NCBI GenBank assembly: GCA_947508055.1 | Contig: CANNRR010000009.1 | Coordinates: forward strand, 1-44,615 | Origin: Burkholderiales bacterium | Lineage (GTDB): Bacteria > Pseudomonadota > Gammaproteobacteria > Burkholderiales > Burkholderiaceae_C | Reading direction: 5' to 3' | Length of the DNA stretch: 44,615 nucleotides | Part shown: positions 1-44,615 of the stretch, in pieces | Position numbering within the stretch: position 1 is the stretch's first letter | Layout: each line of letters opens with the position of its first letter | Notes under the pieces: model-generated | The model's database searches: none | What the model saw: only the letters and a program-made list of their open reading frames with translations | What the model was told of the DNA's origin: nothing | Position numbers and translations under genes: made by a program

Positions 1-215
1 GTGCCCAGGCACAGGGCGTAGATCCCTTCATGCGCAATGAGGTAGCGCCCAATGGCGCTGAGTTCGGGCGTTTTGGCGTCTCGCAAGGAGACGATGGCGT
101 TGGACAGAAAGCGCAACGCGGCGACTTCGTCAAAGCGAGCTTTCTGTAGTTGTCGACTCCACAGGAGGAGTTCGAGCTGCGTTGTGGGGCGCTGGAGCAG
201 GGTCGTTGTTGTCAT
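1..215 (-). CDS. Unrecognised protein, N-terminal part only
   Basis: An open frame starts with ATG at 213-215 on the minus strand (MTTTTLLQRPTTQLELLLWS...) and runs off the left edge without a stop, so about 71 residues are visible. The visible part is probably mostly helical, with Leu-rich and Arg-rich stretches (LELLLWSRQLQKARFDEV) and no signal peptide or membrane segment. I do not recognise a family. It lies downstream of ftsY on the same strand, 102 bases after its stop, with a stem-loop between them, so it may be a separate transcription unit. The call rests on an unbroken frame and a plausible start only. Confidence 0.45.
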   Translation of the reverse strand, partial: MTTTTLLQRPTTQLELLLWSRQLQKARFDEVAALRFLSNAIVSLRDAKTPELSAIGRYLIAHEGIYALCLG

Positions 216-247
216 ACCGCTAAGCCTCTTAAATGCTTGGTTCCCTT

Positions 248-273
248 AGTTATCGGCAGCTTTGCCAATAACT
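248..273 (-). terminator. Stem-loop between ftsY and the next gene
   Basis: Arms 248-258 and 263-273 enclose a 4-base loop. Read on the minus strand all 11 pairs form, one of them a G-U, which suggests the minus-strand RNA is the functional form. No clear U-run follows, so it could be a weak or Rho-assisted terminator for ftsY, or a processing stem in the leader of the gene starting at 215. Confidence 0.4.
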
Positions 274-317
274 GGAGTCTGCAGTTAAATCAGCTTCGTG
301 TGCACCGTGCTGGCGCA

Positions 318-1424
318 CTACCCCAGTAGTGCCTGGGCAAACTCCCGCGCGTTGAAGGTTTCCAACTCTTCGAGTCTCTCGCCCACGCCAATGAAATAAA
401 CCGGGATGGGCCGCTCGCGCGCAATCGCCGCCAGTACGCCGCCCTTGGCGGTGCCGTCGAGCTTGGTGATGATCAGGCCGGTAAGCGTTAACGCGTCGTC
501 AAATGCGCGGACCTGCATCAACGCGTTTTGTCCGGTGTTGCCGTCGATGACCAGTAATACCTCGTGCGGTGCAGTCGGGTCAGCCTTCTGGATGACGCGC
601 TTGATCTTCTTGAGTTCTTCCATCAGGTGCAACTGCGTGGGCAGGCGCCCGGCGGTGTCGACGAGCACGACGTCCTTGCCGCGCGCCTTGCCGGCGCTCA
701 CGGCGTCAAAGCTCACGGCAGCCGGGTCGGCGTCTGCCTGGCTGATGATCTCCACCAGGTTGCGGTCGGCCCAGACGCTGAGTTGCTCACGTGCCGCTGC
801 GCGAAAGGTGTCGGCTGCCGCCAGCAGTACGCTGGCTCCGTGCTCAGACAAATGCCGTGTGAGCTTGCCGATGGACGTGGTCTTGCCCGCGCCGTTAACA
901 CCAGCCACCATGACTACAGTGGGGCGGTGCTCGCCAATCACGAGTGGCTTTTGCAGCGGTTGCAGCAGGTCGGTGACCAGGGCCACCAGGATGTTTTTTA
1001 ACGCAATGGGGTGGGTTACGCCGCTCTCCCTCACCTTGCGACGCAGTTCGGTCAATAAGTATTGCGTAGCTGGAACGCCAGCATCGGCCATCAGCAGGGC
1101 ATCTTCCAGGCTCTCGTATAGCGCCTCGTCGATGACCGAGCCACCAAACACCGTGGCGATGCCGCTGGCGGTCTTGCCCAGACTCGCCCTGAGTTTGTCG
1201 ACCCACTTCTGCCGCTCGGGCGGTGGTGCCGCCGGGTCCGGTATGTCAATCGGGATGACCAGCGCGCTGCCAATGAGCGAGCCGCCGCCTGCTGGAGAAG
1301 CAAAATGCGAGGCGGCCAACGGCCCTTTGGGCACAGGCGCGCCATCGGTGGGGGCTCCAGGTTGTGCTGGGAGCGAGACGACTGGGGGGGGAGGAGAGGT
1401 CTTCTTTTTGAAAAAGCTGAACAT
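318..1424 (-). CDS. ftsY: Signal recognition particle receptor FtsY
   Basis: FtsY is the SRP receptor GTPase that docks ribosome-nascent-chain-SRP complexes at the inner membrane for co-translational insertion. The 368-residue protein has a short basic N-terminus (MFSFFKKK) and a Pro/Ala-rich A-region of about 80 residues, shorter than in E. coli, followed by the NG domain. Visible GTPase motifs are GVNGAGKTTSIGKL (P-loop), LLAAADTFRAAAREQL, VDTAGRLPT (G3) and TKLDGTAKGG (G4). The ATG at 1422-1424 gives the usual Phe/Lys-rich start. It is divergent from rsmD with 71 bases between, a common arrangement in proteobacteria. Confidence 0.97.
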   Translation of the reverse strand: MFSFFKKKTSPPPPVVSLPAQPGAPTDGAPVPKGPLAASHFASPAGGGSLIGSALVIPIDIPDPAAPPPERQKWVDKLRASLGKTASGIATVFGGSVIDEALYESLEDALLMADAGVPATQYLLTELRRKVRESGVTHPIALKNILVALVTDLLQPLQKPLVIGEHRPTVVMVAGVNGAGKTTSIGKLTRHLSEHGASVLLAAADTFRAAAREQLSVWADRNLVEIISQADADPAAVSFDAVSAGKARGKDVVLVDTAGRLPTQLHLMEELKKIKRVIQKADPTAPHEVLLVIDGNTGQNALMQVRAFDDALTLTGLIITKLDGTAKGGVLAAIARERPIPVYFIGVGERLEELETFNAREFAQALLG

Positions 1425-1495
1425 AGGGCGCGTTCTTGGAATCCCCCATTCTATGAAACTAGGGAAGCGCCCGCGCAGTCCGTTAAGCTTGGGGA

Positions 1496-2188
1496 ATGAC
1501 GAAACCCAGTAAGCCCTCTTCTAAAACACCCAGCCGCACCGCCAAGCCTGCGGGTAAGCCCGTTCGAACCCCGGTTCACAAGCGTCAGCCTGGTGAAATC
1601 CGCCTGATCGGCGGGCAGTGGAAACGCATCAAACTGAAGGTGACCGACAAGCCGGGTTTGCGTCCTACGCCGGACCGCGTGCGGGAAACCTTGTTCAACT
1701 GGCTCGGACAGGACATGACCGGCATGCGTTGTGTCGACGCCTTTGCGGGAACAGGTGCACTGGGCTTTGAGGCTGCGTCACGCGGCGCGGCGCAGGTGCT
1801 GCTGGTGGAGCATGATGGCGCGTTGGTCATCCAACTGCAACACGTATTGACCCAACTACAGGCACTTGAATTGCCGGCACCCCGGCCGCTGCAGAAGTTG
1901 TTGACGCAGCGGGGCGAAGGCGTCGCTGCCCTGCTCCTACTGGCACCGGCCAGTCAGGACGTGATTTTTTTGGATCCCCCGTTTGATGGCAACCTGTACG
2001 AGCCTGCTCTTTCGGCAGCGGCACGTGCACTGGCAACCAATGGGTCCATTTACCTTGAGGCGCCCAAAGCATGGACCGACGCACTGTTGGAGCCTATGGG
2101 TCTGGTGGTTCACCGCCACCTCAAGGCTGGTGCGGTCCATGCTCATGTGTTGCGTGCCGCGCCCGCGGTCGGTGCAGTGGCTGCATAA
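1496..2188 (+). CDS. rsmD: 16S rRNA (guanine966-N2)-methyltransferase RsmD
   Basis: RsmD transfers a methyl group from S-adenosylmethionine to N2 of G966 of 16S rRNA during assembly of the small subunit. The protein has 230 residues. A basic, disordered N-terminal tail of about 30 residues precedes the conserved GxxRGRxI-like segment (IRLIGGQWKRIKL). Next come RPTPDRVRETLFNWL, the SAM-binding motif DAFAGTGALG at 81-90, and the catalytic DPPF at 160-163. The tail is longer than in E. coli RsmD. It is followed 39 bases later by coaD, its usual partner, and the two are probably co-transcribed. Confidence 0.95.
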   Translation: MTKPSKPSSKTPSRTAKPAGKPVRTPVHKRQPGEIRLIGGQWKRIKLKVTDKPGLRPTPDRVRETLFNWLGQDMTGMRCVDAFAGTGALGFEAASRGAAQVLLVEHDGALVIQLQHVLTQLQALELPAPRPLQKLLTQRGEGVAALLLLAPASQDVIFLDPPFDGNLYEPALSAAARALATNGSIYLEAPKAWTDALLEPMGLVVHRHLKAGAVHAHVLRAAPAVGAVAA

Positions 2189-2227
2189 TCGATTTCAAAG
2201 CAGGGCCAGCAGGCCCCGGAGCGTTAT

Positions 2228-2719
2228 ATGTCCAACCCCGTGATCGCCGTCTACCCCGGCACCTTCGATCCCATTACTCTGGGCCATCAAGATCTGATTC
2301 GCCGTGCTGCAGGTCTGTTCGGCACAGTGATAGTGGCCGTCGCTGCTGCCCACCACAAGAAGACCCTGTTCAGCCTGGATGAACGGTTGGAGACTGTTCG
2401 CGAGGTCGTCAAGATGTACCCGAATGTGCGGGTGGAGTCATTTGACGGGCTGGTGCGTGACTTTGCTGTTGGACATGGGGCCCGGGCCATGCTGCGGGGC
2501 GTGCGCTCGGTCACCGATTTTGATTTTGAAAGCCAACTCGCGGGCATGAATCGCGCATTGGCGCCAGATGTGGATACTGTGATTTTGACCCCCGATTCGC
2601 GTTACCAGCACATATCGAGCACGCTGGTGCGTGAAATTGCCACCCTCAAGGGCGATGTTGCGCAGTTTGTTGCGCCGACCGTGCATGCACGGTTACTGCA
2701 AAAACTAAAGGCTCAATGA
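2228..2719 (+). CDS. coaD: Phosphopantetheine adenylyltransferase
   Basis: CoaD converts 4'-phosphopantetheine and ATP into dephospho-CoA, the penultimate step of coenzyme A synthesis. At 163 residues it has the family length. The nucleotidyltransferase signature is near the N-terminus (YPGTFDPITLGH, with the T/HxGH motif at 17-20), the middle has RGVRSVTDFDFE, and ISSTLVREIA is the C-terminal ISSTxxR motif. It follows rsmD directly, as in many proteobacteria. Confidence 0.97.
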   Translation: MSNPVIAVYPGTFDPITLGHQDLIRRAAGLFGTVIVAVAAAHHKKTLFSLDERLETVREVVKMYPNVRVESFDGLVRDFAVGHGARAMLRGVRSVTDFDFESQLAGMNRALAPDVDTVILTPDSRYQHISSTLVREIATLKGDVAQFVAPTVHARLLQKLKAQ

Positions 2720-2768
2720 TGCAGCCCGCGGCGATTCGATTCTCCATTTACTACCAATCAGGAATACC

Positions 2769-3203
2769 ATGAAAATATTGTTGCCCGTTGATGGCTCCGA
2801 GTTGTCGCTGGAGGCCGTCCGCTTTGCCATCCGCATGGTGCTGGCAGGTCTACGGGCCGATGCCGTGCTGGCCAATGTGCAGGAACCTGCCAATTTGTAC
2901 GAGTTGCTGGTCGCCCATGACCCCGAGGTTATCAACCGGGTGAGCGGGGAGGCCGGCCTGCACGCCCTGCAGTCTGCCCAGACCTTGCTGGACGCTGCTG
3001 GTGTGGAGTACGAGTGCGAAGTGGCCAAGGGCGACCCGGCACACACCATCGTGGACATTGCCGAGCGCTTTGCCTGTGACCTGATCGTGATGGGGGCACG
3101 CGGCAACAGCGCTTTGCGCAGCGCCATGATGGGTTCGGTGTCCAACGAAGTGCTACACGCCAGTGCGGTGCCGGTGATGATCGTCAAACCGGATGAAGTC
3201 TGA
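2769..3203 (+). CDS. Universal stress protein, UspA family
   Basis: A single-domain UspA protein of 144 residues. It opens with MKILLPVDGSELSLEAV. The ATP-binding signature GxxGx9GS is present as MGARGNSALRSAMMGSVSNE, which places it in the ATP-binding UspFG-like subgroup rather than the UspA subgroup that lacks it. The C-terminus VPVMIVKP is typical. Family members support survival under starvation or oxidative stress, but the specific role is unknown. It lies 49 bases after coaD and 9 bases before a ferredoxin gene, so these are probably co-transcribed. Confidence 0.93.
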   Translation: MKILLPVDGSELSLEAVRFAIRMVLAGLRADAVLANVQEPANLYELLVAHDPEVINRVSGEAGLHALQSAQTLLDAAGVEYECEVAKGDPAHTIVDIAERFACDLIVMGARGNSALRSAMMGSVSNEVLHASAVPVMIVKPDEV

Positions 3204-3212
3204 ACGACGACC

Positions 3213-3476
3213 ATGGCGCTGATCATTACCGACGAGTGCATCAATTGTGATGTCTGTGAGCCCGAGTGCCCCAATGAGGCCATCTACATGGGCAAAGATA
3301 TCTATGAAATTGACCCGAACAAATGCACCGAGTGCGTCGGGCATTTTGATGAGCCGCAGTGCGTCCAAGTGTGCCCGGTGTCCTGCATTCCGGTGAACCC
3401 TCTTTTTGTTGAGGACAACGCAACGTTGTGGAAAAAATACCGTATGTTGCAGCAAATTACCGTGACGAAAGCGTAG
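3213..3476 (+). CDS. YfhL-type 2[4Fe-4S] ferredoxin
   Basis: A small electron carrier of 87 residues. Two cysteine clusters are visible: CINCDVCEPECPNEAI (CxxCxxCxxxCP) and CTECVGHFDEPQCVQVCPVSCI. In the second, an eight-residue loop separates the second and third cysteines, the hallmark of Alvin/YfhL-type ferredoxins with two clusters of unequal potential. The extended C-terminal helix (VEDNATLWKKYRMLQQI) is also typical. The redox partner cannot be told from context. Its stop lies three bases from the stop of the convergent secreted protein. Confidence 0.93.
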   Translation: MALIITDECINCDVCEPECPNEAIYMGKDIYEIDPNKCTECVGHFDEPQCVQVCPVSCIPVNPLFVEDNATLWKKYRMLQQITVTKA

Positions 3477-3479
3477 CCC

Positions 3480-3938
3480 CTATTTGGTGGCGCTGGCCGC
3501 CTGCTTGGGTTTCTCTGCGGCAGACCGGGCCGCGAATTGTTCTGATTCCTTCTTCTTTTTAGCAGACTTTTTTCCGGCACTTGTCTTGTGGGAAGAGACC
3601 GTACCACCAGGGCGCTTGCTGGGCTTGTCCATTGACTTGACAGGTACTTTCTTTGCAGCGGCAGCGGCCAATTTGGCGTTGTCTGCGCGTTGTTGCGCCT
3701 CCTCTTTCAGGCGTGTTTTTTCCATGGCATTGGCGGCTGCCGAGTCCCTTTTGATCAGCGCATCGGATTCCGCTTTTTGCGCCGCGCTGCGGGAGTCCTG
3801 CACGTCGACCACCACTCCATCGGCGCAGGGCTTTTGGCTGTAGGCGTTGCCACATTTGTAGACATTTTGAGCTGTAGTCCCCGTGGATAATGCGCATAGC
3901 GCTACATAAAATATAGCAACCTGGGTGTTGAGTTTCAC
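3480..3938 (-). CDS. Small secreted DUF4124-like protein
   Basis: A 152-residue protein starting at GTG 3936-3938. The GTGA there overlaps the pth stop by 4 bases, so the two are translationally coupled. An N-terminal signal peptide ([24 protein letters not shown]) precedes a short [16 protein letters not shown] motif, which resembles the N-terminal motif of DUF4124 proteins. The rest is a charged, Ala/Lys-rich low-complexity tail, probably helical or disordered. The function is unknown, with a periplasmic location expected. The signal peptide core is encoded by a copy of a dispersed 17-nt motif at 3901-3917. Confidence 0.75.
3901..3917 (-). repeat. 17-nt motif GCTAT-N7-GTAGC, copy 1
   Basis: On the minus strand it reads GCTATATTTTATGTAGC and encodes part of VAIFYVA in the signal peptide of the DUF4124-like protein. 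It is the same palindromic motif seen at 7982, 16426, 20108, 24019 and 41039. Confidence 0.6.
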
Positions 3939-4570
3939 GGCATGCCTTTCGAATCGGTTGATGGGATGGTCGGTGGCGCAGGGGTGTGGGCTCGCGGCGG
4001 CTTGTTGGTGTGCACCAGGAGGGTGGCTTTTTCCATGTTGCCTGCGAGAAAAGCTGGCAATGCCTTGAGCGAGTGGTCAATGCACTGCTTAATGGCAATT
4101 CGGTGGTCCAGTGAGGGCTTCTTCAGTACCCAATTCACGACTTCGTCCTTGTTGCCTGGATGGCCTACGCCCAGGCGCAAACGCCAGTAGTCGCCACTGC
4201 CCAGTTGGGCGTGGATATCGCGCAGGCCGTTGTGACCCGCGTGGCTACCACCAAACTTCAGTTTGACCTGGCCCGGCGAAATGTCGAGTTCATCATGGGC
4301 GACCAGGATTTCCTGGGGGGCGACTTTGAAAAACCGGGCCAATGCCGCTACTGATTTGCCAGACAGGTTCATAAAGGTTTGCGGTTGCAGGAGCCAGACA
4401 GTGTTGCCATGCACGGTTGCACGTGCAACCATGCCGTGGCAGCCCTTTTCCAGGGTCAAACCGGTTTTGAGTTCACGAGCCAATGCGTCAACCCACCAGA
4501 AGCCTGCGTTGTGGCGGGTGGCTTCGTATTCCGGGCCTGGATTGCCAAGGCCGACAAACAGTTTGATCAT
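3935..4570 (-). CDS. pth: Peptidyl-tRNA hydrolase
   Basis: Pth hydrolyses the ester bond of peptidyl-tRNAs released from stalled ribosomes and recycles tRNA. The residues that matter in E. coli Pth are all present at the same numbers: N10 ([14 protein letters not shown]), catalytic H20, N68 (TFMNLSGKS), D93 (AHDELD) and N114 ([11 protein letters not shown]). At 211 residues it has a slightly extended, Pro-rich C-terminal tail ([16 protein letters not shown]). It lies downstream of rplY, as in most Burkholderiales, but a strong terminator separates them. It is coupled by a 4-base overlap to the secreted protein after it. Confidence 0.97.
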
Positions 4571-4627
4571 GTAAAGCGGATGGTGTGGGCTACCTGCGAT
4601 GGTAGGTCAAATTGGAGTGTCTTCTAA

Positions 4628-4655
4628 ACGAAAACGGCCCACGTGAGTGGGCCGT
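4628..4655 (-). terminator. Rho-independent terminator after rplY
   Basis: A perfect 9-bp stem (ACGGCCCAC at 4634-4642 and GTGGGCCGT at 4647-4655) has a 4-base loop. On the minus strand it is followed by TTTTCGTTT. It lies 34 bases after the rplY stop and 58 bases before the pth start, so pth may need its own promoter or read-through. Confidence 0.85.
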
Positions 4656-4689
4656 CGACAGCTTGCGCTGTAAATCAGTGCGGAACTGA

Positions 4690-5388
4690 TTATTTCTTGG
4701 CTGCGGGTGCTTTAGCTGCCGCCGGCGCTTTGGCTGCTGCAGGTGCCTTGGCGGCGGGAGCGGACTTGCCACCCTTGGCTGCCGGTGCGGCAGCGGCGGC
4801 TTCGGCAGTTGCCTCCGCAGAGGCTTCGGCGGCCGAGGTCACCACGGACACCAGGACCGGATTCTCACGGCCCTTGACCACAGCTTTCACGCCGCTTGGT
4901 AACTTGACGTCGCTTAGGTGGAACGATGCGCCCTTGGTTAGACCGCTGAGGTCCACTGCGATGAATTCGGGCAGGTCTGCAGGCAGGCAGGTGATGTTGA
5001 TTTCATTGAGCACGTGGGTGATCAGGCAATGGTCAACCTTGAACGCGACCGACTCTTCCTGCCCGTTGAAGTGCAATGGCACTTTCATGTGCATCTTGGT
5101 GTTGGCATCCACGCGCTGGAAGTCAATGTGCAAAATCAACTGCTTGTAGGGGTGCATTTGCACGTTGCGCAGCAGAACCTTGCTTTCGGTTCCTGCCAGT
5201 TCCATATCCAGAATGGAAGCGTGAAAAGCCTCCTTCTTGATGGCGTGCCACAAAGCGTTGTGGTCCAGTTCGATCACAAGGGGCTCACCCGTGCCACCGT
5301 AGACGATACCGGGTGTGCGACCCGAATTGCGGAGACGGCGGCTCGCACCCGTACCCTGCTTGGCGCGCTCAAAAGCGACAAATTTCAT
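4690..5388 (-). CDS. rplY: 50S ribosomal protein L25 (CTC family)
   Basis: L25 binds 5S rRNA in the large subunit. This is the long TL5/CTC form of 232 residues. The N-terminal L25 domain (MKFVAFERAKQGTGASRRLR, then GRTPGIVYGG) is followed by a beta-rich C-terminal domain (VPLHFNGQEES, PSGVKAVVKG). An Ala/Lys/Pro tail with a repeated AAAKAP unit closes it. The Shine-Dalgarno AGGAGT lies 7 bases before the ATG. It sits between prs and pth, the usual betaproteobacterial order. Confidence 0.96.
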   Translation of the reverse strand: MKFVAFERAKQGTGASRRLRNSGRTPGIVYGGTGEPLVIELDHNALWHAIKKEAFHASILDMELAGTESKVLLRNVQMHPYKQLILHIDFQRVDANTKMHMKVPLHFNGQEESVAFKVDHCLITHVLNEINITCLPADLPEFIAVDLSGLTKGASFHLSDVKLPSGVKAVVKGRENPVLVSVVTSAAEASAEATAEAAAAAPAAKGGKSAPAAKAPAAAKAPAAAKAPAAKK

Positions 5389-5492
5389 AATTTACTCCTG
5401 AAGGAGTCCACCGCGACCAGTGCGACTCCGGTTTAATAAAAGCGCTGATTCACTGCCCTATGCAGCGAGCGCCTGCTTTTTGTCCCTGTCAG

Positions 5493-6470
5493 TTAGAAAA
5501 GATTTTCCTGATCAGAGAACAAACTCATGACCGACTCACCCTTGGCAATGCGCTGGATTGTTTCAGCAATCAGCGGTGCTACGGAGAGTTGGCGAATTTT
5601 TTGGCATCTCCTGGCGGCATCGGTCAGGGGAATGGTGTTGGTGACCACGACTTCATCCAGCGCGCCACCGTTGGCGATACGCTCAATGGCAGGGCCGGAA
5701 AAAATGGGGTGCGTGCAGTAGGCATAGACCTTCTTGGCACCACGCGCCTTGAGTACTTCGGCGGCCTTGACCAGCGTGCCAGCGGTGTCAATCATGTCGT
5801 CCATGACGACGCAATTGCGGCCATCAATTTCACCAATGACATGCATCACTTCGCTGACGTTGGCTTTTGGGCGACGCTTATCGATGATCGCCAGGTCGCA
5901 ACCGAGTTGTTTAGCTAGGGCACGGGCACGGACCACACCGCCCACATCGGGCGAGACAACGATCAGGTCTTCGTAATTTTTCTGGCGCAGGTCGCCTAGC
6001 AGCACAGGTGAGGCGTAGATGTTGTCTACCGGGATGTCAAAGAATCCCTGAATCTGGTCCGCGTGCAAGTCCATGGTCAAAACGCGCGCAACGCCAACGG
6101 CTTGCAGCATGTTGGCAACCACTTTGGCAGTGATGGGAACGCGGGTGGAGCGGGGGCGGCGGTCCTGCCGCGCATAGCCAAAGTACGGGATCACGGCGCT
6201 GATGCGCTCAGCCGAAGCGCGCTTGAGTGCGTCCACCATGATGAGCAATTCCATCAGGTTGTCGTTGGTCGGTGCGCAGGTGCTTTGCACCACAAAAACG
6301 TCGCGAGCACGCACGTTCTGGTTGATTTCTACCGTGACCTCGCCGTCGGAGAAGCGCCCGACCGTCGCAGCACCCAGCGAAATACCAAGGTGACCGGCAA
6401 TGTCAGCAGCCATGCCTGGATTGGCATTGCCGGTAAAAACCATGAAATCTGGGGGGGGTGAAGCCTGCAT
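5493..6470 (-). CDS. prs: Ribose-phosphate pyrophosphokinase
   Basis: Prs makes PRPP from ribose 5-phosphate and ATP, feeding purine, pyrimidine, His, Trp and NAD synthesis. I start it at ATG 6468-6470 ([20 protein letters not shown]), giving 325 residues. The open frame continues upstream to 6653, but that stretch is tRNA-Gln and its flanks. Visible motifs are [11 protein letters not shown], the flexible-loop region [43 protein letters not shown], and the PRPP-binding [10 protein letters not shown]. The N-terminus is about 8 residues longer than in E. coli. Confidence 0.96.
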
Positions 6471-6547
6471 GCGGGTTCCAGCGAGTAGAGTAGGTTTATG
6501 CCTGTACGTTGCGCGTGCTGTAGTCGGAATGTCCCAGACTACAGATT

Positions 6548-6624
6548 TGGCAGGGGAAGAAGGACTCGAACCTTCGCATGCTGGAATCAAAATCCAGTGC
6601 CTTAACCAACTTGGCGACTCCCCT
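6548..6624 (-). tRNA. tRNA-Gln (anticodon TTG)
   Basis: A 77-nt tRNA with encoded CCA. The acceptor AGGGGAG pairs with TTCCCCT (last pair G-U). The D arm contains GCCAAG...TTGGTTAAGGC, the anticodon stem is CTGGA/TCCAG with anticodon TTG, and the T arm is GAAGG-TTCGAAT-CCTTC. It lies between ispE and prs on the same strand, a position conserved in many betaproteobacteria, so it is probably cut from a common transcript. Confidence 0.96.
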
Positions 6625-6655
6625 ACACGGGTCGACAGCAATACGCTGCCCACCG

Positions 6656-7519
6656 TTAAACCATCAATAATCCATCGCTAGTTGCCCATCCCACCAGGGG
6701 GTGAGCATCCAGATTGCTGCATAACCTGACTTGCAGCGCGCGCGGCGCGCCTTGGATATCAATGTCATGCAGCAGTTGCGCAAACACAGCACTCCCAGAG
6801 CCTGTCATCCTGCCGCTCAATCCCTGGGACTCCAGCCACACAAGGGCTTGGGTCACACCAGGACAGAGCTTCTGGGCAACAGCTTGCAAGTCATTACGAC
6901 CATATTCGAAAATATTTTCGTATGCAGCGAAGCCAGAAATTATAGCAGTTTTGGAATCGCGCTTCAATGCAGAGTCTGAAAAAATCAGCTTGGTTTCGAG
7001 CCCCGCGTCGGGCTTGACGACCACAAAGCGGGCAGAAGGGAACTGCAACGTGGTAATTTGTTCCCCAATGCCTTCGACCCATGCGTTGTGGCCCCCCAGG
7101 AAGAATGGCACATCGGCGCCGAGCGCCAGGCCCAGTTGGGCCAGAGTTTGCAAAGAAAAGTTCAGATTCCACAGTCGATTCAAGGCTAGCAGTGTGGAGG
7201 CGGCATCCGATGAGCCACCACCCATGCCGGCCTGCGCCGGGATGGATTTATCGATGCCGATGTGCACCCCCAGCGGGCATTGGCTGTGCAATTGCAGGGC
7301 CTTGGCGGCCCTTGTAATGAGATCGTCTTGTGGCAGCGGCCAAGTCAGGTCCTCGCGACTGATTTGGCCGTCAGCGCGCACCTGGAAGTGCAGTGTGTCG
7401 CACCAGTCGATCAGCATGAAGGCCGATTGCATCAGGTGGTAGCCATCTGGGCGCCGACCCGTGATGTGCAGGAACAGGTTGAGCTTGGCGGGGGCAGAAA
7501 TGTCGTAAAGCGACTGCAT
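6656..7519 (-). CDS. ispE: 4-diphosphocytidyl-2-C-methyl-D-erythritol kinase
   Basis: IspE phosphorylates CDP-methylerythritol in the non-mevalonate (MEP) route to isoprenoids. The 287-residue protein is a GHMP kinase. The N-terminal [20 protein letters not shown] carries the substrate-binding segment, [16 protein letters not shown] is the ATP-binding loop, and GSGSAVFA near the C-terminus is GHMP motif III. It lies 20 bases after lolB, and lolB-ispE-(tRNA-Gln)-prs is a conserved order in proteobacteria. Confidence 0.96.
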
Positions 7520-7539
7520 GGGGCAATTATCCGGCGGAC

Positions 7540-8043
7540 TCAGCGGTCCAGAATGATTTTGAGTTCTGCGGGCACATGTGGTGGCAGTCGCTGCGCGCTG
7601 AATCGGCCATTCGCCAAGTCACGCAAATCAACCTGCCATCCGGGCGTGAACGGCTCTACCCCTTTGAGCCAGTCAAAAAGGCTTGCAATGGGCAATACCG
7701 TTCCGGTGCTATGGCGGGTTAGCGCCTCAATGGACTCAAACAGCTGTGGTTCCCCTGTCGTTTGCAACTGTGCCCCGTGCGCGTCCCATTCGAGGCGGGC
7801 CGCCGTAGTGCCCAGCGGTGTAAAGAGCGAAAGGCGACCAACCTGAGCATCGCCCTGGAGGTCGAAGTCGGCTGAAAGTGCCTGCACTGGCTCGGAGTGC
7901 ACCTTGAGTATCAGGCGTCCTTGCCAGTGCGAATTCCTTGCGTTAAATGAGTCGCCAGCGCCCGTGTTAAATGCGCAACCAGCTACTAAAAATATAGCAA
8001 ACAGGACGACCAGTCTTAAGCTGAGTGCACAAAAAGAGCTCAC
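7540..8043 (-). CDS. lolB: Outer-membrane lipoprotein insertion protein LolB
   Basis: LolB accepts lipoproteins from LolA and inserts them in the outer membrane. I start at GTG 8041-8043, which overlaps the stop of the TPR gene by 4 bases (GTGA). That gives 167 residues with a lipoprotein signal ending in the lipobox LVAGC (Cys23). The upstream extension of the frame is only TPR coding sequence in another frame. The mature part has the beta-rich LolB features WQGRLILKVHSEPVQALSADF and LFTPLGTTAARLEWDAHGA, then PGWQVDLRD. The sequence is divergent, so identification also leans on its place before ispE. The h-region and lipobox are encoded by a dispersed repeat motif. Confidence 0.86.
   Translation of the reverse strand: MSSFCALSLRLVVLFAIFLVAGCAFNTGAGDSFNARNSHWQGRLILKVHSEPVQALSADFDLQGDAQVGRLSLFTPLGTTAARLEWDAHGAQLQTTGEPQLFESIEALTRHSTGTVLPIASLFDWLKGVEPFTPGWQVDLRDLANGRFSAQRLPPHVPAELKIILDR
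7982..7998 (-). repeat. 17-nt motif GCTAT-N7-GTAGC, copy 2
   Basis: On the minus strand it reads GCTATATTTTTAGTAGC and encodes AIFLVA, the end of the hydrophobic core and start of the lipobox of LolB. The same motif encodes AIFYVA in the signal peptide at 3901-3917. Confidence 0.6.
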
Positions 8044-9776
8044 GGGTTGCCACGCAAGCGCCGCATGGTTTCTTGCAGGGTTTCGTTGTTCGGGTTCAGT
8101 CCAATACCCTCTTTCCAGACCAAATTTGCCTGGTCGCGTTGCCCCGTTGCCCACAGCACCTCACCAAGGTGCGCCGCAATTTCCGCATCAGGGCGAGTCT
8201 GAAAGGCGCCGGTAAGCAGGCGCAGTGCCTCAGTCGAATTGCCGGAGCGGAATTCAACCCAGGCCAGGCTGTCAATAATGAAGGGATCATTCGGTGCGAA
8301 CCCCAGCGCCTTGCTGATGAGTTCACGAGCCTCCGTCAAGCGTATGTTGCGGTCCGCCAGCGAATAGCCCAGCGCGTTATATGCGTGGTGGTAGTCTGGT
8401 TTTGCCTGCATTACCTTGCGCAACAGAGTTTCCATTTCATCGGGTTTTCCGATTTTTTCGGCGATCATTGCCTGGTCATACACCAGCTCTGAGTCGTCGG
8501 GGTAGCGGTCCACCGCTTCCTTTAGAAGCTGATAGGCGGCAGCGTACTCACGGCTGTCACGCAGCAATTGCACCTCGGCATTGAGTTTGTCCAAGGCGTC
8601 CGATGCCTTCAGTTCTGGGACCGCCCGAATCACCCTGCGTGCTTCATCAATCTTGCCTTGACGGACCAGGATGCCGGCATACCGCCTTTGAACCCGCAAA
8701 GCGTCGGTCGGGCTTTCGATTTTTCCCAGATAGACTTTGGCATCATCGAGTTTCTGCCCTTGTTCTGATACCTGCGCAAGTAACAGATACGCTTGGACCA
8801 AACCGCGACTCATCGTTGCGTCGTGTACCACGCCATCAGACGGTTGACTGAGCGCCACATAGGTCTTGAGCGACGATTCAGCAGTTACCAAATTGGCGTC
8901 CTGAAGTTCCAGCGAACCGCGCATCAGCCAGGCGTCTGGAAAGTCCGGGCTCTCTGTCGTTAATGTTTGGGTTTGTGCATAGGCTTCCGCATAGCGCTGC
9001 GCATTGATCAGGCTGCGCGCATAAGCCATACGGACTTCGGTCGTGGGCTTGTTTGCCAAGTAGTTGCGCACAATGGCCTCTGCTGCTGGTGATTTCGGTC
9101 CTATTAGCACGGTCGCCAGCAAGGCTGGCTCTTCCGAAGCAGGGCTTAGTGCTGCGCCCCGTTGAGCTGCGTCCAGAGCCCCGTCCAAATCCTCAGCCCG
9201 CAATCGCATGGCACCGATGGCGGCCCAGGCGGAAGGGCCGGTAAGGAGGTTAGACAGTTCGGTCGCAAGGGCTTTTTCCACCACGCTGGCAGCCAGCTTC
9301 TTGTCAGTCGTTCGGGCAAAATAGCGGGGCAGCAGGCCGATTGCGGCGGCCCGCTCAGTCGCGGCCAGACCGGCGAGTTCTCGCTTTATGGGTTCCTGCG
9401 CTTCGGTGATCTTGTTAAGCCCGAGCAGAATCTGGAGTTGAAAACGGTTTGCTTCCACGGAGGATGGAAACGCGCGTGCCCAGGTTTGAGCGGCATCCAG
9501 TGCTGCTTCACCGCTGCGTGCGCGTAAGGCAATCTCTACGGCACGCTCGTACAACCTGGAGGAATTGACCTTGCGGGCAGCATTGAGCATCAGCCCGTAG
9601 GCCGAGCCGTTGTCGCCGGACTGCGCCGACATTTCGCTTACCAGCAACTGGTAGAACAATTCACCATCCAGGCCGGAGTTGTCGGGGTTTTCGACGGCGG
9701 GCGAAGCGCTGAACGCACAGCCGCAGGCGAAGGCCGCAACCAGGGCCAGGGTGATGAGTCGGTTGGTTCGTAACAT
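8040..9776 (-). CDS. TPR-repeat lipoprotein
   Basis: A 578-residue protein starting at ATG 9774-9776 (MLRTNRLITLALVAAFACGCAFS), with a lipoprotein signal and a lipobox ending in Cys, so probably anchored in the outer membrane or facing the periplasm. The rest is alpha-helical with many tetratricopeptide units, clearest near the C-terminus (AYNALGYSLADRNIRLTEARELISKAL, AHLGEVLWATGQRDQANLVWKEGI; each quoted in part). TPR proteins are scaffolds and the partner is not known. It is translationally coupled to lolB, suggesting a link to the cell envelope. A longer start at 9815 (MAKGLFV...) is possible but would overlap the mutM start. Confidence 0.85.
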   Translation of the reverse strand: MLRTNRLITLALVAAFACGCAFSASPAVENPDNSGLDGELFYQLLVSEMSAQSGDNGSAYGLMLNAARKVNSSRLYERAVEIALRARSGEAALDAAQTWARAFPSSVEANRFQLQILLGLNKITEAQEPIKRELAGLAATERAAAIGLLPRYFARTTDKKLAASVVEKALATELSNLLTGPSAWAAIGAMRLRAEDLDGALDAAQRGAALSPASEEPALLATVLIGPKSPAAEAIVRNYLANKPTTEVRMAYARSLINAQRYAEAYAQTQTLTTESPDFPDAWLMRGSLELQDANLVTAESSLKTYVALSQPSDGVVHDATMSRGLVQAYLLLAQVSEQGQKLDDAKVYLGKIESPTDALRVQRRYAGILVRQGKIDEARRVIRAVPELKASDALDKLNAEVQLLRDSREYAAAYQLLKEAVDRYPDDSELVYDQAMIAEKIGKPDEMETLLRKVMQAKPDYHHAYNALGYSLADRNIRLTEARELISKALGFAPNDPFIIDSLAWVEFRSGNSTEALRLLTGAFQTRPDAEIAAHLGEVLWATGQRDQANLVWKEGIGLNPNNETLQETMRRLRGNP

Positions 9777-9813
9777 CGGACCATAATAATCCAACACGAA
9801 AAGCCCCTTAGCC

Positions 9814-10629
9814 ATGCCCGAACTCCCAGAAGTTGAAGTGACACGATTGAGTTTCGCCGACCGTATAGCGGGTGCGCGGATCATGGATGTCCGCATTGGC
9901 AAGGCCCTCAGATGGCCCCTGTCTGCAGACCCGGCAAGCTTGTTGGGGCGCCTGGTTCTGGGAGTGCGGCGGCGTGGGAAATACCTGTTGCTGGATCTGG
10001 ACCGCGGTCTTATGCTGGTTCATCTGGGTATGTCGGGCAGCCTGTCTTTTGTTCTCCGCCCGCCGCAAGCTGGTAAGCATGATCACTTTGACCTGGTCAC
10101 CACGCAAGGCGTTTTGCGCTTGAATGATCCGCGCCGCTTTGGCGCCGTGGTCTATGCGCAGGGGGAGCAGGATTCGGTGGCCCAGAAGTTGCTGGGAAAG
10201 TTGGGTATGGAGCCGCTGGGTGCGGGCTTTGACCTGCAGCTGTTTCAGAGCGGGCTGGCGCGGCGCCGGGCGCCCATAAAACAGGTTTTGCTGGCGGGGG
10301 ACTTGGTGGTGGGGGTGGGTAACATTTATGCTTCCGAGGCACTATTTTTGTCAGGCATTCGGCCAACAACGGCTGCATTTAAGTTGAGTCGCCCGCGGGG
10401 GCGCCACCTGCACCAGGCGATTCGCGACGTGTTGGGGCGGGCGGTGGAAAAAGGCGGCAGTACCCTGCGCAACTTTTCCAATGCGAACGGTGAGGAAGGA
10501 CATTTTCAGCTGGAGTCTATGGTCTACGGCCGGGCCGGGCAGCCTTGCAAAGTCTGCGAGACGCCCATCCGGGTGATCCGTCAGGGTCAGCGCTCGACTT
10601 TTTTCTGTGCCCAGTGCCAAAAACCCTGA
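9814..10629 (+). CDS. mutM: Formamidopyrimidine-DNA glycosylase (Fpg)
   Basis: MutM removes 8-oxoguanine and formamidopyrimidines and cuts the abasic site by beta,delta-elimination. The mature N-terminus PELPEVEV holds the catalytic Pro and Glu. Further motifs are [10 protein letters not shown] (conserved Lys), [15 protein letters not shown] and [14 protein letters not shown]. The C-terminal zinc finger is [24 protein letters not shown]. At 271 residues it has the family length. It heads a plus-strand run that ends with mutY, so both proteins that act on 8-oxoguanine lie together. Confidence 0.97.
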
Positions 10630-10680
10630 ATGCGTTCAAGCCGGTGCAGTGATATATTGGACAGCCAGACGGGAGCCCCC

Positions 10681-12636
10681 TTGACTACTTCATTTAACGA
10701 ACAATTTGACCAGCTCGGCACATGGCGCAGGGAATTCGCGTTGCGGTTGAAATTGCTTTCCGAGTGGATGAAGGACAACGAACTGCTGGATGCAGCGGTT
10801 GAGGAGCGACTGCGCCGGTTGGGTACCCAGGTTCGATCCGACAAGGTGATGGTGGCCTTCGTGGCCGAGTTCTCGCGCGGCAAGTCGGAGATGATCAACG
10901 CGGTTTTTTTTGCGGGCTATGGCCGCCGCATCATGCCCGCCAGCGCAGGACGCACCACCATGTGCCCTACGGAAATGGGTTACGACGCCGATGTACCGCC
11001 CTGCTTGCGTCTATTGCCCATTGAGAGCCGACTGGAGCCTCAGGCCCTCATGGAATGGCGCATGGTTCCCGAAAAGTGGACGCGCATTGATCTGGATGTA
11101 AACAATCCGCAACAGTTGGCATCGGCTCTGGAAAAAGTCGCGGAAACCCGCAAGGTGACGCAGGATGAAGCCCGGGCTTTGGGCTTTTGGCACAGCCAGG
11201 CGCCCGAAGACAACCCGATGGTCGATGCGCAAGGCATGGTGGAGGTGCCCAAATGGCGTCACGCGTTGATCAATATCGCTCACCCCTTACTCAAGCAGGG
11301 GCTGGTCATTTTGGATACGCCCGGCCTGAACGCCATTGGCGCTGAGCCCGAATTGACCGTCAGTTTGATCCCGCAGGCGCATGCAGTCGTGTTCATTTTG
11401 GGGGCGGATACGGGAGTCACCAAATCGGACCTTGCCATTTGGCGTGAGCATTTGGCAACGGAAACCGATACCGCAGAAACTCGTCTGATCGTATTGAACA
11501 AGATTGACACGCTGTGGGACGACCTCAGCACTGCGGCGCAGATTGAAGCTCAAATTGAACGCCAAAAAGCGAGTACGGCAGAAATCTTGGGTGTTCCGCA
11601 GGACCGGGTTATCGCCGTTTCAGCGCAAAAGGGCCTGGTTGCGAAAGTCACGAACGACGAGAAATTGCTGCAGCGCAGTTGCTTGCCGTTGCTGGAAGAT
11701 GCACTGGGCCGCGGCATGATGGGCAAGCGCCAGCGCATTCTTGGTAACGCCATGGCGGTGGGCATCACCGACTTGCGTGCCGAAACAGCCCGTGTCATCA
11801 ACATTCGCAAGCGCGACCTGACCGAGCAGATGATGGAGCTCAAAGGCTTGCAGGGAAAAAATGCGGTGGTGATCAAACACATGCGTTCGCGCATCTCGCA
11901 AGAGCAAGCCGAGTTTGACCTTGGCGGTGCCAAAATTCACGCCGTGCGCTCGGTTCATCTGAAATTACTTCGCGAAGTATTTGGCATTCTTGGTTCCACC
12001 ACGCTGAAGAAGGAAATGTCCCAGCTCAGTGGTCGTCTGCTGGAAAAAGGCCTCAAACTGGGGGTCAAGCGGGCCTATGGCGAGACCTTCGATCGCCTGC
12101 GTACCAACCTTAAAAAGGTGCAAACCTTGTGTGGCGAGATTCAGGCCATGCTGGGTGGCACCTTCCGCCAACTCAACGGCGAATACGGCTTCTCATTGCA
12201 GGCTCCCTCAGAGCCGCAAATGGCGCAGTATGTGACCGATCTGGATATGGTCGAGCGCAGTCACATCCAGTACCTTGGCATTGGTAACGCCTTCAAGCTC
12301 GCACAACCTGATTTTGCAGATCGCTTGGTGCGTGCGTTGTCCACGCGGCTACGCAGCGTCCATGAAATGGCGCTGGCTGATGTGGAGTTGTGGAGCAAGT
12401 CAGCGGCTGCACAATTGGATGCCCAGTTGCGTGAGCGCCGCCGTAACTTCAGCCGGCGCATCGAAGCCATTGACCGTATCCAGCAGGCCGCTGGCGGTCT
12501 GGAAGACCGTATACAGGATATCGATCAGCAGGAGGCGGCATTGAGCCATGTTGAGCTCAAGCTGACTGAGCTGACCGATTACCTGATCGCGGTTAATCAA
12601 CCCATCAGCACACCTGTAGACATTGAGTTCGCCTGA
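10681..12636 (+). CDS. Dynamin-like GTPase
   Basis: A large GTPase of about 651 residues. I prefer the TTG at 10681 (MTTSFNEQFDQLGTW) because GGGAG lies 5 bases before it; an ATG at 10630 directly abuts the mutM stop without a ribosome site. GTPase motifs are AEFSRGKSEMIN (P-loop, with Ala in place of the first Gly), LDTPGLNA (G3) and LNKIDTLWDD (G4). A long helical region follows, with coiled-coil-like stretches around RKRDLTEQMMELKGLQ and near the C-terminus (RIQDIDQQEAALSHVELKL). No membrane segment is evident. Bacterial dynamin relatives remodel membranes or bind at damage sites, but the role here is unknown. It sits tightly between mutM and mutY (2 bases before mutY). Confidence 0.83.
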   Translation: MTTSFNEQFDQLGTWRREFALRLKLLSEWMKDNELLDAAVEERLRRLGTQVRSDKVMVAFVAEFSRGKSEMINAVFFAGYGRRIMPASAGRTTMCPTEMGYDADVPPCLRLLPIESRLEPQALMEWRMVPEKWTRIDLDVNNPQQLASALEKVAETRKVTQDEARALGFWHSQAPEDNPMVDAQGMVEVPKWRHALINIAHPLLKQGLVILDTPGLNAIGAEPELTVSLIPQAHAVVFILGADTGVTKSDLAIWREHLATETDTAETRLIVLNKIDTLWDDLSTAAQIEAQIERQKASTAEILGVPQDRVIAVSAQKGLVAKVTNDEKLLQRSCLPLLEDALGRGMMGKRQRILGNAMAVGITDLRAETARVINIRKRDLTEQMMELKGLQGKNAVVIKHMRSRISQEQAEFDLGGAKIHAVRSVHLKLLREVFGILGSTTLKKEMSQLSGRLLEKGLKLGVKRAYGETFDRLRTNLKKVQTLCGEIQAMLGGTFRQLNGEYGFSLQAPSEPQMAQYVTDLDMVERSHIQYLGIGNAFKLAQPDFADRLVRALSTRLRSVHEMALADVELWSKSAAAQLDAQLRERRRNFSRRIEAIDRIQQAAGGLEDRIQDIDQQEAALSHVELKLTELTDYLIAVNQPISTPVDIEFA

Positions 12637-12638
12637 GC

Positions 12639-13703
12639 GTGCCGAAGACTGAGGGCGCTTTTGCGGCGCGGGTGGTGGCGTGGCAAGAGCAACACGGGCG
12701 CAACCACCTTCCGTGGCAAAGCACGCGGGAGCCGTACCGTGTATGGTTGTCCGAAATCATGTTGCAACAAACCCAGGTGGTGATCGTTCTGGGCTACTTT
12801 GATCGCTTTGTTGCGCGCTTACCCGATGTCCAATCTCTGGCCCAGGCCAGTCTGGATGACGTGCTCGGGTTGTGGAGCGGGTTGGGCTACTACAGCCGTG
12901 CCCGCAACCTGCATCGCTGCGCGCAAGATATTGTGGCAATTCACGGTGGCGCCTTTCCTGAGACTGCATCAGCGTTGGAGACCCTGCCCGGCATTGGCCG
13001 CTCTACAGCCGCAGCCATTGCCTCCCTGTGCTTCGGTGAGCGGGTTGCGATACTGGATGCCAATGTCAAGCGGGTCGTCACGCGGGTGCTTGGGTTTGGC
13101 GCCGATCTGGCACTGGTCTCCAATGTGCATGCCCTCTGGGATGCTGCCAGCCTGCTTCTTCCACCGGGGCTTACGGCTGGGACCGACATGCCACGTTATA
13201 CCCAGGGCATGATGGACTTGGGTGCTACCATTTGCACGCCGAAGAAGCCCGACTGTAGCAACTGTCCGGTGCGCCCAGACTGCGCAGCTGCAGCCACCGG
13301 TGACCCCCAGCGCTACCCGGTACGTACGCGCACACTCAGGCGCAGCAGTCAGGCCATCTGGTTGTTGTGGGCACAAACCGATGATGCCGCGGTGTGGTTG
13401 AGCAGGCGGCCTACACCGGGCGTATGGGCGGGCTTGCATTGCCTGCCCCTATTCGATAATGAAGAGGCGCTTGTGATGGCAGTACCGCCTGGTCTGCGCA
13501 AACACCTGCAACCGGTTCCGGCATTCACCCATGTGCTGACTCACAAGGACCTGCATCTGCATTCATGGCGACTGCTGTTGCCTGCACGCGCAGTGAAGAC
13601 TGTTTGGTGGGATGATGGCCGGTGGGTCAATCGGGATGCATGGCCAACTCTGGGCCTGCCTGCGCCGATTCGCAAATTGTTGCAGCAGGAATCGACACGC
13701 TGA
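12639..13703 (+). CDS. mutY: A/G-specific adenine glycosylase
   Basis: MutY removes adenine mispaired with 8-oxoguanine, completing the repair begun by MutM. The start is GTG 12639, 2 bases after the preceding stop. Visible are WLSEIMLQQTQV with the catalytic Glu, the helix-hairpin-helix LPGIGRSTAAAIASL, and LDANVKRVVTR with the catalytic Asp. The [4Fe-4S] cluster ligands are CTPKKPDCSNCPVRPDC (C-x6-C-x2-C-x5-C), followed by a NUDIX-like C-terminal domain that recognises 8-oxoG. At 354 residues the length is normal. Confidence 0.97.
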   Translation: MPKTEGAFAARVVAWQEQHGRNHLPWQSTREPYRVWLSEIMLQQTQVVIVLGYFDRFVARLPDVQSLAQASLDDVLGLWSGLGYYSRARNLHRCAQDIVAIHGGAFPETASALETLPGIGRSTAAAIASLCFGERVAILDANVKRVVTRVLGFGADLALVSNVHALWDAASLLLPPGLTAGTDMPRYTQGMMDLGATICTPKKPDCSNCPVRPDCAAAATGDPQRYPVRTRTLRRSSQAIWLLWAQTDDAAVWLSRRPTPGVWAGLHCLPLFDNEEALVMAVPPGLRKHLQPVPAFTHVLTHKDLHLHSWRLLLPARAVKTVWWDDGRWVNRDAWPTLGLPAPIRKLLQQESTR

Positions 13704-13712
13704 TGGTGCGGT

Positions 13713-14600
13713 TCAGGCGCCGTCGATTTCTCTATGGCGTTTGAGAGTGACCCACTGCGCATCAAAGCGCTGGGCGAGGCGTTCGACCAGATAGACCGAG
13801 CGGTGCTGACCCCCGGTGCATCCAATGGCCACCGTCACATAGCTGCGGTGGTCGCGCGCAAGCGCATCGAGCCAGGTTTCCAAAAAATGTCCAATGTGGT
13901 GCAGCATCAATTCGACGTCGGGTTGTGCTTGCAAAAACTCTGCTACAGGTTGGTCTCGCCCGGTTAGCTGCCTCAACTCCGGTTCGTAATGCGGGTTGGG
14001 CAGCATACGTACGTCAAACATGTAATCGGCATCGGTGGGAACACCGCGTTTGAAGGCGAAGGACTCGAACACCAAGGTTAGCTGCCCTGTTGGCGCCGAT
14101 ATCAAGGCCTTGACATTGGCCTGCAACTGGGATGCACGGATGATGCTGGTGTCCATGACATGCGCCTGACGGCGCAACACTGACAGCAGCTTGCGTTCCA
14201 GCTCGATCGCATCTACCAGTGCACGATGCGCGTCCGGTTCGCCGTGGCCGGTGTCGGTCTGTGACAGCGGGTGCTTACGCCGGGTCTCGGAGTATCGGCG
14301 CACCAGGGTCTCGGTGTTGGCATCCAGAAAAAGTGATTTGATGGCTATGCCGCGTTGGCGCAATGCCTCCAGCTGTTGCGGTACCAGCGGCAGCGAAGTA
14401 GCGCTGCGCACATCCATGGCGATGGCTACACGGTTGGCCAAATGCTTTTGTTCCAGTTCAACAAAAGGCAGTAATAACTCGGGCGGCAGGTTGTCTACGC
14501 AGAAAAAACCGGCGTCTTCCAGCGCGTGCAGCGCCACCGATTTGCCCGAGCCCGACATGCCTGTGATCAGTACGATTTCCATGTTCTTGTTGTTCTGCAT
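13713..14600 (-). CDS. rapZ: RNase adapter protein RapZ (YvcJ family)
   Basis: RapZ is a nucleotide-binding protein. In enteric bacteria it presents the small RNA GlmZ to RNase E and so controls glucosamine-6-phosphate synthase; whether that target exists here is unknown. The P-loop [16 protein letters not shown] is followed by [12 protein letters not shown]. The C-terminal signature is [16 protein letters not shown]. Possible starts are ATG 14600 ([11 protein letters not shown]) and ATG 14582 (MEIVL); neither has a strong ribosome site and I list the longer. It lies directly after recN. Confidence 0.93.
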
Positions 14601-14604
14601 CGAT

Positions 14605-16254
14605 TCAACTGCCGGATTGCAGCATTTCCTTGGCGTGGGCCAGCGTAGTGCTGGAAAGCTTTTCGCCTCCCAGCATGCGCGCAATTTCCGCAACCCGCTG
14701 CTCGCCCCGTGCCGCTGACACGCTGCTCAGTGTGGTGGTGCCGCTCAACTGTTTTGCGACTACCAGATGGTGGTCCGCGCAGGACGCTACTTGCGGCAAA
14801 TGGGTGACTGCCAACACCTGGCGGTCTGCGCCCAGTTGGTGCATGAGCCGCCCTACGGTTTCGGCCACCGCCCCGCCGACCCCCGAGTCAACCTCGTCAA
14901 AGATCAGGGTTTGGGCGGTGCCTAACTGGCTGGTGGTCACGGCGATCGCCAGTGCCATGCGCGACAACTCGCCGCCAGAGGCCACCTTGCCCACCGGTCG
15001 CGGTGTGCTGCCCGCGTGACCAGCCACCAGAAAACTCACGTCTTCCAGGCCGCTTTGCATGGGTTGTGCACAGGTCTCCAACTGCACCTGAAACTGCCCA
15101 CCTTGCATGCCTAATCCTTGCATTGCCTGGGAGATGGCTTGCGCCAGCAAGGGAGCGGCTTTGGTGCGGGCTTTGGTCAGTGCCTTGGCCTCGTTCATGT
15201 AAGCCGCTTCGGTCTTCGTCTGGACGGTTTGCAGGCCATCCATGTCTGATGCGGCATCCAACTGCGCCAGCTCAGTCCTCCACGTTGCCAACAGCGCAGG
15301 TAAATCGGGTGCCGCACGCTTGTAGCGCCGCGCAAGCGATACCCACAGCGCCATGCGCTGGTCCAACTCAGCCAGGCGCTCGGGGTCGAGTTCGGTGCGA
15401 CGCATATACCCACGTAACGTGTGAACCGTGTCTTCTACTTGTGCCAGGCTTGATGCCAGCACTTCCACCGGGTTCTTGAAATCGCCTTCAAGGTGGGTCT
15501 GGCTTTGCAACTGTTGCAAGGCGTTGTTCAACAGGCGCAGGGCGTTGTTCTCATCATCTTCGAGAATTTGCAAGGCGCATTGTGCTGCGTCCAGCAAGGT
15601 CTGGCCGTTCGACAGGCGGCTGTGGCTGCTTTGCAGTTCGTCCCATTCGTCGGTTTGTGGGTTGAGCTTTTCAAGTTCGCCAATCTGCCAGGCCAGTCGT
15701 TCGCGTTCGCTTTGCAACGAGTCTTGTGCAGCCATTGCCTGGGCCAGTGCGGCTTGTGCCTGACGCCACTCCAGCCACCGCGCACCCACGGCGACGGGGG
15801 AGACCTTGGCATAGGCGTCCAACAGACCGCGCACCGCGTCGGGGCGGGTCAGGCTTTGCCAGGCGTGTTGGCCATGGATGTCCAGCAACTGCTCGCCCAC
15901 CGTGCGCAACTGTTGTGCGGTGGCGGGGCTGCCATTGATCCAGGCGCGGCTCTTGCCAGCCACGTCAACCGTGCGGCGCAGCAACAGCGTGTCGCCGTCA
16001 TCAAAGCCGGTTTCCTGAAGCGTGTCGTGTAGGCTGGCAGGCGTATCAAATTCGGCACTGACCTCTGTGCGGCTGGCCCCTTCGCGAATCACACCGGTGT
16101 CGGCGCGGGCGCCGGTTACCAACTGGAGCGCATCGATCAGGATGGACTTGCCCGCGCCGGTCTCGCCCGTCAGCACCGTGAAGCCGCTGTCAAGATTCAA
16201 CTCCAATTCGCTGACGATTACGAAGTCCCGTAAAACAATACGTTTCAACGCCAT
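14605..16254 (-). CDS. recN: DNA repair protein RecN
   Basis: RecN is an SMC-like ATPase recruited to double-strand breaks. The ATG at 16252-16254 shares a base with the nadK stop (TGATG), giving 549 residues. The N-terminal Walker A is [15 protein letters not shown]. Two long helical arms flank the middle. The C-terminal half has the ABC signature region [14 protein letters not shown] and Walker [14 protein letters not shown], then [17 protein letters not shown]. In many bacteria it belongs to the SOS regulon; I saw no obvious LexA box near it, consistent with expression from the nadK promoter. Confidence 0.96.
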
Positions 16255-17150
16255 CAAGCTACTCCCTCATTCCAATGCAGCTTCTGGCGCAAGGTGTCGA
16301 AATAGGTCCAGCCCTTGGGGTGCAAAAAGCGCACCTGGTACTGCGAACGGGTCACCACGATGCGGTCGCCGTGCATCAGTGACGCCAGGGACTGCATGTC
16401 AAAATTGGCGCTCGCATCCCGGCCAGCTACTATTTCAATAGCAACTTCAGAAGCATTGGCGAGGACGATAGGCCGATTTGACAAAGTATGTGGCGCAATG
16501 GGCACCAGCACCCAGCCTGGAATGGAAGGGTGCATCAAAGGACCACCTGCCGACAGCGAATAGGCGGTTGAGCCGGTAGGCGTGGCAATAATCAAACCAT
16601 CGGCCCGCTGGTTGGCCACAAAGTGGCCATCGACCTCCACGCGTAGTTCCACCATGCCAGCGGTAGCGCCCCGGTTGACCACGACATCGTTCATGGCTTG
16701 GGCAGAAAATACGCAATGCCCGTCGCGCATGACGCGCGCCTGCATCAGGCTGCGGTGGTCTTCTTCATACAAGCCTGCCAGCATGGGCTTCAAGGTGGTC
16801 TGAAAGTTTTCTAGCGGAATGTCGGTGATGAAACCCAGACGACCCTGGTTGATGCCGATTAGTGGCACGCCGTACTGAGCCAGTTGGCGACCAATGCCCA
16901 GCATGGTCCCGTCCCCGCCCACCACCACGCACACATCTGCGGTGCGGCCGATGCCGGGTACATCGGTCGTGGTGTAGTCGCTCAGGCCCATGTTTGCAGC
17001 CGTTTCTGCTTCGACCATAACCTCGCAGCCCTGGTCCATCAGAAAGTGCGCGATGCGCTCCAGCGCCTGGCGCGACGAAGCACCGGTTGCGCCGCTCGAG
17101 ACAGCCTGGTATTTGCCGATAAGGGCCACGTTTCGGAAATGGGTCTGCAT
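16254..17150 (-). CDS. nadK: NAD kinase
   Basis: NadK phosphorylates NAD to NADP. The start is ATG 17148-17150 ([15 protein letters not shown]); a TTG six bases upstream is also in frame. The 298-residue protein carries [16 protein letters not shown] (the GGDGT motif), NDVVVNRG, and the second conserved domain [16 protein letters not shown]. It is coupled to recN by overlapping stop and start. It is divergent from hrcA with only 28 bases between the start codons, so both promoters must lie partly inside the opposing gene. Confidence 0.96.
16426..16442 (-). repeat. 17-nt motif GCTAT-N7-GTAGC, copy 3
   Basis: On the minus strand it reads GCTATTGAAATAGTAGC and encodes AIEIVA in the C-terminal half of NadK. 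It belongs to the same dispersed palindrome family as copies at 3901, 7982, 20108, 24019 and 41039. Confidence 0.5.
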
Positions 17151-17178
17151 TGTCAAATTACATCACTAAAATGTGCCG

Positions 17179-18183
17179 ATGCTCGATGAACGTTCCAAGT
17201 TGTTGTTGAAAGCGCTGGTAGAACGCTACATCGCCGATGGTCAGCCCATTGGCAGTCGCACGTTGTCAAAGGCGTCTGGTCTGGAACTGTCACCGGCCAC
17301 TATCCGCAATGTGATGTCTGACCTGGAAGAGCTAGGCCTCATAGTCAGCCCACATACATCGGCCGGGCGCATACCCACCGCGCGAGGCTACCGCTTGTTT
17401 GTCGACACCATGCTCACCGTGCACCCTAGCCAGTACGGCTCGCACAGCCTGGCGCCGGATCAACCGCAAAAGGTGATGTCCAACGCGGCCAATTTACTCT
17501 CCAACCTGTCACAGTTTGTCGGCGTGGTGATAGCGCCCAAGCGCACGTCGGTGTTTCGGCACATTGAGTTTTTGCGGCTCTCGGAGCGCCGCGTACTGGT
17601 CATCATCGTGTCGCCCGATGGGGACGTGCAAAACCGCGTCATCTTTACCGAGATGGATTACTCACAATCGCAACTGGTTGAGGCCGCCAATTTTCTCAAC
17701 AGCCACTACGTGGGCATGGACATCGACAACGTGCGTGAGCGACTACAGGGTGAAGTGGAGTCCCTGCGGTCCGAAATTGCCACGCTCATGCAGGCTGCAG
17801 TCACGGTTAGTTCTGAGGCCATTACTGAGTCGCAGGACGAGGTCATCATCTCGGGTGAGCGCAACCTGTTGTCGGTGTCCGATTTTTCCAGCGACATGGG
17901 ACACTTGCGCCGAGCGTTTGAGCTGTTTGAGCAAAAGGCCCAGTTGATGCGCCTGATGGACATCGCCGGCCAGGCCGAAGGCGTGCGCATCTTCATCGGC
18001 GGCGAAAGCCAGGTGGTGCCGTTTGAAGATCTGTCCATCGTCACCAGTCCGTATGAGGTGGACGGCAAGGTGGTGGGCACCCTGGGCGTCATCGGCCCCA
18101 CGCGCATGGCCTATGACCGAATGATCCAAATTGTCGACATTACGTCCAAATTGGTGAGTAACGCGCTGAGTCATCACAAGTAA
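17179..18183 (+). CDS. hrcA: Heat-inducible transcription repressor HrcA
   Basis: HrcA binds CIRCE operators and represses groESL and dnaK operons, with GroEL as its folding co-factor. I start at ATG 17179 ([18 protein letters not shown]), giving 334 residues; an in-frame GTG at 17173 is possible. The N-terminal winged helix contains [26 protein letters not shown]. The inserted GAF-like domain has [18 protein letters not shown], and the C-terminal part [15 protein letters not shown] found no CIRCE element (TTAGCACTC-N9-GAGTGCTAA) in the window, so it seems not to regulate itself through one here. Confidence 0.96.
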
Positions 18184-18199
18184 CCCCTGCCAGGGCCAT

Positions 18200-18205
18200 T
18201 ACAAT
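18200..18205 (+). promoter_or_regulatory. Possible -10 box of the intron-bearing tRNA
   Basis: TACAAT lies 12 bases before the first base of the tRNA, the expected distance for a start just upstream. No good -35 box is present at 16-18 bases, so this is weak. The gene may also be read from the hrcA transcript, whose stop is 17 bases upstream of the box. Confidence 0.35.
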
Positions 18206-18217
18206 CCTCGCTGGTTC

Positions 18218-18498
18218 GGGGCGTTAGCTCAGTTGGTTAGAGCAGAGGACTCATAAAATATTGTGCACCTTGGCAGGAAACTCCGAGTGTGAATGGTGTC
18301 AAATTCGGCGAAATCTAAGTGCAGCAATGCATATGACAACGCCGAGCCAAGCTTGGTGAGAAATCACTTTGAAGGTGTAGAGACTAGACGGCACCCATCT
18401 AAGGCGCAAGCTACGATGAAGGCATAGTCCAGGGAGTAGCGAAAGCTACACAAACCGGAATCCTTTGGTCGAGTGTTCAAGTCACTCACGCCCTACCA
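18218..18498 (+). tRNA. tRNA with CAU anticodon (probably tRNA-Ile2), split by a group I intron
   Basis: The exons 18218-18254 and 18459-18498 join into a complete 77-nt tRNA with encoded CCA. The acceptor GGGGCGT pairs with ACGCCCT (first pair G-U), the D arm is GCTCAGTTGGTTAGAGC, the anticodon stem is GAGGA/TCCTT with loop CTCATAA, and the T arm is GAGTG-TTCAAGT-CACTC. The CAU anticodon could be Met or Ile2, which is converted to lysidine-AU by TilS and reads AUA. The loop and variable region (TTTGGTC, TTCAAGT) resemble E. coli tRNA-Ile2 more than elongator tRNA-Met, and the closest known intron sits in tRNA-Ile(CAU). The intron falls directly after anticodon position 36. Confidence 0.92.
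18255..18458 (+). ncRNA. Self-splicing group I intron, Azoarcus tRNA-Ile type (IC3)
   Basis: A 204-nt insertion in the anticodon loop. Eight bases after the 5' splice site the guide GTG (18263-18265) pairs with the exon end CAT (18252-18254), with the expected T-G wobble at the cut. P2 (18266-18291) is capped by a GAAA loop. The core runs through AAATTCGGCGAAATCTAAG (P4 region), AACGCCGAGCCAAGC and GTAGAGACTAGACGGCACC (P7/P3 region). P9 is GTAGC-GAAA-GCTAC at 18436-18449. The last base is G18458, the expected omega-G. Layout, length and core wording closely match the 205-nt Azoarcus intron as I know it. There is no open frame for a homing endonuclease. Confidence 0.95.
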
Positions 18499-18613
18499 TT
18501 TCATTTCGGTGATTGTTGCAATGGCGAATAGTGCTTCCTGAAAGCGGTATTCTTCTAGCCTGACGCCCGGGCGGTGACTGGGATTTGGCTTTGTCAGGAA
18601 GGAACGGCTTTAC

Positions 18614-19639
18614 ATGCGCAACAATATTTTGGTAACCGGTGGTGCCGGTTACATCGGTAGTCACACCTGCGTGGAGTTGCTCAATGCGGGCTACACGGTC
18701 ACCGTGTTCGACAACTACTGCAACAGCAAGCCCGAGGCCTTAAGCCGGGTGGAGCGCATTACCGGCAAGACGCTGGCCCGGGTGCAGGGCGATGTGCGCG
18801 ACCGCACCGCATTAGAGGAAGCCCTGCGCAGCAGCGGCGCAACAGCAGTCATCCACTTTGCCGGCCTGAAGGCAGTGGGCGAGTCGGGTCAGATGCCGCT
18901 GCACTATTATGACAACAACGTGGTGGGCACGCTACGCCTGCTGGAGGCCATGCAGGCCTGTGGCGTCCAGACCCTGGTATTTAGCTCGTCCGCCACCGTG
19001 TATGGTGACCCGCAGCGCCTGCCCTTAACCGAAGACCATCCCCTGTCGGCCACCAACCCCTACGGCCGCACCAAGCTGGCGGTAGAAGTCATGTTGCGTG
19101 ATGCTTTTGCGGCAGACGCCGGCTGGCGCTTTGGCGTGCTGCGCTACTTCAACCCCGTGGGGGCACATGCCAGTGGCATGATTGGCGAAGATCCGCACGG
19201 TGTTCCCAACAACTTGCTGCCCTTTGTTGCCCAGGTGGCGGTGGGGCGCCGCGAGTTTTTAAACGTGTGGGGTAACGACTACGCCACGCCAGACGGCACC
19301 GGCGTGCGCGACTACATTCACGTGGTCGACTTGGCACAGGGCCACCTGCGTGCGCTGGAGGCTTTGGGCCGGGCACCCACGGGGCAGTGCACCGCCATCA
19401 ACCTGGGCACCGGTGTGGGCTACAGCGTGCTGGATATGGTGAAGGCTTTTGAGCAAGCCAGCGGTAGATCCGTGCCCTTCAAGGTGCAGGCGCGCAGGCC
19501 AGGCGACATTGCAGCGTGTTACGCCAACCCCGTATTAGCACAGCAGTTATTAGGCTGGCAGGCTACGCGTGATTTGCAGACCATGTGTGCCGATGCCTGG
19601 CGCTGGCAGAGTAACAATCCGCAAGGGTATGAGTGCTAA
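18614..19639 (+). CDS. galE: UDP-glucose 4-epimerase
   Basis: GalE interconverts UDP-glucose and UDP-galactose, supplying galactose for polysaccharides or breaking it down. The 341-residue protein has the Rossmann motif VTGGAGYIGSHT at the N-terminus. The catalytic set is a Ser in FSSSATVYGDP (124-126), Tyr150 and Lys154 (NPYGRTK). Further conserved parts are FNPVGAH, GTGVRDYIHVVDLA and NLGTGVGYSVLDMV. AGGAAGGA upstream is a good ribosome site. No other sugar-nucleotide genes lie nearby. It starts 115 bases after the intron-bearing tRNA. Confidence 0.95.
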   Translation: MRNNILVTGGAGYIGSHTCVELLNAGYTVTVFDNYCNSKPEALSRVERITGKTLARVQGDVRDRTALEEALRSSGATAVIHFAGLKAVGESGQMPLHYYDNNVVGTLRLLEAMQACGVQTLVFSSSATVYGDPQRLPLTEDHPLSATNPYGRTKLAVEVMLRDAFAADAGWRFGVLRYFNPVGAHASGMIGEDPHGVPNNLLPFVAQVAVGRREFLNVWGNDYATPDGTGVRDYIHVVDLAQGHLRALEALGRAPTGQCTAINLGTGVGYSVLDMVKAFEQASGRSVPFKVQARRPGDIAACYANPVLAQQLLGWQATRDLQTMCADAWRWQSNNPQGYEC

Positions 19640-19660
19640 CTGGCGCTGGCTGGGTACTGC

Positions 19661-19972
19661 CTACAAATCGCTGTCGCGCAGGTCGTCGTAAGCTGCGGCT
19701 GGGGAAGAGTCACTAGCTTGCTTGGCGTTTACGGCTTCTAGCGGTGCCGGTTCGGTATTCGGGTGCTGGCTTGGCGTCTGGCTGTCTTGAAACGCAACCG
19801 AATCTTCCCACAACGACCAGTCTGCCTCGTCATTTCCTTCGGTTACCTCTGCCTTTGGCTGTGGCGACAGATGGTCGAAGCTTCGGTGTACCGCCGAGGC
19901 GCGGCTGGTAGTGGCTTGGCTGCGTGGCGCGGCAGGTTTGACCGGCGTGCTTCGCTTAAAGAAGTCGAACAT
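19661..19972 (-). CDS. Small acidic hypothetical protein
   Basis: A 103-residue frame starting at ATG 19970-19972, with GGGAG ten bases before it. The protein begins MFDFFKRSTPVKPAAPRSQ, continues with Ser/Pro/Ala-rich stretches and an acidic part (EGNDEADWSLWEDSVAFQD), and ends YDDLRDSDL. It looks largely disordered. The opening resembles the Phe/Lys-rich start of FtsY, which may mean membrane contact or be chance. I recognise no family. It is convergent with galE. Confidence 0.55.
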   Translation of the reverse strand: MFDFFKRSTPVKPAAPRSQATTSRASAVHRSFDHLSPQPKAEVTEGNDEADWSLWEDSVAFQDSQTPSQHPNTEPAPLEAVNAKQASDSSPAAAYDDLRDSDL

Positions 19973-20107
19973 ATTTTTTCTCCCTGTGCCGTTGTTTTGC
20001 ATTTTTTGACTGGCACATTGTTCTACGCGTTGGGGCAAAAGTCCACACTTCAAATTTGCCGTCGGCGACGGGATGCCATTTTTGTTCGCGGCGGATGTGT
20101 TTTGGGC

Positions 20108-20161
20108 GCTATCAAATGCGTAGCTACACACGCTTTCTGCACGGGCGCTGATTGGCTATTC
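20108..20161 (+). repeat. Dispersed ~54-bp repeat, intergenic copy
   Basis: The sequence begins with the palindromic GCTATCAAATGCGTAGC (20108-20124) and continues through TACACACGCTTTCTGCACGG and GCGCTGATTGGCTATTC. It aligns along its length with the copy at 41039-41092 and, reversed, with 23982-24035. It lies between the small acidic protein gene and merR. Confidence 0.7.
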
Positions 20162-20163
20162 AG

Positions 20164-20655
20164 CTATGTAAATGTCACGCCAGCAGGCCGCCCCTCGGCC
20201 TGCTGGCGTGTTTCCAGGTGGGTGCGGCATGTGGCGTTGATGACGCGCAGTTCGGCCAGCGTCTCATCAATGTGGGCGCGCTTTTTTTCCAGCTCGGCAA
20301 TCTCGGTATCGGTGCGCTCGATGACGTAGCTCAGCTGCTGGGCGCGGCCTTCGCCCTGGTCACCATATAAATCCAGGTAGCGTTTGATCTCTGACAGAGG
20401 CGAGCCAATAGCCTTGGCGCGCAGGATCAGCGTCAGGCGGGCGCGGTCGCGCCGGGTGTAGACCCGCGCGCCGTTAATCCGACGGGGCGAAAGCAGCCCT
20501 TTGTCTTCATAAAAGCGTAGCGCCCGCAGCGTGATGCCGTGTTCCCGACACAGCTCAGTGATGCCAAACAGTTCGGTCGTGGCCTCGTCGCGGTGCGAGT
20601 CCACAAACGCTTGGGCGTCGGTCAGAGTGTCGGGTAGCTTGTCCAAGGCAGGCAC
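20164..20655 (-). CDS. MerR-family regulator, LiuR-like
   Basis: A 163-residue regulator starting at GTG 20653-20655. The N-terminal winged helix is ELFGITELCREHGITLRALRFYEDKGLL, followed by INGARVYTRRDRARLTLILRAK and a dimerisation coiled coil (YVIERTDTEIAELEKKRAHIDETL; in part). No cysteine pattern for metal sensing is present. This architecture is that of LiuR-type MerR proteins, which control branched-chain acyl-CoA catabolism. It follows the SCP2 gene by 12 bases and is divergent from the carboxylase cluster, which it probably regulates together with itself. The C-terminal codons lie in a strong hairpin. Confidence 0.87.
   Translation of the reverse strand: MPALDKLPDTLTDAQAFVDSHRDEATTELFGITELCREHGITLRALRFYEDKGLLSPRRINGARVYTRRDRARLTLILRAKAIGSPLSEIKRYLDLYGDQGEGRAQQLSYVIERTDTEIAELEKKRAHIDETLAELRVINATCRTHLETRQQAEGRPAGVTFT
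20176..20210 (-). terminator. Perfect 15-bp hairpin over the merR 3' end
   Basis: Arms CACGCCAGCAGGCCG (20176-20190) and CGGCCTGCTGGCGTG (20196-20210) are exact inverted repeats around a 5-base loop, ending 9 bases before the merR stop codon on the minus strand. The RNA stem would be very stable. No U-run follows, so it may act as a Rho-independent-like pause, an mRNA 3' stabiliser or an inserted repeat. Confidence 0.5.
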
Positions 20656-20667
20656 GCGCTGGGTGAA

Positions 20668-20964
20668 TCAGATCACGCGTTGCAGGCGCATGGCAACTCC
20701 CATGTCGCCCGAGACCTTGAGCTTGCCAGCCATGAAGCCAGTCGTTGGCTCTAGGTCGCCGTTCAGCAGGGCGTTGAGGTTTTCCAGCGTGATGCCCACC
20801 GTGCAATCCGAGTCGACGTTGTCGTTGTTCACGCTGTTGGGGGTGGACGCGCCGTCGATGTGGATCACGCCGTCGGCGCCACAATCAAACTTCAGGGTGG
20901 CAGCCAGGCCGCTGTCGGCGCCCACTTTGGTACGGATGGCTTGTGTGCATTCTTCGAGGTTCAT
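20668..20964 (-). CDS. SCP2 sterol-binding domain protein
   Basis: A 98-residue protein made almost only of an SCP2 domain: KFDCGADGVIHIDG, then DCTVGITLENLNALLNGDLEP and GFMAGKLKVSGDMGVAMRL. SCP2 domains bind lipids and fatty acyl-CoAs in a hydrophobic tunnel. Placed next to an acyl-CoA catabolic cluster and transcribed with its regulator, it may bind or shuttle the acyl-CoA substrate; that is inference. There is no signal peptide, so it should be cytoplasmic. Confidence 0.88.
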   Translation of the reverse strand: MNLEECTQAIRTKVGADSGLAATLKFDCGADGVIHIDGASTPNSVNNDNVDSDCTVGITLENLNALLNGDLEPTTGFMAGKLKVSGDMGVAMRLQRVI

Positions 20965-21098
20965 GGTCTTATTCCTTGTAAACAGTGAATGGGGTGAACG
21001 GGTGCCGCCGCTGGGTGCAGGGGCTGGTAGTGTGCGGACTGAATGCTAACAGTCGTATATTCCGTATACATCAGTAAAAACACCTATACGACATTTGA

Positions 21099-21127
21099 TT
21101 GACGTTAACGTTACCTTAATTTCTAAT
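21099..21127 (+). promoter_or_regulatory. Likely promoter and operator of the acyl-CoA cluster
   Basis: TTGACG (21099-21104) and TCTAAT (21122-21127) form -35 and -10 boxes with a 17-base spacer. The perfect palindrome ACGTTAACGT (21102-21111) overlaps the -35 box and the spacer, as expected for a MerR-family operator, and resembles the LiuR sites I know. A further inverted repeat, GTCGTATA (21052-21059) / TATACGAC (21085-21092), lies upstream, between this promoter and the divergent SCP2 gene. Confidence 0.6.
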
Positions 21128-21157
21128 GGAGGAAGTTCAAAGCAAGGAAATTTGCCC

Positions 21158-22768
21158 ATGCCTGCCATTCGTTCCAAGATCAAGCCCCGATCCGATGCCT
21201 TTGCCGCCAACACCCAGCGCATGCAGGGCTTGCTGGCCGAAGTCCAGCGCCTCGAAGGCCTGGTGATTGCCGAGTCCGAGTCCAAACGCGAGAAGTTCGA
21301 AAAGCGCAAGCAACTGCTGCCGCGCGAGCGCGTAGCCCGCTTGCTGGACCGTGGCACGCCGTTTCTGGAGCTTAGTCGCCTGGCCGGTCTGAATATGCAC
21401 GATGACGATGGAAAGAAGTCGGTCATGGGTGGTGGATCCATCGTGGGCATTGGTGTGGTGGCGGGCAAGCGCTGCATCATTTCTGCCAGTGACAGCGCCG
21501 TCAAAGGCGGCACGGTTGCACCCATGGGTCTGAAAAAAGGTTTGCGCGTGCAGCAGATTGCGCAGGAGAACAAGCTGCCCCTGATCTCGCTGGTGGAGAG
21601 TGGTGGCGCGAACCTGATGTACCAAAGCGAAATCTTTATCGAAGGCGGGCGAACCTTTGCCAACCAGGCGCGCATGTCGGCCATGGGCCTGCCGCAAATT
21701 GCGGTGGTGCACGGCTCTTCAACTGCGGGTGGCGCCTATTTGCCCGGGCTGTCGGACTATGTGATTCTGGTGCGTGGTCGCTCCAACATCTTTCTGGCCG
21801 GTCCGCCCCTGGTCAAGGCGGCCATTGGCGAGGATTGCACGGAAGACGAACTGGGCGGCGCCGAGACCCATGCGCAGGTCACGGGCCTGGGCGAGTACCT
21901 GTGCGAGGACGATGCCCACGCCATCGCCATGGCGCGTGAGGTGATGGACAAACTGCGCTGGGATATGGTGCCCGCCGTAAGCGGCTATGCAGAGCCACTG
22001 TTTGACGAGCAGGAGTTGATGGGCATCGTTCCCGTCGACGAGCGCGAGCCCTACGACGTGCGCGAGGTCATCGCCCGGCTGGTCGATGGCTCGGACTTTC
22101 TGGAATTCAAGGCCGAATACGGCGCTGAGATGATGTGCGGCCACGCGCGTGCGAACGGGCAGTTGGTGGGTATTCTGGGAAATAACGGCCCTATTCAGCC
22201 GGCAGGCTCGACCAAGGCGGCGCAGTTTATTCAGTTGTGCGACCAGACCGGCACGCCGCTGGTCTTTTTGCAGAACACCACGGGCTACATGGTGGGTTCG
22301 GTGGCTGAGCGCAGCGGTGCCATCAAGCATGGCTCGAAGATGATCCAGGCGGTGGCCAACGCGCGAGTGCCCAAATTTACGTTCATTCTGGGTGGCTCCT
22401 ATGGCGCCGGCAACTACGGGATGTGCGGGCGCGGGTTTGATCCGCGCTTCATCTTTGCCTGGCCCACGGCGCGCACGGCGGTGATGGGTGGTGCTCAAGC
22501 CGCCAAGGTGATGGATATCCTCAACCGCGCCAAGATTGAGCGCATGGGTATGGAGGCCAATGAAGAAGCGCTGGCGGCCATGTCCGACGGTCTGCGCCTG
22601 CGGCTGGACAAAGAATCGGCCGCACTGTTTGGTACCGCCCGACTGTGGGACGACGGCATCATCGACCCACGCGACACGCGCCGCGTTCTCGGGCTGTGTC
22701 TTGCGCTGGCTGCAGAGGCAGACACCCGCACGCTGCGCCCGAACACATTCGGCGTGGCGCGCATGTAA
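21158..22768 (+). CDS. Acyl-CoA carboxylase carboxyltransferase (beta) subunit, AtuC-like
   Basis: The carboxyltransferase moves CO2 from carboxybiotin to an unsaturated acyl-CoA. I start at ATG 21158 (MPAIRSKIKPRSDAF), with AAGGA before it, giving 536 residues. Visible are KFEKRKQLLPRERVARLLD, the acyl-CoA pocket stretch KGGTVAPMGLKKGLRVQQI, ESGGANLMYQSEIF, GSSTAGGAYLPGLSDY, and in the second half NNGPIQPAGSTKAAQF and GGSYGAGNYGMCGR. In leucine-type methylcrotonyl-CoA carboxylase the pocket stretch normally reads YYPxTVKK; here it is VAPMGLKK, closer to geranyl-CoA carboxylase. The exact substrate is not settled. It is the first gene of a five-gene run. Confidence 0.88.
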   Translation: MPAIRSKIKPRSDAFAANTQRMQGLLAEVQRLEGLVIAESESKREKFEKRKQLLPRERVARLLDRGTPFLELSRLAGLNMHDDDGKKSVMGGGSIVGIGVVAGKRCIISASDSAVKGGTVAPMGLKKGLRVQQIAQENKLPLISLVESGGANLMYQSEIFIEGGRTFANQARMSAMGLPQIAVVHGSSTAGGAYLPGLSDYVILVRGRSNIFLAGPPLVKAAIGEDCTEDELGGAETHAQVTGLGEYLCEDDAHAIAMAREVMDKLRWDMVPAVSGYAEPLFDEQELMGIVPVDEREPYDVREVIARLVDGSDFLEFKAEYGAEMMCGHARANGQLVGILGNNGPIQPAGSTKAAQFIQLCDQTGTPLVFLQNTTGYMVGSVAERSGAIKHGSKMIQAVANARVPKFTFILGGSYGAGNYGMCGRGFDPRFIFAWPTARTAVMGGAQAAKVMDILNRAKIERMGMEANEEALAAMSDGLRLRLDKESAALFGTARLWDDGIIDPRDTRRVLGLCLALAAEADTRTLRPNTFGVARM

Positions 22769-22816
22769 GTCCGCTGTCCACTCCAATTTTCTCATCCATT
22801 TGCACGAAAGACCGCC

Positions 22817-23968
22817 ATGAAATTCACACCCGAACACGAACAAATCGCCGATACCGTTCGCAAATTTGTCGCCAACGAAATCAACCCGCATCTGCCCGAG
22901 TGGGAAAAGGCGGGCCAGTTTCCGGCCCACCAGTTGTTCAAGAAGATGGGCGACCTGGGCCTGCTGGGCATCAAGTACCCGACCGAGTTTGGCGGCATGG
23001 GCCTGGACTTCAGTTACTCCATGGTGATGGCCGAGGCGCTGGGTGAGTGCAAGGCCGGTGGCGTGCCCATGGCCATTGGCGTGCAGACGGACATGTGCAC
23101 GCCGGCACTGGCGCGCTTTGGCTCGGACGCTTTGCGCCATGAGTTTCTGGCTCCGGCAATAGCCGGCGACATGGTAGGTTGCATTGGCGTGAGCGAAGTC
23201 GGTGGCGGTTCCGACGTGGCGGCGCTCAAGACCACGGCGCGCAAGGATGGCAGCGACTACCTCATCAACGGCTCCAAGATGTGGATCACCAACGGCATGC
23301 AGGCCGACTGGTGCTGCCTGCTGGCCAACACGTCGGACGGCGCACCGCACAAGAACAAGTCGCTCATCATGGTGCCGCTCACCAGCCCGGGCATCACGCG
23401 CCAGAAGATCGAAAAAATCGGCATGCACTCCAGCGACACGGCGCAACTGTTTTTTGACAATGTCCGCGTGCCGCAAAAGAACCTGATAGGCCAGGAGGGC
23501 ATGGGCTTCATGTTGCAGATGCTGCAGTTTCAGGAAGAGCGCCTGTATGGCGCGGCGGGCTGCCTGCGATCGCTGGACAGCCTGATCGACCAGACTATTG
23601 ACTACACCCGCCAGCGCCAGACCTTTGGCAAGCCCATCCTGCACAATCAGGTGGTGCACTTCCGTTTGGCCGAGTTACGCACGGAGGTCGAGGCCCTGCG
23701 CGCATTGACCTACCGGGCGGTGGAGTCCTATGTGTCGGGCAAGGATGTGACGCGGCTTGCGTCCATGGCCAAGCTCAAGGCAGGGCGGCTCTCGCGCGAG
23801 GTGGCGGACAGCTGCCTGCAGTACTGGGGCGGCATGGGCTTTACCGCTGACAACCCGATTTCGCAGTCTTACCGTGATGGCCGCTTGATCTCCATTGGCG
23901 GCGGTGCGGACGAGATCATGCTGGGCATCATCTGCAAGTTTGAAGGCACTTTGCCCGGCAAAGCATGA
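22817..23968 (+). CDS. Acyl-CoA dehydrogenase, AtuD/LiuA-like
   Basis: An FAD-dependent enzyme that introduces an alpha,beta double bond in an acyl-CoA and passes electrons to ETF. It has 383 residues with all family parts: CIGVSEVGGGSDVAAL and KMWITNG (FAD/substrate), RQTFGKPI, and QYWGGMGFTAD. At the usual position of the C-terminal catalytic Glu it has Gly (SIGGGADEIM, 359-368). Instead Glu241 in QEERL matches the alternative base of isovaleryl-CoA dehydrogenases. N-terminal wording (GQFPAHQLFKKMGDLGLLG) recalls citronellyl-CoA dehydrogenase AtuD. It lies 48 bases after the carboxyltransferase gene. Confidence 0.9.
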   Translation: MKFTPEHEQIADTVRKFVANEINPHLPEWEKAGQFPAHQLFKKMGDLGLLGIKYPTEFGGMGLDFSYSMVMAEALGECKAGGVPMAIGVQTDMCTPALARFGSDALRHEFLAPAIAGDMVGCIGVSEVGGGSDVAALKTTARKDGSDYLINGSKMWITNGMQADWCCLLANTSDGAPHKNKSLIMVPLTSPGITRQKIEKIGMHSSDTAQLFFDNVRVPQKNLIGQEGMGFMLQMLQFQEERLYGAAGCLRSLDSLIDQTIDYTRQRQTFGKPILHNQVVHFRLAELRTEVEALRALTYRAVESYVSGKDVTRLASMAKLKAGRLSREVADSCLQYWGGMGFTADNPISQSYRDGRLISIGGGADEIMLGIICKFEGTLPGKA

Positions 23969-24840
23969 CACATTCAGTGCCAAATGAGGCTCTAGCCCCC
24001 GCCGAATATGCGCAGGCAGCTACTGAATTGATAGCTGTTTTGGTCGAACAAGTGGGTGCTGTGTTGCACATCACACTCAACCGCCCCGAGTCCCGCAACG
24101 CCATGTCCCTGCAAATGGTGGCCGAGCTGCGTCAGGTGCTGGCAGCAGCAGAAGGCCGCGCGGGCCAGAGCGATGCGGTGCGCGTGGTGGTGTTGCGCGG
24201 TGCCGCTGGTCACTTCTGCGCCGGAGCCGATTTGAAGGATATGGCCGGCGCACGCATGCGGGCCATGCAGGGCGCGCCCGACGGGGTTGACCCGATAGCC
24301 CAGGTGAATGCAGAGTTTGGCCAACTGTGTGTGGCCTATGCGCGCACACCACTGGCCGTGGTCGCCGTGCTGGAAGGCACGGTCATGGGTGGCGGTTTTG
24401 GTCTTGCCTGCGTGGCCGATGTGGCCATCGCCAGCGAGACGGCCAATTTCCGACTGCCCGAGACCTCGCTGGGTGTGGTGCCTGCGCAGATAGCGCCGTT
24501 CCTCGTCGAACGGTTGGGCTATTCACAGGCCAAACGGCTGGCTGTCACTGGCGGCCGGCTGGATGCAAACGCTGCGCTGCGCCTGGGGTTGGTGCATGAA
24601 GTGGTATCCAGCGACTTGATAGTCCCGGCTCTGGACAAAGTGCTGGCCGATATTCTGACCTGTGCGCCTGGCGCTTTGGCTGCTACCAAGGCACTGATGG
24701 ACCAAGCCCGATTGCGGGAGCCACAAGACCTTGTGCAGTCTGCAGCTGCGATCTTTTCCCAAGCGGCCCAAGGCCCCGAAGGCCTGGAGGGGATGACCGC
24801 CTTCATCCAGAAGCGCAAACCTGCTTGGGTGCCCGCATGA
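23965..24840 (+). CDS. Enoyl-CoA hydratase/isomerase, AtuE/LiuC-like
   Basis: A crotonase-fold enzyme of 291 residues, expected to hydrate the carboxylated enoyl-CoA made by the cluster's carboxylase. Its ATG overlaps the dehydrogenase stop by 4 bases (ATGA). Oxyanion-hole segments are HFCAGADLKDM and GTVMGGGFGLACVADVAIA, and RLPETSLGVVPAQIAPF is the third conserved block. Residues 7-24 (about NEALAPAEYAQAATELIA) precede the first crotonase strand and are encoded by a dispersed repeat at 23982-24035, so the N-terminus is about 20 residues longer than needed. An internal start after the repeat is possible. Confidence 0.9.
   Translation: MTHSVPNEALAPAEYAQAATELIAVLVEQVGAVLHITLNRPESRNAMSLQMVAELRQVLAAAEGRAGQSDAVRVVVLRGAAGHFCAGADLKDMAGARMRAMQGAPDGVDPIAQVNAEFGQLCVAYARTPLAVVAVLEGTVMGGGFGLACVADVAIASETANFRLPETSLGVVPAQIAPFLVERLGYSQAKRLAVTGGRLDANAALRLGLVHEVVSSDLIVPALDKVLADILTCAPGALAATKALMDQARLREPQDLVQSAAAIFSQAAQGPEGLEGMTAFIQKRKPAWVPA
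23982..24035 (-). repeat. Dispersed ~54-bp repeat, copy inside a coding region
   Basis: Read on the minus strand, it begins GCTATCAATTCAGTAGC (24019-24035) and ends with GCTAGAGCCTCATTT. It matches the copies at 41039-41092 and 20108-20161 in order and spacing. It lies in the first codons of the enoyl-CoA hydratase and adds amino acids without breaking the frame. Confidence 0.7.
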
Positions 24841-24867
24841 GATTCTCAAACTTACCGAGTGGCGGCA

Positions 24868-24961
24868 GGAGTCTGGGCGGCAGAGCGCTTTGCTTCGTGT
24901 CCTCCGCCCGCTGCGCGGGCTCCTCCTTGACCTACGCAAAACGCTCTGCCACCCAGACTCC
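24868..24961. repeat. Long imperfect inverted repeat inside the catabolic operon
   Basis: Arms of 26 bases (24868-24893 and 24936-24961) are complementary at 24 positions. Inside lies a second small stem (GCCCGC/GCGGGC around 24906-24920). The two arm mismatches would be G-U pairs in the minus-strand RNA but C-A in the plus-strand RNA. It fills most of the 135-base gap between the hydratase and carboxylase alpha genes and looks like a REP- or MITE-sized element. Confidence 0.7.
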
Positions 24962-24975
24962 CGAGAAGGTGATTT

Positions 24976-26982
24976 ATGTTTAGCAAAATTTTGATTGCCA
25001 ATCGCGGGGAGATTGCCTGCCGCGTCATCCGTACAGCCCGCAACCTGGGTTACCGGACCGTGGCTGTTTTCAGCGATGCGGACCGTGACGCACCCCATTT
25101 GGCCATGGCCGACGAGGCGGTGCACATTGGCGGTTCGCCTGCCGCTGAATCGTATTTGCGCATTGACGCCATTCTGGGAGCGGCGCGTAAAACGGGCGCA
25201 GATGCAGTCCACCCAGGCTACGGTTTCCTGAGCGAAAACGCGGCCTTTGCACAGGCTTGTGTGGATGCAGGGCTGGTCTTCATTGGTCCGCCAGCCAGCG
25301 CAATTACCGCCATGGGTGACAAGGCCCTGGCAAAGCGCCGCATGCTGGACGCGAGTGTGCCCTGCGCGCCTGGCTATCTGGGGTCAGATCAGAGCGATGC
25401 GACCCTGGTGGCCGAGGCAGAGAAGTTGGGCTTCCCCTTGTTGGTCAAAGCGGTGGCGGGCGGCGGCGGTCGGGGCATGCGACTGGTGCGGCAATTGTCG
25501 GAATTGCAGCAAGGCATTGAAGGCGCACGTCGTGAAGCGCTGAGTGCGTTTGGCGATGGCACGCTGATGCTGGAGCGCCTGATTGACAACGGCCGCCACA
25601 TCGAGATTCAGGTGTTTGCCGATGCCCATGGCAACGCGGTCTATCTGGGCGAGCGGGATTGCACGGCCCAGCGCCGCCGCCAGAAAGTGATTGAAGAGGC
25701 GCCTTCGCCCGTGGTGACCCCGGCCATGCGCGAGACCATGGGCAAGGACGCTGTGGCCGCTGCGTTGGCCGTGGGCTACCGCGGTGCCGGTACGGTGGAA
25801 TTCATCGTGGACGACCAACTGCGACACTATTTCCTGGAGATGAACACGCGCCTGCAGGTGGAGCATCCGGTGACCGAAATGATCACCGGCTACGACCTGG
25901 TGGAGTGGCAACTGCGTGTCGCTGCCGGAGAGCCATTGCCCGCCCGACAGGCCGACATCACCCTCACCGGACATGCGATCGAAGCACGTTTGTATGCGGA
26001 AGACCCCTACACCGGGTTCACCCCGCAGACCGGTACTGTGCTGTGGTGGCAACCTGCCAGCGCCATGCACGCAGCTGTTTCAAGCCCGGGTGTGGGACAC
26101 GGCGTGCGCGTGGACGATGGTATTGTGCAGGGCAGTGTGGTCTCGCCGTTTTACGACCCCATGGTGGCCAAAATCATTGTGCATGGGCGTGACCGTGATG
26201 ACGCTATTCGCCGCCTGCGTGCTGCCTTGGCCAACACGCCCTTGCTGGGCTTGAGGAACAACGGTCGCTTTTTGAGCGATCTGGTGGATCACCCCGCTTT
26301 TCGCAAGGCCGAGATGACCACCACTTTGATCGACCAGTGGCTGGAGCAAGGCCAGGCCCTGCTGCAGGCGCCGGTGCCGACGGATGATGTCTGGCGCGTG
26401 GCCGCGATGGCCGTGGCCATGCGCCAAGGCAGCAGCTGGCGTGCCAACAGCGTGGCCGCATTTGACTTGCGCTTGCAGTGCGGTGAGGTGGTCCGCGGCA
26501 TCCGTGTGCAACCGGATCGCCAAGGTGGTGTGGCGGTGAGCCTGGACGGTGCAACGGTGCAAGCCAGCGTGCTGGGCTTTAGCCAAGGGAGACTGCGCTA
26601 CGACGTTGACGGCGTGGTGCGCAGCGCCATCGCAGTATTTGCAGATGCGCAACTCCATCTGGCGCTGGACGGCAACTCGTTCCAATTTACCGAGGTATCT
26701 GCCTTCCCCGACGCCGATGCGCTGAAAGATGCCAGCAAGGCACGCTCTCCTGTGGCGGGCAAGGTGACCCAGGTTCTGGTGGTCAGCGGCGCTGACGTGC
26801 AAGTCGGCCAGCAACTGGTCTGTGTGGAGGCGATGAAGATGGAAATGTGGCTGTGCGCTGAGGCTGCAGGCGTGGTGCTGGCGGTGCACGCCAAGGCGGG
26901 CGACCAGGTGGAGTCTGGCGCGCTGCTGGTTGAACTTGAAACCTTGCGTGACAGACCTTCAGCTCTGTCCTCAATTGACTAA
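24976..26982 (+). CDS. Acyl-CoA carboxylase biotin carboxylase/BCCP (alpha) subunit, AtuF-like
   Basis: This subunit carboxylates its own biotin using ATP and bicarbonate. The 668 residues comprise a biotin carboxylase domain to about residue 450 (MFSKILIANRGEIACRVIR, ATP-grasp loop AVAGGGGRGMRLV, YFLEMNTRLQVEHPVTE), a linking domain, and a C-terminal biotinyl domain with EAMKMEM, whose middle Lys carries biotin. It pairs with the beta subunit encoded at 21158. An inverted repeat separates it from the hydratase gene. Substrate choice lies in the beta subunit, so this protein alone does not separate methylcrotonyl- from geranyl-CoA carboxylase. Confidence 0.9.
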   Translation: MFSKILIANRGEIACRVIRTARNLGYRTVAVFSDADRDAPHLAMADEAVHIGGSPAAESYLRIDAILGAARKTGADAVHPGYGFLSENAAFAQACVDAGLVFIGPPASAITAMGDKALAKRRMLDASVPCAPGYLGSDQSDATLVAEAEKLGFPLLVKAVAGGGGRGMRLVRQLSELQQGIEGARREALSAFGDGTLMLERLIDNGRHIEIQVFADAHGNAVYLGERDCTAQRRRQKVIEEAPSPVVTPAMRETMGKDAVAAALAVGYRGAGTVEFIVDDQLRHYFLEMNTRLQVEHPVTEMITGYDLVEWQLRVAAGEPLPARQADITLTGHAIEARLYAEDPYTGFTPQTGTVLWWQPASAMHAAVSSPGVGHGVRVDDGIVQGSVVSPFYDPMVAKIIVHGRDRDDAIRRLRAALANTPLLGLRNNGRFLSDLVDHPAFRKAEMTTTLIDQWLEQGQALLQAPVPTDDVWRVAAMAVAMRQGSSWRANSVAAFDLRLQCGEVVRGIRVQPDRQGGVAVSLDGATVQASVLGFSQGRLRYDVDGVVRSAIAVFADAQLHLALDGNSFQFTEVSAFPDADALKDASKARSPVAGKVTQVLVVSGADVQVGQQLVCVEAMKMEMWLCAEAAGVVLAVHAKAGDQVESGALLVELETLRDRPSALSSID

Positions 26983-26992
26983 AGGATTTGAA

Positions 26993-27874
26993 ATGGAAAA
27001 AGCAATACTCACCTGCGCCCTGACCGGCGTGCTGACCAACCCCAAACAGCACCCAGTGCCGGTAACACCGGCGCAAATGGCCGCCGAGGCGCGCGATGCG
27101 TTCAACGCGGGTGCGTCCATCATGCATGTGCATATCCGCAACCAGGAGCCGGGCATGGGCCAGATGCCGTCTTGGGACCCGGATGTGGCCGAGAGCGTGG
27201 TCAACGCCATTCGCGATGCCTGCCCCGGCGTCATCATCAACCTGACCACGGGCGTGGTCGGCAAAGACATCTCTGGCCCGCTGGCTTGCATCCGCCGGGT
27301 CAGGCCCGAGATTGCCGCCTGCAATGCCGGCAGCCTGAACTACCTCAAGATCAAGGAAGATGGCCACTGGGCCTGGCCGCCCATGGTGTTTGACAACCCG
27401 GTGTCCAAGGTGCAGCAGTTTCTGCACGTGATGCAGGAGTGCGGCACCCACCCCGAGTTTGAATGCTTTGACGTAGGCATCGTGCGATCGGTGGGCATGT
27501 TTATCAAGAATGGCATGCTCAAGCCCGAAATGGGCCGGGCCGAGTACAACCTGGTGATGGGTGTGGCCTCAGGCATGCCGTGTGACGCCGAGTTGCTGGC
27601 ACTGCTGCCGCAGTGGATGGCACCCGACTGCGTTTGGCAAACCACGTTGATTGGTCGTGCCGAGATCTGGCCCGTGCACCAAAAGACCGCCGACTTGGGC
27701 GGCATGCTGCGCACCGGCCTGGAAGATGCCTTCTATCTGCCCAATGGCGAGCGGGCCAGTGGAAACGGCGCGCTGATCACCGAATTGGCCCGCTGTGCGA
27801 CGAACGCGGGGCGTATGATCGCCAGCCCTCAGGAGGCGCGTGCTTTGTTGGGTCTGAGGGCGCAACCCGTCTAA
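26993..27874 (+). CDS. Beta-keto acid cleavage enzyme (BKACE, DUF849 family)
   Basis: BKACE enzymes condense a beta-keto acid with acetyl-CoA and split it into acetoacetate and a new acyl-CoA; 3-keto-5-aminohexanoate cleavage in lysine fermentation is the model. I start at ATG 26993 (MEKAILTCALTGVL), with AAAGGA 6-7 bases before it, giving 293 residues. The Zn ligands are expected at His45 and His47 (MHVHIR) and Glu244 (RTGLEDAFYLP). It follows the carboxylase alpha gene by 10 bases and so shares its transcript. In leucine or citronellol pathways this place is usually taken by an HMG-CoA-lyase-type enzyme. The actual keto acid is unknown. Confidence 0.9.
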   Translation: MEKAILTCALTGVLTNPKQHPVPVTPAQMAAEARDAFNAGASIMHVHIRNQEPGMGQMPSWDPDVAESVVNAIRDACPGVIINLTTGVVGKDISGPLACIRRVRPEIAACNAGSLNYLKIKEDGHWAWPPMVFDNPVSKVQQFLHVMQECGTHPEFECFDVGIVRSVGMFIKNGMLKPEMGRAEYNLVMGVASGMPCDAELLALLPQWMAPDCVWQTTLIGRAEIWPVHQKTADLGGMLRTGLEDAFYLPNGERASGNGALITELARCATNAGRMIASPQEARALLGLRAQPV

Positions 27875-27881
27875 ACCCCTG

Positions 27882-27890
27882 TGCTATAAT
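27882..27890 (+). promoter_or_regulatory. Extended -10 promoter of tRNA-Arg
   Basis: TGCTATAAT is a perfect extended -10 (TGnTATAAT), 10 bases before the first base of the tRNA. The -35 region is poor, which extended -10 promoters tolerate. Confidence 0.65.
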
Positions 27891-27900
27891 TTTTTGCTTA

Positions 27901-27977
27901 GCGGCTGTAGCTCAGTTGGATAGAGTACTTGGCTACGAACCAAGGGGTCGTGGGTTCAATTCCTGCCAGCCGCACCA
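27901..27977 (+). tRNA. tRNA-Arg (anticodon ACG)
   Basis: A 77-nt tRNA with encoded CCA. The acceptor GCGGCTG pairs with CAGCCGC, the D arm starts GCTCAGTTGGATAGAGT, the anticodon stem is CTTGG/CCAAG with anticodon ACG, and the T loop is TTCAATT. The first anticodon base would be edited to inosine to read CGU, CGC and CGA. tRNA-Arg genes are common integration targets, and the region after it is gene-poor. Confidence 0.96.
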
Positions 27978-27985
27978 TATGAATC

Positions 27986-28023
27986 AAGGACTTAGCGTCG
28001 AGAGACACTAAGTCCTTTCTTCT
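27986..28023 (+). terminator. Terminator after tRNA-Arg
   Basis: A perfect 10-bp stem (AAGGACTTAG at 27986-27995 and CTAAGTCCTT at 28008-28017) with a 12-base loop is followed by TCTTCTTT. It begins 8 bases after the CCA end of the tRNA. Confidence 0.75.
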
Positions 28024-28082
28024 TTGTGGTTCTGAGATACCACTTGGGATACCATTTCATTACCCATACTCATTTTCTGCTT

Positions 28083-28208
28083 GTGGCCCCACAGGGGCCA
28101 CATGTCTGTGGGCTGCCAATACTCTAGCGTGCAATATGCCTTTCGATTCTTGAACGATGCTGCGCTGGGATGAGGGAGCCCCTCGGGGACGGAAGGGCTC
28201 CCAGCGCA
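28083..28208. other. Hairpin-rich stretch without a convincing gene
   Basis: The 226 bases between the tRNA terminator and the MFS stop hold no gene I can support. They contain an 8-bp hairpin (GTGGCCCC/GGGGCCAC, 28083-28101) and a second, switchable one. In the latter, the right arm 28195-28208 can pair either as TCCCAGCGCA with 28161-28170 or as GGGCTCCC with 28174-28181. The second structure could end transcription of the MFS gene. A 79-codon minus-strand frame (28008-28247) overlaps both and has no recognisable domain. Confidence 0.45.
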
Positions 28209-28249
28209 GGGCCAATGCCCGCGAAGGGTGGCGAAGGAGGGAACCAATT

Positions 28250-29476
28250 TTAAAGAAAACCGGACTTTTCCATCTGATCGCGCTGCGCCAATGCCGGAAA
28301 TAGTTTTAGCCAGGACAGTGCAATAAAGATGGTGCCTACCCCACCCAGCACCACAGAGCCAACTGCACCAAACGCCGCCGCAGTCGCACCCGATTCAAAC
28401 TCGCCAAGCTGGTTCGACGCGCCAATGAATATCGAGTTAACTGCAGACACTCTACCTCGCATTTCATCGGGAGTCTCAAGCTGCACCAAGGTCATGCGCG
28501 TTACCACACTGATGCTGTCTGCGGCGCCCGTTGCCACCAAGGCAATCAAGGACAGGTAGTAGCTTTCAGAAATACCAAAAATGATCGTGGCCAAACCAAA
28601 TATGGCTACAGCTACCAGCAATTTGTACCCCACGTGGCGTCGCATGGGCCAACGCAACAGAGCCATGGACATCACAAGTGCGCCGACGGCCGGAGCTGCA
28701 CGCAATACTCCCAGCCCAATCGGACCAATCTGGAGAATATCGCGTGCGTAAATCGGCAATAGTGCGGTAGCCCCTCCCAAAAGCACCGCAAACAAGTCCA
28801 GTGATGTCGCCCCCAGCAGAACCTTGTGGTGCCAGACAAAGGTGAATCCAGCCAACACGGAATCCCAAGTCGCCGCAAGCGTGACCGGAAAGTGCTTGTA
28901 TTTGATTGCCAGTACAAGACCCATAGCCACCACAAGTAACGCAGCACAAGTTGCGTAAACTGCCGTGGGCCCGACCATATACAGGAACCCGCCAAGTGCT
29001 GGCCCACAAATGATGGCTGCTTGCATGCCGCTCGAACTCAGTGCCACCGCATGTTGCAGCATGTCCTGGGGCACGAGCAGGGGAGTCAATGCTTGCTGGG
29101 CGGGCATCTGGAAAGCCCGTGCAACGCCGAGCAATACGGAAATCGCCAAGATCAGTTCCCGGCTCGCTAGACCTAACTGGGTTGTAGCCACAAGGGCAAT
29201 GGCGATGGCAGCCTGCAGCAGCAGGCACAGTGCAAAGACGCGCCCGCGATGGTAACGATCCGCGACATGACCTGCAGGAAGCGTCAGGAATAAAGCCGGA
29301 ACAAACTGAAACAAACCGACCAGACCGAGATCCCACGCGCTGGAAGTGATGTCATACATGTGCCAGGCGACGGCAACCATGAGCATTTGGCTAGCCGTGA
29401 CACTACTGAGACGGGCTAACCACAACCGCATGAACGCTCGATTGGCCAACAAGTGAGAAAACGAGCTTTGTGACAT
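28250..29476 (-). CDS. MFS transporter, EntS-like exporter family
   Basis: A 408-residue integral membrane protein with roughly 12 hydrophobic helices. It belongs to the MFS_3-like exporters related to enterobactin exporter EntS. It opens with LLANRAFMRLWLARLSSVTA and has the MFS loop motif GHVADRYHRGRVF between helices 2 and 3. The N-half has ALTPLLVPQDMLQHAVAL and the C-half TRMTLVQLETPDEMRGRVSA, both typical of this family. The substrate is unknown; there are no siderophore or resistance genes beside it. Confidence 0.88.
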   Translation of the reverse strand: MSQSSFSHLLANRAFMRLWLARLSSVTASQMLMVAVAWHMYDITSSAWDLGLVGLFQFVPALFLTLPAGHVADRYHRGRVFALCLLLQAAIAIALVATTQLGLASRELILAISVLLGVARAFQMPAQQALTPLLVPQDMLQHAVALSSSGMQAAIICGPALGGFLYMVGPTAVYATCAALLVVAMGLVLAIKYKHFPVTLAATWDSVLAGFTFVWHHKVLLGATSLDLFAVLLGGATALLPIYARDILQIGPIGLGVLRAAPAVGALVMSMALLRWPMRRHVGYKLLVAVAIFGLATIIFGISESYYLSLIALVATGAADSISVVTRMTLVQLETPDEMRGRVSAVNSIFIGASNQLGEFESGATAAAFGAVGSVVLGGVGTIFIALSWLKLFPALAQRDQMEKSGFL

Positions 29477-29565
29477 GAATAGAGGATATGCGAGGCGAGC
29501 CTTCTGGCCGATGTCTTTTGAGCTTTGGTCAACCTCGGGTCACTTTGGCAAACGGACTACGAAGG

Positions 29566-30150
29566 CTAAACCGTCCCGTACTCAGAATTCGATTGTTGCA
29601 GTGCCTGAGCTCGATATTGCAGCAGTTGCCCGACTAGCGTATTGCAAAGGCTCCTGGTACAAAACTGGTAGTCGACAAAAGACAGATCCGACACGACGCG
29701 AACGGGCTTTGATACCTTCAAGGGTGTGGCCAGCGTGATCTTGGGCCCGAAGACTGGTTTCCTATCAACCACAGAAAATTTTTCAGTGTTGATGCCGTCA
29801 ATTTGACACCAGTCCAGATGCAACTTTTCGATCGTCGCTTTACTTTCGCTCTCGAATACGTAGCGAACCAGCACGTCGATTCCAGCTTCATCGGCGTGGA
29901 TGCCATGAATGTTGAACTGGTCGGAAATGAGCTGGGACTCAATAAACCCTACAACGACCAGCACGACGCTGGCAAACAATATCAGCTGGCCAGTGTCCAT
30001 TCGGCCGTACAGCAAAATTGCGATTATGAAAGTTGCCAGAAGCGTCGCGCCAAAGATCGATATGCTGCCTTCCCGCTTGGTCTGGTGCAGCTGCTGTGCA
30101 TCCATCGTTCCCCAGTTATAGCTTTCGTCTGGGTATTCGTTCATGGACAT
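29566..30150 (-). CDS. Two-helix membrane protein of unknown function
   Basis: A 194-residue protein; a second ATG two codons in (MNEYPDES) is an equally good start. About 30 polar residues precede two adjacent hydrophobic helices (ISIFGATLLATFIIAILLY and LILFASVVLVVVGFI). A C-terminal domain of about 120 residues follows, with alternating beta-like segments (ATIEKLHLDWCQIDGI). I recognise no family. The topology suggests both ends are cytoplasmic. It stands alone, 30 bases after tag on the same strand, so may share its transcript. Confidence 0.65.
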   Translation of the reverse strand: MSMNEYPDESYNWGTMDAQQLHQTKREGSISIFGATLLATFIIAILLYGRMDTGQLILFASVVLVVVGFIESQLISDQFNIHGIHADEAGIDVLVRYVFESESKATIEKLHLDWCQIDGINTEKFSVVDRKPVFGPKITLATPLKVSKPVRVVSDLSFVDYQFCTRSLCNTLVGQLLQYRAQALQQSNSEYGTV

Positions 30151-30180
30151 GGCAAAAGCCCCCGTGTGTGAATTCTGCCG

Positions 30181-30840
30181 TTAATCAGATGGGACTGGGG
30201 GTGACTGGAACTCGGCGCGCGCGGCAATCACTTGTAGGCGCGCCGAACATCCCACAATATGATCATTGACCAATCCCATAGCCTGCATGAACGCGTACAT
30301 GGTGGTTGGTCCCACAAAGCTCCAGCCACGCTTTCTGAGGTCCTTGGACAAGGCAATGGACTGTGCAGATGTCGTCAGGCCACCCAAGGTCTGGAAGGTG
30401 ATCTGTTCGGGGCGAGTACTGGCATCAGGCTCAAACTGCCAGAAGTATCTTGCAAGCGTTCCGAATTCGATTCGCAGTTCCTGGGCCCGCTTGGCGTTGT
30501 TGATTGTCGATGCGATCTTGCCCCCGTGGCGAACGATGCCGGCGTCCGACAGCAGTCGCTTGACATCGGACTCATCGAACGCGGCCACCCGGTCAATATC
30601 GAAGCCGGTAAACGCCAAGCGGAAAGCTTCGCGCTTTTTGAGGATGGTCAACCAGCTTAGGCCTGCCTGAAAGCCTTCCAGACAGATCTTTTCAAACAGT
30701 CGCGTGTCATTGTTGACGGGAATGCCCCATTCCGTGTCGTGGTAATGCTGGTACTGCGGCGTTGTACGGCACCAAACGCAACGGACAACTCGGCTGTCGT
30801 CGGTAAAGAGGCCGGTTGGTGCTGAGTATTCTTCAAGCAT
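30181..30840 (-). CDS. tag: DNA-3-methyladenine glycosylase I
   Basis: Tag excises 3-methyladenine from alkylated DNA. The family core is VRCVWCRTTPQYQHYHDTEWG near the N-terminus, where the Cys and a later His are zinc ligands, followed by LFEKICLEGFQAGLSWLTIL with the conserved Glu and Trp. The C-terminal NDHIVGCSARL carries the last zinc ligands. At 219 residues it is about 20-30 longer than E. coli Tag, mainly from an N-terminal MLEEYSAPTGLFTDDSR segment; no better internal start is seen. I saw no Ada box nearby. Confidence 0.94.
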   Translation of the reverse strand: MLEEYSAPTGLFTDDSRVVRCVWCRTTPQYQHYHDTEWGIPVNNDTRLFEKICLEGFQAGLSWLTILKKREAFRLAFTGFDIDRVAAFDESDVKRLLSDAGIVRHGGKIASTINNAKRAQELRIEFGTLARYFWQFEPDASTRPEQITFQTLGGLTTSAQSIALSKDLRKRGWSFVGPTTMYAFMQAMGLVNDHIVGCSARLQVIAARAEFQSPPVPSD

Positions 30841-30994
30841 GAAAACATTCCACAGTAGGTGCGTGATGTGCCATTGCAGTCATGGCCGGGAAACTACAGT
30901 TCATGCCTGGACCAGCGTTGTCACACGCCTCCTGGTGCGCTCCCGAAGCGAGCACTCTCGCATATCTTGACGGAGCTTGACAGGACATGCCGAC

Positions 30995-31444
30995 TTACTG
31001 CAAACGTCCCTTCAAGAATTCAGGCAACTCCAACGGCATGACGACAATGCCCTCCTCAATCAGGGACTCAGTTTCGGCGCGGGAGGCCTTGCCGCGAATG
31101 CCACGTTCAGCCGCCTCTCCGTAATGCATTTTTCGCGCTTCCTCGGCAAATTGTTCGCCCACATCATCGGTATTGGCCACAATGTGTTGAGCCACTGCCG
31201 TCCATACGGCTTGCAATGACTGGTCTGTCCCAGCGGAGAGTGCAACATTTCGCGCAGGCTCAACCACTTCGCGCCCGCTGCCCAAATTCAATCTGGGCGC
31301 GCTCAACATTTTAGTCACGGTCGCGTTTGCGCAAACCGGGCACTCAACCAGGCCGCGCTCTTGCTGGTCTTGAAAATCGGCTTCTGATGAAAACCAGCCT
31401 TCAAATACATGCTGGTGAGCGCACTGAAGGTCCATTACTTTCAT
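30995..31444 (-). CDS. DUF1178 family protein
   Basis: A 149-residue protein with the DUF1178 pattern: N-terminal DLQCAHQHVFEGWFSSEADF, a CPVC pair (VECPVCANATVTKML) resembling half of a zinc ribbon with the first Cys-x-His, and a C-terminal RKMHYGEAAERGIRGKAS. The end EEGIVVMPLELP is also typical. Its function is unknown, and such proteins are widespread in alpha- and betaproteobacteria. A second ATG three codons in is possible. Confidence 0.88.
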   Translation of the reverse strand: MKVMDLQCAHQHVFEGWFSSEADFQDQQERGLVECPVCANATVTKMLSAPRLNLGSGREVVEPARNVALSAGTDQSLQAVWTAVAQHIVANTDDVGEQFAEEARKMHYGEAAERGIRGKASRAETESLIEEGIVVMPLELPEFLKGRLQ

Positions 31445-31729
31445 AACAAGACTGCGCGACCATGTCCGACGCGCCAGGCTCGTACCAACGCAAGGGCCAT
31501 CACCCCTGATGAGGGGTCACGCACATTAAGGTAAAGGAGTTTCACGAACGCAGCTAAAAATAAGGGGACCGATCAAGGAAATCATCGCAGCAATAAATGA
31601 AGGCATTTCAACATCACGACCCAAAGTTTGACTGTCCGACGGTGGTTGGAATGCGCCTGTCTCTGTAGCCGAAAATCTGGTCCAGGCAGCGTCAACCACC
31701 ACGCCCCTTCTGATCAGGTGGATACAAGG

Positions 31730-32271
31730 ATGAATCGGCCTAGCATATATTCCTTGCCAATCCTTGAATGCCTCCGAAAGAAACCGATGCTTCCACTTGG
31801 ATCCATCTTATGCTCAACAAGTCTGCTGGTCGCTTTCGCAGCCTTCGCCACCACTGGTGTGGCCAGTGTAACCAGCGATGAAGTGGGTACCGGACTCAAG
31901 GCGGCGATCACGCGCGGTTCAGAGTTCGCGGTTGCCGAACTTGGAACAAACGACGGTTTCTTCGGAAATGAAAGAGTCCGCATTGGCCTGCCTGAATCGC
32001 TTCACAAGGTTGAGAGCGCGGCACGCAAGTTGGGCTTCGGTGCTCAGGCTGACGCGCTCATTGAAGCCATGAATCATGCGGCCGAAGCGGCTGTGGTTGA
32101 ATATTGGTCAACGCCGTCAAGAATATGTCCTTTAAGGATGCCAACGTCACACGCAAAGCCATGGATGGGCTGTTCGTGATGATCGCCGAAAATGAAAAGG
32201 AAATTCGCTCCGACCCTATTGGTACGGGCAGCAGTCTCTTGAAAAAGGTGTTCGGCTCGATCGGGAAATAG
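31730..32271 (+). pseudogene. Broken DUF4197 gene
   Basis: The first part (from about 31730, or ATG 31787) encodes a signal peptide and the N-terminal half of a DUF4197 protein, including TNDGFFGNERVRIGLPESL and EAMNHAAEAAV. Near 32097-32106 the reading frame shifts. In the new frame LVNAVKNMSFKDA (about 32104-32142) is followed at once by NVTRKAMDGLFVMIAENEKE and the family C-terminus LLKKVFGSIGK, ending at TAG 32269. So there are two lesions: a frameshift and loss of roughly 75-80 internal codons between the SFKDA and VTRKA blocks. The remaining sequence is well preserved, suggesting recent decay. Confidence 0.85.
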
Positions 32272-32444
32272 TCTCCAGTGTGGGAATTGCCTTGGCACAC
32301 CTGAAACTACATGGTTTCGGAAAGGCTTGTTTGTTCAGTCAATCGGATCAAAGCATGGCATTGGCAGCGGGATGTGACCGCTCGAGTGTGCAATCCAGCG
32401 TTTGTCGCCAAACTAAAAAACCGAAACCAAGCAAGGATGCCAAG

Positions 32445-33377
32445 ATGACGATGAAATTTGGCGCAATGAAAGTGATGTTGCTGCGCCCAACGGTGAAATC
32501 TGCAATTGTGTTGCCAATCGTGGCATTGCTTGTCCATTTGAGCGGTTGCAGCGCCATGGGCTCAGGAATTGATTCGGTGCCCCGACTCGCAACCACAAGC
32601 CTGACTCAAGTGCGAATTTCAGAAATCATTGCCAGCCCCGATCGAAGCTCCGCAGACCGAACCAACGACCTTCGGCGCAAACCCGATCAAATGCTCGGTT
32701 TCATCGGCATTCGTGCGGGAATGGTGGCGTTGGACTTGAGCGCCGGCGGTGGGTACACCACTGAATTGTTGGTAAGAGCGGTCGGCCCCGATGGAAGCGC
32801 ATATGGCCAGAGCCAACCACCTCGCCCGGTTGATGCACCCCCGCGCCCAGCAGTGACACCAGAAGGCAACTCTTCTCCCCAATTGCAAACGGCCCAGTTA
32901 GCGGCGCCACCAGTTGCCACAGTACCACCTCGCCGAACGTCAGCACAAGCGTTGGCAGAACGCGCCAAGAACCCACTGCTCGCCAATCTCTCTTCAGTGG
33001 TGCGCGTGTTTGAAGATCCTGTTCCGCCCGAACTGTCCGGCAAGCTCGACTTGGTAACGCTGATGTTCAACTATCACGATCTGGGACACATGGGGACTGA
33101 CCGCTTCCGGATGAATACTGCAGTGTTTGCTGGCTTGAAGTCGGGTGGCTTATATGTCATCGCAGACCACGCGGGTCGTCCTGGTACGGGGATCTCCGAG
33201 GCGGGAACCTTGCATCGGATTGAGGAAGCGTTTTTGCAACAGGAAGTCGAGTCGGCAGGGTTCAAACTTGTCGCGCGCGGTGATTTTCTTAGTAATCCAT
33301 CAGATCCCCGCGACAAAAATACGCCAGAGCCCGCACAGCCCAAGGATGAATTTGTGCTGAAGTTTGTAAAACCATAG
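32445..33377 (+). CDS. Lipoprotein with class I SAM-methyltransferase fold
   Basis: A 310-residue protein; the ATG 32445 follows AAGGA, while the frame open further upstream lacks such a site. A membrane segment (TVKSAIVLPIVALLVHLSGC) ends in a lipobox-like LSGC (Cys35), so it is probably exported and lipid-anchored. The following domain has a methyltransferase glycine-rich motif (VALDLSAGGGYTTELL) and late strands (DLVTLMFNYHDLGHMG, GGLYVIADHAGRPGTG). A Pro/Ala-rich insert of about 45 residues interrupts it after the second strand. S-adenosylmethionine is not expected in the periplasm, so its activity is unclear. The upstream DUF4197 pseudogene ends 174 bases before. Confidence 0.75.
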   Translation: MTMKFGAMKVMLLRPTVKSAIVLPIVALLVHLSGCSAMGSGIDSVPRLATTSLTQVRISEIIASPDRSSADRTNDLRRKPDQMLGFIGIRAGMVALDLSAGGGYTTELLVRAVGPDGSAYGQSQPPRPVDAPPRPAVTPEGNSSPQLQTAQLAAPPVATVPPRRTSAQALAERAKNPLLANLSSVVRVFEDPVPPELSGKLDLVTLMFNYHDLGHMGTDRFRMNTAVFAGLKSGGLYVIADHAGRPGTGISEAGTLHRIEEAFLQQEVESAGFKLVARGDFLSNPSDPRDKNTPEPAQPKDEFVLKFVKP

Positions 33378-33549
33378 CATATAGTCTGCCGAGGCCGTCA
33401 GCCGCGCTTGTACGCCGTACGCGTAGCGGCGGCATCGAGATACCCCAACAAATGCAATATGTTCTCAACTTGCTGGAAATGACGCCCCCTTCGGTAACGC
33501 CAGTGCCTGTCGGACCCAATTCCGTTTCGGGCTTTATTCGCGGACTTCC

Positions 33550-34113
33550 ATGAGCAAGGCTTTTACTAAAGAGTCGGACAGCGCAGGCGACGATGACGAT
33601 CTCCAGTTGCCGCCCATTCCATCGGGGGGCAAGAATTACATTACCCCGCAAGGCTATGCGCGATTGCGCGAAGAATGGGTTGACCTGATGGACAACGAGC
33701 GCCCCAGGATGGTTGAGGCGGTTTTTTGGGCCGCTAGCAATGGCGACCGCTCAGAAAACGGGGATTACTTGTATGGAAAAAAACGGCTGCGCGAGATCGA
33801 CCGACGCATCTGGTTCTTGACCAAGCGCATCGAAATTGCGGAAATTACCAACCCCTCGGTTCATTTTGGCATAGACCAAATTTTCTTTGGCGCCACGGTC
33901 AGCTATGCGGATGAGGCGGGCCTGGAGCGAACCGTCACGATAACCGGGATTGATGAGGCCAATAGCGCGCGAGGAGAAGTGAGCTGGATTTCGCCCATTG
34001 CTCGCACCCTGCTCAGGGCGCGAGCAGGCGACACACTCAAATTGGTCATGCCGGGTGGGGTGGAGGAGATTGAGGTGCTGACTGTGTGCTACCCTGCACC
34101 GCTGCCAGACTAG
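33550..34113 (+). CDS. greB: Transcription elongation factor GreB
   Basis: GreB enters the secondary channel of RNA polymerase and stimulates cleavage of backtracked RNA. The 187-residue protein has the N-terminal coiled coil (NYITPQGYARLREEWVDL, then NGDRSENGDYLYGKKRLREI with the acidic tip residues) and the C-terminal FKBP-like domain (FFGATVSYADE, ISWISPIARTLL-like segment, GDTLKLVMPGG). The extra 28 N-terminal residues are typical of betaproteobacterial GreB. Its stop codon overlaps that of convergent spoT by 3 bases. Confidence 0.95.
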   Translation: MSKAFTKESDSAGDDDDLQLPPIPSGGKNYITPQGYARLREEWVDLMDNERPRMVEAVFWAASNGDRSENGDYLYGKKRLREIDRRIWFLTKRIEIAEITNPSVHFGIDQIFFGATVSYADEAGLERTVTITGIDEANSARGEVSWISPIARTLLRARAGDTLKLVMPGGVEEIEVLTVCYPAPLPD

Positions 34114-36380
34114 CTGCTGAGTGGCACCTTGCGGCGCTCCGCGCGCATAACCGGGGCCGTCCTGTTCAGGTTTCGCAGCGCAACGGCAAGGTGGGCCGTA
34201 TCACGCACACCCACTACGAAGCGGAATTCAACGTCGTCTTGCGCCCCATCGTGGCCCATGTCGATGTGTACGATGTCCGCTTCCGCAGCGGCCAGCGCTG
34301 CTGCCACTTTGGCCAGTACACCTTTTCCATTCTTTGCAGTCACGATGATGCCGGCTTCAAATGCGCGGATCGGCTCGTCTGCCCATTCGACGGTGATGAA
34401 ACGTTCACTGTCTTTGTGCTGGAGCTTCTTTGCCACCGGACAGTCGTGCGCGTGCACCACCAAGCCTTCGCCCCGCCCAAGGTATCCCACAATAGCGTCG
34501 CCTGGGACCGGGCGACAGCATTTCGCGAACTGCACTGACGCGTTTTCGCTGCCATCCAGTGTGATGGAACCTTGCGACGTGGACTCGTGCGCGGTAAATC
34601 GTTCGCGGGTCAACAACAAGGCATCCGGTCGCTGGCCGTTGTCTGCCAGCAGGTGCATCAACCGCTTCGCCACAATGTGGGCGATGCGTTTGCCAAGGCC
34701 GATGTCGGTCAACAGTTCCTGGCGGGTCTTACTGCCTGTAAAACGCAATAATTTATCCCAAATAGGCGCATATGTTGCATCATCTTCTGGGAAACGATCG
34801 ATGCCTTCCGCCCGAAGTGCCTGTGCCAACAGCTTTTCCCCCAGTTCTTCAGACTCTGTGTGTGCCATGGTCTTGAGGTGATGGCGAATCTTTGATCGAG
34901 CCCGACCAGTTCGAACAAACCCCAGCCAGGCTGGGTTGGGCGTTGCGGTCGTTTCAGTGACGACTTCCACCACATCGCCATTTTTCAATTCGGTGCGCAG
35001 TGGAACTTGTTCATCGTTTATGCGAGCCGATACCGTTCTATCGCCGACGTTGCTGTGAATTGAGTATGCAAAGTCAACAATTGTTGCGCCACGGGGCATG
35101 GCCATGATTTGTCCCTTGGGCGTAAAAATATACACTGCATCCGGAAACAGGTCCACCTTGACGTGGTCCCAAAACTCGCCCGCGTCACGGGTCTCATCCT
35201 GAATATCCAGTAAGGACTGTAGCCAGTTCGTACCGAGCCGTTCTGAAGCTGCTTCATCCGACTTGTTGACCTTGTATAGCCAATGCGCCGCCACGCCCGA
35301 TTCGGCCACCACATGCATGGCCTCTGTGCGCATCTGGAATTCCACGTTCACGTTGGATGGCCCCACCAAGGTGGTGTGTAATGACTGGTAACCGTTGAGC
35401 TTTGCGATAGCGATGTGGTCTTTGAATTTTCCGGGAAGTGGTTTATAAAGTTGGTGCAATACTCCCAAAGCGGAGTAACAGTCGATAACTTGCGGCAAAA
35501 TTATTCTAAAACCATAAATGTCCGTCACCTGAGCAAAGCTGAGGTGCTTGCTGTCCATCTTTTTGTATATGGAATAGAGGGTTTTTTCACGGCCTGAAAT
35601 TCGAACACTGATACTGGCCGCTGCAAATGCTATTTCCAGCTCTTTTTGCACCTTTTGGATCAGGTCCCGGCGTCGACTACGCGCCTTGGTAACAGCCTTT
35701 GCTAATATTGTGTAACGCCAGGGGCGCAGGTACCGAAACGACAAATCCTGCAATTCACGGTAAGTCTGGTTCAAACCCAAGCGGTGCGCAATCGGCGCAT
35801 AGATGTCCAGAGTTTCGGACGCGATGCGTCCCCACTTGGAGCGGGGCATGTCCCCCAGCGTGCGCATGTTGTGTGAGCGGTCTGCCAGTTTGATGAGGAT
35901 GACGCGGACGTCTCGCGCCATGGCCAGCAGCATTTTTCGGAATGACTCGGCCTGGTTTTCTTCCCGTGTATTGAACTGTAGTTTGTCCAGCTTGGTGAGT
36001 CCATCGACCAGTTCGGCAACCGGCGAACCAAAGCGCTCAATCAACTCGGCCTTGCTGACGCTGCAGTCTTCCATGGCGTCGTGCAGCAGTGCTGCCATTA
36101 GCGCCTGAGCGTCGATCTTCCACTCGGCGCACTGGGCGGCCACTGCAATCGGGTGGGTGATGTAGGGCTCGCCGTTGTTGCGCAATTGCCCCAGGTGAGC
36201 TTCGTCGGCAAAACGGTAGGCCTGGCGGACCTTCTCCAGATCATCAGGCGACAGATAGTCCAGTTTGGAGGTCAGTCCGGCAAAGCTGGCCGCCGCTGCA
36301 TTGACCGCAGCCAGATGAGGGGCTGTTGGCGTCGTCGTTGCGCTTATTTTGGGCGCGTTGTTGTTGGCAGGGATACCCAT
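34110..36380 (-). CDS. spoT: Bifunctional (p)ppGpp synthetase/hydrolase
   Basis: The RelA/SpoT enzyme sets the level of the alarmone (p)ppGpp. The 756 residues are in the usual order: HD hydrolase with H100-D101 and E104-D105 (ALLHDAMEDC), synthetase (GREKTLYSIYKKMDSK, YGFRIILP, LNGYQSLHTT), TGS (FTPKGQIMAMPRGATIVDFA), and a C-terminal ACT/RRM domain (GIIVTAKNGKGVLAKVAAAL). The hydrolase residues are intact. The synthetase charge motif reads KFKD, of the basic type found in bifunctional Rel/SpoT rather than the acidic type of RelA. It lies downstream of rpoZ, the classic gmk-rpoZ-spoT order, though a terminator intervenes. Confidence 0.95.
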   Translation of the reverse strand: MGIPANNNAPKISATTTPTAPHLAAVNAAAASFAGLTSKLDYLSPDDLEKVRQAYRFADEAHLGQLRNNGEPYITHPIAVAAQCAEWKIDAQALMAALLHDAMEDCSVSKAELIERFGSPVAELVDGLTKLDKLQFNTREENQAESFRKMLLAMARDVRVILIKLADRSHNMRTLGDMPRSKWGRIASETLDIYAPIAHRLGLNQTYRELQDLSFRYLRPWRYTILAKAVTKARSRRRDLIQKVQKELEIAFAAASISVRISGREKTLYSIYKKMDSKHLSFAQVTDIYGFRIILPQVIDCYSALGVLHQLYKPLPGKFKDHIAIAKLNGYQSLHTTLVGPSNVNVEFQMRTEAMHVVAESGVAAHWLYKVNKSDEAASERLGTNWLQSLLDIQDETRDAGEFWDHVKVDLFPDAVYIFTPKGQIMAMPRGATIVDFAYSIHSNVGDRTVSARINDEQVPLRTELKNGDVVEVVTETTATPNPAWLGFVRTGRARSKIRHHLKTMAHTESEELGEKLLAQALRAEGIDRFPEDDATYAPIWDKLLRFTGSKTRQELLTDIGLGKRIAHIVAKRLMHLLADNGQRPDALLLTRERFTAHESTSQGSITLDGSENASVQFAKCCRPVPGDAIVGYLGRGEGLVVHAHDCPVAKKLQHKDSERFITVEWADEPIRAFEAGIIVTAKNGKGVLAKVAAALAAAEADIVHIDMGHDGAQDDVEFRFVVGVRDTAHLAVALRNLNRTAPVMRAERRKVPLSS

Positions 36381-36434
36381 GGCTCAAATGTAGCGTGCTG
36401 AAAAAGCTTTGGACGTACAGCCGCCTAAATGGAC

Positions 36435-36462
36435 AAAAAAAAGCACCGCATGCGGTGCCCTT
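36435..36462 (-). terminator. Terminator between rpoZ and spoT
   Basis: The palindrome GCACCGCATGCGGTGC (36443-36458) is flanked by eight A on the left (36435-36442) and CCTTTT on the right. Read on the minus strand it ends rpoZ transcripts with a T8 run. The weaker right-hand T4 could also serve the plus strand. spoT, which starts at 36380, would depend on read-through or a promoter in the 54 bases after it. Confidence 0.85.
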
Positions 36463-36478
36463 TTGGGAAATGGGAAGC

Positions 36479-36682
36479 TTAAAGAGGCACTTTCTTGAGC
36501 ATCTCAATGCCAATTTTGCCAGCAGCAATTTCGCGCAGGGCCGTGACGCCAGCCTTGTTTTTGCTCTCGATCTTGGGTGTGTGGCCCTGATTCAGCATAC
36601 GGGCGCGGTATGTCGCGGCAAGCACTAATTGAAAGCGGTTGGGGATCTGCACCAGGCAGTCTTCTACAGTGATACGGGCCAT
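36479..36682 (-). CDS. rpoZ: RNA polymerase omega subunit
   Basis: Omega helps to assemble beta' and supports ppGpp binding to RNA polymerase. The 67-residue protein starts [20 protein letters not shown] and contains [12 protein letters not shown] and [17 protein letters not shown], the complete conserved core. It lacks the C-terminal tail of E. coli omega (91 residues), as is normal in betaproteobacteria. It lies 16 bases after gmk and upstream of spoT, which makes ppGpp. Confidence 0.96.
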
Positions 36683-36698
36683 GGGATTCTCCGAAGAA

Positions 36699-37319
36699 CT
36701 AGGGGGCGAGCAACGCTTTGAATGTTTCGGCTCGGGAACGACGCTGCGCCGCATATTTGAGCCGCTGGGAGTGAACAATGGCTTTCAAGTCGAAAAGCGC
36801 ACGGTCAAACAACTCGTTGATTATAACGAAGTCGAATTTATCCACCTGCGAAACCTCAATAGCGGCGTTTTTCATTCGCACATCTATGACCGCCGGGGAG
36901 TCTTCACCTCGGCGTTCGAGGCGCGAGCGAAGCTCTTCCCAACTGGGCGGCAAGATGAAAATCGAGATGGCGTTGGCAAAGATATGTTTGATCTGGATGG
37001 CGCCCTGATAGTCAATCTCCAGAATCACATCGGCACCCTGCGCCATACGTTCTTCAATTGCCTTTTTGGATGTTCCGTAGCGGTGGTTGTGGACATGAGC
37101 CCATTCCACAAAGCCGCTGGCTGCGACCATGGCATCGAATTCCTGCTCGGAGACAAAAAAGTACTCGCGCCCATGCTTTTCCTGGCCGCGCGGTGCGCGC
37201 GTGGTGTGCGAGACCGATGGTTGCACCCGGGAGTCAAGCTCCAGCAGGGCTTTGACCAGGCTGGATTTACCGGCCCCGCTGGGGGCTGCGACGACGAACA
37301 GGTTTCCCGGGTAATCCAT
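36699..37319 (-). CDS. gmk: Guanylate kinase
   Basis: Gmk phosphorylates GMP to GDP and so feeds GTP and ppGpp synthesis. The 206-residue protein has the P-loop [18 protein letters not shown], the GMP-binding segment [20 protein letters not shown], and [13 protein letters not shown], followed by [18 protein letters not shown] in the lid. It is the first gene of gmk-rpoZ and lies 35 bases after yicC. Confidence 0.97.
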
Positions 37320-37354
37320 AGAAGTGAGCTCTTGGAAGGGGTTTGAGGATTGCT

Positions 37355-38269
37355 CTATTCTATGTTCTGCACCTGCTCGCGCATTTGCTCGACCAGCACC
37401 TTTATGTCGACAGAGATATGGGTAAGTTCCAGCGTGGCGGATTTGGATCCCATGGTGTTGGCTTCGCGGTGCAGTTCTTGAATCAAAAAGTCCAGCCTTT
37501 TGCCGATTTCCCCGCCTTTTTTGATAAGACGCTCAATCTCGTCCAGATGTGAACCCAAACGGGTAATTTCCTCGGCCACATCAATGCGGATCGCAAATGC
37601 AGTGGCTTCCGTCAGGGCACGGTCCTGGGCGGCCTCTGGCAGGGTTGTGCCATCAGTCAGCGCCATGGCGTCTTTCCATCGTGTCAGAAAGCGCTGGCGG
37701 TTTTGCTCCACCAGTTTGGGGACCAGCGGAATCGCTTGCTGCGCCAATACCCGAAGTTGTGCGATGTGATCGAGCAGCATGGTCGAGAGCCTCGCTCCCT
37801 CGCGCGCACGGGCGTCCAGAAGGGCCTCGAGCGCTTTGTCGGCCAGCGGCAACACGGCGGCGCTCCAATCATGGGTGCCGGTCTGCTCCGCAGCAGACAG
37901 GCGGATGACGTCGGACACGCTCAGTGGAGCCGCTGTGGGGAGCCAAGCCTTGACGCTGTCTTGCACGGCGTTGAGTCGTTGCAGCATGCGGGGTGTTGGG
38001 TCCGCCACGCCGGTTGCGGCAGCTATTTCAATGGAGGCACGCACTTCTAATTTACCGCGTTTGAGTTTGGTCTGTAACAGGTCGCGCAGTGCCGGCTCAA
38101 ACTGACGCAGGTCTTCTGGCAGTCGAAACGACAGATCGAGAAACCGGCTATTCACCGAACGGATCTCCAGCCCGAGTTGGCCGGCTGGCAATTTACTGTC
38201 TGTTTCGGTGCCCGCAGTGTTCGTGCTGTGCTGTGCACTGGCGTACCCTGTCATGCTATAAACTGGCAT
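37355..38269 (-). CDS. yicC: YicC family endoribonuclease
   Basis: YicC proteins are ring-forming endoribonucleases; E. coli YicC helps to degrade the small RNA RyhB. The 304-residue protein begins [13 protein letters not shown], has [21 protein letters not shown] in the N-terminal domain, and ends with the conserved DUF1732 part [22 protein letters not shown] and [20 protein letters not shown] tail. The N-terminal linker ([18 protein letters not shown]) is longer than usual. It lies just upstream of gmk and is divergent from the kinase gene. Confidence 0.95.
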
Positions 38270-38347
38270 TCCCTATTCCTGGTTCTTAAAACGACCTTGA
38301 GAATAACCCGGTTCCGACGGATCAGACGCGCGTTTAACTCTTAATTT

Positions 38348-39355
38348 ATGTCGAAGGTCAAACCATCCCCCTTACCCCCTGACACCACGATTGGTGGTTA
38401 TAAAGTCATTCGCAAAGTGGCGGCTGGCGGATTCGGGTTGGTGTATCTGGCGTTGGATGCCGATGGACAGCGGGTGGCCGTCAAGGAGTATTTGCCATCG
38501 TCTCTGGCAACGCGCGCCCCAGGCGAGTTGCTGCCACAGGTGCAACCCGAAAAGCTCTCGCTGTACCGTCTGGGTCTGAAGAGTTTTTTTGAAGAGGGGC
38601 GATCGCTGGCGCAAATTTCGCATCCTTCGGTAGTGAGCGTGCTGAATTTTTTCCGTGAGAACGAGACGGTTTACATGGTGATGAATTACCTGGAGGGCGC
38701 GGCACTGCAGGATTTTATCGTGACGGCGCGTGACCTCAAGCAGAGCAAGGTGTTTCGTGAATCTACCATTCGTTCGCTGTTTGACGAGATTTTGCGCGGA
38801 TTGCGGATCGTGCACCAGCACAAGATGCTCCACCTGGACATCAAGCCCGCCAACATTTTCATTACCGACGACAACAAGTCGGTGTTGATTGACTTTGGCG
38901 CCGCCCGCGAAGTGCTGAGCAAAGAAGGCAACTTCATCCGCCCCATGTACACCCCTGGCTTTGCTGCGCCCGAGATGTACCGTCGCGATGCCTCCATGGG
39001 CCCATGGACCGATATCTATGCCATTGGTGCCTGTATCTACGCTTGTATGCAGGGCTACCCACCCAACGAAGCGCCGCAACGTCTTGAAAAAGACCGCATC
39101 ACCGTTGCATTGGCGCGCTTACGGGGTGTGTACTCGGACAACCTTATTGAAGTGGTGGAGTGGTGCATGTCGCTGGACCCGCTGTCTAGGCCGCAGTCGG
39201 TTTTCGCATTGCAAAAAGAGCTCAGCCGCGAGGGCGAGCGACGCTACACCAAGCTGAGCGTCGGAGAAAAAGTTCGTATGCAGTTTGACACCATGGTGAC
39301 CGACACCAAGCGAAGTGTGATCGGTGTCACCAACGTGGGTGCCAAACCAAAATGA
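38348..39355 (+). CDS. Soluble serine/threonine protein kinase (Hanks type)
   Basis: A eukaryotic-like kinase of 335 residues without a membrane segment. The kinase core is complete: glycine loop AAGGFGLVYLA, Lys47 (VAVKEYLP), a helix-C Glu in SFFEEGRSLAQI, catalytic loop HLDIKPANIF with Asp164 and Asn169, DFG at 182-184, and APE at 207-209. The catalytic His-Leu-Asp replaces His-Arg-Asp, so activation-loop phosphorylation may not be needed. A basic C-terminal tail of about 45 residues follows the core. Its stop overlaps the start of a PP2C phosphatase gene, so the two form a reversible phosphorylation pair. Targets are unknown. Confidence 0.92.
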   Translation: MSKVKPSPLPPDTTIGGYKVIRKVAAGGFGLVYLALDADGQRVAVKEYLPSSLATRAPGELLPQVQPEKLSLYRLGLKSFFEEGRSLAQISHPSVVSVLNFFRENETVYMVMNYLEGAALQDFIVTARDLKQSKVFRESTIRSLFDEILRGLRIVHQHKMLHLDIKPANIFITDDNKSVLIDFGAAREVLSKEGNFIRPMYTPGFAAPEMYRRDASMGPWTDIYAIGACIYACMQGYPPNEAPQRLEKDRITVALARLRGVYSDNLIEVVEWCMSLDPLSRPQSVFALQKELSREGERRYTKLSVGEKVRMQFDTMVTDTKRSVIGVTNVGAKPK

Positions 39356-40266
39356 AATTTTCCGTTTTCCAGACCAGTCGCAGGGGCGGGCGCGAAAAAA
39401 ATGAGGACCGCATGGGGTATTGCTACACCAAGACGTCAGGCCTGTTTTTACTGGCCGACGGAATGGGTGGGCATCCTCAGGGCGAGGTGGCTGCCGAAAT
39501 GGTTTTGCAGGCCATTTCGGCTCTGTATCAGAAGGAAGCGAAACCGGAAATAGAGGACCCCAAGGCCTTTTTTAGCATGGCCATCATGGCGGCTCACCGT
39601 CAAATTTTGCGTTACGCCGCCGAAAAGCATTTGATGGACACACCGCGCACCACACTGGTGGCGGTCCTGCTTCAGGGAGGGGTGGCGTACTGGGTGCACT
39701 GTGGCGATTCGCGACTGTATTTTGTGCGCCAGGGCGAGTTGCTGGTGCGCACCCGCGACCATTCGTATCTCGAGCAGCACTTGGACGCCCATCCGGGTCA
39801 GGAACTTCCCGAGCGTTTTAACCGCAATGTCTTGTATACCTGCCTGGGATCGCCGACGAAACCGGTGTTCGACATAACAGGGCCGGTGTCACTGCAGCAA
39901 GGTGACAAGATTTTGTTGTGCTCCGATGGCTTGTGGGGGAGTCTGGACGATGCGGAAATCGTTTTCCAACTGGGCCAGAAGCAGGTAGGGTCGGCGGTAC
40001 CAGATTTGGTGGACAGCGCCTTGCTCAAAGCTGGCGCTGGCAGTGACAACGTGACAGTCATAGCCATGGAGTGGGAGACGCCCGATTCATTCGAATCCAC
40101 CCGTGGCGCAATTTCGACTGAAAGCATTGACGACGGCGTTTTTGCCTCCACCGTGCAGGCGGGTTGGCTGGACTCCGGCGTCGATGATTTGGACGATGCT
40201 GCCATCGAGCGCAGCATCGCCGAAATCAACGAGGCCATACGGCGCTCAGCGGCCCGCAGGGGCTAA
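39352..40266 (+). CDS. PP2C-type serine/threonine phosphatase
   Basis: A metal-dependent phosphatase of 304 residues. Metal-ligand motifs are [35 protein letters not shown] and SDNVTVIAM, so the active site is complete. The C-terminal 60 residues (from about [10 protein letters not shown]) are acidic, outside the PP2C fold, and may regulate it. The ATG overlaps the kinase stop by 4 bases (ATGA). It most likely reverses what the kinase does. The pair stands directly before rph, an arrangement I associate with Burkholderiales. Confidence 0.93.
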
Positions 40267-40322
40267 CCAGTGGCGCGGCAATGCGCCCCCCACTTCGAAT
40301 CGTTTTACATCAGGGAACTTGC

Positions 40323-41051
40323 ATGTCTGAATTTGTTCGCTCCAACGCCCGTGCAGCCAACCAGTTGCGCGAAGTGCGTATTACCCGAGGCTACACCGTG
40401 CATGCCGAAGGGTCAGTGTTGATCGAGTTCGGCGCTACCCGGGTGCTGTGCACGGCGTCAGTTGAAGAGCGTGTTCCGCCCCACAAACGCGGCAGCGGAG
40501 AAGGTTGGGTCACGGCCGAGTACGGCATGCTGCCGCGTGCGACCCATACCCGAAGCGACCGCGAAGCCGCGCGCGGCAAGCAAAGCGGGCGCACTCAGGA
40601 GATCCAGCGACTGATTGGTCGCTCCATGCGTGCCGTGTTTGATCTGAAAAAACTTGGCGAGCGCACTATTCAGCTTGATTGCGATGTGCTGCAAGCCGAT
40701 GGCGGTACGCGCACAGCCGCCATCACGGGCGCCTTCGTCGCCGCGCAGGACGCGGTCAACGGCTTGCTGGCCGCAGGCAAGATTACTGAGTCCCCCATTA
40801 CCGCGTCCGTCGCAGCGATCTCCGTGGGCATCGTCCAGGGCACGCCGCTGTTGGATCTGGAATACTCAGAAGACTCCGCATGCGACACCGACATGAATGT
40901 GGTTATGACCGGTGCCGGCCATTTTGTTGAAGTACAGGGCACGGCAGAAGGCGCAGCATTTTCGCGCGCAGAGATGGATCAGCTTCTCACGCTAGCCGAA
41001 AAAGGTATCACTGAGTTGATGAACTTGCAGCAGCAGTCGCTATTAAAATAA
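40323..41051 (+). CDS. rph: Ribonuclease PH
   Basis: RNase PH is a phosphate-dependent 3' exonuclease that trims tRNA precursors. I start at ATG 40323 ([15 protein letters not shown]), with AGGGAA upstream, giving 242 residues. Motifs are [57 protein letters not shown] and [15 protein letters not shown]. The last codons and stop lie inside a dispersed repeat at 41039. The tRNAs in this window encode CCA, so RNase PH trims only the trailer. Confidence 0.96.
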
Positions 41052-41092
41052 TAGCTATACACGCTTATTCAACGGGTGCTAGAGCCTATAAA
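41039..41092 (+). repeat. Dispersed ~54-bp repeat over the rph stop codon
   Basis: It starts with the palindrome GCTATTAAAATAATAGC (41039-41055) and continues through TATACACGCTTATTC, ACGGGTGCTAGAGCC and TATAAA. The TAA stop of rph (41049-41051) lies inside the palindrome, so the repeat supplies the last two residues and the stop. It is the best preserved of three long copies in the window. Confidence 0.75.
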
Positions 41093-41109
41093 TGGTTGAA
41101 AAATGGTTG

Positions 41110-41146
41110 GGGTCAGAGCACATCGCTGGCGCGAGTGGTCTGACCC
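41110..41146. repeat. REP-like palindrome before rdgB
   Basis: GGGTCAGA (41110-41117) pairs with TCTGACCC (41139-41146). Inside, CAC/GTG and TCGC/GCGA continue the stem around a TGGC loop, with one mismatch and one bulge. It ends 8 bases before the rdgB start codon, where the folded stem could hide or shape the ribosome site. Sequences of this kind recur as dispersed palindromes in related genomes as far as I recall. Confidence 0.65.
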
Positions 41147-41154
41147 GCAAATAT

Positions 41155-41757
41155 ATGAAAATTGTTCTCGCCTCTAACAACCCTGGAAAACTGGCCGAAC
41201 TGCAGGCCATGCTCACGCCGCTGGGCTGCGCGCTGATAACCCAGGGCGAACTCGGCGTGCCCGAAGCACCTGAGCCGCATCGCACCTTTGTGGAAAACGC
41301 ATTGGCCAAGGCCCGAAACGCCGCCTTGTACACCGGTCTGCCGGCGCTGGCCGATGACGCAGGCCTGTGCGTGGACGCCTTTGGCGGCTTGCCGGGCGTG
41401 GACACGGCCTACTATGCCACCCAGTTTGGCTACCCCAAGGGCGACGACAACAATGTGCGGGCCTTGCTGGAGCAGATGCGCAATATCGAAAACCGCCGCG
41501 CGGCCCTGGTCAGCACGCTGGTGGCAGTACGCAGTGCTGACGACCCCGAGCCGTTGATTGCGGTGGGACGCGTGGCCGGACAGATTGCGCGCGAACCGGT
41601 AGGCAGCAACGGCTTTGGTTTTGACCCCGTCATGTGGATTCCGGAATTTGGCCAGACCTTTGCCCAACTGCCAATTGAAGTCAAGAACGCCAACAGCCAC
41701 CGGGGCAAGTCGGCACGCGCCATGTCGGCCCTGATTCGCGAACATTGGCTGGTATGA
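41155..41757 (+). CDS. rdgB: dITP/XTP pyrophosphatase
   Basis: RdgB (HAM1 family) hydrolyses dITP, ITP and XTP, so keeping deaminated purines out of DNA. The ATG at 41155 (MKIVLASNNPGKLAELQ) gives the typical length of 200 residues. Motifs are SNNPGK at the N-terminus, TFVENALAKARNAA, LADDAGLCVDAFGG with the catalytic acids, and GSNGFGFDPVMWIPEFG; NSHRGKSARAM closes the protein. A longer in-frame start at 41092 would translate through a palindrome and is unlikely. Confidence 0.96.
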   Translation: MKIVLASNNPGKLAELQAMLTPLGCALITQGELGVPEAPEPHRTFVENALAKARNAALYTGLPALADDAGLCVDAFGGLPGVDTAYYATQFGYPKGDDNNVRALLEQMRNIENRRAALVSTLVAVRSADDPEPLIAVGRVAGQIAREPVGSNGFGFDPVMWIPEFGQTFAQLPIEVKNANSHRGKSARAMSALIREHWLV

Positions 41758-41761
41758 GGCA

Positions 41762-41850
41762 CACCCCCAGGCTACGCGCGCTGCGTGTCGCTGCGCCACC
41801 CCCTTTGCAGGGGGCAACACCAGCGGCCCGGCAAAGCCGGTTCTGCGGTG
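41762..41850. repeat. GC-rich intergenic repeat before hemW
   Basis: The gap between rdgB and hemW contains CACCCCCTTTGCAGGGGGC (stem CCCCC/GGGGG) and GCGGCCCGGCAAAGCCGG (stem CCGGC/GCCGG). Its order of short blocks (CGTGT, CGCTGC, GGGGGC, GCGGCCCGGC, GCGGTG) recurs in the gap at 43134-43250, so both are probably copies of one degenerate element. Confidence 0.5.
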
Positions 41851-41884
41851 TTTCTGGTAGTGACACTTCAGCGGGCAAGTTCTT

Positions 41885-43132
41885 GTGATTCCCATCGTGC
41901 ACGGGTCGCCGGTTAACGCAATTGACGAACCCGCCGCGCAGAAAGACATCACGCATTACATGCGCCCCGGCACGCTGCAACTGGCGGCATTGCCGCCTTT
42001 GTCGCTCTATGTGCACCTGCCGTGGTGCCTGAAAAAGTGCCCGTATTGCGACTTCAACTCGCACGAGATGCGCGCACAGGATATGCCCGAGCAGCGCTAT
42101 GTGGACGCCGTGGTGGCTGATCTGGAGGCTGCGCTGCCGCTGATCTGGGGGCGCAGCGTTCACAGCATCTTCATTGGTGGTGGCACGCCCAGTCTGTTCG
42201 CGCCAGCAACTATTGACCGACTGCTGGGTGACATCCGTGCCCGGCTCAAATTGGAGGCCAACTGCGAGATTACGTTGGAGGCCAATCCGGGAACGTTTGA
42301 AAAAGACCGTTTTCGCGCCTATCGGCAGGCCGGCGTGACGCGCCTATCGATCGGTGTGCAGAGTTTCAACGACACCCACCTGAGCGCACTGGGCCGCGTG
42401 CATGACCGTGCACAGGCGCTGGCGGCAGTGGAAGAGGCAGCGCAGTCGTTTGACACTTTTAACCTGGACATCATGTACGCGCTGCCCGGGCAGACACTCG
42501 AACAGGTGGGGCAGGACATTGCGATGGCCCTCCAGTTTGCGCCGCCGCACATTTCGATCTACCACCTGACGATCGAGCCCAGCACGTACTTCGCGAAGTT
42601 TCCGCCCACTATTCCTGAAGATGACACGGCTTACGCCATGCTGGACCACATCACCGAGTTGACCGGTGTGGCGGGGCTTGACCGATACGAAGTATCGGCC
42701 TACGCGAAGCAGGGCCACCGCTGCAAGCACAACCTGAACTACTGGCAGTTTGGCGACTATCTGGGCATTGGTGCGGGTGCCCACAGCAAGCTCAGTTTTG
42801 CCCACCGCGTGGTGCGTCAGGTGCGCTTTCGTGAGCCGCGCCTGTATATGGACAACGCGATGGCTGGCAATGCGCTGGCACAAAGCGATGAGGTGACGCG
42901 CGGCGAATTGCCCTTTGAGTTCATGCTCAACGCGCTGCGCCTGCGCAACGGTTTTGGTCTGCGTGATTTTTCCGAACGCACCGGACTGGCTCTGACTGCG
43001 ATTGAAGCCGCGCTACAGGAGGCCGAGCGCAAGGGGCTCATTGAACGCGACTTTGCGCGTGTGCGCCCCACGCAACGCGGCTTTGATTTTTTGAGTGACT
43101 TGCAGGAACTTTTCCTGTCCAATACAAACTAG
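41885..43132 (+). CDS. hemW: HemW, heme chaperone-type radical SAM protein
   Basis: HemW relates to coproporphyrinogen III oxidase HemN but acts as a heme-binding chaperone rather than the oxidase. The 415-residue protein has the radical-SAM motif CLKKCPYC (CxxxCxxC) in LPWCLKKCPYCDFNSHE, then IFIGGGTPSLF, LEANPGTFEKDRF and RLSIGVQSFND. The extra Cys that binds a further region in true HemN, expected directly after CxxC, is absent (FNSH instead), matching HemW. I keep the GTG at 41885; ATG 41960 (MRPGTLQLAALPP) is a fair alternative. The place after rph-rdgB is typical. Confidence 0.93.
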   Translation: MIPIVHGSPVNAIDEPAAQKDITHYMRPGTLQLAALPPLSLYVHLPWCLKKCPYCDFNSHEMRAQDMPEQRYVDAVVADLEAALPLIWGRSVHSIFIGGGTPSLFAPATIDRLLGDIRARLKLEANCEITLEANPGTFEKDRFRAYRQAGVTRLSIGVQSFNDTHLSALGRVHDRAQALAAVEEAAQSFDTFNLDIMYALPGQTLEQVGQDIAMALQFAPPHISIYHLTIEPSTYFAKFPPTIPEDDTAYAMLDHITELTGVAGLDRYEVSAYAKQGHRCKHNLNYWQFGDYLGIGAGAHSKLSFAHRVVRQVRFREPRLYMDNAMAGNALAQSDEVTRGELPFEFMLNALRLRNGFGLRDFSERTGLALTAIEAALQEAERKGLIERDFARVRPTQRGFDFLSDLQELFLSNTN

Positions 43133-43133
43133 C

Positions 43134-43250
43134 CCCAACGCTCCCCACTCCGTGTGGTTCGCTGCCCCCACCAAGGGGGCCGCAATTCGCCATGGGGCGG
43201 CCCGGCGGCGAAACCAGCAGGCGTGCGGTGTGTGCGCAAAGGGGCTATGC
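43134..43250. repeat. GC-rich intergenic repeat before the CBS gene
   Basis: This gap contains CCCCCACCAAGGGGG, GGGGCGGCCCGGCGGCG and TGCGGTG, in the same order as at 41762-41850. It ends at the start codon of the CBS-domain gene, so it may affect that gene's ribosome site (AAAGGGG, 43238-43244). Confidence 0.45.
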
Positions 43251-43251
43251 A

Positions 43252-43923
43252 ATGTTCTCGGTATACGGCAAAGCAGGGCGCGTTTTTAGGGGTTCCATGG
43301 AAGAGTTGCGTCAGGTCGGCCCGGTCTCCAGAGCCGCCCGAAGCCACGTGGTGGCTCCGGTTGGGCTAGACCCGCAGGACCAGAACCCTCTGCACTACCC
43401 CGACCCGTCGGCCAAACCGGGCACCGATACCGTTCACCGCACGGCGCTGGCCGCTTACGAGCAGACCCGCAATCCTGGGCTGCCGCGCCAACCTTTGACC
43501 CGCGTGGACACTGTCATGAGCAGTCCGGTAACCACCGTTGATGACAAGGCCAACGTCGAGAAAGCGTGGCAGGTGCTCTCCAAAAATCACCTTGGACAGG
43601 CACCCGTGGTGACTGCGTCGGGGGTGTTGATGGGGCTGATCTCGCGTGCAGACCTGATGGCGCCTGAGCGCATGCCGGGCCATGACAGTCACGCCTTGGT
43701 ATGGCGCGCGTTGTTGATGCAACCGGTGGTGGATGTGATGTGGACGCCGGTGCCCAGCGTGTCACCTGACACCGACATCAGGCGCGTGGCACGGGTGCTG
43801 CTGGACACGGGCTTGCCGGGTTTGCCGGTGGTCGACGAAGAGGGCCGGGTGACTGGGTTCGTATCCCGGTCGGACATACTGCGTGCGGTGGTGGCCGACC
43901 CACCGCTGGATTTGTGGATTTGA
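43252..43923 (+). CDS. CBS-domain protein
   Basis: A 223-residue cytoplasmic protein. I start at ATG 43252 (MFSVYGKAGRVFRGSMEEL), with AAAGGGG upstream. The first 85 residues are unlike any domain I know. Two CBS domains follow: VDTVMSSPVTTVDDKANVEK through LMGLISRADLM, and VVDVMWTPVPSVSPDTDI through VTGFVSRSDILRAVV. Paired CBS domains bind adenine nucleotides and act as energy sensors, but no effector domain is attached. A later ATG (43297, MEELRQ) is possible. It is convergent with the DUF3297 gene. Confidence 0.85.
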   Translation: MFSVYGKAGRVFRGSMEELRQVGPVSRAARSHVVAPVGLDPQDQNPLHYPDPSAKPGTDTVHRTALAAYEQTRNPGLPRQPLTRVDTVMSSPVTTVDDKANVEKAWQVLSKNHLGQAPVVTASGVLMGLISRADLMAPERMPGHDSHALVWRALLMQPVVDVMWTPVPSVSPDTDIRRVARVLLDTGLPGLPVVDEEGRVTGFVSRSDILRAVVADPPLDLWI

Positions 43924-43930
43924 CTGCGAA

Positions 43931-44179
43931 CTAGCGGTAAAAGACTTCCACTTTGCCCTTCAGTTTGATCATCAACGGATGGCCTTTGCGGTCCACTGTT
44001 TTTCCAGACGGCACCTTGATCCATTGCTCGCTGATGCAGTACTCGGCGACATCCGAGCGTTCCTGGTCGTTGAAGCGGATGCCAATGTCGTGTTCGAACA
44101 CAGCGGCCACAAAGTGGGGGCTGTGTGCGTCAGTGGAGAGATGGTCCGGCAGAGGGGGGAGTGGTGTGGCTTCGGTCAT
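43931..44179 (-). CDS. DUF3297 family protein
   Basis: An 82-residue protein that fits DUF3297 almost end to end: MTEATPLPPLPDHLS, HFVAAVFEHDIGIRFNDQE, RSDVAEYCISEQWIKVPSGK, and the end TVDRKGHPLMIKLKGKVEVFYR (in part). The function is unknown, but the family is widespread among proteobacteria. The open frame extends upstream to 44347 but only overlaps the dehydrogenase gene. It lies 35 bases after that gene on the same strand and may share its transcript. Confidence 0.88.
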   Translation of the reverse strand: MTEATPLPPLPDHLSTDAHSPHFVAAVFEHDIGIRFNDQERSDVAEYCISEQWIKVPSGKTVDRKGHPLMIKLKGKVEVFYR

Positions 44180-44214
44180 AGGGTCGATTTTGAGGTAGTC
44201 GTCGGAGTTGGGGC

Positions 44215-44615
44215 TCAATATTGGTAAACGCCGCGTCCCGTCTTGCGTCCCAAGCGCCCGGCTGCCACCATCTCGCGCAGCAGTGGGCAGGGGCGGTATT
44301 TGCTGTCGCCAAACTCGCTGAGGTAGACCTCCATCACGGCCAGGCAAACGTCCAGACCCACCATATCGGCTAGCGCTAACGGTCCGATCGGTTGATTGCA
44401 GCCCAGTTTCATGCCTGCATCAATGTCCTCGGGTGTGGCCAGACCTTCGGACAGCACAAAGAATGCTTCGTTGATCATCGGCACCAGAATTCGATTGACC
44501 ACGAAGCCCGGCGCATTCTTGACGGTGATCGGTGTTTTGCCCAGAGCTTTGGCCATCGCATGAACGGCGTCATGCGTGGCATCGCTGGTCTGCAGACCGC
44601 GAATGATTTCCACCA
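44215..44615 (-). CDS. 3-hydroxybutyryl-CoA dehydrogenase, C-terminal part
   Basis: The 133 visible residues are the C-terminal half of a 3-hydroxyacyl-CoA dehydrogenase; the N-terminal NAD-binding domain lies beyond the right edge, and the frame stays open to the last base. Visible are LGKTPITVKNAPGFVVNRI, INEAFFVLSEGLATPEDID, MKLGCNQPIGPLALADMVGL and GRLGRKTGRGVYQY, all typical of the PaaH/Hbd family. These enzymes oxidise (S)-3-hydroxyacyl-CoA to acetoacetyl-CoA with NAD, or run in reverse for fermentation and storage polymers. The GTG near 44613 is an internal Val codon. Confidence 0.93.
   Translation of the reverse strand, partial: VEIIRGLQTSDATHDAVHAMAKALGKTPITVKNAPGFVVNRILVPMINEAFFVLSEGLATPEDIDAGMKLGCNQPIGPLALADMVGLDVCLAVMEVYLSEFGDSKYRPCPLLREMVAAGRLGRKTGRGVYQY

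Follow-up and report, generated by a model that had tools for sequence, protein, structure and literature searches.

In the 44,615-nucleotide stretch of DNA analysed here (hereafter the window; contig CANNRR010000009.1 of the Burkholderiales bacterium assembly GCA_947508055.1), positions 18255–18458 are a group I intron inserted directly after the anticodon of a 77-nt CAU tRNA. We consider it likely that this element-free intron, which splits the sole tRNA-Ile(CAU) gene detected in its genome, belongs to a lineage repeatedly carried by integrative elements that break and rescue tRNA-Ile.

The window intron and its tRNA

18218–18254, plus strand: tRNA-Ile(CAU) 5' exon (37 nt), through anticodon position 36 (ARAGORN with the intron option and on joined exons)
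18250–18256, plus strand: CTCATAA, 7-bp anticodon-loop sequence, its final two bases intronic in the window (sequence)
18252–18254, plus strand: CAU anticodon, serving as P1 5' splice-site strand with U.G at the cut (CG, AU and UG pairs with 18263–18265 in 29/29 introns)
18255–18458, plus strand: group I intron of the Azoarcus type, 204 nt (RF00028; covariation in 29 introns)
18263–18265, plus strand: internal guide sequence GUG (sequence alignment)
18277–18280, plus strand: P2 GAAA loop (sequence; GAAA invariant across the alignment)
18436–18449, plus strand: P9 hairpin GUAGC-GAAA-GCUAC (both-side changes at 4/5 pairs)
18459–18498, plus strand: tRNA-Ile(CAU) 3' exon (40 nt), CCA included (ARAGORN on joined exons)

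As an earlier note on this DNA had proposed, excising 18255–18458 gives a 77-nt CAU tRNA, which ARAGORN recognises only once the exons are joined or introns are searched for; run without the intron option, it found tRNA-Gln and tRNA-Arg alone in the window. The exons are identical (77/77) to the intact gene at 13 of 20 same-genus control loci. Because an excised block moved by 1–4 bases to the right still leaves a CAU tRNA (moved to the left, it leaves a Leu or Pro tRNA according to ARAGORN), the exact cut rests on the features of the intron, namely the CAU/GUG pairing, the U.G at the cut and the terminal G. The covariance search that the note had suggested places an RF00028 match at 18243–18451, with 53.1 bits (cut-off 50) and an E-value of 8.3e-11. 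The pairing of the guide GUG with the exon-end CAU, through a U.G wobble at the cut, recurs in 29/29 aligned introns together with the terminal G, and the GAAA loops of P2 and P9 are present as described. The CTCATAA motif is repeated at both ends of two related elements (L249 and L257, see below).

The likeness to the Azoarcus (IC3-like) tRNA-Ile(CAU) intron also held, the window intron being identical at 166/205 positions (81%) to an intron (L189; G487:C1:3636081-3636280) that we take to be the Azoarcus BH72 ribozyme. The tRNA-Ile(CAU) intron of Azoarcus sp. BH72 belongs to group IC3, with a CAU/GUG P1 and GAAA loops in P2 and P9; both introns have in common the tRNA, the insertion point, the size class, this P1 and these loops, whereas the window and L189 differ in the sequences of their peripheral helices, and the gene lies after hrcA in the former and after an rpoD-like ORF in the latter. 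The IC3 subgroup is taken from this likeness to the Azoarcus intron, and RF00028 does not separate subgroups. With no tRNA piece near it, the L189 intron, behind its rpoD-like ORF (named by inspection), is also an element-free copy.

Structure and covariation

Introns of tRNA-Ile(CAU) are called here type A (Ile_A) when they lie after U36, and type B when they lie about after U33. An alignment of 29 of the 46 Ile_A introns sized 195–226 nt, including that of the window, with 8 nt of exon per side, was used to score 46 pairs from P1 to P9, the P7 pseudoknot being added by hand. Pairing cells reached 98.8%, as compared with 88.2% after shuffling of columns and 26–42% with slid partners; most of the pairs derive from a consensus fold computed on these very introns, and this gives the unslid structure an advantage. 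Both-side changes occurred in 23/46 pairs. The core helices P3, P4, P6, P7 and P8 show covariation, P7 pseudoknot included, and one P7 pair turns from A-U to U-A in 3/29 introns; the CG, AU and UG pairs of P1 are invariant and the P1 pairs that follow vary compatibly. The best nested folds gave z-scores of −2.67 for the pre-tRNA and −2.32 for the intron alone, and the whole core is absent from both because nested folding cannot show it. Judged from this alignment, the predicted P1–P9 structure is more than chance.

The tRNA-Ile(CAU) gene in its own genome

The assembly (G000) comprises 389 contigs, with a completeness of 91.8% and a contamination of 6.8%. Its 39 tRNA matches include three intact CAU tRNAs outside the window. 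None of them is the window tRNA, and from their features we take them to be the initiator and two elongator tRNAs-Met. No intact copy of the window tRNA was detected in G000 with a 30-base pattern allowing 3 mismatches, the sole match to its 5' part was the window's own, and no convincing 3' piece was found, the six matches with 2–3 mismatches being about what the backward control gave. TilS is present. Among the matches listed against E. coli, the joined tRNA had only tRNA-Lys (77.9%). The earlier note had argued that splicing would be essential if this were the only copy, and this stands for an assembly that is 91.8% complete, the isotype resting partly on known features of CAU tRNAs: since no other gene of this tRNA was found and TilS is present, splicing is probably needed for the reading of AUA codons.

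Were the window tRNA instead an elongator tRNA-Met, AUA reading would be independent of splicing. ARAGORN labels all CAU tRNAs as Met, but the three other CAU tRNAs already look, by known features, like initiator and elongator tRNAs-Met, and the presence of TilS also makes this reading very improbable. Equally hard to sustain, and if anything more so, is the idea of a non-functional intron in a silent gene: its core helices are preserved, relatives show compensatory changes in them, and no intact replacement gene was found in the genome.

A second RF00028 match in G000 (39 bits, below the cut-off) lies in a tRNA-Leu(UAA) with a 222-nt intron between U34 and A35, the guide GAG of which pairs with the exon CUU (by inspection).

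G000:C25:29429-29636 (L002 1418-1732), minus strand: intron of the only tRNA-Leu(UAA) seen in G000 (RF00028)

Both tRNA-Ile(CAU) and tRNA-Leu(UAA) are thus seen in G000 only as intron-bearing genes, and both escaped ARAGORN when it was run without intron search. Further bacterial tRNA-Leu(UAA) group I introns exist, which the G000 intron resembles in its U34/A35 site, while it differs from the window intron in its site and guide (GAG for CUU). A recent jump between the two tRNAs of G000 was considered and rejected: identity between their introns is 68%, and both have closer relatives among introns of their own insertion site elsewhere.

Broken tRNA-Ile genes and complete elements in relatives

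A recurrent layout was found in relatives: a 5' part of tRNA-Ile, cut just past the anticodon loop, is followed by a spacer of 113–444 bp and then by a full intron-bearing tRNA. At one locus (L173), the broken part comes after the end of hrcA. Restricting the count to distinct introns that have 300 bp or more of upstream sequence, and to pieces no farther than 600 bp away, we found an upstream 5' piece for 27/88 tRNA-Ile(CAU) introns (23/63 of type A and 4/25 of type B; 61/88 without) and for 1/70 introns of other tRNAs (L141, Arg-UCU). Twenty intact intronless same-genus tRNA-Ile(CAU) loci, drawn from 57 exact matches of the tRNA pattern, showed no 5' piece within up to 3 kb. With identical loci counted, 29/30 Ile pieces end at or just past the anticodon loop (q39-46) and one ends at q35. 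The named carriers of Ile introns are Comamonadaceae, Burkholderiaceae, Sphaerotilaceae, Chromobacteriaceae, Sterolibacteriaceae and Rhodocyclaceae; Leptothrix discophora CCM 2812, Limnohabitans sp. Bal53 and Gulbenkiania mobilis DSM 18507 are examples of named carriers. On the tree of Ile_A introns, the 5' piece appears or disappears 17 times or more, so that the element context seems to be gained and lost often. In the tRNA-Arg(UCU) of Vibrio renipiscarius (L141 6705-7018), the piece upstream of the intron-bearing gene extends beyond the anticodon loop, as far as q57; 195 bp downstream lies an ORF that looks like an integrase by inspection.

Two complete elements of 9.5 and 10.3 kb (G082/L249 and G806/L257) split the resident tRNA at the anticodon loop and carry their own intron-split copy. 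The first is arranged as follows.

G082 (L249), 2281–2326: tRNA-Ile 5' piece, followed by arm-like repeats
G082, 2477–2759: intron-bearing tRNA
G082, 2853–4220: tyrosine integrase (PF00589), followed by other genes
G082, 11828–11872: 3' piece, starting at the same core CTCATAATCCTTTG

The T-stem form of this 3' piece is also present in two intact controls. In G806, CTCATAA forms the end of the 5' piece and the start of the 3' piece, the two lying about 10.3 kb apart; inside this element no integrase was recognised, and a partial one lies on another G806 contig. In both cases the resident halves stay broken and the only complete tRNA-Ile of the locus is the element's intron-split copy; G082 and G806 thus lack the canonical island trait of an attP fragment that restores the resident tRNA.

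Rescue tRNAs found from the integrase

Taking the G082 integrase as the query (E up to 1e-20), which avoids choosing loci by their intron, we found its family in 13/399 order, 11/399 family and 19/100 genus genomes, and fetched 64 integrase loci, some being two pieces of one gene. Eleven elements show both a tRNA-Ile 5' piece and a full rescue tRNA, the attachment core of which is altered in 11/11 and unmodified in 0/11. Seven rescue copies have intron A (G082, G013, G671-1, G744, G864, G130 and G676), one has intron B (G141), and three (G283, G344 and G825, i.e., L294, L298 and L315) are intronless tRNAs(CAU) with an anticodon stem rewritten on both sides of CTCATAA. At another 21 loci, which look canonical, the integrase lies next to a single unmodified tRNA (Lys-UUU 10, Phe 4, Ile 2, Asn 2, Leu-UAA 2 and Lys-CUU 1), canonical-looking meaning that the left-side upstream sequence, up to 1.6 kb and less at contig ends, has no anticodon-loop piece. 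A Fisher comparison of 11/11 with 0/21 does not test shielding, as the core of a canonical tRNA has to be preserved in any case; the figure that counts is 0/11 unmodified. The counts leave out G671-2, a tandem element with intron B; G088, which lies at a contig edge; G052 and L308, where only the 3' half is present; L323, which is ambiguous; L297; and the integrase loci without a nearby tRNA.

A phage identity of this integrase found no support, there being no INPHARED match and no confirmed IMG/VR relative in a search that reaches close relatives only; against plasmids, it gave five distant matches.

Three further loci are worth describing. L301 (G141, minus strand, 677-1403) has two successive, different tRNA-Ile 5' pieces before its intron B rescue tRNA and integrase, apparently the outcome of two integration rounds. 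L295 (G168, 510-1381) has five tandem 159-bp units, each with the first 19 nt of tRNA-Ile, and then an intact tRNA-Ile and an integrase. In L297 (G490, minus strand, about 1320-1360), a tRNA-Lys(CUU) cut after the anticodon loop lies next to a related integrase, and no rescue copy was seen. A second group of carriers (L163, L226, L229, L230, L231 and L233) has introns of 251–264 nt, similar spacers of 216–221 bp and, downstream, an ORF of another kind (of 426 aa in L267 and 373 aa in L231), with no G082-family integrase in the flanks examined; it is possibly another element family with the same trick.

Distribution and relatedness of the introns

RF00028 matches occur in 14/100 same-genus, at least 40/399 order and at least 42/399 family genomes (own genome counted each time), these counts being lower bounds because of the stricter filters applied when more than 40 genomes are searched. 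At least 118 loci came from a pattern scan of GTDB contigs. The 204 loci examined yielded 176 intron-bearing tRNA calls (74 Ile type A, 27 Ile type B and 75 other tRNAs), the 28 loci without such a call being left out of the counts, and 168 distinct introns after merging of identical ones. On a quick tree of 156 distinct introns, the insertion-site label changes 15 times, as compared with 81.4 times when shuffled, and the window intron falls in a 41-row set that is all Ile_A (SH-aLRT 99). Its nearest relative (L100, from a Rhodoferax MAG; 87.0%) comes with a 5' piece and an integrase, and the second nearest (L123, Limnohabitans; 86.8%) with a 5' piece, so that, to judge from their flanks, the two introns nearest to that of the window are element-borne. 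The earlier note had left the choice between an orthologous and a horizontally shared intron; with its patchy presence (14/100 genus genomes) and a tree that follows the insertion site, the intron looks horizontally shared. Phage and plasmid sequences gave only partial matches to the window intron, none covering 80% of it.

Introns also lie between U33 and C34 of an initiator-like tRNA-Met(CAU) at L047, L074, L084, L085, L094, L113, L116, L131, L147, L155 and L162, the carriers being, among the records whose titles were seen, Omnitrophota and Patescibacteria-type MAGs.

The window locus

17173–18183, plus strand: hrcA (ORF, named by inspection), usual upstream neighbour of tRNA-Ile(CAU) in the genus
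18614–19639, plus strand: galE-like gene (ORF, named by inspection), downstream of the tRNA

An hrcA homologue lies within 3 kb upstream of the tRNA in 16/20 intact same-genus controls, and a galE-like homologue within up to 3 kb of it in 0/20 (two controls have less than 1.2 kb downstream). The promoter-like stretch upstream of the window tRNA resembles, by eye, that of the intact relatives. No tRNA fragment was found in the window or elsewhere in its genome, and no G082-family integrase in this genome (E up to 1e-20). With neither the fragment nor the integrase of that family, the locus does not look like a canonical island; for the same reason, the window copy is element-free, at the native hrcA locus. 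We lean towards its acquisition from an element source by recombination. The resident 5' piece may have recombined with the identical 5' half of the rescue copy, or an exchange may have occurred with an element-bearing donor; plain transfer of the intron would be a further possibility.

Discussion

By analogy with the known family of introns, the pre-tRNA would fold the intron core, the CAU of the exon would pair with the guide GUG, and an external G would cut after U36, the tRNA halves being then joined. As for the elements, we propose that they insert at the anticodon loop, leaving CTCATAA at both ends and the resident tRNA as 5' and 3' pieces, and that they supply a second complete tRNA-Ile, the core of which would be split by the intron in DNA and restored by splicing in RNA. 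At the level of their nucleotides, the loci compared show a resident gene split at the anticodon loop, a second complete gene, an intron or a recoded stem across the core, and a shared integrase family. From this arrangement we infer that a G082-type tyrosine integrase made the junctions, that the alteration of the core hides the rescue tRNA from this integrase, and that splicing would restore the rescue tRNA. We cautiously favour the more general proposal that elements of Betaproteobacteria break tRNA-Ile(CAU) and bring a disguised replacement (by intron or recoded stem), and that the element-free introns in the window, and perhaps in Azoarcus, are relics of this traffic.

Several observations bear on the extent of any shielding. 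In the right-hand 3' piece of G671, CTCATAA runs into a type A intron and then exon 2, as if an intron-bearing resident gene had been entered; this one tandem array suggests that any shielding is incomplete. The intron of this 3' piece begins with AA and keeps all seven core bases, as does the window intron. Also against strict shielding, a truncated second copy of the intron 3' end and exon 2 sits 1.7 kb downstream of the full intron-bearing tRNA in Polynucleobacter (L087 4840-4950). The idea that element-borne introns break CTCATAA more often was rejected, the motif being kept in 3/23 element-borne and 8/40 clean introns (p 0.73); given this similar retention, any real shielding would have to come from the loss of the right half-site and not from the seven bases. 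The G671 array itself (G671:C2:180001-220000; L263 and L264) comprises two elements, both of which bring an integrase and a rescue tRNA-Ile of their own (with intron A in the first and intron B in the second), and ends in the resident 3' piece with the type A intron. Our preferred explanation is also weakened by the window itself, where neither a tRNA fragment nor, in its genome, an integrase of the G082 family was found, by the Ile introns without an upstream piece (61/88), by the break of L141 beyond the anticodon loop and by G806, with no recognised integrase.

The main competitor is that of an ordinary tRNA intron spread by recombination, homing or reverse splicing, the elements having captured intron-bearing alleles with no hiding role. 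Leu, Arg, fMet-like and other tRNAs do have related introns in their anticodon region, and pieces were found in 1/70 of these; introns cluster by site; the 5' pieces come and go on the Ile_A tree (17 changes); the G671 target was seemingly an intron-bearing gene; and the intron starts alike in element-borne and clean copies. This account nevertheless appears rather unlikely to us, as none of the 11 rescue copies found from the integrase is unmodified, three intronless ones have an anticodon stem recoded on both sides of the core, and the one place is taken by introns of two types with different insertion points (A after U36, B about after U33). It is far more difficult to regard the upstream 5' pieces as leftovers of a tandem duplication of the tRNA gene instead of attachment sites. 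They are indeed direct repeats 113–444 bp upstream of the full gene, but nearly all Ile pieces (29/30) end at q39-46, at or just past the anticodon loop, the 3' piece begins at the same core 9.5–10.3 kb away in both elements with a right end, and arm-like repeats stand at both ends, with the tyrosine integrase between them in G082; a duplication origin is therefore highly improbable.

By itself, the window intron is of a known type, and the novelty lies in the element setting of its relatives. Bacterial tRNA-Leu(UAA) group I introns are already on record (title in the reference list of PMC3984707). In canonical tRNA islands, as Islander describes them, the attP tRNA fragment restores the target gene (PMC4383910). 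The relatives' elements resemble these islands by the tyrosine integrase, the anticodon-loop crossover and the tRNA fragment at the island end, whereas they leave the two resident halves unrepaired and bring along a full-length tRNA of their own with an altered core; the window, unlike such islands, has neither fragment nor integrase. Randau and Soll, as cited in PMC4390854, proposed that disrupted tRNA genes of archaea protect against integration; with this idea, as reported there, our explanation shares the notion that interruption makes a tRNA gene a bad target for integration, but it deals with bacterial group I introns in the element's own rescue copy and not with archaeal tRNA genes. In Caldiarchaeum, intron gain in tRNAs and scattered tRNA fragments have been tied to the integration of mobile elements (work cited in PMC4390854); these are archaeal introns of another class, and a rescue copy with a hidden core does not appear in the passage concerned. 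Among the titles and abstract openings of the open-licence PMC literature, we found no description of intron-split or recoded rescue tRNAs in integrative elements.

These findings touch on the spread and persistence of those group I introns of tRNA genes that lack an endonuclease gene. Carriage by integrative elements would provide a vehicle for the intron, and the hiding of the attachment site a selective reason for it, which might explain why introns of the Azoarcus ribozyme lineage lie in the anticodon loop of tRNA-Ile. If this is true, a catalytic RNA would hide a DNA target and carry out the repair at the RNA level, and the element setting makes both the spread and the upkeep of such introns testable.
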